Shown: positions 1 to 64,000 of the stretch, piece by piece
Position numbering within the stretch: the stretch's first letter is position 1
Layout of the letters: each line of letters begins with the position of its first letter
Position numbers and translations under genes: made by a program
Source: Cyanobacteria bacterium FACHB-471
GTDB lineage: Bacteria; Cyanobacteriota; Cyanobacteriia; Elainellales; Elainellaceae
Direction: 5' to 3'
NCBI GenBank assembly: GCA_014695345.1
Contig: JACJOC010000013.1
Location: 1-64,000, forward strand
DNA length: 64,000 nucleotides
Notes under the pieces: model-generated
Seen by the model: only the letters and a program-made list of their open reading frames with translations
What the model was told of the DNA's origin: nothing
The model's database searches: none

Positions 1-786
1 TTCTCTCAAAGCAAAGCACGACTATGATGACCAAATTTGGTTTTGTCGAATTCGCTCCCTGGTTTGTAAGCTTTGTCCCATCAGCAATTAAGAAAGATTT
101 GTCAGGCAGTCAGCTTAGAGACTCCTGGAGTAGTTCAAAAGACTACTCGGGTAAGTTTGAACACAGTAGATTAACTTTCCAATATTCTAAAAATTCTAAT
201 CACATTCCTCTTGTCTAAATTTTGGCATGAACGGGAAAGAGTGTGATTAGCTTGGAAGGGCGATCGCGGCGGTGAAATCTTTGCTGTAGGGACTCGTGAA
301 ACTGTGGCTTCGAGACTTTTCGTACCTTTGCAGGACGTTGTCGCAACCGCAGAAAACAGTTTGGCTTGCACTTGAACCTGATTGCTGGCTTACTCAACTA
401 TGAATTGATATATAACTCTTGATTCATGCAGGAGCCGTTTGTCTCCACAAATTATTTGCGACACAACCCCCACGGCTGTTGCATCTTCCGCTTGCTCTCC
501 CATGTAGCTTTTTTACATCAAATGCCTCAAAAGCTTACGTTTCTGTTGCTAAAGTGCTGAGAAATAATCATAAAAATTGCCCCTGAACCTTAAAACCGTC
601 CTGCTGCAGGTGCAAATCAAAAACCCCCCAATAGGTAGAATTTCCTTCGATAAATGTGTAGTAAGATACACCGTAGTCCTAAAGTCGTGTGACCTAAGGA
701 TGTGTGAAGTTTTATGAGTGGCGGTAGTGAGGTCTAATTGCTGTCTCTTCACACTCAAAAGAGCAACCTTGAAGAAGGAGAACGAC
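1..786. other. No supported gene; leader region
   Basis: Short open frames occur here on both strands, but none has a recognisable motif, a convincing ribosome binding site or a plausible composition. The stretch holds one HIP1 site near 262. The last 100 bases are presumably the promoter and leader of the exported peptidoglycan-binding protein that follows. I see no tRNA or palindromic repeat in it. Confidence 0.4.
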
Positions 787-1140
787 ATGCTAAATTCAGC
801 TTTGATCGGTCTTTCTGCTTGTAGTCTATTGCTTGTAGCTAGTTTATCTGTCCGAGCAGAAGCCCCACAGGTTGAGCCACAGTTGCTCATGCAAGCGGGT
901 CATCCCTTAAGCAACTACGCTGCAACAGATGCAGCACCTGTGCTACGGCGTGGTGAAACAGGACAGCCTGTTGCTGATGTCCAGCGCTTCCTGAAACAGA
1001 CTGGACTTTATAATGGAGCTATTGACGGCATCTTTGGTAGTGAAACAGATGCAGGTGTTGAGCAGTTTCAAAAGCAGGCAAACCTTCCAGCAGATGGAAT
1101 TGTCGGCTTTCAGATCTGGAAAGCAATGATTAATTTGTAG
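787..1140 (+). CDS. Exported peptidoglycan-binding domain protein
   Basis: Small secreted protein of 117 residues made of a signal peptide and one PG_binding_1 domain. The ATG at 787 is chosen because AAGGAG stands just before it and because it opens directly on a hydrophobic signal sequence ending around VRA at residue 24; an upstream in-frame start at 718 would bury the signal. Residues about 49-115 carry the family pattern: LRRGETGQPVADVQRFLK, then GxxDGIFGSETDAGVEQFQ and DGIVGFQIW. The domain binds cell-wall peptidoglycan non-covalently. No catalytic domain is attached, so it may be a wall-binding accessory or periplasmic protein. Family assignment is firm; the exact role is unknown. Confidence 0.85.
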   Translation: MLNSALIGLSACSLLLVASLSVRAEAPQVEPQLLMQAGHPLSNYAATDAAPVLRRGETGQPVADVQRFLKQTGLYNGAIDGIFGSETDAGVEQFQKQANLPADGIVGFQIWKAMINL

Positions 1141-1264
1141 TTTCGCTCTGCGAGACAAGAAAAAATTGCTGACGCGTAGTAACGATATTTTGCCACAACA
1201 AGTATACACAGCCAACCCGCTGCACCAGACTCAAGTCCCAGAGCAATACTGGGGTCGAGAGCGT

Positions 1265-2041
1265 ATGTGCAGAGTGAGAAAGCGCACCGAGCGCATTGTA
1301 GATCCATCGCGACAGAGGTGTCACCCGCGATCGCGCCGCTATCGTCGAACTGCCACAACAGCGCGCTTTAAAAGGATTAGAGCACTAATTGGTGCAGCGA
1401 CTCTGGTGATACTGGCAGTTGCTTACAAGCTAACTTTTCAAGACGTGACACCCCACGTTCAAAGCGACAGTAGTCACTCCGTTTCCTCGGTTCCAATTCC
1501 TGACCTCAGAGCAGAAGCTCATGAACTGTTTGCCCATGCTGATAGTGTTGGAGCGATCGCCATAGGTGTCGCTGAAGGAACTCGAACCATAGAGGGTGAG
1601 CAAACTGAAAGTTGGAGCAGCCATATTGATTCAGGCAATGGAGTAATCAATCAAGGCACCTTTGCCTGGCAGATGGAAGCAGCATCACCAGAGGCAGCCG
1701 ACCAAGCCGCAATTCACCACATCCAGAACGAAGTCATCCCTCACATTCTTCAAGATGCTCAACGAGAAGGCATAACGTTAGAGCCTGAAATCCTGGTACA
1801 AGCAGTCGATCTATGGAACCAGGCACCCCAAGCCGGAGCTGACTTTGTAGAAAACTTCAAGCAATGTCAGCGAGGCAGTCAGCTAGAGGAGGCACTGTTG
1901 TGTGCTCGGATTTACTCCTATTATGACCCTGTGACTGGAGAACTCGAAGCGCCTGGATTTGACAACGACATCGCGTGGCTAGAGCAGGATCAAAGACGGC
2001 GACTTAACACGATTCAGCAGGTATTACGCTTCAACCAGTAA
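1265..2041 (+). CDS. Membrane-anchored protein of unknown function
   Basis: A 258-residue protein with a strongly basic N-terminus (many Arg), one transmembrane segment at about residues 39-58 and a soluble domain outside. The soluble part begins ELFAHADSVGAIAIGVAEGTRT and continues with a His/Asp/Gly-rich stretch (SHIDSGNGVINQGTF), a pattern I associate with a cyanobacterial hypothetical family whose function I do not know. The ATG at 1265 follows GAGAG. A TTG at 1166 would add 33 unlikely residues. It follows the peptidoglycan-binding protein on the same strand, so a role at the cell envelope is possible but is inference. Confidence 0.7.
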   Translation: MCRVRKRTERIVDPSRQRCHPRSRRYRRTATTARFKRIRALIGAATLVILAVAYKLTFQDVTPHVQSDSSHSVSSVPIPDLRAEAHELFAHADSVGAIAIGVAEGTRTIEGEQTESWSSHIDSGNGVINQGTFAWQMEAASPEAADQAAIHHIQNEVIPHILQDAQREGITLEPEILVQAVDLWNQAPQAGADFVENFKQCQRGSQLEEALLCARIYSYYDPVTGELEAPGFDNDIAWLEQDQRRRLNTIQQVLRFNQ

Positions 2042-2123
2042 AATGGACAACTTATGGAGGGTAGCCGAGATTTACATCAAAGGCACCGTATCCTCTATGG
2101 AACTGCTTTCAGTAGAAACTTGA

Positions 2124-2513
2124 ATGTCTAAACCAGGTCGAAATGCAGCGATCGCAATCTTAGTAGTCATTGGTGTGATTACAGCTTCTCCAGTCATCAC
2201 TGCATTAAATCCAACTGGAATCACATCTTTGTACAATGTTACTTTTGAAGATGATGCCATCTTGCTGCTAGTCAGGCATCGTCAGGTCATGCTGGGGGTA
2301 CTCGGTGCTGCCTTAGTTTACGGAGCATTCCTTCATCATTTGCGAATGATGGTTATTACTGCTGCTGTAGTCAGCAAACTTGCTTTCATTGGACTATGTA
2401 TCACTACACCAGAATTAACGCAGGGAATTCAACGGATCATTTACTTTGATGCAGTGTCGATAGTTCTCTTGATCATTGCTGGTGTTATCTTTTGGCGAAA
2501 CCCTTCAGTGTGA
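2124..2513 (+). CDS. Small four-helix membrane protein, unknown function
   Basis: A 129-residue, very hydrophobic protein with about four predicted membrane helices (roughly residues 8-28, 48-68, 72-94 and 104-124) and short charged loops, the clearest being the RHRQ and HHLR clusters. I do not recognise a catalytic motif or a named family. The reading frame opens with ATG at 2124 just after the preceding gene, on the same strand. The next gene, the ClC channel, is on the opposite strand and framed by inverted repeats, so there is no functional link with it. Confidence 0.6.
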   Translation: MSKPGRNAAIAILVVIGVITASPVITALNPTGITSLYNVTFEDDAILLLVRHRQVMLGVLGAALVYGAFLHHLRMMVITAAVVSKLAFIGLCITTPELTQGIQRIIYFDAVSIVLLIIAGVIFWRNPSV

Positions 2514-2639
2514 GACAAACTTCTAACCAATTTGCGCGGCTAAGTACTCACCTCAATCCTACGGTGCTGCGTGAATTGAAAACTATTGTCCATGTGATCT
2601 CTTCTTGTGAATGACTATGTGACTGATAGAACTGTCTAG

Positions 2640-2658
2640 TGGTTAAGTTGACAGTATC
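2640..2658 (+). repeat. Left 19-bp inverted repeat around ClC gene
   Basis: TGGTTAAGTTGACAGTATC, the exact reverse complement of 3949-3967. It begins 11 bases beyond the stop codon of the ClC gene. The match stops at once on both sides, so the repeat is exactly 19 bp. Confidence 0.85.
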
Positions 2659-2668
2659 GACAGAACCC

Positions 2669-3904
2669 CTAATTGGCTTCTTTGATAGGCTCATTTGCTT
2701 TGAGCTGAGATGCGATAAAAGGAATGCGAGGAGCCAGGAAAAAACCAACCATGCTAGCAAAGAGAATTGGCGTGAGCGTGCTGAAGCCTGTCAACTTCGA
2801 AAGCAGTAGCGTTGTACTGATTGGAGTACGAGTGACTGTTACATTGAGAGACGCCATGAGACAAATCATGGCTAGAGCGGCGTTAGATTCAGGATAAACA
2901 ACAGCGATCGCCTTTCCTAAACAAGCTCCCGTGAAAAATAGGGGAATAATAATTCCGCCCCGCCAGCCTCCGGTAACTGTAATGCAAATTGCCAGTATTT
3001 TGGCTGCTGCTAATTGTAAAAGAAATGTCGTGGTAAAGGTTCCTTCGACAATTTCTTCGAGTTGGTATTCACCAAAATAGCGAGTTAACGGAAACCCCAT
3101 TGCTAGGATGCCAAGCCCTAACCCTGCCAGAGTAGTGCGTAAGTAGATAGGACCACGCAGCCTCTCAAATAAGTACTCACATTTGCGAAACACAATGATA
3201 AAGAACCAGCCTACGACTGCTCCCACAATTCCATACAGCATTGCTTGAGCAAAATCGTCGATGTTGTCAATGTTGTATTGAGGAAAGTGCCAGATTGGAC
3301 CGATGCCAAGCTGAGTGATGGCTGCAAAGATTGTATAGCTGGCACAACTGGCAACGATTGCAGGCAAAATTGCTTCGTAATACTCGACAACATGATGATG
3401 ATGCAGGATTTCTAAGGCAAAAAACGTTCCGCCTAAGGGCGCACCAAATAAGACCGTGAAGCCAGATGCCATACCCGCAATACTGAGGCTTCTAAGTGCC
3501 TCTCCTTTAAGCTGAAATCGGTCGGCGAGCCATGTCCCAACCGAACCTGTCACCTGCACCATCGGTGATTCTGGCCCTGCGCTTCCGCCGCTGGCAATGC
3601 TGATCAGTGAAGATAAAATCATGGAAGGATTTTCGCGGGTTGCCAGTCGTCCTTTGTTCAGGTGAATGTTGTCAATGATGAGTCCAATTTCACCTGGGTT
3701 TCCTAATCGAGCAATCACCAAGCCAATCAGCAAGCCCGCTAGTGGCATTACAAACAACAGAGACAGCCCATTGATTGGGGCAAGGAATTGAATCATTCCC
3801 GATAAAATAATCCAATAGATAGAGGCAAATAAGCCGCAAATGATACCAAGGCTTGCCCATAACAATACCGATCGAGTGAAAACCAGCGGATTTTGTTTCA
3901 TCAC
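2669..3904 (-). CDS. ClC-family chloride channel or antiporter
   Basis: Integral membrane protein of 411 residues of the voltage-gated chloride channel (ClC) family, which conducts chloride or exchanges it for protons. Family signatures are visible: GSAGPESPM (the GxGIPE-type selectivity segment, here GSAGPES), FGAPLGGTFFALE with the gating-type glutamate near its end, and GGIIIPLFFTGACLG (the GGxxxP/GxF segment). About ten to eleven hydrophobic helices are present. There is no C-terminal CBS pair, which is common in short bacterial members. It is the only gene between two perfect 19-bp inverted repeats, and is convergent with the small membrane protein upstream in the window. Confidence 0.88.
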   Translation of the reverse strand: MMKQNPLVFTRSVLLWASLGIICGLFASIYWIILSGMIQFLAPINGLSLLFVMPLAGLLIGLVIARLGNPGEIGLIIDNIHLNKGRLATRENPSMILSSLISIASGGSAGPESPMVQVTGSVGTWLADRFQLKGEALRSLSIAGMASGFTVLFGAPLGGTFFALEILHHHHVVEYYEAILPAIVASCASYTIFAAITQLGIGPIWHFPQYNIDNIDDFAQAMLYGIVGAVVGWFFIIVFRKCEYLFERLRGPIYLRTTLAGLGLGILAMGFPLTRYFGEYQLEEIVEGTFTTTFLLQLAAAKILAICITVTGGWRGGIIIPLFFTGACLGKAIAVVYPESNAALAMICLMASLNVTVTRTPISTTLLLSKLTGFSTLTPILFASMVGFFLAPRIPFIASQLKANEPIKEAN

Positions 3905-3948
3905 CTATTCTTGGTTTATGTTGCTAAACCTACAAAACTAATCAATAG

Positions 3949-3967
3949 GATACTGTCAACTTAACCA
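3949..3967 (-). repeat. Right 19-bp inverted repeat around ClC gene
   Basis: Exact reverse complement of 2640-2658. It lies 45 bases upstream of the ClC start codon and touches the 5' breakpoint of the aminotransferase remnant. If the unit is mobile this copy would be its right end; it could also contribute to the ClC promoter. Confidence 0.85.
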
Positions 3968-4303
3968 GAAAAGGCTATACAGAAACGCAAGGAAGCCTAG
4001 AACTACGGCAGGCGATCGCACAAACATCAAACAATTGGAATTGAAACATGCGATCGCTTCTTTGCGAGCCATGCCGACTTTTTCAATTGGACAGCACCCA
4101 AAGGAGGATCGACCGCCTTTCCAAGTTTGAAGCGAGCAGGGGATGTGGAAGAGTTTTGCGTCGATTTAGTTAATCAGCAAGGAGTTCTACTTTTACCCAA
4201 TCTCTATTTTGATTATGGGAGGCAAAACTTTCGAATTGGATTAGGACCTAGAAATTTGCCAGATTGCATTGAGAAATTAGATGATTACTTGGCGACAAAC
4301 TAA
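3968..4303 (+). pseudogene. Remnant of a class I/II aminotransferase
   Basis: Two pieces of one PLP-dependent aminotransferase can be read. The first, about 3972-4040, translates as KGYTETQGSLELRQAIAQT, which is the N-terminal motif Y-x-ETQGSxELRxAIA of the family. The second, in another frame from about 4034 to the TAA at 4301, reads DRFFASHADFFNWTAPKGG, then STAFPSL, GVLLLPNLYFDYG and NFRIGLGPRNLP, which is the C-terminal end. The middle of the gene, including the PLP lysine region, is missing, there is a frameshift between the pieces, and the 5' end stops at the inverted repeat at 3967. No start codon or intact frame remains, so it cannot make an enzyme. Confidence 0.75.
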
Positions 4304-4417
4304 TTTGATGCAAGTCTGCGGATAAAAGCGATCGCCAAAAATGGTAGAGGGGATTTGCTTGATGATACGCTCTATCAAGATGGCTCTTGCCCAAACCCTC
4401 ATTCCTATTTTGGTTCT

Positions 4418-5062
4418 ATGTTGACTATTGCAATGCCCAAAGGTGGGCTGTTGGGAGACAGCGTTCGGTTGTTGAAAGAAGTGGGATTGGATTTTAGCAT
4501 TCTGCTAGATTCCTCCAATCGCCAGCTAGAGGTCTGGGATGCCAGCCACACGGCTAAAGCGCTGCTAGTACGAAACTATGACGTACCCGTCTATGTGGAA
4601 TATGGTCAGGCGCAGTTGGGAATTGTAGGCTATGACATTTTGCGTGAAAAGCAGCCTCAAGTGGCCCATCTGGCAGATTTAAGATTTGGGCTGTGCCGGA
4701 TGTCGGTTGCGGTAAATGCTGCCAGTTCCTATCGTTCGGCGTTGGATCTACCGCCCCACAGTCGGGTCGCGTCTAAGTTTGTCCGCTGTGCCTACGAATA
4801 TTTTCAAAGCCTGGACTTGCCCGTAGAAATTGTGCCACTTTATGGCTCGGTCGAGCTGGGTCCAATTACCGGAATGTCAGAGGCGATCGTTGATTTGGTT
4901 GCAACTGGGCGAACGCTGAAGGAGAATAACCTGACTGAAATCGATCGCCTATTTGACAGTACAGCCCGTCTGATTGCCCATCCCCTCAGCTATCGGCTCA
5001 ATCAGGATGGCTTACAGGAGCGAATCGAGCAGATTAGAGCTGCCACGCTGGCTCCAGCTTAG
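4418..5062 (+). CDS. hisG: ATP phosphoribosyltransferase, short form
   Basis: First enzyme of histidine biosynthesis: condenses ATP with PRPP to phosphoribosyl-ATP. The protein of 214 residues begins [15 protein letters not shown], the usual HisG start, so ATG 4418 is preferred over the TTG at 4355. The PRPP-binding signature [19 protein letters not shown] with [10 protein letters not shown] is clear near residues 145-180. Its length and lack of the roughly 80-residue C-terminal regulatory domain place it in the HisG-short group, which works as a complex with the HisZ regulatory subunit; hisZ is not in this window. An ABC exporter gene follows after 142 bases on the same strand; the pairing looks positional rather than functional. 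Confidence 0.93.
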
Positions 5063-5204
5063 CCAGTCTGAGAAGAAGCGCGCGTCCCTGTAAGGGCGTA
5101 GATTTTGGCTGAGTCAGTAGAACGCCAGTATCAAATAAAAAGTCTCCTGCGTTACAGTTGGGATGCGTGGCTTTGAGCAACGCGGTTGACGTTCAGGGGT
5201 TGGC

Positions 5205-7091
5205 ATGACCAGCACAACAACAGAGGCTCGGGGCAGACGAATTCAAGAAACAGACTGGCGGCTATTGCTGCGGCTAGTTCCCTATGCGTTGCAAAATAAG
5301 CGGCTGTTGGCGCTCGCCCTCACCTTCCTCGTACCACTTTCCTTAGCAGAAGCCGTTCAGCCCATTCTGGTGGGGCAGGCGATTTCTCTGCTGCGCGAAG
5401 AACCTGTGACCTGGTTTCTAGAAGGGCGATCGCTCTCTCAGGGACTTAACATTCTGGTCGTTTTGCTGATGCTGACGATCGCCGTTCGGTTAACGTTAGA
5501 CGGCGTGCAGGGCTACCTGATCCAGAAGGTGGGACAGCGGATCACAGCAGCGATTCGAGATGACTTGTTTTATCACGTCACCTCCCTTGCAGCCCGATTT
5601 TTTGACCGCACCCCCGTAGGTCGCCTGATTACACGCCTCACCAGTGACGTAGATGCGCTAGGAGATGTGTTTTCGACTGGGGCGGTCGGCATCATCAGCG
5701 ATCTGTTCTCGATGCTGGTGATCAGCGTCATCATGTTTACCTTGCAGTGGCAGCTTGCCCTGATGCTGGTGTTGATGCTGATCCCAGTGACAGGTTTGAT
5801 GATTTTCTTTCAGCATCAGTTTCGTGTTGCCAACTACAAAGCGCGAGAAGAACTATCTGCGCTCAACTCTACCCTGCAAGAAAACATTGTCGGCATTGGG
5901 GTGGTTCAGCTTTTTCGGCGAGAGCAGTTTAACTCCGAACTGTTTCGCACCGTCAACCAACGCTACATCACCGAAGTTGACAAAACTATTTTCTATGACT
6001 CTGCCGTCTCAGCCACACTAGAGTGGATTGCGCTGGTGGCGATCGGGGGAGTGCTCTGGCTGGGCGGCTTACTCGTCCTGCAAGACAACCTATCTCTGGG
6101 CGCTCTAGCAACCTTCATCTTGTTTGCCCAACGCCTATTTAACCCGCTGCGTCAGTTTGCCGAACGGTTTACCGCTATCCAGGCAGGCTTCACTGCCCTA
6201 GAGCGAGTGAGCGACATCCTCAACGAACCGATCGAAATTCGTGATCCCGAAACCCCTACCCTTTCCACTGACTCATCCCCTCGCTCCCCTCGCACCAAAA
6301 TCGCTCCCGAAGACCTTTCCCTTCGTCCCTCATCCCTGATCCTTCCTCCTTCTTCGACCGTTCCTGGTGAAATCTGCTTTAACCACGTTTGGTTTGGCTA
6401 CAAGCCAGATGAATATGTCTTGCGAGACTTAGACTTCGCCATTCGTCCTGGTGAAAAAGTAGCGCTGGTCGGACCAACAGGAGCAGGAAAAAGCTCAATC
6501 ATTCGCCTGCTTTGCCGTCTCTATGAAATCAATCGAGGACAAATTTTACTCGACAATGTTGATGTGCGAGACATGCCTCAGGGAGAGTTGCGTCGCCGCA
6601 TGGCTGTGATTTTGCAGGATGGTTTTCTATTTGCGGGTGATGTTAAGGGCAACATTGCTTTGGGAGAAACCTACTCGATCGAGCAAATCAAAGCCGCAGC
6701 GGAGCAGACTAACGTCGCCAGCTTCATCGAGCAACTACCTGAGGGGTACGATACGTTGCTGCGGGAGCGGGGTACAAACCTGTCGGGCGGACAAAAGCAG
6801 CTTTTAGCATTTGCGCGGGCGGCAATCCGTAATCCTCCCATCCTGGTGTTAGACGAAGCGACAGCTAACCTGGATGTAGGGACAGAAGCGATGATTCAGC
6901 AGGCTTTAGATAAACTGTTGATTGGGCGAACTGCAATCATTATTGCTCACCGCCTCTCAACGATTCGCAAGGTCGATCGCATCTTAGTTCTGAAGCAAGG
7001 GCGACTGGTGGAATCGGGCAGCCATGAAGAATTGCTGGAACAAGGCGGACTCTATGCCAGCCTGTATCGCCTGCAAATGTTGGAGACTTAG
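5205..7091 (+). CDS. ABC exporter, fused permease and ATPase
   Basis: Half-transporter of 628 residues of the MsbA/MdlB type, expected to act as a dimer in the inner membrane. Residues 1-340 form the six-helix transmembrane domain, with the coupling-type motif FFDRTPVGRLITRLTSDVDA. The ATPase has Walker A GPTGAGKSS near residue 423, signature LSGGQKQLLAFARA near 525, Walker B ILVLDEATANLD near 548 and the switch histidine in IIIAHRLST. The substrate cannot be told from sequence. Odd point: the linker (about residues 345-387) is a low-complexity Pro/Ser/Thr stretch encoded by a C-rich sequence typical of intergenic junk, which suggests in-frame expansion of a repeat between the two domains. 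Confidence 0.93.
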   Translation: MTSTTTEARGRRIQETDWRLLLRLVPYALQNKRLLALALTFLVPLSLAEAVQPILVGQAISLLREEPVTWFLEGRSLSQGLNILVVLLMLTIAVRLTLDGVQGYLIQKVGQRITAAIRDDLFYHVTSLAARFFDRTPVGRLITRLTSDVDALGDVFSTGAVGIISDLFSMLVISVIMFTLQWQLALMLVLMLIPVTGLMIFFQHQFRVANYKAREELSALNSTLQENIVGIGVVQLFRREQFNSELFRTVNQRYITEVDKTIFYDSAVSATLEWIALVAIGGVLWLGGLLVLQDNLSLGALATFILFAQRLFNPLRQFAERFTAIQAGFTALERVSDILNEPIEIRDPETPTLSTDSSPRSPRTKIAPEDLSLRPSSLILPPSSTVPGEICFNHVWFGYKPDEYVLRDLDFAIRPGEKVALVGPTGAGKSSIIRLLCRLYEINRGQILLDNVDVRDMPQGELRRRMAVILQDGFLFAGDVKGNIALGETYSIEQIKAAAEQTNVASFIEQLPEGYDTLLRERGTNLSGGQKQLLAFARAAIRNPPILVLDEATANLDVGTEAMIQQALDKLLIGRTAIIIAHRLSTIRKVDRILVLKQGRLVESGSHEELLEQGGLYASLYRLQMLET

Positions 7092-7101
7092 GTTCTCTTT
7101 A

Positions 7102-7140
7102 AGAGTTAGCTTTTCGCGCAAAGCGCGAAAAGCTAACTCT
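7102..7140. terminator. Perfect 18-bp hairpin after ABC exporter
   Basis: Arms 7102-7119 and 7123-7140 pair perfectly around a 3-base AAA loop, starting 11 bases after the exporter stop codon. There is no T-run after it, so it may be a structured RNA end or a repeat rather than a classical intrinsic terminator. Confidence 0.6.
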
Positions 7141-7185
7141 AGGCACACTCCAGAAGACGTTGGAATTGGGGATGAGGAGGCTTAA

Positions 7186-7533
7186 ATGAATTTACAAATA
7201 GAAGGCGATCGCCTCAAAATAAACCTAACCTTTCTAGAAAAACTGTTAGCGCTCCAGTTTAACTACGCCTTTGAGATTCCTCTTGCTCACATCGAGCAAG
7301 TTTCCACTGAGAAACCCTCTTCTCGGTTGCAGTATAGAATGCCTGGAACTGCAATTCCTGGTTTATTTGCAGCAGGCACCTATTACAGCGATCGCGGCAA
7401 AGAGTTTTGGTATGTGACGGGCGATCGCCACTACCTCGTCCTCGATCTCAAAGATGAGTTTTACCAAAGGGTCGTTCTATCCTTAGATCAAAACGAAACT
7501 TGGGCAGAACGCTTAGCTGGAACACGGGTTTGA
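7186..7533 (+). CDS. Hypothetical protein, PH-like fold suspected
   Basis: A 115-residue soluble protein preceded by a strong GAGGAGG ribosome binding site. The sequence alternates beta-type segments (LQIEGDRLKINLTFLEKLLAL, then IPLAHIEQVSTEKP and GLFAAGTYYSDRGKEFWYVTG), ending with a short helix rich in acidic residues. The pattern LxxFExPLxxIxxV followed by AGTYxxxRGKxFWYV recalls bacterial PH-like proteins (YdbT/YokE type) that carry 'slow-burn' membrane-related roles, but I cannot confirm this. It stands alone between the exporter hairpin and a repeat-rich gap. Confidence 0.6.
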   Translation: MNLQIEGDRLKINLTFLEKLLALQFNYAFEIPLAHIEQVSTEKPSSRLQYRMPGTAIPGLFAAGTYYSDRGKEFWYVTGDRHYLVLDLKDEFYQRVVLSLDQNETWAERLAGTRV

Positions 7534-7633
7534 GCCATCTCGATTGTCCAAAGGTTACTAATGAAACAATGTTTTAGGGTATTCAGTGAAATAATCGTCC
7601 TATACCAAATCTGTCTGTAGAGTAGCGGCATCG

Positions 7634-7700
7634 GTAGGGGCGGAGCATTCGGTCACAGTCCCTACCCCTAAAGCACAATTCTTTTGCCGAATGCTTCGCC
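7634..7700. repeat. Imperfect palindromic intergenic repeat
   Basis: GGCGGAGCATTCGG at 7639-7652 pairs with CCGAATGCTTCGCC at 7687-7700 (one G-T pair), with inner GTAGGGG/CCCTACCCC segments. This belongs to the class of GTAGGGGCG-type cyanobacterial palindromes also present at 49053 and 63830. It occupies most of the gap 7541-7813, in which I see no gene. Confidence 0.6.
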
Positions 7701-7813
7701 TGTACACCAAATATTGCTTTTTTACAAAACGGATTCCGTACTACAGAAATATTTGGGAAAACCAGCACTATGTTGGTGAATCTGCCCTATTCCTAGCAAG
7801 GTAGAGCGCAAAG

Positions 7814-8194
7814 ATGAGTATCACTAGAATATTCAACAGTTCTCAGTTTCTTCAACCAGCAGATGGGGAACCGATCCGCTCAGTGATCACAGAATCTCAG
7901 GATGCGGTTGTGGTTGCCTGGTACGTTAAACCAGGACAGGAGATTTCTCCACACCTTCATCCTAACGGGCAGGATACCTGGACTATTTTAGAGGGAAGCG
8001 GCAAATATTATCTGGACAAGGCGGGAACGATGAAGGCGATCGCCGCTGGAGATGTTGTTGTTGCTCCAGTGGGCTGCGTACATGGTGTATTCAACGATGG
8101 AGATAAGCCACTCGTTTTCATTTCTGTAGTGTCACCTGGTGATGCGGGATACCAACCGATTTTGATAGAAACGACTGTCACGCTACATCTTTGA
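7814..8194 (+). CDS. Small cupin-domain protein
   Basis: A 126-residue single-domain cupin. The two conserved motifs are visible: PGQEISPHLHPNGQDTWTILEGSGKYY (residues about 38-64), with metal ligands His-His-Gln/Glu-like positions, and GDVVVAPVGCVHGVFN (about 77-92) with the second-motif histidine. The fold usually binds a divalent metal and acts as an enzyme or sensor; the substrate cannot be assigned. The first motif has Q-D-T after the histidines rather than the usual glutamate, so metal binding may differ. The gene stands alone after a repeat-containing gap. Confidence 0.8.
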   Translation: MSITRIFNSSQFLQPADGEPIRSVITESQDAVVVAWYVKPGQEISPHLHPNGQDTWTILEGSGKYYLDKAGTMKAIAAGDVVVAPVGCVHGVFNDGDKPLVFISVVSPGDAGYQPILIETTVTLHL

Positions 8195-8241
8195 ACACTC
8201 ATTTTCCAGATTAGGGAAGCTAGAAGAGTGCTGAATGAGAT

Positions 8242-8640
8242 ATGAAAGGGCTAATTCAGTATTTCTATAAGATCAAGTCAAATAAAGCTATTCTTTGGTG
8301 CTACTTGATTTGGTATGTTGCCATTGTTTATTTCTACTTTGATCCCTCACCTAAGATCTGGATTAACGCAATTGGCATCAGCGCTGTGATTGGAACGGCT
8401 CTATTGTTAAGCGTCTCATCTGGAAAGCCGAGTCATGGTAAATGGGATTACTGGCAAACGTTCAGGCTCTATCTGATGCCGTTTTGCGTTTCAAGTTTTT
8501 CAGCGTTAATTAAAGATCAAGGATTTATCATTATCTTCTCGTCAAGAATAGGAGAAAACCTAGTTGCGGCACTGTGCTGTGGGTTATTTCTGCTGGTCGT
8601 GTCAGCAATCAAACTGATCAAACATAAAGTTATCTTCTAA
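8242..8640 (+). CDS. Small membrane protein, unknown function
   Basis: A 132-residue protein with about three to four hydrophobic helices (residues 18-34, 41-58, 74-90 and 103-124) and a conserved-looking loop KPSHGKWDYWQTFRLY. No catalytic motif is recognised. It ends at 8640 and its stop codon overlaps the end of the convergent debranching-type glucosidase gene by four bases, so the two transcripts run into each other with no room for a separate terminator. Confidence 0.55.
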   Translation: MKGLIQYFYKIKSNKAILWCYLIWYVAIVYFYFDPSPKIWINAIGISAVIGTALLLSVSSGKPSHGKWDYWQTFRLYLMPFCVSSFSALIKDQGFIIIFSSRIGENLVAALCCGLFLLVVSAIKLIKHKVIF

Positions 8641-10643
8641 TTCTTAACCGTTAACCAGGCTCGCAAAGTTTCTGCGACTGTCCAGGCTTGGGCAATGCAG
8701 CCTTTCGCAGTCATGGGAGCATCACCATCAAAAATTTCGCTGAGGTTTCCTAAACCACGTGTGGTGAGGTGGTTTGCCATCGGTTCCAGGAGTTTTTGCG
8801 CCTGTGTAGGATCATTGTAAACTCGCAGATGCGCTAGGGCAAAGGCACCGAGTAGCCAACCCCAAACGGTTCCCTGGTGGTAAACGCAATCGCGTTCGGC
8901 TCCATTCCCAACGTAGCATCCTGCATAGTCAGGATGATCAGGAGAGAGCGATCGCAACCCATGAGAAGTGAGCAGCTTTTGCCCACAGACATCCACCACT
9001 CGCTGCTGCTGAAATGGTGTGAGTGGGCTTTGAGGTAACGATACGGCAAAGATCTGATTCGGTCGCAGAGAGTCATCATCTCCATCGGGTGTATCGATTA
9101 CGTCGTAGCAGTAGCCCGTTGCTTCATTCCAGAAGCGAGAGAATTTGGCTAAGGTGCGATCGGCGATCGCCTCATACTCCTGATGCGGTTTACCAATCTG
9201 CCGCGCAAACTTTGCCATAGTACGAAGAGCGTTATACCACAACGCATTAATCTCAATCGGTTTGCCAATCCGAGGAGTAATCACCTGATCGCCAACCTTG
9301 GCATCCATCCAGGTTAGCTGCACGCCTGCTGTTCCGGCATAGAGCAAGCCGTCTGCCGCATCCAGGTGAATGTTGTAACGAGTGCCGCGACAGTGCCAAT
9401 CGATTACGTCTGCCAACACAGGAAACAGGTCGCGCAACAGGTCATTATCTTCCGTTGCACCGTAATATTGGCGAATGGCTTCAAAGTACCAGAGCGTCGC
9501 GTCAACTGCGTTGTATTCGGGGGTTTCTCGGGCATCAGGAAAGCGATTGGGCAACATTCCCTGATCGACATACTGGGCAAAGGTGTGAAGAATCGATCGG
9601 GCGATTTCTGGACGACCTGTAGACAGCGTCAGTCCGGATAGACTAATCATCGTGTCGCGTCCCCAGTCGCCAAACCAGTGATAGCCAGCAATAATAGTTC
9701 TGCCTACAGGATCGTTAGATGAAGGGCGAGAGTGTTCTGCATACGCTTCGCGATCAACAATAAATTGATCGGCAGCTAACACCAGTCGATGAATCCAGGC
9801 TGGAGTTTTCTCAGCATGAATCGGACGGCTGATTTCAAACAGTTGAATTAACTTTTGCTCATGAGCGGTTCTTGATTTAAGAGCGCTCTCACCCTCTAAA
9901 CTGGGTTGCGGCTCAGTGCTGGCAACGATTGTGACAGATGCGCCTGGATCGAGAGTGACGGTAAAGGTTGCAGAATGGAGATGGTCCTCTCGATCGCTCA
10001 ATCCGCGATCGCGTTCCGCCGCTAAATCAAAGTTGTAATACCACTCATGAGCCGGAGTGACGCTGGCAGAATTGCTGAGTAAATAGACTGGAGTTGCACC
10101 CGGAAAGGCAGTAATTTGGATACCTTGGGCGGTCGCCTCAATGCCCATTTGCCAGCTATTGCCTTGAGTACTGCCATGATAGTCGCGGTAGTTCACAAAT
10201 GCCTGAAGTGTGAGTTGTAACGGTTGCGTGGCGCGGTTCAGCGTGTATTGCACATAGGTGGTATTGCTTCCGGGCTGCATCCAGACTCGCTTTTCAAGTT
10301 GGACATCGCTAAAGGCAAACTGCCAAACGGGAGTCGTCCCATCTAGAAAAAATCGCTCGATGTGATAATATCCCACCGGACTGACCGCACCGCCTACCCA
10401 ACGATTCGTAAAAAGCGAATAAGACTGTTCGTTGTAGTAAACAGTCTCATCCAGTTTGGTGACGAGTAGGGTACGTCCTAATGGCGGATTCAATGCCGCC
10501 ATGAGTAAGCCATGATATCGGCGGGTCAACAGTCCTGCAACTGTACCAGAGGCATATCCGCCAATACCGTTGGTGACTAGCCATTCTCGCGATTCGGCTG
10601 TTGGCAGCGTACCGCAAATTTCTCGCCCAAATTCAATATTCAT
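8637..10643 (-). CDS. Amylo-alpha-1,6-glucosidase-type debranching enzyme
   Basis: A 668-residue protein with the bacterial glycogen-debranching architecture. The N-terminal GDE_N domain (about residues 1-210) shows EWLVTNGIGGYASGTVAG and TRRYHGLLMAAL. The C-terminal (alpha/alpha)6 catalytic part (about 280-660) shows GYHWFGDWGRDTMISLSGL, NAVDATLWYFEAIRQY and ERDCVYHQGTVWGWLLGAF. The family hydrolyses alpha-1,6 branch points or related alpha-glucans in the cytoplasm; no signal peptide is present. Start ATG 10643 lies 11 bases after the stop of the VOC gene upstream on the same strand, so it is likely co-transcribed with it. Some family members act on short glucans rather than glycogen, so the exact substrate is uncertain. 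Confidence 0.9.
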   Translation of the reverse strand: MNIEFGREICGTLPTAESREWLVTNGIGGYASGTVAGLLTRRYHGLLMAALNPPLGRTLLVTKLDETVYYNEQSYSLFTNRWVGGAVSPVGYYHIERFFLDGTTPVWQFAFSDVQLEKRVWMQPGSNTTYVQYTLNRATQPLQLTLQAFVNYRDYHGSTQGNSWQMGIEATAQGIQITAFPGATPVYLLSNSASVTPAHEWYYNFDLAAERDRGLSDREDHLHSATFTVTLDPGASVTIVASTEPQPSLEGESALKSRTAHEQKLIQLFEISRPIHAEKTPAWIHRLVLAADQFIVDREAYAEHSRPSSNDPVGRTIIAGYHWFGDWGRDTMISLSGLTLSTGRPEIARSILHTFAQYVDQGMLPNRFPDARETPEYNAVDATLWYFEAIRQYYGATEDNDLLRDLFPVLADVIDWHCRGTRYNIHLDAADGLLYAGTAGVQLTWMDAKVGDQVITPRIGKPIEINALWYNALRTMAKFARQIGKPHQEYEAIADRTLAKFSRFWNEATGYCYDVIDTPDGDDDSLRPNQIFAVSLPQSPLTPFQQQRVVDVCGQKLLTSHGLRSLSPDHPDYAGCYVGNGAERDCVYHQGTVWGWLLGAFALAHLRVYNDPTQAQKLLEPMANHLTTRGLGNLSEIFDGDAPMTAKGCIAQAWTVAETLRAWLTVKN

Positions 10644-10654
10644 GTGTAAAAGTC

Positions 10655-11749
10655 TTATTGCTCCACAATTCGGATCAAGTGACCATCAGGATCGCGCACT
10701 AAAAAGCCTTCGCGAAATCCTAGCTGATCATCCGGCAACCGAATTACACCTGATGAGACGAAATCATAGCCACCCGATCGCACTCGCTGTGCCGTTGCAT
10801 CTACATCTTCAACTACCAATGTAGTTTGCCAGCCTATCAGGTCATTTGCCTGAGCATCATTCGGTAGCGATCGCCCAGTCGAAGGCGTGAGATATTCCAA
10901 AAATTCAACGCCCATTCCCGAAGGTGCCCACAGTCCAGTAATTTGCAAATGTGCCCCAAATACCTGATTGAGATGGGCTTGTTCTGTACCGTAGTTCTCA
11001 CTTTCGCCTGCAACTGTTAGTCCTAGCAGATCACGGTAGAATGCGAGACTGGCTGGTGTGTTAGAGATGGCGATCGCCGTATGGTCAATTCCTAAAAACA
11101 ACTCATTACCAGATTCTTGCCAGCGAGGATTGCCCTTGCCCTCTGGATAGTAAATAATTTCTAAATTGTGTCCTTCTGGATCGCGAAAATAAAACGCCTC
11201 AATCCCTGCGGCGGCTGGAATGTAATCGGGTAGCTGTTGTGGGGCGGTAGAAACGTGCTGAATGTTGTGTTGTCGCAGATGTTGATATGCTTCATTCATA
11301 TCGCTCACGACAATTGCAATGTGTTGAAACCAATGGTCGTTGCTGCGTGAGTCGGCTGGAATCGGTCGCCCCTCAGGGGTGAGATAGTCCGTCAGTTCAA
11401 TTACCTCATCGCCTAGCTGTAACTGCACCACTCGCATTCGCACCCCAAATATACCTTGCAGTTGTTCATACTCACTGCCCCATACTTCCACATCTGAAAT
11501 TTTGCGGAAGGGTAAGACTTCGGTGTAAAACTCCAGGATGCTCTCCATGTCTGATACTGTCATTCCTACACTGGCTACCGCTTGAACCGTTGACTCTGCG
11601 ACAGTCGCTTGAGTGAGGATAATTGGGGCTGATGAAGTTTGACGTGGCTGATTTTGGGAAATGGCGCGATTAGGAACAGTTAGGGCGATCGCCCCCGCCA
11701 CCCCAAAAGAGAGAAAAGTTCGCTTGAGTACCTTACCGAATCCTGGCAT
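10655..11749 (-). CDS. Exported protein with two VOC (glyoxalase-like) domains
   Basis: A 364-residue protein starting with a signal peptide (MPGFGKVLKRTFLSFGVAG, cleavage expected near residue 30) followed by two vicinal-oxygen-chelate domains at about 55-190 and 215-360. Each domain has the order strand-helix-strand expected: VGMTVSDMESILEFYTEVLPF in short form at the start of the first and DHTAIAISNTPASLAFYRDLLGL-type text at the second, and RDPEGHNLEIIYYPEG and RDPDGHLIRIVEQ at the ends, giving the E/H metal ligands. The activity could be dioxygenase- or isomerase-like; it cannot be named. It lies between the GMC oxidoreductase (37 bases away) and the debranching enzyme on one strand. Confidence 0.85.
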   Translation of the reverse strand: MPGFGKVLKRTFLSFGVAGAIALTVPNRAISQNQPRQTSSAPIILTQATVAESTVQAVASVGMTVSDMESILEFYTEVLPFRKISDVEVWGSEYEQLQGIFGVRMRVVQLQLGDEVIELTDYLTPEGRPIPADSRSNDHWFQHIAIVVSDMNEAYQHLRQHNIQHVSTAPQQLPDYIPAAAGIEAFYFRDPEGHNLEIIYYPEGKGNPRWQESGNELFLGIDHTAIAISNTPASLAFYRDLLGLTVAGESENYGTEQAHLNQVFGAHLQITGLWAPSGMGVEFLEYLTPSTGRSLPNDAQANDLIGWQTTLVVEDVDATAQRVRSGGYDFVSSGVIRLPDDQLGFREGFLVRDPDGHLIRIVEQ

Positions 11750-11786
11750 TATTCTGATTTTTGAAGGAACACAATTGTTTAGGCTT

Positions 11787-13358
11787 TTATTTCACCCGAT
11801 CTTTTAAGTGATCTGCGACTCGCAGCGCATTCGCGATAATCGTCAATGTGGGATTCACGCCAGAATTTGAGGGAAAGAAACTGCCATCTACCACATAGAG
11901 ATTGTCTACATCATGGGTGCGACAGTTAAGGTCAAGCACTGAGGTGGTTGGATCTTCGCCCAGACGACAGGTACCGCACTGATGTCCCACTGCCTGTAAG
12001 GGAATGCTGTTACGTGGATAAATGCCCATTGGAATGATAAAAGGCTGCATCGAGTGATCATTGGTTTCCAATACTTTGATCCAGCGCTGCACCAAGCGAT
12101 CGTGCGCTTTTGTATTGTTGGGTTTGTACTCTAAACAGACCTTGTCACCCATTACCCGAACCCGATTGTCTGAATCAGGTAAATCTTCGGACTGTAGCCA
12201 CCAACCCGTTGAATGGCTGGCAATTTGTTCAAGCCCGAAGCCTGGAACCAGTTTAACAAGCGGTGTTAATACAGCAGGTGTTTCAGCCGGAATCATGTCT
12301 CCCAGCACATTGCCCGTATTTTGGACTTGCCCCATTGGATAAGGAAAATCTGGTTCGCCCCAGTAGAAGTCGTTAATGGCGATCGTCTTTTGATAGACGG
12401 CGGGGTTTGGCTTGGAACTAAGCGCCAGAATTGCCGTTGCCAAATGCTTCATAAAGTTGCGTCCTACCTGATCTGAGCGATTTGCCAAACCATTGGGATG
12501 CTGATCATTGGCAGAACGCAACAGTAAAAGCGCAGAGTTAATTGCGCCACAGGAAACTACGACTATATCACTGGTGAAAAGCTGTGATTTTCCCTCAATT
12601 TCTGCTTCCACACCAGTCACTTCTCGTCCCGACGCACTGGTGTGCAGTTGCACCACTTTGGCTTGGGTTACTAGAGTGACATTGCTGTGCTGTTGAGCCG
12701 GGCGCACTGCATTCACATCAGCATCGGCTTTAGCGTGAACTAGGCAGGGAAAGCCATCACAGGTATTGCAGCGAATGCAGGGACTAAAGTCTGGATTTGT
12801 TTCATCCAGCTTGATTCCTAATGGCAAATGAAAGGGATGCAAGCCCTGATGCCGAAAACCATCGTTGATATCTTGCATCCGAGGCTCATGGCTCACGGGA
12901 GGATGGGGATAGCCCTCACTCATGGGTGGTTCAATCGGGTCTTCACCCTGCAACCCATGTACGTTGTAGAGCTTTTCTGCTTCCGTGTAATAGGACTCGA
13001 AGTCCTGATATTTTAAGGGCCAGGCAGAGGAAAACCCCTCATGGTGAGTGACTGTATCAAAGTCTCGTTCTCGCATTCGCAGGAGTGCCGCACCGTAAAC
13101 CTTGGTGTTACCGCCAACCCAATACCCTACACCTGGACGAAAGGATTTGCCCTCAAGGTTGTACCACTTTTCATCAGTGTGGTATCGCTCTTTTTGATAA
13201 ACCTCTTTGGCACTCCAGTTAGCTTTTTCGCGCGGTAAGAAGCTCCCACGCTCCAAAATCAAAATCTTCTTTCCGGTAGGGGCAAGCTGATGGACGAGTG
13301 TGCCGCCTCCTGCACCTGTACCGATAATGATGAAGTCGTAGTGAGTGTTGGGGATCAT
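11787..13358 (-). CDS. GMC-family FAD oxidoreductase
   Basis: Glucose-methanol-choline family flavoprotein of 523 residues. The FAD-binding Rossmann motif DFIIIGTGAGGGTLVHQLA and ILERG open the protein. Near residue 190 is the cysteine cluster CIRCNTCDGFPC, and the C-terminus has the family signature HQCGTCRLGEDP and VDGSFFPSNSGVNPTLTIIA. The catalytic His lies in the HQCG segment. I chose ATG 13358 over 13478, because the 40 extra residues would be translated from a palindromic GTAGGTTGGGT repeat. The substrate is probably an alcohol or sugar. Its neighbours (glucosidase, aquaporin, sugar dehydrogenase) favour a polyol or sugar, which is inference. Confidence 0.88.
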   Translation of the reverse strand: MIPNTHYDFIIIGTGAGGGTLVHQLAPTGKKILILERGSFLPREKANWSAKEVYQKERYHTDEKWYNLEGKSFRPGVGYWVGGNTKVYGAALLRMRERDFDTVTHHEGFSSAWPLKYQDFESYYTEAEKLYNVHGLQGEDPIEPPMSEGYPHPPVSHEPRMQDINDGFRHQGLHPFHLPLGIKLDETNPDFSPCIRCNTCDGFPCLVHAKADADVNAVRPAQQHSNVTLVTQAKVVQLHTSASGREVTGVEAEIEGKSQLFTSDIVVVSCGAINSALLLLRSANDQHPNGLANRSDQVGRNFMKHLATAILALSSKPNPAVYQKTIAINDFYWGEPDFPYPMGQVQNTGNVLGDMIPAETPAVLTPLVKLVPGFGLEQIASHSTGWWLQSEDLPDSDNRVRVMGDKVCLEYKPNNTKAHDRLVQRWIKVLETNDHSMQPFIIPMGIYPRNSIPLQAVGHQCGTCRLGEDPTTSVLDLNCRTHDVDNLYVVDGSFFPSNSGVNPTLTIIANALRVADHLKDRVK

Positions 13359-13392
13359 AGAAGCTACTTTTAGAGATGAGGAATTAAAAGAT

Positions 13393-13487
13393 GTAGGTTG
13401 GGTTAAGGAACAAGACTCAACGTGTAGAATTTCGCTAATGTGTGGATTCTGTGGATGTTGGGTTATGCTTTGGTTCACCCAACCTAC
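13393..13487. repeat. GTAGGTTGGGT palindromic repeat
   Basis: Arms 13393-13421 and 13457-13487 are related inverted copies beginning GTAGGTTGGGTT and ending AACCCAACCTAC-like. It is the same family as 22435-22512 and 49148-49233. It sits between the aquaporin and the GMC oxidoreductase and just touches the aquaporin stop codon. Confidence 0.7.
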
Positions 13488-14308
13488 GGTTTGGGGAGTG
13501 AGAGGCGATCGCTCAAGTCAACCTCACCCTCCTGGTTGTAGTTGCAGCGAAAAATACAGCGTTTGTGGGTATGGTGATTGAGTTTGGCGCACTTGACGGC
13601 CCGTTGCCCAAACACAGACAGATATAATTCACTAGCAGAAAACATGCCAATTAATGGAGCAAAAATATATAGCGGAAATGCTGTCCAAACCTGGGCAGGA
13701 AAAGCAGAGGCAAAACTACGGGCGGGGTTCATGCCAAACCCGGAGAGTGGGGCTTCTAGAAAGACGTAGAGCATTACCAAGCATCCTGCAAAGATGCCTG
13801 TATAACGACTGAGCTTTTTGTGATTGCTGGTGAGTAAGACCGTGAGCATCATAATGAAGGCAATCACAAATTCACCTAACAGGGCAGCAATCCAGCCCAT
13901 TGCTCCGGGTATGGTGACGATGTAGTTGATAGGTGGTTGCGTAAATTCATTTCTGAAGGCTAAGGCGACCAGGTAAACCCCCAGCAATCCACCCAAGCAT
14001 TGAAATAGAACGTAGAAAGCCGTATCCTGTCGTTTTACTTTGCCCAGTCGGTAAAAGGTGAGTGTGACGGCGGGGTTCATGTGTGCGCCAGATTGTTTAC
14101 CCCAGGGAGAATAAACTAGGGCGATAGCCGTCGTTCCCATTGCCACACCGATCAGGAATCGACGCAAATCAGCATTGGCGATCGCTTGATGAATCGGTGA
14201 GTTGGGATGCTCAAAGATGACTGTAAACACTCCCGCAGAAATCATAAACAGCCCTAGCAGTGCCGCTTCCATTAAGTATTCGGGCCAATGCTGTTTAAGT
14301 GTGTTCAC
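13484..14308 (-). CDS. Aquaporin / MIP-family channel
   Basis: A 274-residue major intrinsic protein with both pore motifs: HMNPAVTLTF and FGMNPARSFASAF. Six membrane helices are evident. It conducts water, glycerol or other small neutral solutes; the filter residues cannot be assigned with certainty. The GTG at 14308 is chosen because AAGGAGG lies 5 bases upstream, inside the end of the preceding glucosidase gene. An ATG at 14338 would start before that gene's stop. The start comes one base after the glucosidase stop, so the two are very likely translationally coupled. The C-terminal tail (about 50 residues, Cys/His-rich: KCAKLNHHTHKRC) is unusual. Confidence 0.9.
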   Translation of the reverse strand: MNTLKQHWPEYLMEAALLGLFMISAGVFTVIFEHPNSPIHQAIANADLRRFLIGVAMGTTAIALVYSPWGKQSGAHMNPAVTLTFYRLGKVKRQDTAFYVLFQCLGGLLGVYLVALAFRNEFTQPPINYIVTIPGAMGWIAALLGEFVIAFIMMLTVLLTSNHKKLSRYTGIFAGCLVMLYVFLEAPLSGFGMNPARSFASAFPAQVWTAFPLYIFAPLIGMFSASELYLSVFGQRAVKCAKLNHHTHKRCIFRCNYNQEGEVDLSDRLSLPKP

Positions 14309-14309
14309 T

Positions 14310-16967
14310 TTAACCTCCTTGTGCCCGGTGTTCGGCATTCTGCAGGATCATGGCAGCCACTAATCCTGTCCATCCAGTTTGGTGACTGGCTCCTAACCCT
14401 GAACCGTTGTCACCGTGAAAATATTCGTGAAACAGAATGTAATTGCGCCAATGCGGATCGGATTGAAAAGTTTCTAAGTCGCTATAGAGCGGACGGCGAC
14501 CCGACTCATTTTGCTCAAACAGGGCAACTAAACGGTGAGAAAGGGCGATCGCCACTTCCCGCAGCGTCATTTCCCGCCCTGAACCTGTCGGACATTCCAC
14601 CTTAAACGCATCACCAAAGTAGCTGTGAAACTGCCAGAGCGCTTCGATAATCAGATAATTGACTGGAAACCAGATTGGGCCGCGCCAGTTGGAGTTGCCG
14701 CCAAACAAACCAGTTGTTGATTCAGCTGGTTCATAGTGGACGTAGTAGCTCTCACCAGAACATTCCAGCACATAGGGATGTTCCTGATGATATTTGGAAA
14801 TCGCCCGAATGCCGTGAGGACTGAAAAACTCACTTTCATCTAACATTCGCTGCAAGATTCGCCGTAGTTTTGCGCCGTACACAATCGACAATAATCGTCT
14901 GGCTCCCGTACCAGGAGTTTCCATGCAGGCAACATTGTCTTTCAGATCTGGGCGATTCTGAATGAACCACTGCATCCGCTTTTTGAAACCTGGAAATTGC
15001 TCTAATGTTTCTAACTCCAGAACGGTCACGGCATAGAGGGGAATTAACCCCACCATCGATCGCACCTTGAGCGGCAACTGCTGTCCATGCGGCAATTGCA
15101 GCGCGTCGTAGTAGAACCCGTCTTCGTCATTCCATAAAGCAATATTGGCATCTCCAATGCCATCGATCGCGTCAGCAATATAGAGAAAGTGTTCAAAAAA
15201 TTTACTAGCAATGTCTTCGTAAGAATTATCTTCCTTTGCCAGTTCTAGGGCGATCGCCAGCATATTCAAGCAATACATTCCCATCCAACTGGTGCCGTCT
15301 GCTTGATTGAGATAGCCGCCCGTAGGCAGTTCTTTGCTGCGATCGAATACTCCAATGTTATCCAGTCCCAAGAAACCACCCTGAAAGACATTTTTGCCTG
15401 CCACATCTTTGCGATTGACCCACCAGGTAAAGTTGAGCAGCAGTTTGTGAAAGACTCGCTGGAGAAACTGGCGATCTTTGCGTCCATAAAACTTTTGCTC
15501 AATCTGATACACCCGCAACGCTGCCCACGCTTGCACAGGCGGATTCACGTCACTAAATGCCCATTCGTAGGCGGGTAACTGACCGTTGGGCTGCATGTAC
15601 CATTCGCGAGTCAGGCGATCGAGTTGCATCTTGGCAAAATCGGGATCAATCACCACTAGCGGGATCAGGTGAAATGCCAGATCCCAGGCAGCAAACCAGG
15701 GATATTCCCATTTGTCAGGCATCGAGAGAATGTCTTCGCTGAACAAATGGCTCCACTCACGATTGCGTCCTGCTTTGCGTTCAGGTGGGGGTTGTGGCTG
15801 CCCAGAATCGCCATTGAGCCAGTCTTGCACCACATAGTGATAGTACTGTTTGCTCCACAGTAAGCCTGCAAATGCCTGTCGCTGGATATTGCGTTCATCC
15901 TCTGACATGGGGAATGGATTAATCCGCTGATAAAACCCATCGGCTTCCTGTTTGCGCGTATCGAAAAGATAAGTGAATTCTGCCCCAAACGGCTCAGCAA
16001 CCGTCGCGACATCACTCAGGCGTAGACGAATTGTCTTTGTTTCTCCCGGTGCAATCGATAGCTGATAGTGAGCCGCAAACTTGGTGCCAATGCGATCGCT
16101 ATTCACGGCATCCTGCTGCCCCTGAAGCACATAATCATTGATGCCGTCTTTCACATAAGGTGATTTATTGGGCACCCCAAACAGCCGGTTGTAGTTCGTT
16201 TCATTATCCGTAAAAAGCAAGTCTGAACCGCTTTCACAGTAAAGCCAACGAGTTCCCAAGGTTGGATGAGCCGCTTCAACCACGCTGAATTCTTTCTCGT
16301 CTACCACTTTGATGAACGGTTTTTCACTCTCTGAATCCCAGTCCCAGGTGTTGCGAAACCATAGCGTGGGTAGGAGATGTAAGGTGTGGGCTTCTGAGCC
16401 ACGATTGGCGATCGCCACCTGAATCAAAACATCTTCAGGTGAGGCTTTGGCATATTCTACAAACACATCAAAGTAGCGATTTTCAGCAAAGATTCCGGTA
16501 TCCAGCAGCTCAAATTCTGGCTCGGTTTTGCTTCTATTGCGGTTTCCTTCCACCAGTTGAGCGTAGGGAAATGCCTGCTGCGGATACTTATACAGACACT
16601 TCATGTAGGAATGAGTAGGCGTATTATCAAGGTAAAAGTAATACTCTTTGACATCCTCACCGTGATTTCCTTCACTGCCCGTCAAGCCAAATAGACGCTC
16701 TTTTAGGATGGGATCATTACCGTTCCAGAGGGCGATCGCAAAACATAATCGCTGCCGACTGTCTGAGATGCCCGCAATGCCGTCTTCGCCCCAGCGATAA
16801 GTGCGCGATCGCGACTGCTCATGTGAAAAGTAATCCCAGGCTGAGCCATAGGGACTGTAATCTTCTCGCACAGTTCCCCACTGCCGCTCACTAAGGTAAG
16901 GGCCCCAGCGTTTCCAGTAGGCAGTTCGTTCCCGATCTTCTTGCAATCGAACTTCTTCTGGAGTCAT
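14310..16967 (-). CDS. GH63-type (MGH1-like) glucosidase
   Basis: An 885-residue cytoplasmic glycoside hydrolase of the MGH1-like group (clan GH63, mannosyl-oligosaccharide glucosidase fold). Conserved blocks include [63 protein letters not shown] and [15 protein letters not shown]. The family has an (alpha/alpha)6 barrel and two acidic catalytic residues. It removes alpha-glucose from oligosaccharides or compatible-solute glucosides. ATG 16967 is preferred; it has GGAG upstream and starts two bases after the SDR stop codon. An ATG at 16991 would overlap that gene by 22 bases. The tight order SDR-glucosidase-aquaporin argues for one operon, in which freed glucose could feed the dehydrogenase (inference). 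Confidence 0.9.
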
Positions 16968-16969
16968 GA

Positions 16970-17752
16970 CTACTGCTCCTGATAGTTCCATAACAACCCA
17001 CCGTCCACAAAGAAAGTGGTGCCCGTCACATAATCTGATTCTGCTGATGCTAGAAACGTGACGATCGAGGCGACATCTCCTGGTTTGCCCAATCGCCCCA
17101 ACGGAATGTTGCTCAGCAGTGCGCCTAATTTCTCTGGATCGTTTAATAGTTTGGTGTTAATGGGTGTCTCGATCGCTCCTGGAGCCACATTGTTAATCGT
17201 GATCCCGAAGGGAGCCAGCTCAACCGCAAGGTTGCGAGTGAGCATTTTTAAGCCGCCCTTGCTGGCGCAGTAAGCCGCAAAGTGAGGAAAGGGCAATTCT
17301 TCGTGAACCGAGCTAATGTTGATCACTTTGCCCGGTTGCTTTGCCTCCATCACATGTTTGGCGAAAGACTGCGTGGCAAAGAATACGCCCTTCAAATTCA
17401 CATTCATTACGGCATCGTAATCTGCCTCGGTCACATTCCAAAAGTCTGCATTCTTCTCAATCCCGGCATTGTTGACTAAGATGTCTAACTTACCAAAGTG
17501 AGCGATGCTATCTGCGATCATGCGCTGCACATCAGTAACCATACCCGTATCGGCTTGAACGGTGAAGCCATCAACCATATGACATTCACCACCCGCTGCT
17601 TTTACCTTTGAAAGGGTTTCCTCTGCCCCTTCAGGATGGGAGCGATAGTTGATCACAACGCTTGCTCCCTCTTGAGCGAGACGAATGGCGATCGCCTGTC
17701 CAATTCCTTGGCTGCTACCCGTAACCAGTGCAACTTTGCCTTCCAGTTTCAT
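16970..17752 (-). CDS. SDR oxidoreductase, glucose 1-dehydrogenase-like
   Basis: A classical short-chain dehydrogenase of 260 residues. It has the Gly-rich cofactor motif [11 protein letters not shown], the [14 protein letters not shown] block, the active-site serine in [15 protein letters not shown] with the catalytic Tyr-x-x-x-Lys, and the C-terminal GLLWNYQEQ. The pattern [20 protein letters not shown] and [14 protein letters not shown] resemble bacterial glucose 1-dehydrogenases, which oxidise glucose with NAD(P)+. Start ATG 17752 is preferred over 17785 because GGAG is well placed. It is the first gene of a coupled cluster with the GH63-type glucosidase and aquaporin. The substrate is inferred. 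Confidence 0.88.
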
Positions 17753-18336
17753 ACTTACTCCAAGTGATGCTGTTAATTCGATCAAGAATGAACGGATGAG
17801 TTAAAACTTTTTGAAATGCTTTCATGAAGCATTAAGCAAAGCTCAAAGAATTTGAATCCTATGATTTGCTTAAATGCAACGTAAGTTAGAGAAGTTAAAG
17901 GTTCATTTGTGAAATATTGAATGGCTTACGTCTATTACGAATACTTCAAACGCTCTACAGACGTTGATGGAAAGCTTTTTACTTCAGGAATAGAACGACC
18001 CTATCACACTCAAACTTAAATTACATCAAAGTTAACCTAAAAAAATGACATTCATGATACTTTCGTCGTTTCTAGCAGGGTTGCAATCATCTTGCTTGCT
18101 GATCGTAATTCTCCCCTGAGCAGCTTACAAAGTTAATCGCTAAATGTCACTTATAGCTGAGCCTGTTTCTGATCATTAAAGCCATCAGTTTTGACCTACT
18201 CTTAAAGATAGGTTGCTTCTCAACTTTTGGTCAGGTCTAAGTTATAGAATTACGATAACGGTGTGTTTTGGGGTCTTTGACCCCAAGCTCGATTTGGCAA
18301 ATTCTTCAAGTTTTAAACAAAAAGTGAACAGTGCTG
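17753..18336. other. Divergent intergenic region, no gene seen
   Basis: About 580 bases between the divergently transcribed SDR operon and the DUF2721 gene. It is AT-rich and should hold both promoters. I found no convincing coding region, RNA gene or palindrome longer than 10 bp. It is longer than most gaps in this window, which fits a regulated promoter area. Confidence 0.4.
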
Positions 18337-18819
18337 ATGACTGCGGTGGATATTGCTCAAACCATTCAACTAATTATTGCTCCAGTCGTATTAATTACAG
18401 CCTGTATGTTGTTTCAAAATGGAGCTTTGGCACGATACGCCAGCGTTGGTCAGGGCATCCGTGCGCTATCCCACGAACGGTTTGAGTTGGTGCGCTCTGA
18501 GAAAACCGGAAACACGTTCACCTTAGAACGACTTCAAGCGATCGATCGCCAGCTTCCTATCCTGATTCACCGTCATCGATTGATTCAACGGTCAGCGTTG
18601 TTAGCTTACAGTGCAACCACCATTTTTATCTTCACTATGTTTGTAATTGCCCTATCTGTCGTACTGAAGGCAGGAGCAATTGGAACTATCGCATTGATAT
18701 TGTTTCTGATTGGCACAGGCGTTTTGCTAGTAGGCATATTCCTCATGGGGCTAGAAATTCGGATGTCTCATCGGGCAATCTGCTATGAAGTTCATCAAAT
18801 CACCTTGTTAGGAGAATGA
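18337..18819 (+). CDS. DUF2721 membrane protein
   Basis: A 160-residue protein of the DUF2721 family, common in cyanobacteria and of unknown function. One helix near the N-terminus ([20 protein letters not shown]) is followed by a soluble middle part with R[11 protein letters not shown] and [17 protein letters not shown]-like text, then two helices (residues about 88-108 and 115-140). ATG 18337 is preferred to the GTG at 18331. Its 3' end overlaps the convergent invertase gene by 25 bases, an unusual tail-to-tail overlap. Confidence 0.82.
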
Positions 18820-20225
18820 GTCTCTTTCATAGGCGAACCTTTAATTAGGCAAGCATCTACTTCTAGATTTTCGTCAAAACTAATCAGAGCAAGGTGACTA
18901 GGATTTTCTAGCAACGCTTTAGAAACTAGAAAAGCGGCGATCGTCCAGGTCTGATATTTCCTGGCTTCCTTGCCAATCAGTTTCCCCGTTCTGCCGTCAT
19001 AGTATTCGGGCCATTGATCAGGCAATAGGCGTTTCTCAGCAATTTCTAATGCTTTATGAGCTAGATCGTCTCTGCCCATCTTTAACATTGCGGCAGTTAG
19101 AAACCAGAGTAAAACGGGCCAACTGCCGCCATTATGATATGACCAGGGAATGTTCTTAGGATCGCAGCCCGTTATGATTTTCCAATCCCGACCTTCTACT
19201 GCCGGAAAGCAAATTTTTAGCGGCATGTATCCAATCAAATCTTGCCAGCGTTGTTCAATCAAATTCACGATTGCCTGAGATTGTTGCCCCGTGGCAAGTG
19301 AAACAATCACAGACATTAAGTTACCTAGGCCAAAGAAGCGAAAGTCAATTTGCCCTGGGCCAAGATTCCCTGCCAAATAGCCGCTGGTGCCAGAGAGCCA
19401 TTCAATCAGCCAGGAAGGAATGGTATCTGGGTAAACATTGAATCGATTCACAGCCATATCACCAAATTCTTCACCTTTATAGCGGTAAATCTCGTTTAAG
19501 CGCTGAAGGTCAATCCAGTAATATTTCCGTACATGATAGGTGAGATGACTGAGGCGAGTCTCGGCTGCCTCTAGATAAGTCTTGCCTGTAGCGTCTGGTA
19601 ACAGCAGTTCACGGGCTGTCCGCAAGGCGGCATAAAAGAGTGCCTGAATTTCTAACGGATGCCCATACACCCCCATACGCCGGTCAATCATGAATGATCC
19701 GTCGGGCACCAGTAGCGTAGGGAATAGGTCAAATCGAGCTTCCAGACAAAGCTGCAATATCATTTGAATGCCCTGCTGAAAGTCGGCACGGTGAGCCAGG
19801 GCTAAATCACCTGTCGCTTTGACATAAGCCCGCAGGAGAATTAACCACCAAAAGCAGGAATCAATGGGGGCAACTCTGGCGATCGCCTGCTCCCCAAAGT
19901 CAGCCACCAAATATTCTTTCCCTGCCTGCACTTCCACTTTAAAGCTGGCAGGGTGCAGTCCTTGTCCGGGCTGAAAGCAATCTAGTCGCCGTTCACGGCT
20001 CTGAAGCCCCAACACTGCTACTAAAAAGTTACGAACGATGTCTGGCTTGCCTTGCATGAGGAAAACTAGGGCAGACGAGACAAAATCACGCACAAAGCAC
20101 TGATCATAATTCAGTGCCTCCGCTTCGGGATCGCGAGCGGCTACTGTGCCAATCGGCTCACCCTGATAATAAAGAATGGCGGCTTCAAGTGCTGTTTGAG
20201 CCTCATCAATCATCTGTCTGTACAT
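18795..20225 (-). CDS. Alkaline/neutral invertase, GH100
   Basis: Cytosolic sucrose-hydrolysing enzyme of 476 residues, matching the GH100 family length. Family blocks are visible: [19 protein letters not shown] (catalytic Asp), [59 protein letters not shown], and [20 protein letters not shown]. The enzyme splits sucrose into glucose and fructose and lets cyanobacteria use sucrose as a compatible solute or carbon store. It is transcribed on the same strand as the SDR-glucosidase-aquaporin set but separated by the DUF2721 gene, so it is not part of that operon. Its C-terminal 25 codons are overlapped by the convergent DUF2721 gene. Confidence 0.93.
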
Positions 20226-20440
20226 TGCGTGCAGTTTGTCTTACCTTGCTTTCCACTCACTCAAACTTGACGGGTGTGCCTGATGTCAAAATGCGATCGC
20301 CTTCTCTCAAATCGGCGTGAAATTAAAGAAAACATCCTTACCTCTATACAAACTCAGGAGCCTTCAAATGGATGGTCATGGCGTATGTGACCTTATCCTA
20401 TCAAGCCTTCATGATGCGGGTTGTAGTTGTCAACGGAAAA

Positions 20441-20484
20441 CCAACATTTATCCAACATTTATCCAACGTGTATCCAACATTTAC
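20441..20484 (+). repeat. Four tandem 11-bp units
   Basis: Consensus CCAACATTTAT. Units at 20441-20451, 20452-20462, 20463-20473 and 20474-20484. The first two are identical, the third reads CCAACGTGTAT and the fourth ends in C. The 11-bp period is close to one turn of DNA. Confidence 0.85.
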
Positions 20485-20599
20485 ACCTGTTGGGGTTGTG
20501 CATGGCTCAATCCAAGCTATTTAAGCCTGCTTAACACTACTAACTTTCAAACTTAGCAACTCCAAACTTAGCGTTGACTTTGACCAGGGTAAGCAGCAT

Positions 20600-20682
20600 G
20601 AATTTCGTAAGGGCATGGCATTGCCATGCCCTTACAGAGGGAATTGAGATCCGTGAATCATACTCGCATTCAGCAACGCCTA
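20600..20682. repeat. Dispersed repeat with 29-base palindrome
   Basis: GTAAGGGCATGGCA at 20607-20620 pairs perfectly with the following 14 bases up to 20635. It is followed by AGAGGGAATTGAG and CCGTGAATCATAC. The same arrangement, with about one change in eight bases, is found at 53456-53535. Confidence 0.8.
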
Positions 20683-20736
20683 AACTTCATCGTCAAACCT
20701 CTTGAATGACATGAGTTTAAAGGAATAAAAGTCCGA

Positions 20737-22113
20737 TTACATATTGGGACACGAAGGCATATCGTCTCCAATCAGCAATCTGGCTAGGCTAGGCAACGCT
20801 TCACCGTAAGTGGGATGAATGTGAACAGACTGCTCTAACAGTCGCCAGGTAGCTTTAGCCTCCATCAAGGACAGGAAGACGTGGACGAGTTCAGCCGCCT
20901 CATATCCCACCAGCGTTGCACCCAAAATTTGGTCGGTATCCTGATCAACGACCATTTGATAAAAGCCGAGGTCATGTCCCCACTCAATTGCTCGCGCAAT
21001 GTGAGCCATTGGTAAGGTGACACAGCGCGCATTAATGCCTTGGTGCTGAGCCTGTTCTAACGTCATGCCGACGCGCCCAACCTGCGGCTCAGTGTAGACT
21101 GCATACCCCAAAACGCGATCGCTACGGGTGCGCCGTTCTCCACACAAAATTGCCTTTAAGCGGCGATAGTCTTCCCAGGAAACGTGCGTGAAAGCAGGCT
21201 GTCTTGCTGCATCTCCGATCGCATAAACCCCAGGGCTGGAGGTTTGAAACTGATCGTCAATTTTGACAAAACCTTGTGAGTCTAACTCCAGATCGGCCGC
21301 CGCTGCATTCAAAGTACTGGTGTTGGGCTTGCGTCCAATTACGACGAGCAAGGCTTCTCCTTGCAGTGTTTCACCGTTATCCAGCGTTAATGTAAATATG
21401 CCATCCGCATGAGTTACCTTTTCGGTATTGACATTGAAATGAAGTGAGATGCCGTCCTGCCGGAATGCTTCTGCTAGCGTGTCGCTGACCTCGGCTTCCT
21501 CTTGAGCCAGGAGGCGATCGCCCCTCACAATCAGATGCGTCTCACTGCCCAGACGCGCCAACCCTTGCCCTAGCTCCAGACCAATGTAGCCCCCGCCAAC
21601 CACTAGCAGGCGAGGCGGTAATTCCTGTAAGTCAAAGAAGTTGCGATTGGTGAGAAAAGGAGTGTCCGCCAAACCCGGAATATTGGGAATCAACGACGAT
21701 GTGCCAGTGTTGATGACCATAAGAGGTGCCTCAACGGTGACATCTCCTGCTGTAACGGTGTGATAATCAGTAAACGAGGCTTCAGCACAAACAACTTGAA
21801 CCCCCGCACTTTCCAGCCGTCGTTTTGTTCCCTGATTAAACTGATGACGAATTCCTCGAACTCGCTCCATTACAGCCGGAAAATCAACCTCAACCTGAGC
21901 ATGAACGCCTAGCTTTTTGGCTAAACGGGCGCGACCGGCGTTATGAGCTGCTGCTAAGAATGCTTTAGAGGGGGTGCAGCCATAGTTAATGCAGCTTCCA
22001 CCTAATGCATCCCGCTCAAATAAGACAACTTTGCGTCCTTCCTTAGCAAAGTCAGCCGCGAGGGGAACTCCACCCTGTCCACTGCCAATCACAATCAAAT
22101 CTGCGGTTTCCAT
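20737..22113 (-). CDS. Class I pyridine nucleotide-disulfide oxidoreductase
   Basis: A 458-residue FAD enzyme of the dihydrolipoamide dehydrogenase / mercuric reductase group. It has the FAD motif IGSGQGGVPLAADFAKEGR, the redox-active pair in GGSCINYGCTPSK (two cysteines four residues apart), the NAD(P) motif VVGGGYIGLELGQGLARLG, YAIGDAARQPAFTH and the C-terminal HIHPTYGEALP with the base His-x-x-x-x-Glu. It lacks the N-terminal heavy-metal-binding domain and the C-terminal vicinal cysteines of true mercuric reductases, and it is not next to lipoyl enzymes. It probably reduces another substrate. It stands alone, with repeat-containing gaps on both sides. Confidence 0.88.
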   Translation of the reverse strand: METADLIVIGSGQGGVPLAADFAKEGRKVVLFERDALGGSCINYGCTPSKAFLAAAHNAGRARLAKKLGVHAQVEVDFPAVMERVRGIRHQFNQGTKRRLESAGVQVVCAEASFTDYHTVTAGDVTVEAPLMVINTGTSSLIPNIPGLADTPFLTNRNFFDLQELPPRLLVVGGGYIGLELGQGLARLGSETHLIVRGDRLLAQEEAEVSDTLAEAFRQDGISLHFNVNTEKVTHADGIFTLTLDNGETLQGEALLVVIGRKPNTSTLNAAAADLELDSQGFVKIDDQFQTSSPGVYAIGDAARQPAFTHVSWEDYRRLKAILCGERRTRSDRVLGYAVYTEPQVGRVGMTLEQAQHQGINARCVTLPMAHIARAIEWGHDLGFYQMVVDQDTDQILGATLVGYEAAELVHVFLSLMEAKATWRLLEQSVHIHPTYGEALPSLARLLIGDDMPSCPNM

Positions 22114-22434
22114 AATTTTCTAACTCATATCAACGATGGGCAACCGCGATCGCTCTAACATTTGCCTGACGGTCAAATAGAAATCGCGGTTTAAGTAGGA
22201 TTTTAAGCAGCAATCCCAAAGATTCCAACTCTAAGGAAAAGGAACTTCCTGTTGACGCTCTTTTCTGAGAACTCTCAGGGCTAACTCAGGCAACTCTCAG
22301 TTTTGCCGTGCATCCTAACGGTTAGTCCGATCGCCCAAGCAATAGATCATTCCAAAAATTCTAACAAAGAGAGGTTTCTAGCATGAAGCTCAAGTCAATG
22401 AAGCGTCATTCAATAGCCTCAATTGAGATAAGGC

Positions 22435-22512
22435 GTAGGTTGAGTGGAGCGGAGCGTAACCCAACAAAACCCAAGCTACCGTTGGGTTACGCATTCGCTT
22501 CACCCAACCTAC
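22435..22512. repeat. GTAGGTTGGGT palindromic repeat
   Basis: Arms 22435-22465 and 22481-22512 are nearly complementary, starting GTAGGTTGAGTGGAGCG and ending CACCCAACCTAC. The same family is at 13393 and 49148. Open frames across it are artefacts of the repeat. Confidence 0.8.
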
Positions 22513-22598
22513 AGTTCTTACTTCGCCTATCTGATGGTCATCCAGAGTGTTTGCAGTACAATTCCAATGAGCTGGAATGAGTCGCATCAATGCGATTG

Positions 22599-22913
22599 CT
22601 ACCATTGAAAATTTAGACATTGATCTCCTTGATAAGTCAGAATCCCTTTCTCACCTTCAGCGATCGCGTCGTACAAACTTCCTACTTTCAAGGTTATGGT
22701 TCTCCCTGATTCCAACTCAAAAACAACATATCGTGGAGTAGAGGAATAGCCTCCCCGTGTATCCCCCAATTCTCTCGCACTAGAATATTTTGCGGCGACT
22801 CGTGCGGGGGAAGACAATACAGGTTGCTGTTGCAGTTTCAGTTGCTTCCGTATCTCCAGGAAGATGGAAATAGCCGCGAGAACGAAGAAACCGACAACTA
22901 ATAATGTATCCAT
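22599..22913 (-). CDS. DUF2500-like small membrane protein
   Basis: A 104-residue protein with one N-terminal helix (MDTLLVVGFFVLAAISIFL) and a soluble domain with the pattern YVVFELESGRTITLKVGSLYDAI, then EGEKGILTYQGDQCLNF. That pattern (aromatic-valine strand, Gly-Arg, EGxxGxLxxQGxxxxxF) matches the DUF2500 family of unknown function. AAGGAG lies just upstream of ATG 22913. It follows the two kinase genes on the same strand, 51 bases after the response-regulator hybrid start region, but transcription from a separate promoter is likely. Confidence 0.75.
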   Translation of the reverse strand: MDTLLVVGFFVLAAISIFLEIRKQLKLQQQPVLSSPARVAAKYSSARELGDTRGGYSSTPRYVVFELESGRTITLKVGSLYDAIAEGEKGILTYQGDQCLNFQW

Positions 22914-22964
22914 TGATTCTCCTTGAAGCTCCTACTGCATCATTTGCTCATTCATGACGGTACT

Positions 22965-24461
22965 CTAAACCTTAGGTGCGTAAGGTAGGATGACAGTAAA
23001 AGTTGTTCCAACATCAAGCTCACTAGTGACCTCAATTTGTCCTTGATGCAGTTCCACACACCGTTTGGCGATCGCTAACCCCAAGCCTGTTCCTTGAAGC
23101 AGTTGAGCGTTAGATGCTCGAAAGAAGGATTCAAACAGTTGGGCTTGTTCTGGCTGGGGAATACCAATGCCCTGGTCTTGCACCTGAAACACAACCGTTT
23201 GTTGGTCTAGCACATAGGTGTAGTCAAGATGAACTCTTCCACCTGCAGGTGAATACTTAATGGCATTATTCAGTAGATTGGAGAGGATCAGACGGAGGAG
23301 CGTTTTATCCATCCAGGTTCCTGGCGCATCATCTGAGTGTGTGAATATGATCTCATGGGAATCAGAGAGATTGAGGAAGCATTCTTCTAGTAGATCCTGG
23401 CATAACGGCTCTAGATCGATTGGAGCAGGATTGAAGGGTAAACGCTCTGCTTCAACTCGCCCCATGATTAACACATCTTCCATCAGTTGATTCATCTGTT
23501 GGACGGAGTCTCTAATTCGCTGTATGTAGCCTCTCATTCTGTTGTCAAACATCTCTCCCCCTCGTAGCTCTAGCAATTCGGACGCTGTCCGAATCACAGC
23601 TAGGGGGTTGCGAAACTCATGCGAGACGGTTGAAATGAATTGAGATTTGAGTTGATTCAACTCTTGTTCTGTTTCTAATGCTTTTTGCAATAACTCACTT
23701 TGACGGTAAGCACTCATGTCCCAAAACACCACAACGACTCCACCGATTCCCTCTAGCTGACGATATAGAGGAGAGGCACTATCACCAATGGGGATGCGAT
23801 CGCCATTCCGGTTTATCAGAGCCGTGAATTCTTTTAGGAAAGCAACTTCCTGAGTTTGTAGAACTTGCGTTACAGGATGCTCAACCGGCAGATCGGTCAC
23901 TTCATCTACAAGACGCAACACCTCCGTTATGTCCTTGCCAGATGCCTCAGCTTCTCGCCAACCCGTCAAGCCCTCTGCCGCCGGATTCATGAAGGTGATT
24001 AATCCCTGTTCATCTGTTGCGATGACTGCATCATTCATGGAGTGCAGCAGCGTTGCCAGGTAAGACCGATTGGTTCGCAGTTCCTTTTCAACCTGATGCT
24101 TAAACAGCGCTAACTCAACCGCAACGCGCAGTTCTCCTGAGTTGAAGGGCTTAACAATGTAGCCCAAGGGAAGAGTGTTTTTTGCTCGCTGTAACGTGTT
24201 TTCATCGGCATAAGCAGTTAAAAACACAATGGGGATATCGTGTTGGCTACAAATTTGGCTAGCCGCAGTGATACCATCCATCTCCCCCTTTAACATCACA
24301 TCCATCAGCACCAAGTCGGGTTCAGTCCGGTTCACTTTGTCGATCGCCGTCGCACCAGAGGAGGCTGTGCCAACGACGGTGTAACCGAGCTGCATTAGCT
24401 GACTAGCAATCGTGCGGGCAACGATAACCTCATCTTCAACCACTAAAATTTTGGCTTCCAT
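22965..24461 (-). CDS. Response regulator-PAS-histidine kinase hybrid
   Basis: A cytoplasmic 498-residue signalling protein. Residues 1-120 form a receiver domain with phospho-acceptor Asp54 (LVLMDVML) and the conserved Lys in YIVKPF. Residues about 130-250 form a PAS domain (NDAVIATDEQGLITFMNPA). The kinase part has the H-box VSHEFRNPLAVIR with His281 and ATP-binding motifs DQGIGIP and GTGLGLAIAK. No membrane segment is present, so the signal is cytoplasmic or arrives by phosphotransfer. It lies 84 bases downstream of the large kinase-ATPase gene on the same strand and is probably its partner, receiving phosphate from it (inference). Confidence 0.9.
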   Translation of the reverse strand: MEAKILVVEDEVIVARTIASQLMQLGYTVVGTASSGATAIDKVNRTEPDLVLMDVMLKGEMDGITAASQICSQHDIPIVFLTAYADENTLQRAKNTLPLGYIVKPFNSGELRVAVELALFKHQVEKELRTNRSYLATLLHSMNDAVIATDEQGLITFMNPAAEGLTGWREAEASGKDITEVLRLVDEVTDLPVEHPVTQVLQTQEVAFLKEFTALINRNGDRIPIGDSASPLYRQLEGIGGVVVVFWDMSAYRQSELLQKALETEQELNQLKSQFISTVSHEFRNPLAVIRTASELLELRGGEMFDNRMRGYIQRIRDSVQQMNQLMEDVLIMGRVEAERLPFNPAPIDLEPLCQDLLEECFLNLSDSHEIIFTHSDDAPGTWMDKTLLRLILSNLLNNAIKYSPAGGRVHLDYTYVLDQQTVVFQVQDQGIGIPQPEQAQLFESFFRASNAQLLQGTGLGLAIAKRCVELHQGQIEVTSELDVGTTFTVILPYAPKV

Positions 24462-24545
24462 TAGAATATCCTACTGGAGACAGACTGCAAGTTTCTCTCG
24501 ATCATAGAGAAACCTGTTCTTCAAGACTGGCAGTGATATCCTACT

Positions 24546-27500
24546 TCAATTGGGATTCAAAAGCGCTGCCTGCGGAAACTTAATTCTAAAGGTTGTTCCG
24601 TGGTCTCGTTCAATAGTCAGATTACCCTCCAGCTGTTCGACAACCAGGTCATGGACGAGCGAAAGTCCCAAAGATTGGCTATATTTCCAGTCCACAGTTT
24701 CTGGTAAACCGACGCCATTGTCTCGAATGGTTAACTCAATCTGCTGGTGTGAAGGTGACGGCAGATAAATCTGAATTTCGCCAGTGCGATCGCCCGGAAA
24801 TGCATACTTTAGAGCATTCGAGATCAATTCATTCACAATTAACCCACAAGGAATTGCCTGATCAATATTGAGCAAAACGCTGGCAATGTCCATGTGAAGG
24901 TTGATGTGACTAGGACTGAGTTGGTATGAGGTAATCAGGTTACTTGCCAGACTGGGAATATAGTCTGATAAGTCAACCTCACCAAAATCAGACGAAGCAT
25001 ATAGCTTCTTATGGATCAGTGACATTGACTCAATTCGATGCTGGCTTTCGCGCAGAATGTTAGTCGCTGCGGTATCCGTCACGCTTTGAGCCTGGAGCTG
25101 CAGCAGTCCAGAAATAATTTGTAAGTTGTTTTTGACGCGATGGTGAATTTCTTTAAGCAGCACTTCCCGTTCACTCAAGCTGTATCGGAGTTGTTCTTCA
25201 GCCCGACGGCGATCGCTCACTTCTTGCTGCAAGGCGTAATTATTTGCTTCTAGCGTTTGAGAATAGATTTCTAACTGTTCATACAGTCGGGCATTTTCCA
25301 AGGCGATCGCCGCTTGTGCGGTCAAAACCTGCAAGATAACTGCCCGATCCAGGGTAAACGCATCGGTGGTGAGATTATTTTCTAGATATAGAATTCCGAT
25401 CAGCTTGCCGTGTCCTTGAATAGGTGTACACAAAACGGATTTGGGCTGTCGAGACTGGATATAACGATCGCCAGCAAAGCGCATTTCTCGAATCGCATCT
25501 TCTAGAATAATGGTTTTCTGTTTTCGGATCACATACTGAATCAGTGAAATCGGTAGTTGGTCCGTGTCTTCTAGGGATGTGGATGAGTGAACAACGACCT
25601 CGACTGGATCAACGGTTCCAGTTGCTTCAATGCGGAAGTGCTGATTGGTTTGCAGCAAGAGCGTTCCGGCTTGCGCTCCAGCATTTTGCAGTACCAGAGT
25701 CATGAGTTGCTCTAGCAGTTTTTCCAGATTGAGTTCTCCAGAAAGCACCCGAGACGCTTTGACCACAGTTGCTAAATCCAGCGTCTCAGCATGGCTGCTG
25801 TTTGTCGTAGTCAAGGAAACATTTAGATTAACGCCTGTCGATGCGCTCCGTTGTTGCAACAAATTGGGATAGCGTGCTTCTAGCGCGTCTACTTTAGCCA
25901 TTGCTCCCCACCTTAGGTAGCAATACTGCGCTTCTTGCAGATAAGCTCTAGCCAGGATTTCCTTGCCCCGCTCCAGATAAAACAGAGCTGTCCGTTCATA
26001 GGCTAATGCTTGCTCGTGGATATAACCGTGTTCTTTCGCAAGATCCACTGCACGATCATAGTTAGCGATCGCTTCTGCATCTTCTCCTAACACTTGATAT
26101 CGCTCTGCTTCGATCAAATGCCATCGGTGCAGATTATTTGTCGGCGCGTGGTATGCCCAAAGCTGCATTTTCTCCTGATTCTTGGTTATCCGTTGCAGAA
26201 TAGCTGACTGCACTTCCGGGCTGGCAGTGGGGTATTGCATCAACCGCGCCAGAGAATCATAGAAGTAAAAAATTGGAAAGACTGCGTTAGAGCGTCCACC
26301 CTCAGGATAGCGGTTTGCCTGATTAGCATTTTCTACAGCCCTGTCTGCATCCTGAAAATAGCAGCTCAGCAACAGTTTATTGAAGTATAGATAGAACAAT
26401 CCCTTATGGTGGTTTGCCTGCTGCAATAGCGGTAATTCTTGGGACTCATTATAGGCTTCACCTACCAACAGGGTTGGATTGGGGGTAGATTGTGTCAAGT
26501 TTGCGATCGTTTGCTGGTAAACCTGAAGTGCATTGGTATTCGTTGATTCTTTGAGCTGCGTTAGTGCTTCAACATAATCTGTGATCTTGTGTTGTACCTC
26601 TGCTAATGGCATTCCCACAAAGAAGCAGTGATCGCAGTGATGCAAAATGCTGTAACCCGCAAATTCAATGTCGCCTGACTCAATCCCTAACTGATAAGCC
26701 TCTTGTAACGGCTGAATGGTTTCTCTAAGATGAACTTTGCAAAATCGAACCGAGCAGTTTGCCATGAATAAGGTCTTACATCGAAGCAGAGAATTGGGAA
26801 ACTGCTCCAACAGGCGAAGCCCCAATTCAACAAACTGATAGCTTTGGTCCAGGTCTAAAACCACGCAGTTCAAGATGTTGGCATAGGCTGCATACGCAAA
26901 TGCCGACAGCTCATGGTTGCCATACTCAATAGACAAATTCACCATCTTGAGGATGAGCAGAGGAAAGAGCGGCGGCGCAGCTTGATAGGAAGGGGCAAGC
27001 AGATGAGTCAAAATCCGGAGACTCTGAATGGCGATCGCATCGGTCATAGGCGGCAAATCAATGAGGGTCTGAATTCGCCGATCAGCCAGCATTGCAGCCG
27101 TTTCACCAAATGCAGCTTCAATCTCCGCACTAGTGGGTGATACGGGCAAAATTACCCCAAACTCCTCTAAGGTCTTGAGTCCGATTTGCAGCGCAGCTAA
27201 AAACTGCATTTGAGAACCATATGCCTGAATCTGCACCTCGTAGATCTTGACCTTATCGGGTAGACTTCGAGCGTGTGTCAGCACAATGGCTGTAAATTGC
27301 TCGGTCTGCTCCAGATCGCCATTCAGATAAGCTGCCTCAGCCGCCAGAGTGTAGAGTGCTAGCGTCAGGTAATACTCGGTGTGCCAGGAATCTTGCGGTA
27401 ACAGGTCTAGGGCAGTTTTGAGATACTGCATAGTTGCGCTATGGGCAGCCGAGGCTTTGGCTTTCTGGGCTGCAATCAGGTTCAACCGCACCAGTTCTTG

Positions 27501-29819
27501 TCGCGCTGCCGATGGGATAAGTTCTACCCCAATATTCAGTTGATTCACAATATCAAAAATGTGCTGTTCTCGTTGTTCTGGTGGGGTGTGTTGCAAGATT
27601 TTCTGTCCGATCTGCCAATGAATCGCAGGTCGTTCTGCCACGGAGTTAAGGGAATAGGCTGCTTGCTGAATCCGGTCGTGGGCAAACTTGTACTCCATTC
27701 GCAACGCATCACCTGGTTTAGGAATGCCTAACTCAATTCGCTTATAGCTATCGTTAAGCGGAATGATCAAACCGATGTTGACCGCTTCTTTGAGCAGTGC
27801 GATTGCCTGCACTGCATCAGCTTCTTGAAGAACACTCACCGACTGTAAAACAAATGTCAATGTTTGCAGATCGAACCGATTACCAATACAGGCCGCATAT
27901 CGCAATCCATCCTGGTTGTTTTGCTGTAAACGTTGAATTTTAATCACAAGCAATTCCACTACATTGTCGGTGATATTGCGTTGTTGAATCTCGGCGATCG
28001 CCCATTTCCACTGGTTATTCTGATAATCAAACGTGAGTAGCTGTTCGACATACAGCGCCCGCAAAAACTCATTGATGAAGAAAGGATTGCCATTAGTTTT
28101 GGTCAGCACCAGATCTGCCAGAGGTGCAACCTCCTCCATAGAACGATTTAGGGTGTCCACTAATAAGTGTTGGATATCCAACTTTTGTAGGGATGAGAGG
28201 GCGATCGCCTGAATGGGGATTCCTGCACTTTGCATCTCTGCGATCGCTTGAGTTAAAGGATGAGTAGCATTCACTTCATTGTCTCGATAGGCTCCAATTA
28301 AGAACAGAAAAGGAACCTTTGTCGTCATCAACACCTGGATCAATTGCAGCGATGCGGCATCAACCCACTGCAAATCGTCTAGAAAGACAACGAGCGGGTG
28401 ACTAGGTTGAGCCAAGACCTGAATAAACTGCTGCAATACCCGATTGAAGCGATTTCGGGTTTCTGTGGGCGGCAGTTCTGGTACAGGGGGTTGTGGACCT
28501 AAAACCAGTGCCAGTTCAGGAATCACATCCACCATCACCTGAGTGTTGGGTTCTAGCGCGGATAAGAGTTGCGATCGCCAATCATTCAATTGAGTTTCCG
28601 GCTCGGTCAACAACTGCTCTACCCACCCAGAAAACGCATTGACGAATGCAGAATAGGGAATATTACGCTGATATTGATCAAACTTTCCGGTAATAACATA
28701 TCCCCGCTGCTGGGTAATCGGCTTGTAGATTTCCTGCACTAACGATGTTTTACCAATACCGGAGTAACCGGAGATGAGCATGAGTTCGCTTTGAGGAGAG
28801 ACAATGTTCGAGGCTAGATTCCCCCATTCCTTATCCTTTATTTCCTCCCCCTTCCTATTCCCTGCTCCTACCACCCGCTCAAATGCCGCTAACAATGCCT
28901 CAACTTCTTGATTTCTACCATACAGTTTTTGAGGAATCTGAAAGGTTTCTGAACTGTCGTATCGCGCCAAAGGGAAGGCTGCAACTTCTTGTGTAGTTTG
29001 CAACTGAGTCAGACAGGTTTCAAGATCAGATTGAATGCCCCGACAGCTTTGATAGCGGTCTTCTGCGGTTTTTGCTAGCAGTTTCATCACGATCGCAGAG
29101 ACGGGTTGGGGAATCGTGGAGAGGCGATCGCTCGGCGAAACAGGATTTTTGGCTAAGTGACAGTGAACTAATTCCAGCGCATCATTGGCAGTAAAGGGAA
29201 GTTGCTGGGTCAGCAGTTCATATAGCGTCATGCCGAGAGAGTAAAAGTCAGTGCGGTAGTCAATCGATCGATTCATCCGCCCAGTCTGCTCTGGAGACAT
29301 ATAGGCAAGAGTACCTTCTAAGATATCCGGGTTACGGAGCGTAGGGGTTTCTCGGGTAATTCGACTGGCAATGCCAAAATCAATCAGCTTAAGCTGCCCA
29401 GTCGTCGGATTCCAGACAATATTAGAGGGGTTAATGTCTTTGTGAATGACCTGCTGCTGGTGTACTTGCCCTAAAATCTCAGTGATCTGAATTCCTAGAG
29501 TAAGCGCTTCTGTAAGAGTAAGCGCCCGCTGAGTCAGCCAGTAGGCTAAAGATTCTCCAGCAAAATCTTCTAGAAACATCACCAGGGTATTTTGATAAGT
29601 TTCAATGCCATAGACCTGGATTACCCCTTCCAGATTTAGCGATCGGGTAATTTCGTGCTCTTGTCGATACCGCGTCAACTCATCGGGGGTGGGATAGTCA
29701 GGCTTTAGCGCTTTAAACACCAGCGGCTGCAAATCTAGCTCCCGCACCCCTCGATACACTAGCGAATTCGCGCTTTCATAAATCTTTGAGCCAATGAAAT
29801 AGCCAGGAAGGGATAGCAT
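24546..29819 (-). CDS. Ser/Thr kinase-ATPase-GAF-histidine kinase
   Basis: A 1757-residue multidomain sensor typical of filamentous cyanobacteria. Residues about 1-270 form a Ser/Thr kinase with HKDINPSN and LIDFGIAS (in place of HRD and DFG) and [16 protein letters not shown]. An ATPase follows, with Walker [14 protein letters not shown] near residue 350 and [13 protein letters not shown] long helical repeat region (about 700-1350) contains TPR-like segments. A GAF domain occupies about 1390-1530. The histidine kinase of the HisKA_2/HWE type has [17 protein letters not shown] near 1555 and [13 protein letters not shown]. It senses an unknown signal, and the next gene on the strand is a receiver-kinase hybrid. 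Confidence 0.92.
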
Positions 29820-29896
29820 GATTGATTCGCCTCAAGCAACTGCTATGCTCCTTCAATTAAATCACTCCTGGATATAGCGCTATAACGTTTCTCCAA

Positions 29897-29957
29897 AAAG
29901 GGCTACAGATGGAAGGACACCCCGCTCTGCGGGGTGTCCTTCCATCTGTAGCCCTTT
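29897..29957. repeat. 29-bp perfect palindrome, dispersed family
   Basis: Arms 29897-29925 and 29929-29957 pair fully around a TCT loop; the core is GGCTACAGATGGAAGGACAC. A second copy with a matched A-to-G/T-to-C change in the stem lies at 61463-61515. It sits between two divergent genes, so it is not their terminator. Confidence 0.9.
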
Positions 29958-30047
29958 ATTAGCATTGGTATTACACGCATCCTTTAGGACACGGTTTTGG
30001 ATGAGGGATCACGGGAATCCTAAAGCTGCTGACTTCCCCTTCCTCCC

Positions 30048-32234
30048 ATGAAGATTCCTCAACTCCGCAGCAGTAAAGCACTACCTTTGCAGATCGTTCT
30101 AGTTGTTCCCTTTGTTCTGCAAATTTTCGGAACGGTTAGCTTGGTCGGCTACCTGTCTCTCAAAAATGGGCAAAGAGCTGTGAACAATCTGGCAGAACAG
30201 GTGATCGATCGCACCAGCAATGTAGTGGATGAACACTTACAGTCTTACCTTTCTATCCCGCAAACGCTGAATCAGATTAACGCAGACGCCATTAAGAGAG
30301 GAATTCTGGATGTGCGCGAGCAGGAAGCCGTTGGCGAGTATTTCTGGGATCAAATGCAGGCGTATGACCTGTCTTACATTGGCATAGGTCTAACCACAGG
30401 GGAAGGGATTGGAACCGCTCGGTACGATGGCAGAACCATCACCATTGATGATTGGGTGGCTAGACAGTCGAATAACACCATCAACTACGCCACTGACCGC
30501 CAGGGACGCCGAACCCGAGTGAATTATCGCTGGACTTGGAACAGTTTTAGCGAAGCTTGGTACACCGAACCGATTGCTGCTGGTAAACCCATCTGGAAGA
30601 TTTATGCTGCAAATTTGCCCAACGGGCCCTACATTGCGGCCTCTGCCAGTCGCCCCATCTACGATTCGCAAAATCGCCTTTTAGGAATGATTGCCTCTGA
30701 TATTCATCTACTCAAACTCAACGATTTTCTAAATAGATTAGAAGTTAGCCAATCTGGGCAAGTCTTCCTGATGGAGCGAGATGGCACACTGATTGCTAGC
30801 TCTGGCACAGAAAGACCTTTTACCCTGGTCAACCGAAAAATTCATCGACTGCGGGCGATTGATAGTTCCAATCCAATTATCCAAACTGTTGTTCAACACC
30901 TCCAAACTTCTAGTGGGTTACAGTCAATCACCCAACATACTGACTTTCGGCTTGAGATTCAGGGGCAACAGCACTTTGTCAGCGTTGTGCCCTGGCGTGA
31001 TGAGTATGGTTTGGATTGGCTATTGGTCATCAGTGTGCCGGAAAACACATTTATGGCTCAAATTGATGCCAACACGCACATTACGATCGCCCTTTGTTTG
31101 GGTGCATTAGTGCTTGCTTTGATTATGAGCGTATTGACCTCACGTTGGATTGTGCAACCGATTCTTCACCTCAGCCACGCTAGTGAGTCAGTAGCAGACG
31201 GCAATCTAGAACAGACGGTAGAAAAAAGCAGAATTCGCGAACTCGATGCATTGTCCAATTCCTTTAACCACATGGCAAACCAGCTGTATCAATCGTTTGC
31301 CGCACTGGAGCAAAGCAAGGCGGAATTGGAAGATCGGGTGGAAGAGCGCACGGCTGAACTCAAAAATACGCTGATAAAATTGCAGCACACCCAGATTCAA
31401 ATGATTCAAAGCGAAAAAATGTCGAGTCTGGGGCAACTGGTTGCTGGAGTAGCGCATGAGATTAACAATCCAGTCAATTTCATTCACGGCAATCTCGACC
31501 CAGTGCAGGAATACATTGAAGATTTATTGAGAATTGTGCAGCTATATCAGCAGTACTATCCCAACTCTGTCACTGAAATTCAAACGACTGTTGAAGAGAT
31601 CGACCTGGAGTTTTTGCAAGAAGATTTGCCAAAGATATTGAATTCTATGAAATTAGGAACCGGGCGCATTCGACAAATTGTGTTGTCTTTACGAAACTTC
31701 TCGCGAATGGATGAATCTGAATTTAAGGCAGTTGATATTCACGAAGGCATTGACAGCACCTTACTGATTTTGCAGCATCGCTTTAAAGCTAAGTCTGAAC
31801 ATTCAAGGATTGAATTAATAAAAAACTACGGATCACTTCCTCTGGTGGAATGTTTCGCTGGGCAGCTTAACCAGGTGTTTATGAATGTTTTGGTGAATGC
31901 TCTAGATGCATTAGAAGAAAGTATTCAACGTACTCATGAGGAAGTGAAGAGCCAGCCAAGCGAAATTACAATCCGTACATCTGTTTTAAGTGAGGAATGG
32001 GTAGAAGTGGCGATCGCCGACAACGGATCAGGGATGCCCGAAGCCGTTCGGCAGCGTATTTTTGACCCCTTCTTTACCACCAAACCTTTTGGCAAAGGCA
32101 CGGGCATGGGCATGTCTATTAGCTATCAAATTGTTACAGAGAAACACGGTGGCAAATTGGAATGCTACTCCACTCCAGGGCAGGGAACTGAATTTGTCAT
32201 TCAGATTCCTCTGCAGCAAAAAGTTTTGATCTAA
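30048..32234 (+). CDS. Membrane sensor histidine kinase with CACHE domain
   Basis: A 728-residue kinase: transmembrane helix at residues 14-36, a periplasmic dCACHE-like domain (about 40-330, with [20 protein letters not shown] and [13 protein letters not shown]), a second helix near 342-362, HAMP domain, coiled coil ([21 protein letters not shown]) and kinase core. The H-box is [18 protein letters not shown] with His470, and the ATP-binding region has [13 protein letters not shown] and [22 protein letters not shown]. The periplasmic part probably binds a small metabolite. No response regulator is adjacent on this strand; it starts divergently from the giant kinase. Confidence 0.9.
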
Positions 32235-32448
32235 TCTAACGGATATGCTAGTTGAGCGATCGAATCTGTTAGCTTCAAGGGCAAAAAACGTAATCTCTAG
32301 ACCATCTTATATAGAGGATCTTATACCTTAGCTTCACATAGCCTTATCGGCATTTTATGATTTTCCAATGAATTGCTGTGATTCAATTAAAAAACAGGGA
32401 ATTCTACTGAGGGATGGCACTTAACTGCACTCATTCAGGAAAACTATA

Positions 32449-33129
32449 ATGTCACCAGCGACACAAACAAAGACGAATTCTCATTCTTTAGACTCTGCGA
32501 TCGCTCCCCGTTCAGTTCGTTTACTTCTAGCCTTATGGTTTCTAGGGGGCAAGGACGTTAATCAGGGAAAGGTTAGCGATCGGTTGAAAGTAGGCGGAAA
32601 GAAGAGTCCAGACTGTGATGAGCTTTATGCTCGTTTGGAGCGGGAAGAAGCGATTGAAGTTGCGAAGAAAAAGGTTTCTATTACAAACAAAGGAATTGAA
32701 TTACTGGGTCAAGGTTTGCAAAGTTCTGATCTTGCTATAGAAGGGACAATTGTGGGTTCCTGGATGGCAAAAGCTTTGCTGAAGTGGATTCAACAATCGG
32801 ATGTAAGTGTGAATGGCGCTGCAACTAATGGTAAAGTTGCCCATTCTGAAATTACTTCTCAAGAAGAATTTAAGCAGCTTGCATTAGAAACCTACGATCA
32901 CCTCAATCGTGACTACAACTTAGATAATTTGGTTCCTATCTATCGCATTCGTCGAGAAATTGGCGCTCAAGTTTCTCGCTCTCAGTTCAATGAATGGATG
33001 TTAGATCTGCAAGCTAATGACATTCTTCAACTGATTGGTGGAGAAATGCCAAGTCTTACCCCTGATATTGCCGAAGATTCGATCGAAACCAAACTCGGTG
33101 GAGTTCGCTACTACGTAAAGAAACTGTAA
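32449..33129 (+). CDS. Winged-helix protein of putative defence operon
   Basis: A 226-residue soluble protein, first gene of a three-gene operon. An N-terminal winged-helix-like segment (about residues 24-90: VRLLLALWFLGGKDVNQGKVSDRL, with ERLEREEAIEV and ITNKGIELL) looks like a DNA-binding fold. A second helix-turn-helix-like segment with a beta-wing lies at the C-terminus (about 155-226: VPIYRIRREIGAQVSRSQF followed by LDLQANDILQLIGGE). No catalytic motif is seen. The gap to the next gene is 61 bases. Proposed role, by inference: DNA recognition or regulation for the ATPase and nuclease encoded downstream. I do not recognise a named family. Confidence 0.65.
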   Translation: MSPATQTKTNSHSLDSAIAPRSVRLLLALWFLGGKDVNQGKVSDRLKVGGKKSPDCDELYARLEREEAIEVAKKKVSITNKGIELLGQGLQSSDLAIEGTIVGSWMAKALLKWIQQSDVSVNGAATNGKVAHSEITSQEEFKQLALETYDHLNRDYNLDNLVPIYRIRREIGAQVSRSQFNEWMLDLQANDILQLIGGEMPSLTPDIAEDSIETKLGGVRYYVKKL

Positions 33130-33190
33130 GACTCTAAATCTTCAGCCCATACCGTACAAACCTGTAAATTTTGCTCTTTGTGACGCGATC

Positions 33191-35137
33191 ATGAATTCTG
33201 CTGCCTCATCATTCTCCCCAATCGACCAGATTAACACCGTCCTCCGAAATCATAACCCTTTCGCTCAGGCTCCCATTCTCAGAGCTAATCACGTTTGGGG
33301 AAAAGGATTTCCTGATGTTGAATCTCTCAATGCTCATGCCTCTGACGCAGTCTTTAGAGCCTTAGATGAGATTCGTGCTGAACTTTATTCAGCAACCTCT
33401 ATCCTGATTACTGCTCAGGATGGAACGGGTAAGACCCATATCATTAGCCGCATTCGCCGTCGTCTTCAGAAGCAGGGCGGAGCTCTGTTCGTTTATGCCA
33501 ATAAGTTCGATGACCTCAACCGAGTGAAGCAAGGGTTTCAGCAAATCTTGGCTGATAGCTTAAGCAACATTGGTAGGCAGGAAATAACACAATGGCAGGA
33601 ATTAGCAACAGAAATGGCTAACGATGCCATCAGAACAGCTAACCTACAAGCTCAATTCTTGCCTGTTGAACATTTAGTCAAAAAGTTTGAGGATGCAGAC
33701 GAAGAACAAGCCAGGAAATGGATCGGTCAACTCACTAAAGCGTTTCGTAAGGCAAAGAATGTTAAAGATCCAGATATTGTTCGAGCTATCTTTTGGACTT
33801 TATCAGAAGAGCAGTCTTCCTATGCAGTGAATTGGTTAGGTGGGAAAGAGTTAGCTCAATACAAAGCAAATGAGCTAGGTTTACCGAACCAAAACCAATC
33901 TTTTGACGCAGTTCTGCATATCCTGTCTCTAATCAGCAACTACAACGAACTGGTTATTTGCTTTGATGAACTAGATCTACCAGATTGTAATGACGCTGGT
34001 TTATATAAATCCCAGGTTATTTCTGGCTTAGTGAAGGAGTTGTATGAGAACCTGCATCGGGGCGTTATTCTAACAGTAATGATGCCAGGTGTTTGGAATG
34101 AAAAAGTTAAGCAACTTCCACCCGGAGTCTGGAGTAGAGTTACAGCTTATGGAGATCCGCATGATTTGAGTTATATGGACGGTGACTCAGTTATTGAGCT
34201 AGTTACCCGTTTTCTCAAAGAATTCTATGACGAAAAAGGACTGACACCTCCTCATGCAATGTATCCGTTTGATGAGGATCAATTAAGAGCGCTTGGCAGA
34301 GAACGCCTAACCGCCAGGCGTGTTCTTTCATGGTGCAAAGATAACTGCAAACCTCCAGTTATTGATGAAGGTGAATCACCATCTGGTGATGACCCAGTTA
34401 TACCGGTTGAAGATCCAGTTGAGACAGCATTCAAAAACGAGATGGAGGAAGATCTCAGCAAGGATTTAGATGATAATGCCTTGATCTCGAATGCACTTTT
34501 CTTCAGTCTTCAAATGCTGGTGGGTCAAACAGTTGAGAAAGTCACTATTGAGGAGGTTACAACTGGAGTCAAGAAGCGTGGTGGTAGAGATCCATATCTT
34601 AACTTCAAGATTCTAGGTAAGGAGGAAGGAAGAGAGGTCAGTATTGGTGTAGCGGTTCTGCAATATGACGGTGGAGGAGGGCTAGGAGCAGGGTTCAGAA
34701 GGTTAGTTGATGAGGAGAAGGTTTTTGGATTGACTCGCGGTTGTTTAGTACGCTCTCAGAGTAAACCAATCAACCACTACTTCAGAAAAACTTATCTTAA
34801 TCCTTTGATCTATGAAAAGGGCGGAGAGTTTGTTGACTTGAAAGAGGAGGAGATAAGACCTTTGATTGCAATTCGATCTGTGCATCAAAAGCGGGAAGTA
34901 GACTACAAACTAAGTGAGGAGCAAATCTTCAATTTTATAGCTGAGAAGGGAGCTGAAAATTTGTTAGGAATTCATAACCCTCTCCTCAAAGAAATTCTGA
35001 GTGATCCATCGCATCAAGTACCTGTACTTGAAGATGAACCAGAAGCACAAGCTCAAGAATATACAGAGAAGGGTGATTCTGATGAGCTTGAGCCATCTGA
35101 AGAAATTGAATTAGCCGGATTAGCTGTTAATGGTTGA
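33191..35137 (+). CDS. P-loop ATPase of putative defence operon
   Basis: A 648-residue AAA/STAND-like ATPase. Walker A is AQDGTGKTH at residues 75-83 and Walker B LVICFDELDLPD at 254-265; an arginine-bearing SRVTAYGDP and a lid-type LTARRVLSWCKD (372-383) follow. The C-terminal 200 residues (about 450-648) form a separate beta-rich domain (GGRDPYLNFKILGKEEGREVS and a GGGGLGAGFRRL loop) whose function I cannot name; it may carry a degenerate nuclease-like fold. The end overlaps the next gene by eight bases, a strong sign of translational coupling. Probably a DNA-translocating or signalling ATPase controlling the nuclease; this is inference. Confidence 0.75.
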   Translation: MNSAASSFSPIDQINTVLRNHNPFAQAPILRANHVWGKGFPDVESLNAHASDAVFRALDEIRAELYSATSILITAQDGTGKTHIISRIRRRLQKQGGALFVYANKFDDLNRVKQGFQQILADSLSNIGRQEITQWQELATEMANDAIRTANLQAQFLPVEHLVKKFEDADEEQARKWIGQLTKAFRKAKNVKDPDIVRAIFWTLSEEQSSYAVNWLGGKELAQYKANELGLPNQNQSFDAVLHILSLISNYNELVICFDELDLPDCNDAGLYKSQVISGLVKELYENLHRGVILTVMMPGVWNEKVKQLPPGVWSRVTAYGDPHDLSYMDGDSVIELVTRFLKEFYDEKGLTPPHAMYPFDEDQLRALGRERLTARRVLSWCKDNCKPPVIDEGESPSGDDPVIPVEDPVETAFKNEMEEDLSKDLDDNALISNALFFSLQMLVGQTVEKVTIEEVTTGVKKRGGRDPYLNFKILGKEEGREVSIGVAVLQYDGGGGLGAGFRRLVDEEKVFGLTRGCLVRSQSKPINHYFRKTYLNPLIYEKGGEFVDLKEEEIRPLIAIRSVHQKREVDYKLSEEQIFNFIAEKGAENLLGIHNPLLKEILSDPSHQVPVLEDEPEAQAQEYTEKGDSDELEPSEEIELAGLAVNG

Positions 35138-36656
35138 GCCAGTTCTTATCGATAAAGTGTTGTATCTACCCGCTCCAGATGCTGAAGGTTTAGCTAAGGG
35201 GTGGGTAGTTGCAGCCGTTCCTAAAGTTTCAATCCAAGAGGGATGGTCTTTTCTTGTCTGTCCTAGTGATACTTCTATTAATCCACTCCCGATTGAAAGA
35301 CAGTATCATCCCAACTTTCTATCTACTGCCAAATCTGCATTAATTCAGTTAAAAGATTCAACAGTAAAGGTCAATTTTTGGGCAAAGTGCGAGTTTTGTA
35401 CACTACTTTACGAAGTTGAGCAGTTGAATGTTCTTTCCCAACTAACTAACTGGACACCAATAGCTCTAAAAACTGCGTTAGAGCAACGGCAGCATCTTTT
35501 TCTGACCTGTTTAAGAATCTATCATCTGCCTGAACCAATTGAAGTATCGACGGATTCTCTTAATCCAACAAAAACTGGAAAATTTGTAAGTTTGTCTTCA
35601 TTAGGACTACCTGAACATATTTCTATCCCAATGAAGGTGAACACTTCGTTACCTGTAATAAGTGATGTTGTTTTTAACCAACGTAAGCTACAACTAGCAG
35701 AACGCAAGCTACCTCTTTATCCTCAATTAGAGAAATTGCATGATTTAGTTGCTCAAATGGCTACAACTGATTCAAAGGCTAAACAGCTTGAACAAGATAT
35801 CAAGGTGTTTTTGGGTTGGTCTACTTATGAAAGAACATCTCAAGCTGATCCTGATACATCTTGGATTAAGTTAATTGCTGCTGTAGGAAATTCAAGCGAT
35901 GGAGATTTGTTTGAAAAATTAGTGCGAAGAAGTTTTATGAAATTGGGCTTTAAAAACTCTAACTTGAATCCTCAAGCAAGTCTTGACCCTAACAGTTGTG
36001 GAGGAGCAGGAGGTTTAGACTTTTACTGCGAAGAACCCTATCCAGTAGTTGGAGAGTGTAAGGCAACAAAAACTGATGTTGTTCCTGATAGTACACCAGC
36101 ACAATTGGTCAAGCTAGGACTTAAACATCTCCAGAAGCAATATGAAAACTGTATCAAGGTCATCATGGCTGCTGGCGCATTGAACTCGCATGCTCAAAAA
36201 ACTGCTATTGGAAATAAAATGAATGTAATTCGCCCCGAAACACTACAAAGGCTAGTCGAATTAAAAGCAAAATACGATGGCTCTGTTAATTTATTGGATT
36301 TAAAGTCCTACTTGGAAGCAGATCCATTTGGAGAGGATGCGGATGTAAAGTTAAATGATTTCGTCAATCAAGTTTTGAGAGATATTCGGGTGCGATCACA
36401 TATCATTAAAGCTATTGAACAACTTACTGAAACTGAGCCAGATAGAAAACAGTTTGAAGTTGTAGAAATTCGCACCCAATACAATGCTTCCTTTGCAAGA
36501 CTCGATGGTGGTGTTTTAGATAACCAGACAGTTCATGAAATACTCATAGAACTGTCATCACCTTTGACTGGGTATTTAGGACGACTTAAAACAACTAGTC
36601 TGCAAAGCGATCGCTTCTACTTCCTCCGTCACATGCCTGAAATAGTAGAGCAGTAA
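35130..36656 (+). CDS. PD-(D/E)XK nuclease with DUF1802-like N-terminus
   Basis: A 508-residue protein, last of the three-gene operon. Residues 1-140 resemble DUF1802 (WSFLVCPSDTSINPLPIER and LRIYHLPEPIEV). Residues about 260-380 form a restriction-endonuclease-like fold: FEKLVRRSFMKLGF, then D297 in GGLDFYCEE, E309 and K311 in VVGECKATK, spacing D-11-E-x-K as in Mrr and related nucleases. VIRPETLQRLVEL adds to the fold. The catalytic triad is complete, so the protein is likely an active DNA nuclease. It overlaps the ATPase gene by eight bases. A defence system of this gene order is not one I can name. Confidence 0.75.
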   Translation: MVEPVLIDKVLYLPAPDAEGLAKGWVVAAVPKVSIQEGWSFLVCPSDTSINPLPIERQYHPNFLSTAKSALIQLKDSTVKVNFWAKCEFCTLLYEVEQLNVLSQLTNWTPIALKTALEQRQHLFLTCLRIYHLPEPIEVSTDSLNPTKTGKFVSLSSLGLPEHISIPMKVNTSLPVISDVVFNQRKLQLAERKLPLYPQLEKLHDLVAQMATTDSKAKQLEQDIKVFLGWSTYERTSQADPDTSWIKLIAAVGNSSDGDLFEKLVRRSFMKLGFKNSNLNPQASLDPNSCGGAGGLDFYCEEPYPVVGECKATKTDVVPDSTPAQLVKLGLKHLQKQYENCIKVIMAAGALNSHAQKTAIGNKMNVIRPETLQRLVELKAKYDGSVNLLDLKSYLEADPFGEDADVKLNDFVNQVLRDIRVRSHIIKAIEQLTETEPDRKQFEVVEIRTQYNASFARLDGGVLDNQTVHEILIELSSPLTGYLGRLKTTSLQSDRFYFLRHMPEIVEQ

Positions 36657-36718
36657 GTCATCACAGAATGAATAAAGATAAGCATATCCGCTTGGTGGGT
36701 TAAGGAAACGCCTATCCT

Positions 36719-36955
36719 TTAATCGTTTTGATTTTCTGGAAACCCAAATTGATCCGGCAGTTCGTTTGACGTAATTTGCAGAACATCAAGTAATTTCTTG
36801 TATTGAGCAGGCGTAAGCCTCGGTACTGCTCGACCTGCTTCCCAGTTTCTTACTGTCGTTTCCGTTACACCTAGCGCATCTGCCAACTGTTTTTGAGTCA
36901 GAAATCGTTGAACTCTGAGTCTCATTAATGGCGATCGATCGGATTTGCTAGTCAT
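36719..36955 (-). CDS. XRE-family helix-turn-helix regulator
   Basis: A 78-residue DNA-binding protein made almost only of a helix-turn-helix: LMRLRVQRFLTQKQLADALGVTETTVRNWEAGR followed by PRLTPAQYKKLLDVL. The TETTVRNWEAGR block is the recognition helix of the Cro/C1 (XRE) type. Its gene is convergent with the nuclease gene, 62 bases away. It may control the defence-like operon or the Rpn genes, as small XRE regulators often do, but no operator was identified. Confidence 0.75.
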   Translation of the reverse strand: MTSKSDRSPLMRLRVQRFLTQKQLADALGVTETTVRNWEAGRAVPRLTPAQYKKLLDVLQITSNELPDQFGFPENQND

Positions 36956-37220
36956 TTACGCAAGCTGGTTGACGGTTAGCGTAACTTGATTTACGCTTTA
37001 TAGACATCGAATAAAGGCAGTATCTCCCAATCTGGTTACAGTTTGGGGCAAGAAATTGCCTTTTCATCAGTTTGTCATCAAACGAAGTCTTTCAGACAAC
37101 CATTCTGCCAGTCGGGTGACTGTTTGTTCTGCTTGCTTTTGAGCAGTCCAGTCAGACTGTGGCTTTGCCATGCCTATTTTCCCTTACTGCGACGCAATAG
37201 CGCGATCGCCTCCATTTCCC

Positions 37221-37442
37221 ATGCCATCCTATCGAGATTCCTTGCATCCCTGGTGCATCGTCCGCTCCTTTCCCAATGCTCATACCCTGATTGTTGCTCG
37301 TTTTCGCCGTCGCAGTGACGCAGAAGCTCAGTTGAAAACCTTACAGCGTTTGATACCGACAGCTAGCTTTTGCGTGGTGTTTGATGCAGGACAGCATTCT
37401 GACTCAGAGCAATTACAGGACAAACAGGATGAGCCGAAATGA
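37221..37442 (+). CDS. Small conserved hypothetical protein
   Basis: A 73-residue protein beginning MPSYRDSLHPWCIVRSF with a compact pattern RFRRRSDAEAQLKTLQRL, which I recall from cyanobacterial small proteins of unknown function. ATG 37221 is preferred over 37170, since the extra 17 residues look like translated HIP1 sequence. Its stop overlaps the next start by four bases (ATGA at 37439) if the longer Rpn start is used. Function is unknown. Confidence 0.55.
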   Translation: MPSYRDSLHPWCIVRSFPNAHTLIVARFRRRSDAEAQLKTLQRLIPTASFCVVFDAGQHSDSEQLQDKQDEPK

Positions 37443-37531
37443 GTAATCAAAATCCAGGTTGCTGTCCTGAATTCGCAAAAGATTGCAGTGTGATTCAATG
37501 TGAAACAGGGTTAATGGTGGCAAGCAACTTC

Positions 37532-38380
37532 ATGCGGCGTGATTCGATTTTCTACAAGCTGTTCCAACAATCGCCAACCCTGTTGTTTGAACTGTTGCCT
37601 GACCCACCCGCCAATGCCGAAGCTTATCGGTTCGACTCGGTAGCGGTGAAAGAACCCCGGTTTGAAATCGATGGAGTCTTCTTACCACCAGAAGACGAAG
37701 CCGCAGGAACAGTCTACTTCTGTGAAGTGCAGTTTCAAAAAGATGAACGGCTTTATGAACGTATCTTTGCTGAGTCCTCTCTATATTTCTATCGGAACGG
37801 CGACCGCTACGGCGACTGGCAGGTTGTAGTCATCTACCCCTCCCGCAGTGTTGAACAAAGTAGGTTGCACCCACATCGAACCTTCCTCAACGGAGATCAA
37901 GTTCATCGAGTATATCTGGATGAATTAGGTGAGATTCGCTCCTTGCCTCTGTGGGTTGCCGTGATGGTTCTGACCACAATAGAAGAAGACAAAGCGCCAG
38001 AAGAAGCCCGTTATTTATTGAGCCGCACCCCTGCCGAATCAGCCTCACCAGGTAGTCGTGCGATAATTGAAATGGTGATAACCATCATGGCGTATCAATT
38101 TGAGCAGTTGAGCCGCAAGGAGATAGAGTCGATGCTAGACATCTCGCTCAAGGAAACACGGGTTTATCGGGAGATTAAGGAAGAAGGTCGCGAAGAAGGT
38201 CGCGAAGCAATGGCTCATGCTATGTCTCGACTGTTGACAAAGCGATTAGGAGAACTTCCTCAAACTGTGAATTCTTCTGTGATGAATTTGTCCCTGCCAG
38301 TGTTGCAAGAGTTGAGTGAGGCACTGCTGGATTTTGCGAGTTTGGACGATTTGCAGGCTTGGTTAGCAGAACAGGGCTAG
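37532..38380 (+). CDS. Rpn-family putative nuclease/transposase (DUF2887/DUF4351)
   Basis: A 282-residue protein of the Rpn recombination-promoting nuclease superfamily. The N-terminal half (DUF2887) starts DSIFYKLFQQSPTLLFELL and has the PD-(D/E)XK pattern EIDGVFLP then YFCEVQFQKD, giving D and E-x-Q. The C-terminal end has a DUF4351-like helix (SRLLTKRLGELPQT). Family members cut DNA and are expanded in cyanobacteria. I start at ATG 37532, which opens on the family's usual first residues. A longer start at 37439, overlapping the previous stop by four bases, would add 31 atypical residues. It lies close to the defence-like operon. Confidence 0.8.
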   Translation: MRRDSIFYKLFQQSPTLLFELLPDPPANAEAYRFDSVAVKEPRFEIDGVFLPPEDEAAGTVYFCEVQFQKDERLYERIFAESSLYFYRNGDRYGDWQVVVIYPSRSVEQSRLHPHRTFLNGDQVHRVYLDELGEIRSLPLWVAVMVLTTIEEDKAPEEARYLLSRTPAESASPGSRAIIEMVITIMAYQFEQLSRKEIESMLDISLKETRVYREIKEEGREEGREAMAHAMSRLLTKRLGELPQTVNSSVMNLSLPVLQELSEALLDFASLDDLQAWLAEQG

Positions 38381-38433
38381 CGATCGCCTCTCATTCCCAA
38401 GCGATCGCTCCACGCCTAACGATTGGTTCGTTT

Positions 38434-39762
38434 CTAACTGGTGCAGGTTTCAATTAGCTGATCAATCCCATTAACCGTGAGAATAGGGGCATTCAACTGC
38501 TGGGAAAGGTCTTCTAGCCTCATATCATCCAGGAAGCGAGAGTCGTCATGCTTGAGCATCAGAGATGGCAGCAAAATTCCTTGCCCCAAATCTTTGCCCG
38601 ACAAGGCACGAAGTAAGTCTTGCCCGGTCAATAGCCCCGTAACCGTAATTTCCTGCCCCCAATATTGGCTGTTTAGCGCCACCATTTCAACTTCTAGCCC
38701 TTTTACCTGATTTAACCGTTGAAGAATGGGCTGAAAAGCTTGCTCAACTGCATTGCCAACCACCCAGGTAAAGCGACGAGCAGGTGAAACGCTTATAGGC
38801 AAATGCTTTGCCGCAGACTGAAACTCTTTGAGAAATTGGCGAATCGAACCTACCCCATTGCCAATTTGCGGGTAATCTTCATAATGCGACTCAGGCGGTA
38901 AGTCTTGCCCACCGATGAGGAACCATTCGTCTGCAAGCCAAGCAAAGGTGGAGCCTAGCTGATGCTGAAATTTGGACTGCAATGCCTGCACCTGGGCGAT
39001 TACTTCTCGTGCCTTGGCAGGCGTGACGGGCACCAGTTCATCTTCGACAGGGCGGAAGCGAGTTAAACCCACGGGGACAACCGCAACGGAGGCAACAGCA
39101 GGAATGTCTCCCTGATGAAACTTCACCAGGTCAAGTAGCGATCGCTCCAAATGTTCACCATCATTGATCCCCGGACACACGACAACCTGAGCGTGAATTT
39201 GCAGCTCATGCTGCTGAAACCAGCGTAGATGATCAAGAATTTGTCCAGCGCGAGGGTTCTTTAGTAGACGAATGCGGATCTCTGGCTCGGTGGCGTGAAC
39301 CGAGACGTAAAGCGGAGAAAGCCGCATTTGAGCAATGCGGCTCCATTCTCGCTGGGTCAGGTTGGTCAGGGTCAGGTAGCTGCCGTAAAGAAAACTGAGG
39401 CGATAGTCGTCATCTTTAAGGTAAAGGGTTTGCCGCATTCCAGGTGGCTGCTGGTCAATGAAGCAAAAGGGACAACGGTTGTTGCACTGAATCAGTCCGT
39501 CAAACAGCGCAGTTTCAAACTCCAACCCCAGGTCGTCGTCATACTCTTTTTCGATTTCGACCTGATGGCTCTGTCCTTTTGCGTCTAAGACTTCCAGTTC
39601 TAGAACCTCGTCCGCGCAAAAAAACTGATAGTCAATTAGGTCGCGCAAGGGTTGCCCGTTAATCGAGACGAGGCGATCGCCTGCCTCAAAGCCGATTTCT
39701 GCTGCGATCGAGTCGGGCAGCACATTAGTAATTAGGGCAGGACGAATAGAACAGTCGCTCAT
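38434..39762 (-). CDS. TIGR03279-family PDZ/radical SAM protein
   Basis: A 442-residue protein with an N-terminal PDZ-like domain (ALITNVLPDSIAAEIGF, GDRLVSINGQPL) followed by a radical-SAM-related domain and a DUF512-type region. The cluster motif CNNRCPFCFIDQQPPG (Cys-x3-Cys-x2-Cys) near residue 95 would bind a 4Fe-4S cluster with SAM. This family is conserved in cyanobacteria and chloroplast-linked lineages; its reaction is not known. It lies 17 bases downstream of the glycosyltransferase-methyltransferase gene on the same strand, so it may be co-transcribed, but it has no evident link with sunscreen synthesis. Confidence 0.88.
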   Translation of the reverse strand: MSDCSIRPALITNVLPDSIAAEIGFEAGDRLVSINGQPLRDLIDYQFFCADEVLELEVLDAKGQSHQVEIEKEYDDDLGLEFETALFDGLIQCNNRCPFCFIDQQPPGMRQTLYLKDDDYRLSFLYGSYLTLTNLTQREWSRIAQMRLSPLYVSVHATEPEIRIRLLKNPRAGQILDHLRWFQQHELQIHAQVVVCPGINDGEHLERSLLDLVKFHQGDIPAVASVAVVPVGLTRFRPVEDELVPVTPAKAREVIAQVQALQSKFQHQLGSTFAWLADEWFLIGGQDLPPESHYEDYPQIGNGVGSIRQFLKEFQSAAKHLPISVSPARRFTWVVGNAVEQAFQPILQRLNQVKGLEVEMVALNSQYWGQEITVTGLLTGQDLLRALSGKDLGQGILLPSLMLKHDDSRFLDDMRLEDLSQQLNAPILTVNGIDQLIETCTS

Positions 39763-39779
39763 GGGATTAGGCTGGGGAA

Positions 39780-41615
39780 TTAGGCTGAATCAGTCAGCTT
39801 TTCGACAAAAACTTGGTAAGACTTGTGGGTTATTTTGATCTTGTCACGAAAAATCGTGAGGAAGGCATCGATCCCGGCTTTGGGGTTGTGCTGAGTATTT
39901 TGGTCAAAGGAAAAGCCATAATCGTCAAACACGATCAGCCCTCCTGCTTTCACCAATCTCCAGCCTAGCAGGGCATCCTCCAAAACATCACTGGCGATGT
40001 GGGAACCGTCAATGTAAAGCAGGTCGTAAGTGCTGAGAGGAAGCGATCGCAGCTTTTCTTGAGACTGCCCAATCTGCTTTTGTACCTTTTGCGGTGCGCC
40101 AGTTTTAGCAATGTTAGCGTCAAATCTAGACTCAAGAGACTGCACATAATCGGCATCAAAGCGACTATGTTCGGCACTTCCCTGAAACGTATCAATGCAG
40201 GTAACTTGAGCTGACCCGTGAGTCAAGATGTGGTCGAGCAGCCAACAGGTTGAGCGACCTTCCCAACTGCCAATTTCCAAAACTTGCAGATTTCGTCCGG
40301 CGAGCGGCAGTAGGTGCTGCTCCCAAACCAGAATGTTATTGCTGAACCAATCCTGGGTAAATTGGTAGCCCCTAGACTGTACCTGAAGCTGATAGCGGGT
40401 TCTCGAAAGCTGATACTTTGCCTGGGTTAAATGAGGGTCTGCCTCACAAGCCTGTTGGAATAGCTCTAGCGCCTGCTGAAGCTGCTCCTGGTCAAGCAAA
40501 ACCATTCCAGCATTAAAGCAAATTCGCGCTAGATTAGCTTTAGAAAAATCAGGCTGAAGGGCGATCGCCTGCTGAAAACATTCAATCGCCTGATCTAATT
40601 CTTTCTGCTGGTGAAGAGCGGTTCCCAAATTGTTGTAGGCTCTGGCGAGTGCGTTCTTGTGTTCTGCGGAGATCGCCTCTTTCATTTCACTACTTTGCTG
40701 ATAAAAGGCGATCGCTTCGACCCACTTTTCTTGTGCTAAATATTCAGCAACTATGGGTTGCCAATTAATGAATTCAGTTGGGATGAAGCGCTGGTCTAAT
40801 TGATAGAGCTTTTTGAATAGATAAAGCGTTTTTTCAGATTCTAGTTGAGTGGCGATCGCATGTAATTTGTTTTCCTCTGGTGTCCAATCAAGCTGATAGT
40901 CTTCTGGTGGCGTTTGGAATTTTCTAAGCTGGCGATCGAAGCTATTGCCAGGATAACGGACATACTCAACCGTTTCTAGATCGGCTCTAAAGACCTTGAA
41001 AAACTTGCCAATCCAATCTAGATAAGCCGTATCTTCCCGTCCCCGAATTTGCTTGTAAACTGCCGCTTCAGGAAAGCCTTCTACAAACTCGTGACAGTCT
41101 CGGCGCAGGCAAAGATTAATCAACAAACTATTGTCAATTGCAGCCCTCCAATGCGGATGAAGCTGTTCTTGAATCTTGGCTTTTGTCTTAACCACAGCAA
41201 CCTGATTGGTAGGCATAACTTCAGGTTGAATTGGAATTTCCTGACTCAATGCTTTGTAGCAAACATAGATATGTTCTTTAAGAAACAGATCATCTCCGTC
41301 GCAGAAAAACAAAATTTCTCCAGTCGAAATTCTCACACCTGTATTTCTGGCTGGACCTGCTCCTAAACTTTTAGAATGACGGGTGACTTTATAAATGGAT
41401 TTGTAGCTAGATTTTTGCTGAATAAAATCGTTGACAGCTTCTTCCGTATTATCCGAAGAAGCGTCATTCACAACTACAATTTCGGCACTAACGGCGGCAG
41501 CATTATTATAATTTTGACGAAAGAAATCAAGACTAGATTCGATACTTTCTAGTGTTTTTTGAATAAACCTTTCACAGTTATAAACAGGGACAACAACCGC
41601 CAGAGAGTTGATCAT
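39780..41615 (-). CDS. Glycosyltransferase-TPR-methyltransferase fusion
   Basis: A 611-residue fusion. Residues 1-240 form a family-2 glycosyltransferase (AVVVPVYNCERFIQKTLESI, VNDASSDNTEE and the FFCDGDDLFL metal site). Residues about 325-420 hold TPR units (YNNLGTALHQQKELDQAIECF and its repeats). Residues about 430-600 form a class I SAM methyltransferase-like domain (VLEIGSWEGRSTCWLL, CIDTF, LLYIDGSHIASDVLEDA, GLIVFDDYGF). It could glycosylate and methylate a glycan or small molecule. The gene is downstream of mysC, same strand, 167 bases away. Glycosylated MAAs are known in cyanobacteria, but a link here is speculation, because a hairpin lies between. Confidence 0.85.
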   Translation of the reverse strand: MINSLAVVVPVYNCERFIQKTLESIESSLDFFRQNYNNAAAVSAEIVVVNDASSDNTEEAVNDFIQQKSSYKSIYKVTRHSKSLGAGPARNTGVRISTGEILFFCDGDDLFLKEHIYVCYKALSQEIPIQPEVMPTNQVAVVKTKAKIQEQLHPHWRAAIDNSLLINLCLRRDCHEFVEGFPEAAVYKQIRGREDTAYLDWIGKFFKVFRADLETVEYVRYPGNSFDRQLRKFQTPPEDYQLDWTPEENKLHAIATQLESEKTLYLFKKLYQLDQRFIPTEFINWQPIVAEYLAQEKWVEAIAFYQQSSEMKEAISAEHKNALARAYNNLGTALHQQKELDQAIECFQQAIALQPDFSKANLARICFNAGMVLLDQEQLQQALELFQQACEADPHLTQAKYQLSRTRYQLQVQSRGYQFTQDWFSNNILVWEQHLLPLAGRNLQVLEIGSWEGRSTCWLLDHILTHGSAQVTCIDTFQGSAEHSRFDADYVQSLESRFDANIAKTGAPQKVQKQIGQSQEKLRSLPLSTYDLLYIDGSHIASDVLEDALLGWRLVKAGGLIVFDDYGFSFDQNTQHNPKAGIDAFLTIFRDKIKITHKSYQVFVEKLTDSA

Positions 41616-41736
41616 TGGAGATAGCCCCTTTCACAAGAATGTTTGAAGAATCCTTCAAAGGAATAAAGGCTATCTGATTCTATCTAGTTTTTCTTAAAAC
41701 TAATACCGATTTGATTTGCAGATGTTGCAGATTTGC

Positions 41737-41764
41737 GTAAGGGCGCATCGCAACGCGCCCTTAC
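41737..41764. repeat. Palindrome downstream of mysC
   Basis: GTAAGGGCGC at 41737-41746 pairs with GCGCCCTTAC at 41755-41764. It lies 19 bases after the mysC stop, which could end the mys transcript before the glycosyltransferase gene. The preceding text TACCGATTTGATTTG (41704-41718) recurs at 63907, so this is a dispersed repeat. Confidence 0.7.
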
Positions 41765-41782
41765 AGGGGTATTGCCACTGCC

Positions 41783-43180
41783 TCACTCAATTAGCTCACC
41801 AATGTTAAAGTCTATTCTTGTCCAGCTTTTGAGCCTTCTCAGGTTGCCAAGCAGCAGTAATGGAATTTGCCAGTGATGCACCATGAGAAATGGCAGCGGA
41901 TCATTAACTTCAAAAATTGCTTCTTTGCCGCGCCAAACGTTTTTGAACCAGGTTTGTAATTGTTTGAAAGAACGAATTTCGTTCAGTCGCCAAAGTTCAT
42001 GATAGAGCCAGTGGGTTGGTTTACTGTCTGGAAGCGGCTGCAACGGTTCAGCAGCAGGCTGATTAAGATAGGCATCCGCTACGCCAGGATGGTTGTAAAA
42101 CATGGTGATGGCAGAGTGAGTTCGCGGATTGCACTCAATTGGATATACGGTTCCATCTGCTGCCTGAATAATGTCAAATGAGGCTTGACCTGTGCCGCCA
42201 ATGCTTTCCAGAAAGCGATTAATCCACTCACTAATTTCGGGTTTGTCTACATTCTCGTAATTCACTTGAAACGCAGAGGATTTACAGCAGCAGTAGAGCG
42301 TTGATTTGCCATCGCGCACGGTGCTATGCGTGCAGTATTCTTGCCCAGGAATAAACTCCTGCATAATCCAGGGTTTCTTTTCGCTGATTGGCAAACTGTT
42401 GACGAAGGCGGCCGTTGCTTCAGGCGTGTTACAAGGAAGTTTGGTCAGGTCTAAACGCCGGATTGCGTCATAGGGAATGCTTTTGAGAATGTACTGATGT
42501 TTTTCCTGAGAAAAGTCGAAGTTTAGAACCTGTTCTGGAGCAGTAATTTTAAAGGATTTGGGGGCGGTGAGTGAGAGCGATCGCGCTTTCTCAGCAAAGG
42601 CAAACTTATCATCCAGCATTCGGACGATGTCCCGTTCAAAGTGAAACACCTCGCAGTAGCCAGATAGCGGATGCTGCTCCATTCCCTCGGGGTAAATGAC
42701 GGCAAAAATTGCAACGGGAATAAACAGATCAATATTTTCAGCTTTGGCGATCGCCTGCAACGTCTTTGTGTAACCTTCCAAATCCTGGTTTGGATCAGGA
42801 ACCGTATAGAACTTTGCAACCGTGTTAGAAAACCGATTGCCATTCAGCCAAAACTTTTCAGTATCAATCAAAATGACCCGATGCCCAGCCCCATGGAAGG
42901 AACGCGCTAATTGCAGCGTTTTCGTCATCCTGGCACCCGCAATTAAGATGTTTTTGGGCTGCGCTGCGAGTGTATTGAATGGGCGAAAAGGTTGACGTAA
43001 CCAATTCCACAGCAGTGCTAGAGACACTACCGTGAGGTTAAAAGGAAAGGCAACCGCCAGCAGTGCCAGCGTTCCGAGATTTTGAAATACCGCAAAGAGG
43101 AGTTTTGGTCGGTGTGGCGATCGCTCTCTAGAGGACACTGAAGGAATGTCTGCTACCGTTTCTTGTAAAAGAGTTTCCAT
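41783..43180 (-). CDS. mysC: MysC, ATP-grasp ligase for mycosporine-glycine
   Basis: A 465-residue ATP-grasp enzyme that joins glycine to 4-deoxygadusol, making mycosporine-glycine. It matches the known MysC pattern: hydrophobic N-terminal segments (about 25-58), AGARMTKTLQLARSFHGAGH, LDDKFAFAEKARSL, ESIPYDAIRRLDLTKLPCNTP-like text, WIMQEFIPGQEYCTHST, and IECNPRTHSAITMFYNHPGVADA. The C-terminal end FNIGELIE is typical. The hydrophobic N-terminus may anchor it to the membrane. It is the third gene of the mysA-mysB-mysC operon, 74 bases after mysB, with a small hairpin at 43226 in between. Confidence 0.95.
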   Translation of the reverse strand: METLLQETVADIPSVSSRERSPHRPKLLFAVFQNLGTLALLAVAFPFNLTVVSLALLWNWLRQPFRPFNTLAAQPKNILIAGARMTKTLQLARSFHGAGHRVILIDTEKFWLNGNRFSNTVAKFYTVPDPNQDLEGYTKTLQAIAKAENIDLFIPVAIFAVIYPEGMEQHPLSGYCEVFHFERDIVRMLDDKFAFAEKARSLSLTAPKSFKITAPEQVLNFDFSQEKHQYILKSIPYDAIRRLDLTKLPCNTPEATAAFVNSLPISEKKPWIMQEFIPGQEYCTHSTVRDGKSTLYCCCKSSAFQVNYENVDKPEISEWINRFLESIGGTGQASFDIIQAADGTVYPIECNPRTHSAITMFYNHPGVADAYLNQPAAEPLQPLPDSKPTHWLYHELWRLNEIRSFKQLQTWFKNVWRGKEAIFEVNDPLPFLMVHHWQIPLLLLGNLRRLKSWTRIDFNIGELIE

Positions 43181-43225
43181 TCGATTAATTTGGCTAATTT
43201 GTGTTGGCAGACGATAGAGCTACAG

Positions 43226-43245
43226 GGGCGAACGGTTGTTCGCCC
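43226..43245. repeat. Short palindrome between mysB and mysC
   Basis: GGGCGAAC at 43226-43233 pairs with GTTCGCCC at 43238-43245 around GGTT. It belongs to the GGGGCGAAYRG family of short cyanobacterial palindromes. It might attenuate read-through into mysC, which is untested. Confidence 0.6.
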
Positions 43246-43254
43246 TACCCAGAT

Positions 43255-44121
43255 TCACACTCGGCGAATTAGGGTTAGTCCGTCTCGCAGCGGCAATAAG
43301 ACCTGTTCTGTACGGGAGTCTGCGGCAACAAACTGATTGAATTGAGCGATCGCCTGACCATTCGTTGACCGTTCTGCTTCTGGTGAGTAAACCTGCCCTT
43401 GAAACAGGGTGTTATCGACGCAGATGTAGCCATTCTCAGCTAGCAAATTGCTATCCAACAGCTTTTGGTAGTACTGAATGTATTCCTGTTTATCCGCATC
43501 GATAAACACGAAGTCGAACGGAGGTTCGTGCTTCGTCAGTTTTTCGAGTGTCTCTAGAGCAGCTCCTAGCTCAATCTGGATTTTGCTGCCGTGGGGCGAT
43601 CGCTGAAATAGCGATTGGGCAAACTCAGCTGTATAGGGGTCGACCTCACAGGCAACTAAATACCCGTCCGCAGGCAAAGCCTCTGCCATTGCTAGCGCTG
43701 AATATCCTGTAAACATGCCAATATCCAGAATGCGACGAGCACCTGTCATGTGAACAAACAGTTTGAGCGTCTGTCCTTCAACATGTCCAGAGAGCATTTC
43801 CTGCTCTAGTGGACGTACCGTTTCACCCTGATCAAATCGGCTTTGCCACGCTTCACGGTGTGTTCTTTCAGCGATTTCGGTGAGTTCTGGTGACTCGGGT
43901 GTGGTGGATTGCTCCAGATAGGGATCTAATCCCGCCATCAACAGCAATGCCTTTTGTAGATGCATTGCCAGATCGTCCGATACATCCGGCGTCTGAGCTA
44001 ACAGGGCTACCGCTGCTTCCAAATGTTCAACTGCAATACCCAAGGGTGTAACAGGGCGGGGTGCATTCGGGGTACTTGCAGCCATATAGCGAATTGAGTC
44101 AGGAGTTACGCTGAAAGTCAT
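43255..44121 (-). CDS. mysB: MysB, O-methyltransferase
   Basis: A 288-residue SAM-dependent O-methyltransferase. It methylates demethyl-4-deoxygadusol to 4-deoxygadusol in mycosporine synthesis. The SAM motif [21 protein letters not shown]-type text at residues about 130-152 and [18 protein letters not shown] at about 205 are diagnostic of this OMT group, with [11 protein letters not shown] after them. Its ATG lies inside the end of mysA (ATGA overlap at 44118-44121), so translation is coupled. The N-terminal 60 residues ([20 protein letters not shown]) are MysB-specific. Confidence 0.93.
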
Positions 44122-45374
44122 GCTTTACCTCCAACTAAGGTGGGTTTTTCGACGGTCTGACTGGCGCCCGTGTCACTCACATAGGCATCTACTCCTGCAC
44201 CAGCACGGGGATAGTCTGCACAGAGCTGCTTGTGCTGATGTAAAGCTGCGTCTAGCTCTTGGCGAGTCAGGTCATTCACAAAATGACAAACCCCAATTGG
44301 ACAAGGCATTGCAGCTCGCAGCAAACCGTCCCGTGTTGCAGTAATAGATTGGGTTGCCTGCCAGAGTAAGTCACCATTCAGCATGGGATGGTCAAGCGCT
44401 AGCCCTAAGCGGCTCATCAGTCCCAGGATGCGATCGCGCTCTTCAGTCGTGATATATCCTCGCTTAGCAGCGATCGTAGCGGATAGCGCCATGTCGATAT
44501 TGACTGCGTGACCATGCAGCAAAGGTGGTTCAGGAGCCAGCTCTAGCGTCGGACTCCAGGTATGTCCGTAGGCAATCACCCGGTCGAGCATCAACTCATG
44601 CAAATTAGAAGCTTCTAACTCCAGCATGGTTTTGATCGACTCATAATTTACTTTGTGTCCAATCTTCTGTAAGTCAGCGTCTTCAGTGAAATAGCCAAAA
44701 TGATTGTGCAGCAACGTTTCACCATAGCGATCGAGCAAATCAAACACTTCAGCATTAGAAACGATTGCAATTTTCAACAGTTCTGCCATGCCGTTACGAA
44801 TCTGGTCAACAGGCAGCGTTTGCAGGAATGAGAAATCCAGAAAGACCTTCTGGGGAGCATGGTAAGCACCGAGGCGGTTCTTTAGTTTGCCGTGATTTAC
44901 CGCAACTTTAATCGCAATGCCTGCATCAATCAGCGCAATCAACGTGGTTGGAATCCGAATGTAATTAGTGCTGCGACGATAGGCAGCACAGGCAAAGCCC
45001 GTGACGTCTTGAACCAGTCCGCCACCGATCACTAAAACGGGTTCTTTGCGCACTAGATTGAAGCGGGAGAATGCATCAATGATGGTTTGAAAAGTCGTGA
45101 TCGTCTTGTCAGGCTCTTCGATCGCGACTGGGAAGATGGTCAAATCAATGCCGTAATGCTGGAAATATTGTTGTAGATAAGAACCGTAAAGACGGTAAAC
45201 GTTGTGATCAACGACTGCAAGGCATCGTCCCAGACGAGTGTAGTGGTCAGCTAAGTCAGATTTGCGAAGATCAAAAATGCTGTCCACAATCTGAAAATTG
45301 AGTTCAATTTTTTCGTATCCTTCGACTTGAAAACCGGTTGCAGTGGAAGAAAGCTGTGCCTGTATATTGCTCAT
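44118..45374 (-). CDS. mysA: MysA, demethyl-4-deoxygadusol synthase
   Basis: A 418-residue sugar phosphate cyclase of the dehydroquinate synthase superfamily. It cyclises sedoheptulose 7-phosphate to demethyl-4-deoxygadusol, the first step of MAA synthesis. Visible blocks are [30 protein letters not shown], here quoted as [13 protein letters not shown] and YIRIPTTL, then [26 protein letters not shown] and [11 protein letters not shown] with metal-binding His/Glu positions. The 1.7-kb region upstream separates it from a divergent ATP-grasp gene. It is the first gene of the mysABC operon and overlaps mysB by four bases. Confidence 0.95.
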
Positions 45375-46114
45375 GATGATTCCGTAAGAGTGATGAAAGG
45401 GTGAGTTGTAACAGGGAAGACAAGGAAACTCAAGCCCGAGTTGAGCAAGCGGCTACCCCTCAGGGCAGCAGTTGCTCTAGTCATCAACGTTTAACTTTAA
45501 GAGAATGGGCGAGGTGTACAGTCCGCGTTCTGCAAATCTCTCAGACTACTAAATCTGGTCATACCAACTCTCAGGCAGCGCAGACCTATTGATTAATCTG
45601 CGCTAGCCAAGGAGCAGGGTTATCCTGTCTGAGGTTTGTGTCAGCTAGACAATATTGCTAAGTAAAATTGGGCATGGAAAAACCTCATACGATAGCAGGT
45701 TGGTCAAATTCGCACATCCTGTATCTATGGATTGAGTAAAAATCTTTTAATTGGAGCTTACGCTTCTACAAGCCAATCTGTTGCGGAAAAATGCGAACAG
45801 ATGAAAACTCGAATGCGAATAGATTTGGCAAACTCCCAATAAATGACGAGTCCGAAAATACCTTTGATCTGAAGCATTAGGGAGTAACACCATCAACTAA
45901 GAGTAGGGTAGTCAGTGGCTACAGGCAGAGAACACTGTCAAGAGGTGTAGAGCGGCTACGTCAAAAGATAGAGAAGTATATCCTGGCGGATACATATGAA
46001 GTAAGGCAGCCGCAAGTTTGCAGTATTGACTGGACTTTGAAGAGGCAGTTTAATCGGTGATTGTGGCTGTAAGGGGGTATCGGTGAATGGCTTAAGCTCA
46101 CCCCTTAACCGAGT
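45375..46114. other. Upstream region of mys operon, no gene seen
   Basis: About 740 bases with no convincing gene on either strand. It must hold the mysA promoter. Short open frames are unremarkable. It may also contain decayed coding sequence belonging to the cytidylyltransferase remnant that begins about 46115, but I could not read any further piece of it. Confidence 0.4.
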
Positions 46115-46442
46115 TTGCCAAAGATGCCTTCCCTGACCTACAAAATGTGGCGATCGGGAGAAGACGGGCTCCTCAAGCAGCTATTGTCTAGCAAGTTTAA
46201 GGAACCCCATAACATGCCACAACAACACCTACCAACGTTGTATGGGCAAACTGGACATACTAATGTTGATTCGCTACAAAACCATCATGAAGGGGCGATC
46301 GCCCGTTAGCGATCGCCCCTTCATGATTGACCCACTTTACTGGGCTGACATCGATACAGAAGCCGACTGGACTTATGCTGAATGGTTGGTCAACGGCAAC
46401 ACACTACTGACTCACCAACCGCAAACTGAAACAGCAATTTAG
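46115..46442 (+). pseudogene. Acylneuraminate cytidylyltransferase remnant
   Basis: Two overlapping frames read as one C-terminal half of a CMP-sialic-acid synthetase-like protein. The first, about 46130-46265, gives YKMWRSGEDGLLKQLL, then EPHNMPQQHLPTLYGQTGHTN. The second, about 46267-46442, gives IRYKTIMKGRS, IDPLYWADIDTEADWTYAEWL. Joined at about 46266 they restore the family pattern (PRQxLPxxYxQTGHxxVIR and DIDTxxDWxYAEWL). So a single small indel broke the gene, and the N-terminal catalytic half is absent. The region also carries an 19-bp hairpin with two HIP1 sites at 46284-46327, inside the C-terminal coding part, which may have inserted there. Confidence 0.7.
46284..46327. repeat. 19-bp hairpin with HIP1 site in each arm
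   Basis: Arms 46284-46302 and 46309-46327 pair perfectly around CCGTTA; each arm contains GCGATCGC. It lies within the cytidylyltransferase remnant, so it may have inserted after or during decay of that gene. Confidence 0.85.
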
Positions 46443-46448
46443 AGCCTC

Positions 46449-46673
46449 TCAACACTGCTTCTCAAACAAATGTTCTAGAGAATTGCGGACAAGGAGATTT
46501 TTCAAAAAGTCGCGAGCGTATTCCAGTTCATAGTGCCTGGGTCTGCCCTGAAAGATAATCTGATACTTGTGGCTGTACTCACCATCGCCGTGACCAGAAA
46601 TTAGTTTTTGACGAAAAGCTGCGTCAGCAAGGTGGCGCACCTCATCTCTAAGGTCAGCTTTAGTGCTACTCAT
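46449..46673 (-). CDS. Small conserved hypothetical protein
   Basis: A 74-residue protein with the sequence DLRDEVRHLADAAFRQKLI, then SGHGDGEYSHKYQIIFQGRPRHYELEYARDFL. The SGxGDGEYxxxYQIxxxGxPRH pattern is one I recall from small cyanobacterial proteins of unknown function. The ATG at 46673 is used; a GTG at 46676 would add one residue. It ends six bases after the cytidylyltransferase remnant and converges on it. Its function is unknown. Confidence 0.6.
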   Translation of the reverse strand: MSSTKADLRDEVRHLADAAFRQKLISGHGDGEYSHKYQIIFQGRPRHYELEYARDFLKNLLVRNSLEHLFEKQC

Positions 46674-47072
46674 CACTTACGTCTCCAAAAAAAATTTTTA
46701 TCAATTGCAATATTAACTGGGATATTAGTACCACCCAAGAAGTCAAAGAAGCAATCTGAAGAAGGTTTTAGTTCTTAAACATCCTGCCTGTGCGTCTTAC
46801 ACCACTCTTAAGGTTATAGAAAATCGGCTACGTAACTTCATCTTCCAAAAGTTGTGTTCCTTGATACAGAATATGACCCTTAATCAGCAACAGCTTGAAC
46901 AGAACCTCCGATAGAAGCAGCTAAGGTTAGAACGAGGTACTGTTAGGATGGAAAAATTCGACCTAAATGCAACATCTCACTTAGGATAGATAATTTACGT
47001 CTAAAGTAAGTTGCTTTTTGGTCGAACTTTTGTGTTGGTCGAGTGATTAAGGCGTTTGATTTGGAGAGACAA

Positions 47073-48986
47073 ATGGTTTTACAAGAAAGTGAGCAAACAT
47101 TTCGGGTAAATGCTCGAAAAACAGATGCCTTTGACATTTATAACTTGAGGCACTACGAAGGACCTAACTTCTACCTCAACACGTCGGCGCTAGTTTTTGA
47201 CTTTGCTTTAACGGGCTACAACGAACCTCTGCCCCTAGCTAATTATGTCTCAGCCATTGGTGATTACTATCCGCATCTAAAAGATAGACATTGCGAATCC
47301 TATGCTCAACTGTTTGCTTGGACCGTAGCTGAGGTCAGCAACCTGGATATGGGCTTACATCTCGATCGCTGGAGTGTAACTCCTCAATCTAACTCTGTCG
47401 ATAAGATCGCGGTGCAAGCAATCCATCAACGCACTAGTCGGGAAGTTGCCTACTGCGTCTGGGACTGGTTTGAAGCAATTAGCCAAGATCAAACCTTTAA
47501 CCTTACAGACCAAATTGAGGTGTTGCAGGGTGCCTTTCGTCATTCAGTCTATGGTGGCCCTACAGTGTATGCACTGTTACGTACCGCTTACGAAAGAGAA
47601 ATTCCCACGTTTTATTTGTGGGATGAGGGGTTGATGCAGTATGGCTATGGCAGTAAACAGGTTCGCGGTATTGCCACCACTTTTGACTGTGATAGTCATA
47701 TTGACTCAGATTTTACGACTAACAAAGAAGATTGCAAACGTTTCCTAAGCACGTTGGGTTTCCCTGTTCCTAAGGGAGAAGTTGTATTTTCTCGTCAAGA
47801 GGCTTTGATTGTGGCAAAGCGCATCGGTTATCCCGTTGCGGTCAAACCTGTAGTTGGGCACAAGGGCATTGGCGTAACAGCAGCCGTGCAGAATGGGGAT
47901 GAGTTAGAGATTGCGTTTGAGCGGGCAGTAGAGGCGATCGCCGAGAATGAACCTGTTCGCGTCATTGTCGAAGAAAGCATTTCGGGTGCCGATTTCCGCC
48001 TTCTGTGCGTTAATGGCAGATTTGTTGCAGCAACCGAACGCCGTCCAGCCTCCGTGACTGGAGACGGAGATTCCACTATTTTTGAATTGATCCAGCGCGA
48101 AAACCGCACTGCGGCTCGAATTGATACTCCCACCTCTCCTCTAGGCAAGATCAAGCTTGATGAATCGCTGGAAAACTACCTGGAAGAGCAAGGGCTATCT
48201 TTAGACAGTGTGCTTGAGGAAGACCGTACCGTTTATCTTCGTAAGGTTGCCAACCTCTCAGCAGGCGGTTTAAGCATTGATGCAACTCCTTCCATTCATC
48301 CTGACAATATAATCCTGGCGCAAGACGTTGCCCAACACTTTCGCTTGACCTGCTTAGGAATCGATTTGATTACTCGGGATCTATCAAAATCCTGGAAGCA
48401 AGGCGGACTAAGCATCATCGAAATCAATGCAGCTCCAGGCATTTATATGCACCTTAAACCTGCGATCGGAGAGAGAGTCGATGTGACTTCTCACATTCTG
48501 CACACCTTCTTTGAATCAGGTGCCGCTGCCCGAGTCCCCATCATTAGCTTTAACCGAGTCTCAGTCCAGGAACTTCAAGAAGTCATTGACCACATTCTGT
48601 TGCAGCGTCCAGACTGGGTGGTTGGCGCAGTTTGCCGAGATACCGTTTTTGTAAACCGGGCTGAGAAACCGTTGAACTCGGAGTACAACGTCAACGTCCA
48701 AAACCTGCTGCGGAATCCCAGGTTAGATTTGCTGATTGTGGAATATCGGGAAGACGTTTTGGAGCGAGAGGGAATGTTTTATTTCGGCAGCAATCTTGTC
48801 GTGTTAGACAATCCAACAGAACATGAAATGATGCTCTCCCGCGATGTGTTTGAGGATTCAACTGTTGTGATTCGACGCGGAGACAATATTTCGATTTCCC
48901 GCAAGGGCTTGATGGAGCAGTATCAGCTTGGCTCCGCAGAACCCTTTTCTCGTGCTTACCTCAAGGAATTTGCAACGGTTCTCTAA
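47073..48986 (+). CDS. Cyanophycin-synthetase-like ATP-grasp ligase, short
   Basis: A 637-residue relative of CphA. Residues 1-160 resemble its N-terminal domain (FRVNARKTDAFDIYNLRHYEG). Residues about 210-490 form an ATP-grasp ligase with KRIGYPVAVKPVVGHKGIGV, IVEESISGADFRLLCVNGR and IIEINAAPGIYMH. The rest (about 490-637) aligns by motif with the start of the CphA Mur-ligase domain (CRDTVFVNRAEK, RNPRLDLLIVEYREDVLEREG), but it has no GTNGKT P-loop and ends about 250 residues early. So it should ligate one amino acid by ATP-grasp but not the second. ATG 47073 follows GGAGA. It diverges from the mysABC operon. Confidence 0.82.
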   Translation: MVLQESEQTFRVNARKTDAFDIYNLRHYEGPNFYLNTSALVFDFALTGYNEPLPLANYVSAIGDYYPHLKDRHCESYAQLFAWTVAEVSNLDMGLHLDRWSVTPQSNSVDKIAVQAIHQRTSREVAYCVWDWFEAISQDQTFNLTDQIEVLQGAFRHSVYGGPTVYALLRTAYEREIPTFYLWDEGLMQYGYGSKQVRGIATTFDCDSHIDSDFTTNKEDCKRFLSTLGFPVPKGEVVFSRQEALIVAKRIGYPVAVKPVVGHKGIGVTAAVQNGDELEIAFERAVEAIAENEPVRVIVEESISGADFRLLCVNGRFVAATERRPASVTGDGDSTIFELIQRENRTAARIDTPTSPLGKIKLDESLENYLEEQGLSLDSVLEEDRTVYLRKVANLSAGGLSIDATPSIHPDNIILAQDVAQHFRLTCLGIDLITRDLSKSWKQGGLSIIEINAAPGIYMHLKPAIGERVDVTSHILHTFFESGAAARVPIISFNRVSVQELQEVIDHILLQRPDWVVGAVCRDTVFVNRAEKPLNSEYNVNVQNLLRNPRLDLLIVEYREDVLEREGMFYFGSNLVVLDNPTEHEMMLSRDVFEDSTVVIRRGDNISISRKGLMEQYQLGSAEPFSRAYLKEFATVL

Positions 48987-49052
48987 CCATAAAAATACAA
49001 GGTGGTGCGACAAACTTACAGCAACTTCCATTTGCATAAACCACAAATCTCT

Positions 49053-49080
49053 GTAGGGGCGGTTCGCGAACCGCCCCTAC
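49053..49080. repeat. Perfect 28-base palindrome
   Basis: GTAGGGGCGGTTCG and its exact reverse complement. The surrounding text, CAGCAACTTCC through ATAAACCACAAA, is found in inverted orientation near 63850-63882 next to a decayed copy of the same palindrome. Confidence 0.85.
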
Positions 49081-49147
49081 GCTATGGCTTTCCCATTGAG
49101 AGATTAAATGTTGAAATAGCTTCAAAGGCTGCAATTCTCTAACAGCA

Positions 49148-49233
49148 TGGGTTCCGCTCTGCTTCACCCATCCTACAAAACCCTACTGACAACTATCTCC
49201 GCGTAGGTTGGGTGGAGCACAGCGGAACCCAAC
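49148..49233. repeat. GTAGGTTGGGT palindromic repeat
   Basis: Inverted arms 49148-49176 and 49203-49233 belong to the same family as 13393-13487 and 22435-22512. It lies between the short CphA-like gene and the multi-GAF gene. Confidence 0.75.
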
Positions 49234-49313
49234 AGTAGAGGCACAATTGACACGAATTAGCACTCTTTGTCCATGCTACGTTTGCCGCAAAATTAAAGAC
49301 TCTCCACGCGATT

Positions 49314-52232
49314 TCACCTTAAAGCTGAAGGGTTGAGTGAGTCTGCTCGATGGCTGCTACGCTGACGATTAATTACCTCTGGCAAAATCACCCCAACCTG
49401 GTTATTAAAGATCTCCATATCTTTCTGATCTTTCTCCTCAAAACTGGACTTGAGGTAATCGGGCACGTCTGGCCAGTCTGCCGCACTGTATTCTGGGAAG
49501 TTGCCTGGTCTGCGTTTGTTAACCAGTTGAGTTACGCCCAACAACTCACCATCTGCCCCCAAAACAGGCATACACAACAAACTGCAAGTACGGTAACGAG
49601 TTTTCTGATCGGTTTTTCGGGCCATCTCAGAGTCAGGGTGATTGTACAGGTCGAAGGGAATATTCAGGGCTTGTCCAGTTTGAGCAACTTTTCCGACAAA
49701 GCCCTCGCCTATTGGAACTCGGGTTTCTAACCAGGCTCCGTTGCTTTGACGGATGCTAGTCCACAGTTCATTGGTTCGATGATCGATCAGCCAGAGCGTA
49801 CTGCGATCGGCGTGAGTTAAATTCTTGGCTGCCTGCATCACCTTTTGAATTAACTCCTCAGGATTGCCGCTGCTTTGGTTGACGAAGCTAATGGCTTGAT
49901 AGAGCGGATCAAGCGCCCGCTGCTGTTCTTGAATTGTCAAAATTTCCTGATGGAAAGATCGACATGCCTGAAGGATCGGCAGAACTGGCTCAAGACAAAT
50001 CTTTAAGTAGTCTGAATCAGATTTTGAAAATCCTCTTGGATCAATTTTTTCTTCTAACGGTAGTCCGGGTATGGAAAGCTGCAATTTGTTGAACGCTCGA
50101 ATAATTGCAATTACTTTTCCGCGTTGATCTATCACTGGAAAGAGCAGCAGGTTGAGGAGACCGTTTACTTTATCTGGACTCACTCCTTTGTAAATCAACA
50201 CATCGTTAAACTTCTGCGGATTGTGGCTTGCCTGAGTTGCTCTTGTTTCTAGAATTTTGTGAGCAATTCCTAGAGTGGCTGAAATCCGAATTTCGCTTGC
50301 ATCGCCTCCTATATCTAGATTGAGTGACCAAAATTCTGTTTCTTCTGCATCTAATAAAAAGATAGTTGTGAATTCGGCTTTTAGCAGTTTGCTGAGCGAT
50401 TGGCTGACAAAACTCAGGACGTGATAAAGCACGTTGTGTAGTGCCTCGTCATCCCGGTCAGCAACAGCACTGCTCAACACGGACAGTGCGTTGTAAATTG
50501 CCTCTTTGGGTTTAACCTGTCCTAGCTGCTTGAGGGTTTCGTGGGTTTTGACAAACTGAAGCATAACTCCTACCCGTTCATTAAACACCTGCATTGCCTG
50601 CTGATCGTTGCGGTCAAAGCCAGTCTTAAAGTAATCGGGAACGGTGGGCCAATCGTCTTTGCTGTATTCAGGATGATTTCCTGGTTTGCGTTTGTTGACG
50701 AGTTGAGTTACACCCAAAAGCTCACCTTCTGGGCTAATCACGGGCATACACAGCAAACTACAGGTGCGGTAACGTGTCTGTTCGTCTGTTTTTTTAGCGT
50801 TTTCAGCGCTGGGGTGATCATACAGGTCAAAGGGAATGATCATCGGTTCGCGGGTGAGGGCAACATATCCTGCAAACCCTACACCGATCGCACACCGCAC
50901 TTCGCCCCGCCCTGGAATTTCTGTCCATAGATCGCCCTGGTCATGGTCAACTAACCATAGGGTGCTGCGGTCAGCATTCATCAACTTTTTGGCGGTGTTC
51001 ATTACCCGTTGCAAGATTGCTTTTGTATCCAGGTTGATCTGGTCGAGCGATCGCGTTGCCTCTGCCAGTGCAGCAGTTGCCTGAAGCTTTCTGACTGCCT
51101 TGTAGCAAGACTGACAGCTTTCCAAAATTCGCCGGATGGGTAACAAGCATTTTGCCAGTCGTTCTAGATCCAGCTTGGTAAAGCCCGTTGGCTTAATCGC
51201 TTCGTTGCTATTGGGCAGCTTTTCTGCCTGCAATTTATTTAGAAATTGGATAACGGCAACCACTTCTTTGGTTTCGCTTAGAATTGGCAGTGCCAAGATG
51301 TTCTCAGTTTTATAACCATACTTCTGGTCAAATTCCTTCACCAAAACGGCACGGGGATCTTCATACACATTGGCAGGAATATGAATTACCTTTTTCGCCT
51401 GAGCGACCTGTCCGGCAATTCCTTCGCCCACGCGCACTCGGATGTCGAGAAAATCTCCGGCTTCGTTTTCAGCCACGAGTGACCACAGTTCTGTTTTCTC
51501 GTCGTTGAGCAGAAAAATGCTGGCTCGGTCTGCACTAACCAAATCACCCACCTGTGAAGTGACATCGCGCAGCACCTCGTATAAGGTTTGAGCCGACTTT
51601 TGTTCTTCTGCACCGTTGTCTACGCGAGACAGGATTTCGATTTGAGAGAGTAGCAGCTTTCTTTCAAGTTCAGCTAATGTTTTGCGAAATATAGCATCAC
51701 TCGGTTCAATTTCAGACTGAATTTTCTTAAGCGCCTGATCCAACCAAGTCTGGTTAAATGCAGCGGCATAAATGGGGTTGTGAACTTTGATCTGATCTTG
51801 CTGTTTGCTCACTAACCCCAGCAGTCGGAGTTCCTTTTGCTCTGGTGAGTCGTCTGCGGCGATCGCCCCCTGTTCCAAGATCTTTTGATAGGTTTGCAAC
51901 AGTTTAGTGCTGCGCTGCTTTCGCATGGTGAGGCGATCGCGAATTGCCCGCATCGGTTCAAGCGTTGGTAGATTTTCCCATGGGTCAATCAGCTTTTGAT
52001 GTACCAACTGTTCAAACCACTCTGTCTCAGCACCGACGGCCGGAGCGTCTTCAGCATCCGCAATCAATTGACAGAGTGTTTGAGTCAGAGCGGGTTGCCC
52101 TCCCGTCCACTCCAACACTTTAGCCAGCAGCAGCTTATAGTTCTGAGATTTTTGTTTAAACCTCTGGGAGATCGGTAGCTTACTTTTAATCTGATCCTGC
52201 TGATGTAGAGTGGAGGGGGTACTTAAAGTCAT
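49314..52232 (-). CDS. Multi-GAF protein with truncated AAA-like N-terminus
   Basis: A 972-residue soluble protein. Residues about 20-180 match only the C-terminal end of the AAA_35 domain (LEWTGGQPALTQTLCQLI, DDSPEQKELRLLGLVSKQ, NPIYAAAFNQTWL), so the P-loop half is missing. Four GAF domains follow at about 240-390, 415-575, 610-770 and 800-960. The second and fourth are close copies: both have ADRSTLWL, IPFDLYxHP, KTxxxTRYRTCSLLCMPV and LLGVTQLVNKR. There is no kinase or output domain, so it may sense a ligand and pass it to a partner. ATG 52232 is chosen over 52274. The small gene upstream probably cooperates. Confidence 0.85.
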   Translation of the reverse strand: MTLSTPSTLHQQDQIKSKLPISQRFKQKSQNYKLLLAKVLEWTGGQPALTQTLCQLIADAEDAPAVGAETEWFEQLVHQKLIDPWENLPTLEPMRAIRDRLTMRKQRSTKLLQTYQKILEQGAIAADDSPEQKELRLLGLVSKQQDQIKVHNPIYAAAFNQTWLDQALKKIQSEIEPSDAIFRKTLAELERKLLLSQIEILSRVDNGAEEQKSAQTLYEVLRDVTSQVGDLVSADRASIFLLNDEKTELWSLVAENEAGDFLDIRVRVGEGIAGQVAQAKKVIHIPANVYEDPRAVLVKEFDQKYGYKTENILALPILSETKEVVAVIQFLNKLQAEKLPNSNEAIKPTGFTKLDLERLAKCLLPIRRILESCQSCYKAVRKLQATAALAEATRSLDQINLDTKAILQRVMNTAKKLMNADRSTLWLVDHDQGDLWTEIPGRGEVRCAIGVGFAGYVALTREPMIIPFDLYDHPSAENAKKTDEQTRYRTCSLLCMPVISPEGELLGVTQLVNKRKPGNHPEYSKDDWPTVPDYFKTGFDRNDQQAMQVFNERVGVMLQFVKTHETLKQLGQVKPKEAIYNALSVLSSAVADRDDEALHNVLYHVLSFVSQSLSKLLKAEFTTIFLLDAEETEFWSLNLDIGGDASEIRISATLGIAHKILETRATQASHNPQKFNDVLIYKGVSPDKVNGLLNLLLFPVIDQRGKVIAIIRAFNKLQLSIPGLPLEEKIDPRGFSKSDSDYLKICLEPVLPILQACRSFHQEILTIQEQQRALDPLYQAISFVNQSSGNPEELIQKVMQAAKNLTHADRSTLWLIDHRTNELWTSIRQSNGAWLETRVPIGEGFVGKVAQTGQALNIPFDLYNHPDSEMARKTDQKTRYRTCSLLCMPVLGADGELLGVTQLVNKRRPGNFPEYSAADWPDVPDYLKSSFEEKDQKDMEIFNNQVGVILPEVINRQRSSHRADSLNPSALR

Positions 52233-52384
52233 GATGCAACTCGGTGGGAGAAAGCTGCCTCGCTCACAGCGCACGCCTTCTCAGAGGTTGGTAATTGTAA
52301 TACGTTTACATTTAGTAGAGCAGTCTTAAAGACAACGTCTTCAGAAGATTTTGGGTCGTCGTGGATCTGTTTGCACAGCCCAAA

Positions 52385-53116
52385 TCAAATTTTGGATACA
52401 TCTGTCTGAGGCAATTTCCATGTTTTGCCATCTGGAAATTGCTCTGCTAGCCAGACTGTAAACATCACCCGTTCTTTTGTAGGCAAGTCTTCTAAAGCGC
52501 TAAAGACTCGTGCTGTAAAGGTGTCATTGCTGAAGAATTCTAAAGCAAGCTCATACACTTTTTGGAGCAGAATGGTGAGGTGTCGTTCCTGCCACACGAC
52601 TAGATGTGCCGCAATTAACGGATCAACCTTCAAAAGCTGCCGTACCAGATCGCGGGAGTCAGACTGAGGAAAGTTTTCCTGCTGAATGACCTTAGTTACA
52701 TCTTTCTCAAACAGCTCAGCGTGTCTAGTGCCAAAGAAATAGTCAACTTCTGCATATACTGCCTGAAGCAGCAGCAAGGTAGCTTTGACAAACGTAGAAT
52801 TGGCTGCATCTGCTGTATTCCAGGGCAAGGAAGCATCGTCGATGAGTTCATCTAAGTGAACCTTTTCCCAAATGCTGTGACTTTTGGACCCCTTGAGCAG
52901 TAAGCAAGTTTTGCCTAAGTTGTCGGTCAAGTTCCACCAAATGAAGCTGACTTCCTTAGACTGACTTTTGGGAAACACATTTAGCAGACGAAACGTCTGA
53001 TCTTGATGATGCAGGATCGGTATCCGCTTATTTCGGGTGGGGTCCCAGGCGCTAGCGATTTGAATGTCGGGTTTGCGAACTGGAGATGACACCGTCACTT
53101 GTAGCTCTTGGCGCAT
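52385..53116 (-). CDS. Protein of unknown function, partner of GAF gene
   Basis: A 243-residue protein with no recognised motif. It is charged and partly helical, with the pattern RNKRIPILHHQDQTFRLLNVF, WWNLTDNLGKTCLLLKG and GKTWKLPQTD. The GKTCLLL segment is not in a P-loop context. It lies 152 bases upstream of the multi-GAF gene on the same strand, so the two may be co-expressed and interact. The ATG at 53116 has a weak AAGAG-type site; a TTG at 53212 would add 32 residues. Its function is unknown. Confidence 0.55.
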   Translation of the reverse strand: MRQELQVTVSSPVRKPDIQIASAWDPTRNKRIPILHHQDQTFRLLNVFPKSQSKEVSFIWWNLTDNLGKTCLLLKGSKSHSIWEKVHLDELIDDASLPWNTADAANSTFVKATLLLLQAVYAEVDYFFGTRHAELFEKDVTKVIQQENFPQSDSRDLVRQLLKVDPLIAAHLVVWQERHLTILLQKVYELALEFFSNDTFTARVFSALEDLPTKERVMFTVWLAEQFPDGKTWKLPQTDVSKI

Positions 53117-53455
53117 GACGTTACTCTTAAACTTCTCCCTTACAGGATTAGGAGGGTAGATGGAGCGGAGGGGCAGACGTTGATAAAAATCTTGAGCGTC
53201 TTTCGGGCGCAAAATTTATAGATGCTAACTGATTATTGATGCTAATCGAGTTTTGTGATCAAGTTTATCGCTAAATCCGTTTCCCAGGAATCCATCCGTC
53301 GGGTGTCTAGGAGAGGAGTTTTTTCATGCGATCGGGCTAATGACATAAGTGCCCTGATCGGAACGTAGAGTTAACATTTCAACACGAAGCGCTGGGAGAA
53401 TAGGCAGATTTTCTTCTGAGTCCATAACAGAAGGGCATTGCTGATGTGATGTATG

Positions 53456-53535
53456 AATTTCGTAGGGACATGGCATTGCCATCTCCTTACAGAGGGGATT
53501 GAGTTCCGTGAATCACACCCATGTTCAGCAACGCT
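53456..53535. repeat. Second copy of the 20600-type dispersed repeat
   Basis: GAATTTCGTAGGGACATGGC with CATTGCCATCTCCTTAC and AGAGGGGATTGAG match the copy at 20600-20682 with several changes; here the palindrome has lost two pairs. Confidence 0.75.
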
Positions 53536-53543
53536 GACAGGAG

Positions 53544-53607
53544 TTCCTGACACGGTTACAGCAACTTCTGACATGGTTGCAACAACTTCTGACATGGTTA
53601 CAGTAAC
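53544..53607. repeat. Three tandem 21-22 bp units
   Basis: Units 53544-53565, 53566-53586 and 53587-53607 follow the consensus TTCTGACATGGTTACAGCAAC. The second and third differ at four positions. It sits upstream of the AraC-type regulator gene and could be an operator array or simply a repeat. Confidence 0.85.
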
Positions 53608-53777
53608 TTTTGTTGTGATCGCCCGTTTAGCCCAATGCACCCGACGCAGAGCAGATGAGCAGGGTAGCAGGATGGCGCAGTCGAGCAAGCCTCTCTAGGT
53701 CTTGTTTCATTATTGGAAGCGATCGCCATCAGTGGCTCCAGAGACGCTTGAATAGACTTAGATATCATCTTCTGACT

Positions 53778-54614
53778 ATGAACTCAGACACAGAATTTGC
53801 CAGGTTATGGAGAACAGATGTATCTGGCGTTGAGCTGTTCAGTGCCCGACTGTTTCACCATACTTTTTCCAAGCACATGCATGAAGAGTACACGATCGGC
53901 ATGAATGAAGGGGGGCAGGGGCAGTTTTTGTATCGGGGAGAAACCCATCGCGCCTATCCAACCAGTTTTAACTTGATCAATCCAGGCGAGGTACACACCG
54001 GGCAAGCCGAATCTAAGGCAGGCTGGACGTTTCGCAATATCTATATTAGTGTGCCGTTAGTTGAACAGATCCAGGCTCAACTGGAGTGGCAGGGAAAAGG
54101 ATTGCCCCATTTCACTCAACCTGTCATTCGGGATCAATCATTGCGGTTCTGTTTTCACACCTTATTTCAAGCGTTGGCTGAGCCCGCCTCTCACCTAGAG
54201 CAACAATCTCATTTGCTTGAGACTTTCTCACAGCTATTTGTAAGACATGGTACGCCGCTGTATTCCTGGCGATCGCCCAAACCAGAAACAAAAGCGACTG
54301 CAATCATTCGAGATTACTTGGAGTCTCACTATGCTGAAAACATCTCCATTGAGACGCTGACGCAGCTAACCGGACTGAGTCCCTACTATCTAATTCGCAG
54401 TTTTCGACAGCAGGTTGGCTTACCACCCCATAGCTATCAACGACACTGGCAACTAGTGCAGGCAAAGCGATCGCTACAAACATCTAAACCGCTGTCCCAA
54501 ATTGCGGTGGAACACGGGTTTTACGACCAGAGCCACCTGAATCGCGCCTTCAAACGTGCCTTTGGAATTACTCCAGGTCAATACCAGAAGGGCAATTCTA
54601 TCCAATACGGGTGA
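53778..54614 (+). CDS. AraC-family transcriptional regulator
   Basis: A 278-residue regulator. An N-terminal cupin-like sensor domain (HTFSKHMHEEYTIGMNEGG, NLINPGEVHTGQAE) is followed by the two-HTH AraC domain at about residues 180-270: LTQLTGLSPYYLIRSFRQQVGLPPHSYQ and EHGFYDQSHLNRAFKRAFGITPGQYQ in pattern. ATG 53778 is the natural start; an upstream frame from 53655 would add 41 unrelated residues. The BenE transporter gene follows 48 bases downstream on the same strand, an arrangement typical of regulated uptake. The three tandem units just upstream may be a binding site, which is inference. Confidence 0.9.
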   Translation: MNSDTEFARLWRTDVSGVELFSARLFHHTFSKHMHEEYTIGMNEGGQGQFLYRGETHRAYPTSFNLINPGEVHTGQAESKAGWTFRNIYISVPLVEQIQAQLEWQGKGLPHFTQPVIRDQSLRFCFHTLFQALAEPASHLEQQSHLLETFSQLFVRHGTPLYSWRSPKPETKATAIIRDYLESHYAENISIETLTQLTGLSPYYLIRSFRQQVGLPPHSYQRHWQLVQAKRSLQTSKPLSQIAVEHGFYDQSHLNRAFKRAFGITPGQYQKGNSIQYG

Positions 54615-54662
54615 ATTCGAGCGTCTGTATCTTGGGAAGACTACTGGTCATTCATCCTAACG

Positions 54663-55832
54663 ATGCACACTACCTTACTAAAAGATTTCTCTGTTTCTGC
54701 GGCGATCGCAGGTTTTGTCACCGTGTTGGTTGGGTTTACTAGCTCTGCCGTGATTGTGTTTCAGGCGGCTCAAGCGTTTGATGCATCCCCGGCAGAAATC
54801 GGCTCATGGATGGGGGCACTGGGGTTGGGCATGGGATTAACGTGCATTGTGCTGTCTCTGCGCTATCGAGTGCCAGTCGTGACAGCCTGGTCTACACCAG
54901 GTGCAGCCATGCTAATCACCACAGCAACCGGAGTGCCGATGGAAGAAGCGATCGGGGCATTCTTGATCTCAGCAGTATTGATTACGCTTTGTGGATTTAG
55001 TGGTTGGTTTGAACGAGCAATTAACCGAATTCCAATGTCGATCGCAGCAGGAATGTTGGCTGGTGTGCTGTTGCGGTTTGGGCTAGATGTCTTCATCTCA
55101 ATGCAGACGCAGTTTGTGATGACCTTCTCAATGTTTTGCATCTACTTAATCATGCGTCGATTCTCACCCCGCTATGCCGTGGTGACTGCACTGATTTTAG
55201 GAATTCTGATCGCAGGTTCTCAGGGGCTGTTGCAAATTGACACCCTACGCCTGCAACTGGCAGAACCCGTGCTGACGACGCCCCGCTTCTCACTTAGCGC
55301 ACTCATTGGCGTAGCCTTGCCCCTGTTTGTGGTCACCATGGCTTCTCAAAACGTGCCTGGGGTCGCGGTGATTCGAGCTTCTGGTTACACCGTGCCCATC
55401 TCTCCTTTAATTGGTTGGACGGGTGCTACAACATTAGTTTTGGCACCCTTTGGTGCGTTTGCATTAAATCTTGCTGCCATTACTGCTGCCATTTGCATGG
55501 GGCGAGAAGCACATGAAGATCCAGCAAGACGCTATGTTGCAGCCATTGCGTCCGGAGTCTTTTACCTGATCATAGGCTTGTTTGGCGGCACAGTGGGTTC
55601 CATATTTGCAGCATTTCCTCAAGAACTGGTGCTGGCGATCGCCGGACTCGCTCTATTAGGCACAATTGGCAATGGACTGCTGACCGCGCTGATTCAGGAA
55701 AAAGAACGAGAACCCGCATTGATCACGTTTTTGGTGACAGCATCCGGAATCACTTTATTTGGCGTCGGTTCAGCCTTTTGGGGATTGGTTGCAGGTGGAC
55801 TGGCGATCGCGATCTCACAAGTGAAAAGGTGA
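54663..55832 (+). CDS. BenE-family transporter
   Basis: A 389-residue membrane protein with about 11-12 helices of the BenE (benzoate/H+ symporter-like) family. Visible features are AAIAGFVTVLVGFTSSAVIVFQAAQA at the start, here cited as GFVTVLVGFTSSAVIVFQAA, then VTAWSTPGAAMLI and MASQNVPGVAVIRASGYTVP, GAFALNLAAITAAICMG. It probably takes up or expels an aromatic acid or related anion. Pairing with an upstream AraC-type regulator resembles the ydcN-ydcO arrangement, where an XRE regulator is used instead. The substrate is unknown. Confidence 0.88.
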   Translation: MHTTLLKDFSVSAAIAGFVTVLVGFTSSAVIVFQAAQAFDASPAEIGSWMGALGLGMGLTCIVLSLRYRVPVVTAWSTPGAAMLITTATGVPMEEAIGAFLISAVLITLCGFSGWFERAINRIPMSIAAGMLAGVLLRFGLDVFISMQTQFVMTFSMFCIYLIMRRFSPRYAVVTALILGILIAGSQGLLQIDTLRLQLAEPVLTTPRFSLSALIGVALPLFVVTMASQNVPGVAVIRASGYTVPISPLIGWTGATTLVLAPFGAFALNLAAITAAICMGREAHEDPARRYVAAIASGVFYLIIGLFGGTVGSIFAAFPQELVLAIAGLALLGTIGNGLLTALIQEKEREPALITFLVTASGITLFGVGSAFWGLVAGGLAIAISQVKR

Positions 55833-56082
55833 AACAAACCTTGGAATTGGTATAACAATCCGTGACTGATGACCAATAACTATTGACAAAATTGTTTATG
55901 TTACTCATTCATGAGTTAATCTAGTCACAATAGAAAGTTATTCAAGTGCTTTTCTTTGCAGTTACCTGATGACTCTCGATTAAAAGTCCTGCCTTGTCAG
56001 TGTTATCTCAACCAGACTCGCTGCAACAGTGACTTTCTGCTTAGAATTGCTACTCAACTCAACTTACTTAAGGACAATTCTC

Positions 56083-56736
56083 ATGAACAAGCCTCAGAAA
56101 ACTGGTCAAACCAATGATCCCACTCTCGTTAAGTTACTCGAAGCTGACTCAGATTTAGCTGCACAAGCGGCTGCCCTAGCTAGCCAACTGGAAGCTTTAA
56201 AGGAGAAGCGTCAAAGCCTGCAAACCGTGATTGGGCTATTCAGTTCAACGGGTAGCACTGCAGATTTGTTAGATAAAACCCTTGAGACTGATGATGAGAT
56301 TGAATCTACTGACTCATCAGAAGCATCTCCTGAGCCTGAAGATACTTCTGACGAGCCTGAAGTGAAATCACCCACCAAAGCGAAGTCTAGAAAACCTGCG
56401 GGCAAGGGTAGTAAGTCCTTAGAAGAGGAGCAACCCGAAAAAACCACTGGACGAGACACCGCTTGGCGGCGCTACATGCGGAAGGAGTTTATCAAAACCT
56501 CACTTCCTGAAGCGGTTGCTCATATCCTGCATCAGGAACCCGACAAAGTGTTTGAAGTACCCAGTATTGTAGATGCTCTGTTTATCGAGGCAACTCCTAA
56601 AGATGCCCGCAATGATGCTCGCAATCGCGTTTCTAATGTGCTTTCGATTGGGTTGAAGAACAACAAATGGTATCGGGGTAAGAAAGGACAATACAGTCTC
56701 TCTAAAGAGTCCGCCAAAGCGAGTGTGGCATCATAG
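56083..56736 (+). CDS. Winged-helix protein with acidic linker
   Basis: A 217-residue protein with a coiled-coil-like N-terminus (LVKLLEADSDLAAQAAALAS, then LEALKEKRQSLQTV), a long low-complexity acidic and Lys-rich linker (about 65-135) and a C-terminal winged-helix of HARE-HTH type (VFEVPSIVDALF, ARNRVSNVLSIGL, KWYRGKKGQYSL). Such domains are found in regulators and restriction-linked proteins and are thought to bind DNA. The ATG at 56083 has AAGGA seven bases before it; an upstream frame from 56029 is not supported. It stands alone with no partner gene. The link to DNA metabolism is inference. Confidence 0.65.
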   Translation: MNKPQKTGQTNDPTLVKLLEADSDLAAQAAALASQLEALKEKRQSLQTVIGLFSSTGSTADLLDKTLETDDEIESTDSSEASPEPEDTSDEPEVKSPTKAKSRKPAGKGSKSLEEEQPEKTTGRDTAWRRYMRKEFIKTSLPEAVAHILHQEPDKVFEVPSIVDALFIEATPKDARNDARNRVSNVLSIGLKNNKWYRGKKGQYSLSKESAKASVAS

Positions 56737-57117
56737 TAAACATGTGATTCCCTAACTCCTCTGATAGAGCTTGGTTTAGCCAACTCCAAGAAAGACAAGC
56801 GATAAAGCGATAGTTTTTTCAGGTGACTGATTGGCACTAGCCCATTAGCCCTTGATGCGGGTTGATAACGGGGGGGCTAACCATCTCTTAATTTGTGCTG
56901 CCAAGTATCAAATATATAAATGTTTGTAATAAAACTAGGGTTAGCTAAGAGTTTTAAGTACCTCTCCCTAGTTAAAACAGCATTTTGAAGAAGCACTAAG
57001 TCAGGGTAAGAAATAGGGGTTGTTTCTTCTAGCGATCGCATACAATGAGGAGTCAGCAAACTAGAATCTAAGTTTTGCTGGTGCCGCTTCGCGCTCAGCC
57101 CATAAGAGTAACGACCT

Positions 57118-57303
57118 ATGACCGCAGATGAATTGACCCAGTGTCTCAACATGGCCAGAATGCTCAATTTGGTCACTGCCACTCGTCGAATTAATGGCGT
57201 ACTGTATGTTTACCGGCTCAATGGGCATTACACTACCTGGGAAAGCTTTGTCTCAGAGTATCCCCTAGAGCGTCTCCAAGCCATGATCAATAGAAGCCGA
57301 TAA
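57118..57303 (+). CDS. Possible small protein
   Basis: A 61-residue frame (MTADELTQCLNMARMLNLVT, then INGVLYVYRLNGHYTTWESF) with protein-like composition and the start just after TAAGAGTAACGACCT, which is a weak ribosome binding site. The segment NGVLYVYRLNGHYTTW looks like a conserved beta hairpin, but I cannot name a family. A frame on the other strand overlaps it and seems less likely. Could be spurious. Confidence 0.35.
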   Translation: MTADELTQCLNMARMLNLVTATRRINGVLYVYRLNGHYTTWESFVSEYPLERLQAMINRSR

Positions 57304-57384
57304 CTGCTGCGTCATTTTTGACGTTTCAATCACCTAAAAGTAATTACCCCAATTGAAGGTTAGCGCCGTTTTGGTTAGAGTTCT

Positions 57385-57738
57385 ATGGGGTTAATTTTTG
57401 TTTGCTGGCTATTTCTAATTTATGCTGTGCTTCCTGGCATAGTCAGCAGTTTTATCATTAGCCTACTTGCTGGAGTGGCAGCAGCTATTTTTTACAAGTC
57501 TTCTAGGTCCTTTCTACCAACCTTTGCTCGAGTCTTTGTTGGAGGGGTGGTTACCTCTGCGGTCACCGGAGCAGGAGGAATAGCATTTGTTTTCTTTAAG
57601 GCCTACATCCTTGACGATCTTGCTTTTCGAGGACAGGGAATGGGCTATGCGCTGCTACTGGTGCCCGTCTTAGCAGTTGTCGGAGCTGTGTTGGGCGGTA
57701 TTGGGACCGCACTGTTCAAACAACTTTTCTCTAACTAG
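57385..57738 (+). CDS. Small membrane protein, unknown function
   Basis: A 117-residue protein with about three hydrophobic helices (residues 5-33, 45-70 and 84-112) and glycine-rich patterns GVVTSAVTGAGGIAFVFF and GAVLGGIGTALF that suggest tight helix packing. No motif is recognised. It ends just before a perfect 30-bp hairpin, which is shared as a terminator with the convergent RNA-binding protein gene. Confidence 0.6.
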   Translation: MGLIFVCWLFLIYAVLPGIVSSFIISLLAGVAAAIFYKSSRSFLPTFARVFVGGVVTSAVTGAGGIAFVFFKAYILDDLAFRGQGMGYALLLVPVLAVVGAVLGGIGTALFKQLFSN

Positions 57739-57753
57739 AGATTAAGGATAAAT

Positions 57754-57817
57754 TTAGAAACCTAAGTGAAAAAAGAGAAGGGCTTTTGCCCTTCTCTTTT
57801 TTCACTTAGGTTTCTAA
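57754..57817. terminator. Bidirectional terminator, 30-bp perfect hairpin
   Basis: Arms 57754-57783 and 57788-57817 pair completely around TTTT. The stem carries A-rich and T-rich stretches (AAAAAAGAGAAGGGC), so each strand gives a stem followed by a T-run. It lies between convergent genes ending at 57738 and 57847. Confidence 0.9.
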
Positions 57818-57846
57818 GGTTGTGACTGCTTTCTCAAGCTGTGATT

Positions 57847-58152
57847 TTAGTATCTGCTAGAGGAAAAGCTGCCACGATTGCCGCCGCCACCGAATGAGCT
57901 TTTGTTGTTTTCGCGAGGCTTAGCTTTGTTAACTTTGATGTCGCGACCCATCCACTCAGCGCCGTCAAGCGCATCAATAGCAGCTTGCTCTTCAGCATCG
58001 GTACCCATTTCAATGAAACCAAAGCCGCGCATCCGACCTGTTTCACGGTCAGTGGGAAGCTGAACTCGCTTGACTGAACCGTATTCTGCGAATACAGAGG
58101 TCATGTCTGCCTCAGTAACTTCGTAAGACAGATTGCCTACATAGATTGACAT
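57847..58152 (-). CDS. RRM RNA-binding protein (Rbp type)
   Basis: A 101-residue single RNA-recognition-motif protein. RNP2 is IYVGNL at residues 3-8 and RNP1 RGFGFIEM at 42-49; the C-terminal tail is short and Gly/Ser-rich (SSFGGGGNRGSFSSSRY). It belongs to the cyanobacterial Rbp group, many members of which are cold- or stress-induced and help in localising thylakoid mRNAs. The Gly-rich tail places it with the longer, cold-regulated class. A long gap upstream probably encodes an extended leader. Confidence 0.92.
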   Translation of the reverse strand: MSIYVGNLSYEVTEADMTSVFAEYGSVKRVQLPTDRETGRMRGFGFIEMGTDAEEQAAIDALDGAEWMGRDIKVNKAKPRENNKSSFGGGGNRGSFSSSRY

Positions 58153-58330
58153 AGATTTTCTCCAAAATCAGAGGTGTGTAGAGATTGAGATTTCGGAGAG
58201 AAGCCTGTCAGAACCAAACGTGAAAAACTCGTCAAGACTAAAAACAAACGCTGCAACCGATACTTAATTCTCAATCACCAACATAACACAAGAATTCTCG
58301 ACTCTGTGCAGCATCTTCATGACTCTAAAC
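58153..58330 (-). promoter_or_regulatory. Probable leader of the RNA-binding protein gene
   Basis: About 180 bases, with a pyrimidine-poor stretch read from the gene's strand, separate the RRM gene from the GNAT gene upstream. Cyanobacterial rbp genes often have long 5' leaders that affect cold control. I saw no specific motif, so this is an inference from context. Confidence 0.35.
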
Positions 58331-58333
58331 AAA

Positions 58334-58891
58334 TCAGTCAAAAGAATGTTCGCTCAGACGTGATTCAGACTTAAATGTTTCAGACTTAAATGTTTTAGAT
58401 TGCAGGCTGTAGTAAACCACTTCTGTCGCTGCATACTCTATGTTTTTCTCGTACTTCATACCCAGCTTTTGCATGACGCAACGAGAGGCGACATTTTCTG
58501 GACTTGTGACGGCAACGATTTGCTGGAGCTTAAGCGTGTCAAACCCCCAGCGCAAAACGGTGCTGGCTGCTTCAGTTGCTAATCCCTGCCTCCAATAAAA
58601 TGGATTAATAGCATAGGTTAGCTCGACTTCCGATGTATCCCCTAAATAATGCAGACCACAGTGCCCCACCAATTGCTGGTTTTGCTTGTAAACGAGCGCC
58701 CACACACCAAATCCGTGCTTCTGCCAATGGTCTAGCCGTCTATGTAAGATCTGAGCGGTCTGCTCAAAGGTGAGTGAACCTGTTGGAGACAAAGCTCTAG
58801 CAACCCCTGGATGGCTGTAAATCTCCTGATAAAGCTGATTTAAGTCAGCTGGGAAGAAATGCCTGAAAATAAGACGAGGAGATTTGAGCAT
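58334..58891 (-). CDS. GNAT acetyltransferase, RimJ/RimL-like
   Basis: A 185-residue N-acetyltransferase. The pattern PRLIFRHFFPADLNQL, LVGHCGLHYLGDTSEVELTYAINPFYWRQGLATEAAS (given here as GHCGLHYL, ELTYAINPFYWRQGLATEA) and VTSPENVASRCVMQKLGM matches the family that acetylates ribosomal proteins or small molecules using acetyl-CoA. The substrate is unknown. The C-terminus ends SKTFKSETFKSESRLSEHSFD, in which TFKSE is repeated by a 15-bp tandem duplication at about 58363-58392. The downstream AMIN gene is divergent. Confidence 0.85.
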   Translation of the reverse strand: MLKSPRLIFRHFFPADLNQLYQEIYSHPGVARALSPTGSLTFEQTAQILHRRLDHWQKHGFGVWALVYKQNQQLVGHCGLHYLGDTSEVELTYAINPFYWRQGLATEAASTVLRWGFDTLKLQQIVAVTSPENVASRCVMQKLGMKYEKNIEYAATEVVYYSLQSKTFKSETFKSESRLSEHSFD

Positions 58892-59015
58892 GAGTGGAGG
58901 AGTGGAGCGTAAACAAATTAAGGAATTTTCCCGTCAAGCTTCTGATAAGACGGTAAAAGAGTGGTGGCGATCGCCATCCTCCCACCCAAAAATATTAACG
59001 ACGAAACCTAGAGTT

Positions 59016-59423
59016 ATGAAATCCCGCTGGTCAAAGTTTAGTGTATTGCCCGCTATCGTACTGGCTGCAAGTGTTATTGCTGCTCCCGCAGAGGCAGCCG
59101 TGCTTCAGTTTTGGCGATTTGATGCAAATGCAAATCGTTTGGTCTTTCTAACGGACGTTAGTGTGCAACCCAGAGTGCAATTGCTTAATAACCCAACCCG
59201 GCTCGTCGTAGATTTACCCGGAATTATCTTTAGTCGGACGACCGTAAGGCAACCTTCTCGAAATCCGATTCAAGAGATCAGAGTCGGACGATTTGAGGAG
59301 CAGACCACTCGCATTGTGGTCGAGCTTAGCCCCGGCTACACCTTAGATCCAGATGAGGTGCAGGTGCGGGGAGCGACCGCAGCACAATGGAGCATTGACT
59401 TACCCACCCCTCGACGATTTTGA
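59016..59423 (+). CDS. Exported AMIN-domain protein
   Basis: A 135-residue secreted protein: signal peptide (MKSRWSKFSVLPAIVLAAS, cleavage near AEA at about 26) followed by one AMIN domain (about 30-130) with RLVVDLPG, IQEIRVGRFEEQTTRIVVEL and WSIDLPTP. AMIN domains bring periplasmic proteins to the division septum or to type IV pilus secretins through peptidoglycan contact. No amidase domain follows, which is unusual, since the domain is normally attached to an amidase or to PilQ. ATG 59016 is chosen because it opens the signal peptide; an upstream start at 58884 would precede it with 44 unrelated residues. Confidence 0.78.
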   Translation: MKSRWSKFSVLPAIVLAASVIAAPAEAAVLQFWRFDANANRLVFLTDVSVQPRVQLLNNPTRLVVDLPGIIFSRTTVRQPSRNPIQEIRVGRFEEQTTRIVVELSPGYTLDPDEVQVRGATAAQWSIDLPTPRRF

Positions 59424-59463
59424 TAGTAGGGTTGCGATCGCGGGCAGTCTCCTACTCCTCTCA

Positions 59464-61323
59464 TTATGCAAGTCCTGCTGCCGCTCGCTGGTCAGAAATC
59501 CACTGATGAGCCGCTGCAAAATCATCGGTCGTGATTTGAATAGAACTGGGATCGGTATGCCCTTGAGCCCGATATCGGCGGATTGCTTCTAGAGCAGCTT
59601 GATTACCCAAAAGTGCTAGGTCAGCGCCATTCCAGCCTTCGGTTTGGGTAGCCCAGTTTGCTAAATCTACATCTGCCAAAGGACGTTTTCGGTTATGAAC
59701 CTGGAGAATCGCTAGACGGCTTGCCTGGTCGGGCAAGTCTACTTTTAGCTGTACGTCCAGTCTGCCGGCCCGTAAGAGAGCAGGGTCAAGGGTTTCAGGA
59801 CGATTGGTGGCTCCGATTAACAACACATCGGCACATTCTTGTAAGCCGTCTAGCTCGGTGAGTAACTGCCCTACAACGCGATCGCTCACTCCTGAATCGC
59901 CTGAAAAGCTGCCCCGTGCAGGTGCCAGCGTATCAATTTCATCCACAAACACAACACAGGGAGAAGCCTGTCGCGCTTTGGTGAACACTTCTCGCACGGC
60001 CTGCTCAGACGCGCCTACCCATTTGCTCAACAGTTCTGGCCCATTCACCGCAATAAAGTTTGCTCTGGCTTGGGAGGCAACCGCCTTTGCCAAGAGGGTT
60101 TTGCCTGTACCGGGAGGACCCCAGAGGAGAATTCCGCGCGGCGTTTTGGCTCCGGTTTGTTGATACAGTTCGGGATAAAGTAAGGCTCCTTCGACGGACT
60201 CCTGAAGAATTTGCTTGACGTTTTCTAAACCGCCAATGCTATCCCAAGAAACTTGAGGAGACTCAATTTCAACCGATCGCAGCACAGCAGGTTTAATTTC
60301 TTTAATAGCCTGGAGAAAATCTGCCTGAGTAATTGTCATCGTGCGCGGAACGGGTGCTTTAAGTGAAGGGATCAGTCGCCGCAGGGCAGTGTAAGCAGCT
60401 TTTTGACACAGCGCTTTTAGGTCTGCGCCAACCATACCGACTGATAGGTCAGCGATCGCCCCCAAATCAACAGATCGCTCCAGTGGCATCGCTTCTGTAA
60501 GAATGGTGAGGATTTCTAGTCGCCCATCGCGATCGGGAATGCGGAACTGCACTTCTCGGTCAAACCGACCCGGACGACGCAAAGCCGGATCGAGGTGGTC
60601 AGGACGGTTCGTGGCTGCTAGAACGATCACGCCTTTGGTTCTGGCAAATCCGTCCATCAAGCTCAGCAATTGAGCGACTACTCGTTTCTCAACATCGCCT
60701 TCCACCTTGGAACGATCGGGCGCGATGCTGTCAATTTCATCGATGAATATAATGCACGGAGCAGAGCGAGCTGCCTTCTCAAACAGTTGGCGTAGACGGG
60801 CTTCGGCTTCTCCATAATATTTACCCATCACCTCTGGCCCGACGATGGCAATGTAGTTAACCTCCAACTCTTCAGCCAGGGCACGGGCAGAAAGGGTCTT
60901 CCCTGTACCAGGTGGCCCGACTAAAAGAACTCCTCGCGTCGGTTCTAAACCTAGCATTGTCAGCAGTTCAGAACGCTTTAGTGGAATTTCGACCAGTTCT
61001 CTTAATTCTCGAAAAACCTCTGACAGTCCACCCACGCCTTGTAGAGAACTATCTGATGGTGGGGTGACGATAAGGCGATCAGTGGTTGTACTTGCGGATG
61101 GATTAGCAGTACTGGAAGGCGATCGCTCTGTCGAGCTGGTTCGAGGGCGATCGCTCTCGGCTGTACGACCCGCACAACTAGACGCATCCGAAGAGGTACT
61201 GCGACGAGTTTTTACTTCCGTTTGAAACCCTTCATTTCTGCCTTCGATTTCCCGCACAAAGTAGAGAAGATCTTCAAATCCTTGATCGATCAGGTCTTCA
61301 AATTCTTTAAACAGATCGCTCAT
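59464..61323 (-). CDS. Two-AAA CDC48-like ATPase
   Basis: A 619-residue AAA+ ATPase of the CDC48/p97-like type with an N-terminal region of about 105 residues of low complexity (Ser/Thr/Arg-rich) in place of the usual CDC48 N-domain. D1 has Walker A VGPPGTGKTLSARALAEEL-like text near 140 and IIFIDEIDSIAPDR; D2 has GPPGTGKTLLAKAVASQA and VVFVDEIDTLAPARG. Both arginine-finger regions (NRPDHLDPALRRPGRFD, NRPETLDPALLRAGRLD) are present. Such proteins unfold or extract proteins, and cyanobacterial homologues exist but are uncommon in this short form. The ATG at 61323 is preferred over 61335. Confidence 0.9.
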   Translation of the reverse strand: MSDLFKEFEDLIDQGFEDLLYFVREIEGRNEGFQTEVKTRRSTSSDASSCAGRTAESDRPRTSSTERSPSSTANPSASTTTDRLIVTPPSDSSLQGVGGLSEVFRELRELVEIPLKRSELLTMLGLEPTRGVLLVGPPGTGKTLSARALAEELEVNYIAIVGPEVMGKYYGEAEARLRQLFEKAARSAPCIIFIDEIDSIAPDRSKVEGDVEKRVVAQLLSLMDGFARTKGVIVLAATNRPDHLDPALRRPGRFDREVQFRIPDRDGRLEILTILTEAMPLERSVDLGAIADLSVGMVGADLKALCQKAAYTALRRLIPSLKAPVPRTMTITQADFLQAIKEIKPAVLRSVEIESPQVSWDSIGGLENVKQILQESVEGALLYPELYQQTGAKTPRGILLWGPPGTGKTLLAKAVASQARANFIAVNGPELLSKWVGASEQAVREVFTKARQASPCVVFVDEIDTLAPARGSFSGDSGVSDRVVGQLLTELDGLQECADVLLIGATNRPETLDPALLRAGRLDVQLKVDLPDQASRLAILQVHNRKRPLADVDLANWATQTEGWNGADLALLGNQAALEAIRRYRAQGHTDPSSIQITTDDFAAAHQWISDQRAAAGLA

Positions 61324-61462
61324 CGTCGTTACCACAGTCCAGTGTTTTCAGTATAGTCACCCGCTTCGGGAGTGTGGGCTGTGCTTCAGGAGGAGATATT
61401 TTGGGCGTAATTTGAGCGTTACAGTTTGCAATAAAAGCAATAATCCTAATTTTAAAACTTAG

Positions 61463-61515
61463 GGCTACAGATGGAAGGGCACCCTGCGGCGTGGGGTGCC
61501 CTTCCATCTGTAGCC
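61463..61515. repeat. Second copy of the ATGGAAGG palindrome
   Basis: Arms 61463-61484 and 61494-61515 pair fully over 22 bases. The core GGCTACAGATGGAAGGGCAC differs from the copy at 29897 by G for A, and the opposite arm changes T to C to match. Confidence 0.9.
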
Positions 61516-61548
61516 TCTTTTTAGAGAAAATTATAGTAATAACCAAAT

Positions 61549-61908
61549 CTATTCGACGGGTTCCTGAATTTCAACGGAGGGATTGATCAGGTCAAAGCGC
61601 TCAAGCAGCAAAACCAAACCGACCGATACCAGTGCCCCTAGACCAATACCAATTGCTAACAGAGAAAGGTAGAGCCGCTTCAAGCTTTTGCGGGTAGCCG
61701 TAGCATCTTCGCGCCGCCGCTGGACCAGATCTGGCTCTTCTTGATCTCTTTCCTGTGGGGTGAGTGGTGTACTTCCTTCTGGTGTCAGATCTGTCCGTAT
61801 TAGTTCTTGTTGCTCACTTTCCTGGGGTGCGAGATCTGGCAAATGTCTCCCATTCTTAGAATAGGAGCTTTGATCGGGACTAGAAGGGTCAAACGGATGA
61901 TCGTTCAT
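61549..61908 (-). CDS. Protein with one C-terminal membrane helix
   Basis: A 119-residue protein: an acidic, Gln/Glu/Pro-rich N-terminal region (PFDPSSPDQSSYSKNGRHL and QERDQEEPDLVQRRREDA) followed by a single hydrophobic helix at about 86-108 (LYLSLLAIGIGLGALVSVGL) and a short tail. No known motif is seen. ATG 61908 is preferred to 61926. It follows the CDC48-like gene in the opposite direction of the dehydrogenase; its function is unknown. Confidence 0.55.
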   Translation of the reverse strand: MNDHPFDPSSPDQSSYSKNGRHLPDLAPQESEQQELIRTDLTPEGSTPLTPQERDQEEPDLVQRRREDATATRKSLKRLYLSLLAIGIGLGALVSVGLVLLLERFDLINPSVEIQEPVE

Positions 61909-61975
61909 GCTTGATATTTTGCTCAACCTTTAATCCAGTTGCATCAATCTAACGGTTGGTCTGAATAACTCTCCT

Positions 61976-62016
61976 GCGTGAATGGTGGTGAGGCTTCGTC
62001 GCACCACCATTCACGC
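61976..62016. repeat. 15-bp hairpin
   Basis: GCGTGAATGGTGGTG at 61976-61990 pairs with the exact reverse complement at 62002-62016 around an 11-base loop. It lies between the small membrane-anchored protein gene and the dehydrogenase end; a repeat or terminator. Confidence 0.75.
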
Positions 62017-62060
62017 TTCAAAAGATAGATTCATGCAAGAAGCTGAATAAAGGGCAAAAA

Positions 62061-62092
62061 GTAAGCCCCAGCCAGTCCGAAGACTGCTGGGG
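62061..62092 (-). terminator. Hairpin with UUCG tetraloop after dehydrogenase
   Basis: Read on the minus strand, CCCCAGC-AGTC pairs with GACT-G-GCTGGGG around TTCG, followed by CTTACTTTTTG. A C-G-closed UUCG loop with a T-rich tract after it is a credible intrinsic terminator about 110 bases past the stop of the dehydrogenase gene. Confidence 0.65.
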
Positions 62093-62201
62093 AACCATCA
62101 GGGTGCATCTATTAATTTCAGTATACCCCCATGAGGGGTGAAACCCCTCACCCCGCAAAAAAATATTTTTGGGAATTTGAAATTGAGGTTGGGGGTTAGG
62201 G

Positions 62202-63677
62202 CTAGAAGGTGCGTGACCATTCCTGAAACCAACGCTCGACAACGACTTTGGTCTGGGTGAAGAATTCGACAGCGTGATGACCTTGACCGTGCAAGTCGCC
62301 AAAGAAACTTTCTTTCCAGCCGCTGAAGGGGAAAAACGCCATTGGGGCCGCTACGCCGATGTTGATGCCGATGTTCCCGGCTTCCACTTCGTAACGAAAT
62401 TTGCGGGCGGCAGCACCGCTGCTGGTAAACAGACAGGCCATATTGCCATATTGCCCCCGGTTAACCAGGGCGATCGCTTCTTCAATGGTGTCTAAGTGAA
62501 TTAAGCCCAACACCGGTCCAAAAATTTCGGTTTGAGCGATTTCTCCAGTTGGCTGCACATCTTGTAAAATCGTCGGTCGCACAAAATGTCCCTGCTCATA
62601 GCCTGGAATCTGAGGGCTACGTCCGTCTACTAGAACTTTTGCTCCTTCTTCTGCACCCCGTTGAATGAGTTTTTCAATACGCGCTTTGCTTTCAGCCGAA
62701 ATCACGGTGCCCATCTCGACTCCAGGGTCGAGTCCGTAGCCGACTACGCGAGATTCAGCGGCAGTGGCGATCGCTTCGGTGAAACTATGCCGCGCCTCTC
62801 CGACCGTGATAGCAACCGAGGCGGCAAGGCAGCGCTGTCCGGCACAGCCGAAGGCACTATCTGCCATGATGCGAGTGGTCGTGTCGAGATTGGCATCGGG
62901 CAACACAATGACCGGATTTTTTGCACCACCCTGACACTGGGCACGTTTGCCATTGGCGGCAGCACGGCTATAAACATAACGGGCTACAGGGCTTGACCCG
63001 ACGAAACTCACAGCTCGAATGGCGGGATGATCCAAAATTGCATCGACTACATCCTTCGCCCCATTCACCAAATTCAACACACCGGGAGGTAAATCTAACT
63101 GATCGATCAGTTCAAATATTTTTCGCATTGTCAAAGGCACTTTCTCGGAAGGCTTGACGATGCAAGTGTTGCCGCAGGCGATCGCATAGGGCATAAACCA
63201 GAAAGGAATCATGCCCGGGAAGTTAAACGGACAGATGATTGCCGTCACACCGAGCGGCTGACGAATCATGATTTCATCCACACCTCTGGCGATGTCTTCT
63301 GAGTTGTAGCCCTGCATCAAAATTGGAATACCGCAGGCAACCTCAACATTCTCAACCGCCCGGCGCATTTCGCCGCGCGACTCTGCCAGTGTTTTGCCGC
63401 ACTCTTGAGTAATGGTTTGGGCTAAGTCGTCAAAGTGCGTTTCTAGAAGTTCTCGTAACCGAAACAAATATCGCACTCGTTCGTTAGCGGGTACTCGCCG
63501 CCATTCCACAAATGCAGCAGATGCAGCCTCAACAGCCCGCTCAACTTCTCCAGCTACAGACAAAGGAACCCTGGCAAGCTGCTCAAGTGTGGCAGGATTG
63601 GTGACTTCCAGAAGATCAGTGGTATCTGGAACAACCCATTGACCGTTAATATAATTTGCCAGGTCGTTTGTACTCAT
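62202..63677 (-). CDS. mmsA: CoA-acylating methylmalonate-semialdehyde dehydrogenase
   Basis: A 491-residue aldehyde dehydrogenase of the MmsA group. It has the ALDH blocks [67 protein letters not shown] (cited in parts), with the catalytic cysteine in [15 protein letters not shown]. The C-terminal [26 protein letters not shown]-type motif (here [16 protein letters not shown] and [10 protein letters not shown]) is diagnostic of MmsA. It oxidises methylmalonate semialdehyde or malonate semialdehyde to propionyl- or acetyl-CoA with NAD+, in valine or pyrimidine breakdown. ATG 63677 replaces 63710, which would add 11 residues. No mmsB is next to it. Confidence 0.92.
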
Positions 63678-64000
63678 GCAGCAACATTCCTCAAGCGTCT
63701 GGTAATGCACAGTGTGGCTCAGATGACGCTGTTTTGGGCCACTGTTTTAGATATTATCGTTATTTGTCATTGGTCACAGGTCATTCGTTGTTTGTCATGA
63801 ATGCGGAGTAAGCCATATCATGGAGACAGATCGCGAACTGCCCCTACACGGGTTTGTGGTTTATAGAAGTGAAAATTGCTGTAAGGATTTCTGAGAGGGG
63901 TTTTATACCGATTTGATTTGAAAAGAATGCAGGTGCCCGCAGGGGCGAATGGCTATTCGCCCTTACAAGGAGTTGATGTGTCGTGAAACCTATTTAAATC
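63678..64000. other. Window end: decayed and intact palindromes, no gene
   Basis: No gene is seen. From about 63824 to 63882 there is an inverted, decayed copy of the repeat found at 49020-49080. From 63904 to 63966 the text TACCGATTTGATTTG and a GGGCGAAT/ATTCGCCC hairpin (63943-63962) match the repeat at 41704-41764. The stretch is a cluster of palindromic repeats. Confidence 0.6.

Follow-up and report, generated by a model that had tools for sequence, protein, structure and literature searches.

Related systems

McrBC consists of an AAA+ motor and a PD-(D/E)XK nuclease. The EVE-HNH protein VcaM4I is a type IV (modification-dependent) restriction enzyme (PMC7897488). The description closest to the operon considered here was published in NAR in 2024 (PMC10853773). 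One sentence of that paper predicts operons in which Orc/Cdc6, REase-ASCH and DndG-like triple wHTH proteins are encoded together; it is a prediction without experiments, and the hosts are unnamed in the main text. The passage concerned also describes HerA/FtsK-linked relatives in which the AAA+ core is followed by an inactive REase domain and then by a C-terminal wHTH, as well as operons in which HerA/FtsK capture systems occur with Orc/Cdc6.

The locus described here consists of three genes, A, B and C (Table 1), in a stretch of 64,000 nucleotides that was analysed as a whole and is called the window. Going by the passage in PMC10853773, the trio fits the same kind of operon in the respects compared; the match is one of description. 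The original prediction had presented the system as a candidate undescribed one, which does not hold because the operon type had already been predicted in that paper. The exchange of the nuclease module, the two nuclease types and the toxin-antitoxin arrays discussed below are absent from the account given in that passage.

The trio shares some properties with each of the other systems. Like McrBC it has an AAA+ ATPase and a PD-(D/E)XK nuclease, but no match to the McrB GTPase family is among those found for B, and the putative reader domain is on the nuclease C and not on the motor. Like type IV enzymes such as VcaM4I, C appears to join a PUA-superfamily-like sensor domain to a nuclease; unlike them, the trio adds an Orc/Cdc6-like ATPase and a probable wHTH protein. 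The likeness to DndFGH and SspFGH lies in a paralogous operon, A'-B'-C', and not in the trio. The paralogous operon has a wHTH protein, an ATPase and an exonuclease-PDDEXK-FtsK protein, whereas HerA/FtsK was not found in A, B or C and the nuclease of the trio is fused to an ASCH-like domain.

The second gene pair, A'B', is about 25% identical to B and is often followed by C', which combines PDDEXK with FtsK; a 3'-5' exonuclease at its N-terminus is common. The FtsK part of C' matches SspH (E 2.1e-67) and MADS mad8, and operons of this type are among those described in the passage of PMC10853773. Loci with A'-B'-C' were found at L124, L130-L132, L135, L138-L142 and L148, in several cases with a ParA-like gene close by. 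The window's own genome has an A'B' pair near a contig end (L128, 970-3855, contig C109). No full C' was found in this genome, and the next ORF downstream of the pair (108-638, minus strand) is nuclease-like by eye, with the motif GKRIEVKSS.

Properties of the three genes

All three genes lie on the plus strand and the reading frames of B and C share 8 bp, as the original prediction had stated. The trio is single-copy in its own genome. The gene that directly follows C lies on the minus strand (36722-36955) and encodes a small protein of the HTH_3 (XRE) type (E 2.2e-10).

Table 1. Positions of the three genes and their features in the window
Feature	Position	Strand	Description	Basis
Gene A	32449..33129	+	226 aa; probable multi-winged-helix DNA-binding protein	ORF; first gene in 62 intact trios
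Gene B	33191..35137	+	648 aa; AAA+ ATPase, ORC/Cdc6 type	ORF, AAA_16 match, model
Walker A of B	33413..33436	+	AQDGTGKT, residues 75-82	G78, G80, K81 invariant in 58 sequences
Walker B of B	33950..33976	+	LVICFDELD, residues 254-262	C257, F258, D259 invariant in 58 sequences
C-terminal alpha/beta domain of B	34475..34900	+	Residues about 429-570	Model secondary structure alpha-beta-beta-beta-alpha-beta, conservation
Gene C	35130..36656	+	508 aa; ASCH-like domain and PD-(D/E)XK nuclease	ORF, DUF1802 match, model
C1	35160..35687	+	DUF1802 domain, residues 11-186; predicted ASCH/PUA-like fold	DUF1802 match, Foldseek
C2	35862..36653	+	Exchangeable nuclease module, residues 245-508; core C2a 245-385, type I here	Breakpoints, block structure
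Putative catalytic residues of C	36018..36062	+	D297 (36018-36020), E309 (36054-36056), K311 (36060-36062); PD-(D/E)XK	Invariant in 59 sequences
C-terminal tail of C	36537..36629	+	Conserved, residues 470-500	Holds GCGATCGC at 36607-36614

A conserved gene A is present at the locus, and its product had been taken for a winged-helix protein. The existence of the conserved gene stands, while the fold is less certain: no Pfam winged-helix model matches A, and a profile of A finds winged-helix folds at noise level (RIO2 N-terminus, E 0.09; eS10, E 0.075). Judged from sequence, A is a probable multi-winged-helix DNA-binding protein, and its counterpart in the operon predicted in the sentence of PMC10853773 would be the DndG-like protein with three wHTH domains.

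The assignment of B as a P-loop ATPase was correct, and the key residues of both Walker motifs are invariant. B matches AAA_16 (E 3.8e-8), and the best PDB fold matches of its model (mean pLDDT 86) include archaeal Cdc6/Orc (1fnn, 1w5s and 2qby; E 4-7e-4, prob 1.0). An arginine in the position of the sensor-2 region, R376, is also invariant. In these respects B resembles the Orc/Cdc6-type AAA+ ATPase of the operon predicted in PMC10853773. The third strand of the C-terminal alpha/beta domain is without E-x-K, and Foldseek gave neither a restriction-enzyme match nor any other fold match for this domain. Its order of helices and strands fits the inactive REase domain of the HerA/FtsK-linked relatives described in that passage, and in this light it is probably an inactive REase-like domain.

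The N-terminus of C matches DUF1802 well above the family cut-off (E 8.2e-19; 68.5 bits, cut-off 25), in agreement with the resemblance seen earlier. ASCH structures match this part of the AlphaFold2 model (mean pLDDT 91) in Foldseek searches of the PDB with prob 0.98-1.00, TM 0.56-0.64 by target and E 0.017 to 0.29. These include ZmASCH (5y6b/5y6c; prob 1.00, TM 0.59 by target) and TTHA0113 (2dp9; prob 0.98, TM 0.64 by target), with AF2351 and the TRIP4 ASCH domain among the further matches. Longer stretches of C match Nt.BspD6I, a nicking endonuclease, and AF1548, which is Mrr-like. None of the fold matches of C has an E value better than 0.009, and the fold is therefore assigned from their consistency and not from a single strong match. 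That consistency suggests that DUF1802 adopts an ASCH/PUA-like fold, which is the fold family of modified-base readers. Standalone DUF1802 proteins of ~190-250 aa, which have the ASCH-like domain in common with C, are widespread in cyanobacteria (L149-L160 and many others).

The nuclease part of C is confidently modelled, and the PD-(D/E)XK site that had been recognized in the sequence is intact. D297 stands at the start of a strand (298-300), and the following strand (306-311) contains E309 and K311; a helix with the invariant E262 (258-272) precedes the strands and another (321-334) follows them, which is the usual PD-(D/E)XK arrangement. C carries an invariant D-ExK site and an ASCH-like domain in one protein, which corresponds to the REase-ASCH protein in the predicted operon of PMC10853773. 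A profile search for solved-structure relatives of A, B and C gave none that was significant. When the trio was compared with the models of PADLOC-DB 2.0.0, a check proposed with the original prediction, A and C had no match, and B matched ATPase models weakly, at E 0.002 and above.

Predicted function

We consider it probable, although well short of certain, that A-B-C is a chromosomal, ATP-dependent, type IV-like restriction defence complex that takes part in an arms race. A would bind DNA via its winged helices and B, with its probably inactive nuclease-like domain, would assemble on the DNA in an ATP-dependent manner. C would then be recruited into the complex. Through its ASCH-like domain C would detect some property of the target, in the simplest case a modified base, and with its PD-(D/E)XK domain it would cut that target, with an anti-phage effect. 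The observed swapping of the nuclease module between lineages, set against a core of A, B and C1 that evolves together, is what would be expected from diversifying selection on the module by the counter-measures of phages or by the choice of target. Support comes from the co-occurrence of the genes, the invariant active site, the folds, the block structure described below, the FtsK/SspH paralogue and the earlier prediction, in one sentence, in PMC10853773. Points against this reading are the PADLOC results, the E values of the C fold matches and the surroundings of the trio.

Distribution and surroundings

Strong matches to C were found in about 75 of the 390 cyanobacterial genomes of the class, or roughly a fifth, and strong matches to B (by our own count, at E of at most about 1e-35) in 73. 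All but one of these 73 genomes also have a strong C; the remaining genome, G201, has B without C. C occurs with B missing or partial in three genomes, with C or a leftover B fragment near a contig end in two. At 62 loci all the genes are intact and occur in the order A-B-C on one strand, with short or overlapping junctions. The three genes are co-conserved across cyanobacteria, a point that the original prediction had proposed to check.

Several incomplete forms were also observed. B is broken into two ORFs at L053, L064, L109, L113, L114 and L115, which are either broken trios or assembly errors. Isolated C-terminal fragments of C without a full C are found at L161-L172, with orphan tails in G538, G534, G085 and G135, and may be what is left of lost trios. 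At L123, L125 and L127 there are B-like ATPases of about 1,060-1,090 aa that have neither A nor C next to them.

Among the 386 genomes of the phylum that were searched, full-length C was found in the class only; four genomes of other classes gave matches, to standalone DUF1802 proteins only. Beyond cyanobacteria the analysis covered collections of plasmids, phages and viral contigs and one pattern-based scan, all six matches of which were cyanobacterial. No relatives of the trio were found in plasmids (P0002, P0003), phages (P0002) or viral contigs, and the idea that it is carried on mobile elements was dropped for this reason. For a mobile defence system such an absence is out of the ordinary, and it counts against restriction defence. 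So do the neighbours of the trio: clustering of the adjoining genes from about 80 loci gave ordinary genes, which, judged by reading their sequences, include agmatine deiminase, MutM and malate dehydrogenase. The proposed defence-island setting was rejected since no known defence genes recur beside the trio.

A chromosomal location in ordinary neighbourhoods that are conserved within lineages, the lack of plasmid or phage copies and the wide occurrence of standalone DUF1802 in cyanobacteria would also suit a role in genome maintenance or repair, in which the Orc/Cdc6-like loader brings the nuclease to damaged or modified DNA. We regard such a role as quite unlikely. The trio is present in only the fifth of genomes given above, several copies are broken, and free exchange of a catalytic module is unexpected for housekeeping repair.

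The composition of the DNA was also considered. The GC contents of A, B and C are 42.6, 42.8 and 38.8%, respectively, compared with 47.2% in the window. The HIP1 sequence, GCGATCGC, occurs 86 times in the window (1-64000), where 0.8 copies are expected from shuffles; an excess of HIP1 is usual in cyanobacteria. Its absence between about 32,500 and 36,605 had been taken as a signal. The longest HIP1-free stretch of the window does span the trio (32497-36607, 4,110 bp), but a gap of this length or longer arose in 26% of trials in which 86 sites were placed randomly (P about 0.26), and it was discarded as a sign of recent transfer.

Exchange of the nuclease module

The nuclease module of C has two allelic types and reassorts almost freely between lineages, and also between families, against the A-B-ASCH core. 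This was determined from pairwise identities of nine segments in the 62 intact trios. The C-terminal half of A, B and C1 intercorrelate at 0.60-0.79, whereas the correlation of C2a with these segments is 0.05-0.18. The N-terminal half of A evolves apart from the C-terminal half that co-evolves with B and C1; it correlates with the tail of C (0.44) more than either does with the core. C2a sequences fall into two main types, and the type switches at least 16 times on the core tree of the 62 loci, compared with 20.4 +/- 2.0 for shuffled labels. Only 4 of 300 label shuffles were as low, which indicates that the C2a type is inherited, but to a small extent.

In AU tests the C2a data reject the grouping of the window with L049 (p 1.7e-5) and of L071, L074 and L075 (7.5e-7), and the core data reject L063 with L118 (1.3e-4) and L068 with L077 (9.5e-29); the groups were picked after the identities had been seen, so these p-values are optimistic. 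The same mosaics are seen in the DNA, with sharp breakpoints at the C1/C2 border. For L068 and L077, both flanks are mostly 80-97% identical, A is 75-93%, B and C1 are 46-74% and C2 is 64-94%. For L063 and L118, the upstream flank is 87-99%, B and C1 are near 50% and C2 is 77-93%. L071 is similar to both L075 and L074 in A-B-C1, with C2 at 52-67%; L071 and L074 have nearly identical cores and different nuclease types. The co-exchange of B and C1 suggests that C1 may bind B.

L049 comes from a sister species in the window's own genus. Its A and B are 89% identical to those of the window, its C2 is 43% identical and the flanks are unrelated. Of the earlier proposal of horizontal acquisition, movement of the locus is upheld by this comparison; the HIP1 gap that had been offered as its evidence is not. 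The module exchange and the patchy presence of the trio support the view that the locus evolves like a conflict system.

Toxin-antitoxin arrays behind gene C

At 12 loci of the genus g44, translation of the DNA 3' of C shows further pieces of the C-terminus of C, 29 in all and every one on the same strand. At the DNA level they are repeats of about 70-100 bp of the 3' end of C, with six matches in 3.7 kb in the case of G179. The ~70-bp direct repeats each usually have GCGATCGC in the middle. The array loci include L093 (12312-16044), L075, L085, L086, L071, L074 and L111. Shorter repeats of the C end occur outside g44 in five loci (L054, L056, L067, L084 and L104), and none was found in the window. 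Across ten g44 genomes the trio loci account for nearly all repeat matches, although with 40 candidates scored per genome dispersed copies could be missed. Clusters where no trio was found lie at L173 (G231, contig C88) and at L187 (G155, contig C78), which might reflect loss of the trio or movement of the array; G155 has a second cluster.

The 69 ORFs between the g44 repeats include DUF433 (9), DUF5615 (7), PIN (7), DUF4258 (5) and YoeB, PIN_3, ParE and MqsA (3 each). Upstream of A at the same loci, 60 ORFs include PIN, PemK, DUF2281 and DUF2442 (1 each). Toxin-antitoxin genes are thus enriched behind C in g44 relative to its own upstream control. A general enrichment was not retained, since outside g44 the downstream and upstream sets are not clearly different.

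Homologous recombination between the repeats would be the simplest mechanism for the formation of the arrays. Two other ideas were rejected. The reading of the 70-bp repeat as a folded attC-like site found no support, its stability being no better than that of shuffles (z -0.14), and the downstream fragments are not silent nuclease cassettes, as they hold the last part of C only and have toxin-antitoxin genes in between. In Microcystis a toxin-antitoxin pair lies behind MaOC1 between 152-bp direct repeats (PMC7935541). That arrangement is a different one because the repeats are noncoding and start 14 bp past the stop codon of MaOC1. As far as was found in the open-licence literature searched, the exchange of the nuclease module and the arrays of C ends and toxin-antitoxin genes are undescribed and look new.

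A further idea is that the 3' half of C serves specifically for exchange. Families of cyanobacteria would swap the two-type nuclease module there while the sensor-ATPase core stays conserved, and the repeated 3' end would act as a recombination site that collects toxin-antitoxin cassettes, giving an integron-like array without an integron integrase that is possibly nuclease-driven. We view this as a tentative and rather doubtful proposal.

The toxin-antitoxin genes behind C would be functionally related neighbours if the trio acted by abortive infection, with B sensing invasion and licensing C to cut host DNA so that infected cells die. An AAA+/STAND-type ATPase with a nuclease effector would suit such a role, and B weakly matches an NCBIfam antiphage ATPase (1.1e-6, far under the family cut-off). 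Self-targeting of this kind is nevertheless unlikely, given that the DNA-reader-like domain in C and the DNA-binding A suit direct restriction better and that the cassette arrays are mainly in one genus.

A selfish, self-editing nuclease was also considered. In alleles that do not have its type, C would cut its own 3' half or DNA close to it, and repair would copy the module in a homing-like manner, so that both the exchange and the arrays would be products of the nuclease. The focus of the exchange on C2, the two discrete nuclease types and the repetition of the C 3' end behind the gene, in g44 at this locus only among the scored candidates, point in this direction. Nevertheless, the C-terminal half of A, B and C1 are also exchanged as a block (L068/L077 and L063/L118), ordinary homologous recombination with selection explains both exchanges, and there is no known recognition site, which makes self-editing highly unlikely.

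Significance

The operon type had been predicted but never tested in the open-licence literature searched, and the present survey supplies its cyanobacterial distribution, a set of intact candidates and residues for mutation. DUF1802, a family without an assigned function, is now tied to a predicted ASCH/PUA-like fold and an invariant nuclease site. The toxin-antitoxin arrays would show how such genes pile up beside a defence locus. Pairs of loci with a 90-95% identical core and differing nuclease types provide a natural experiment on what the nuclease module specifies.
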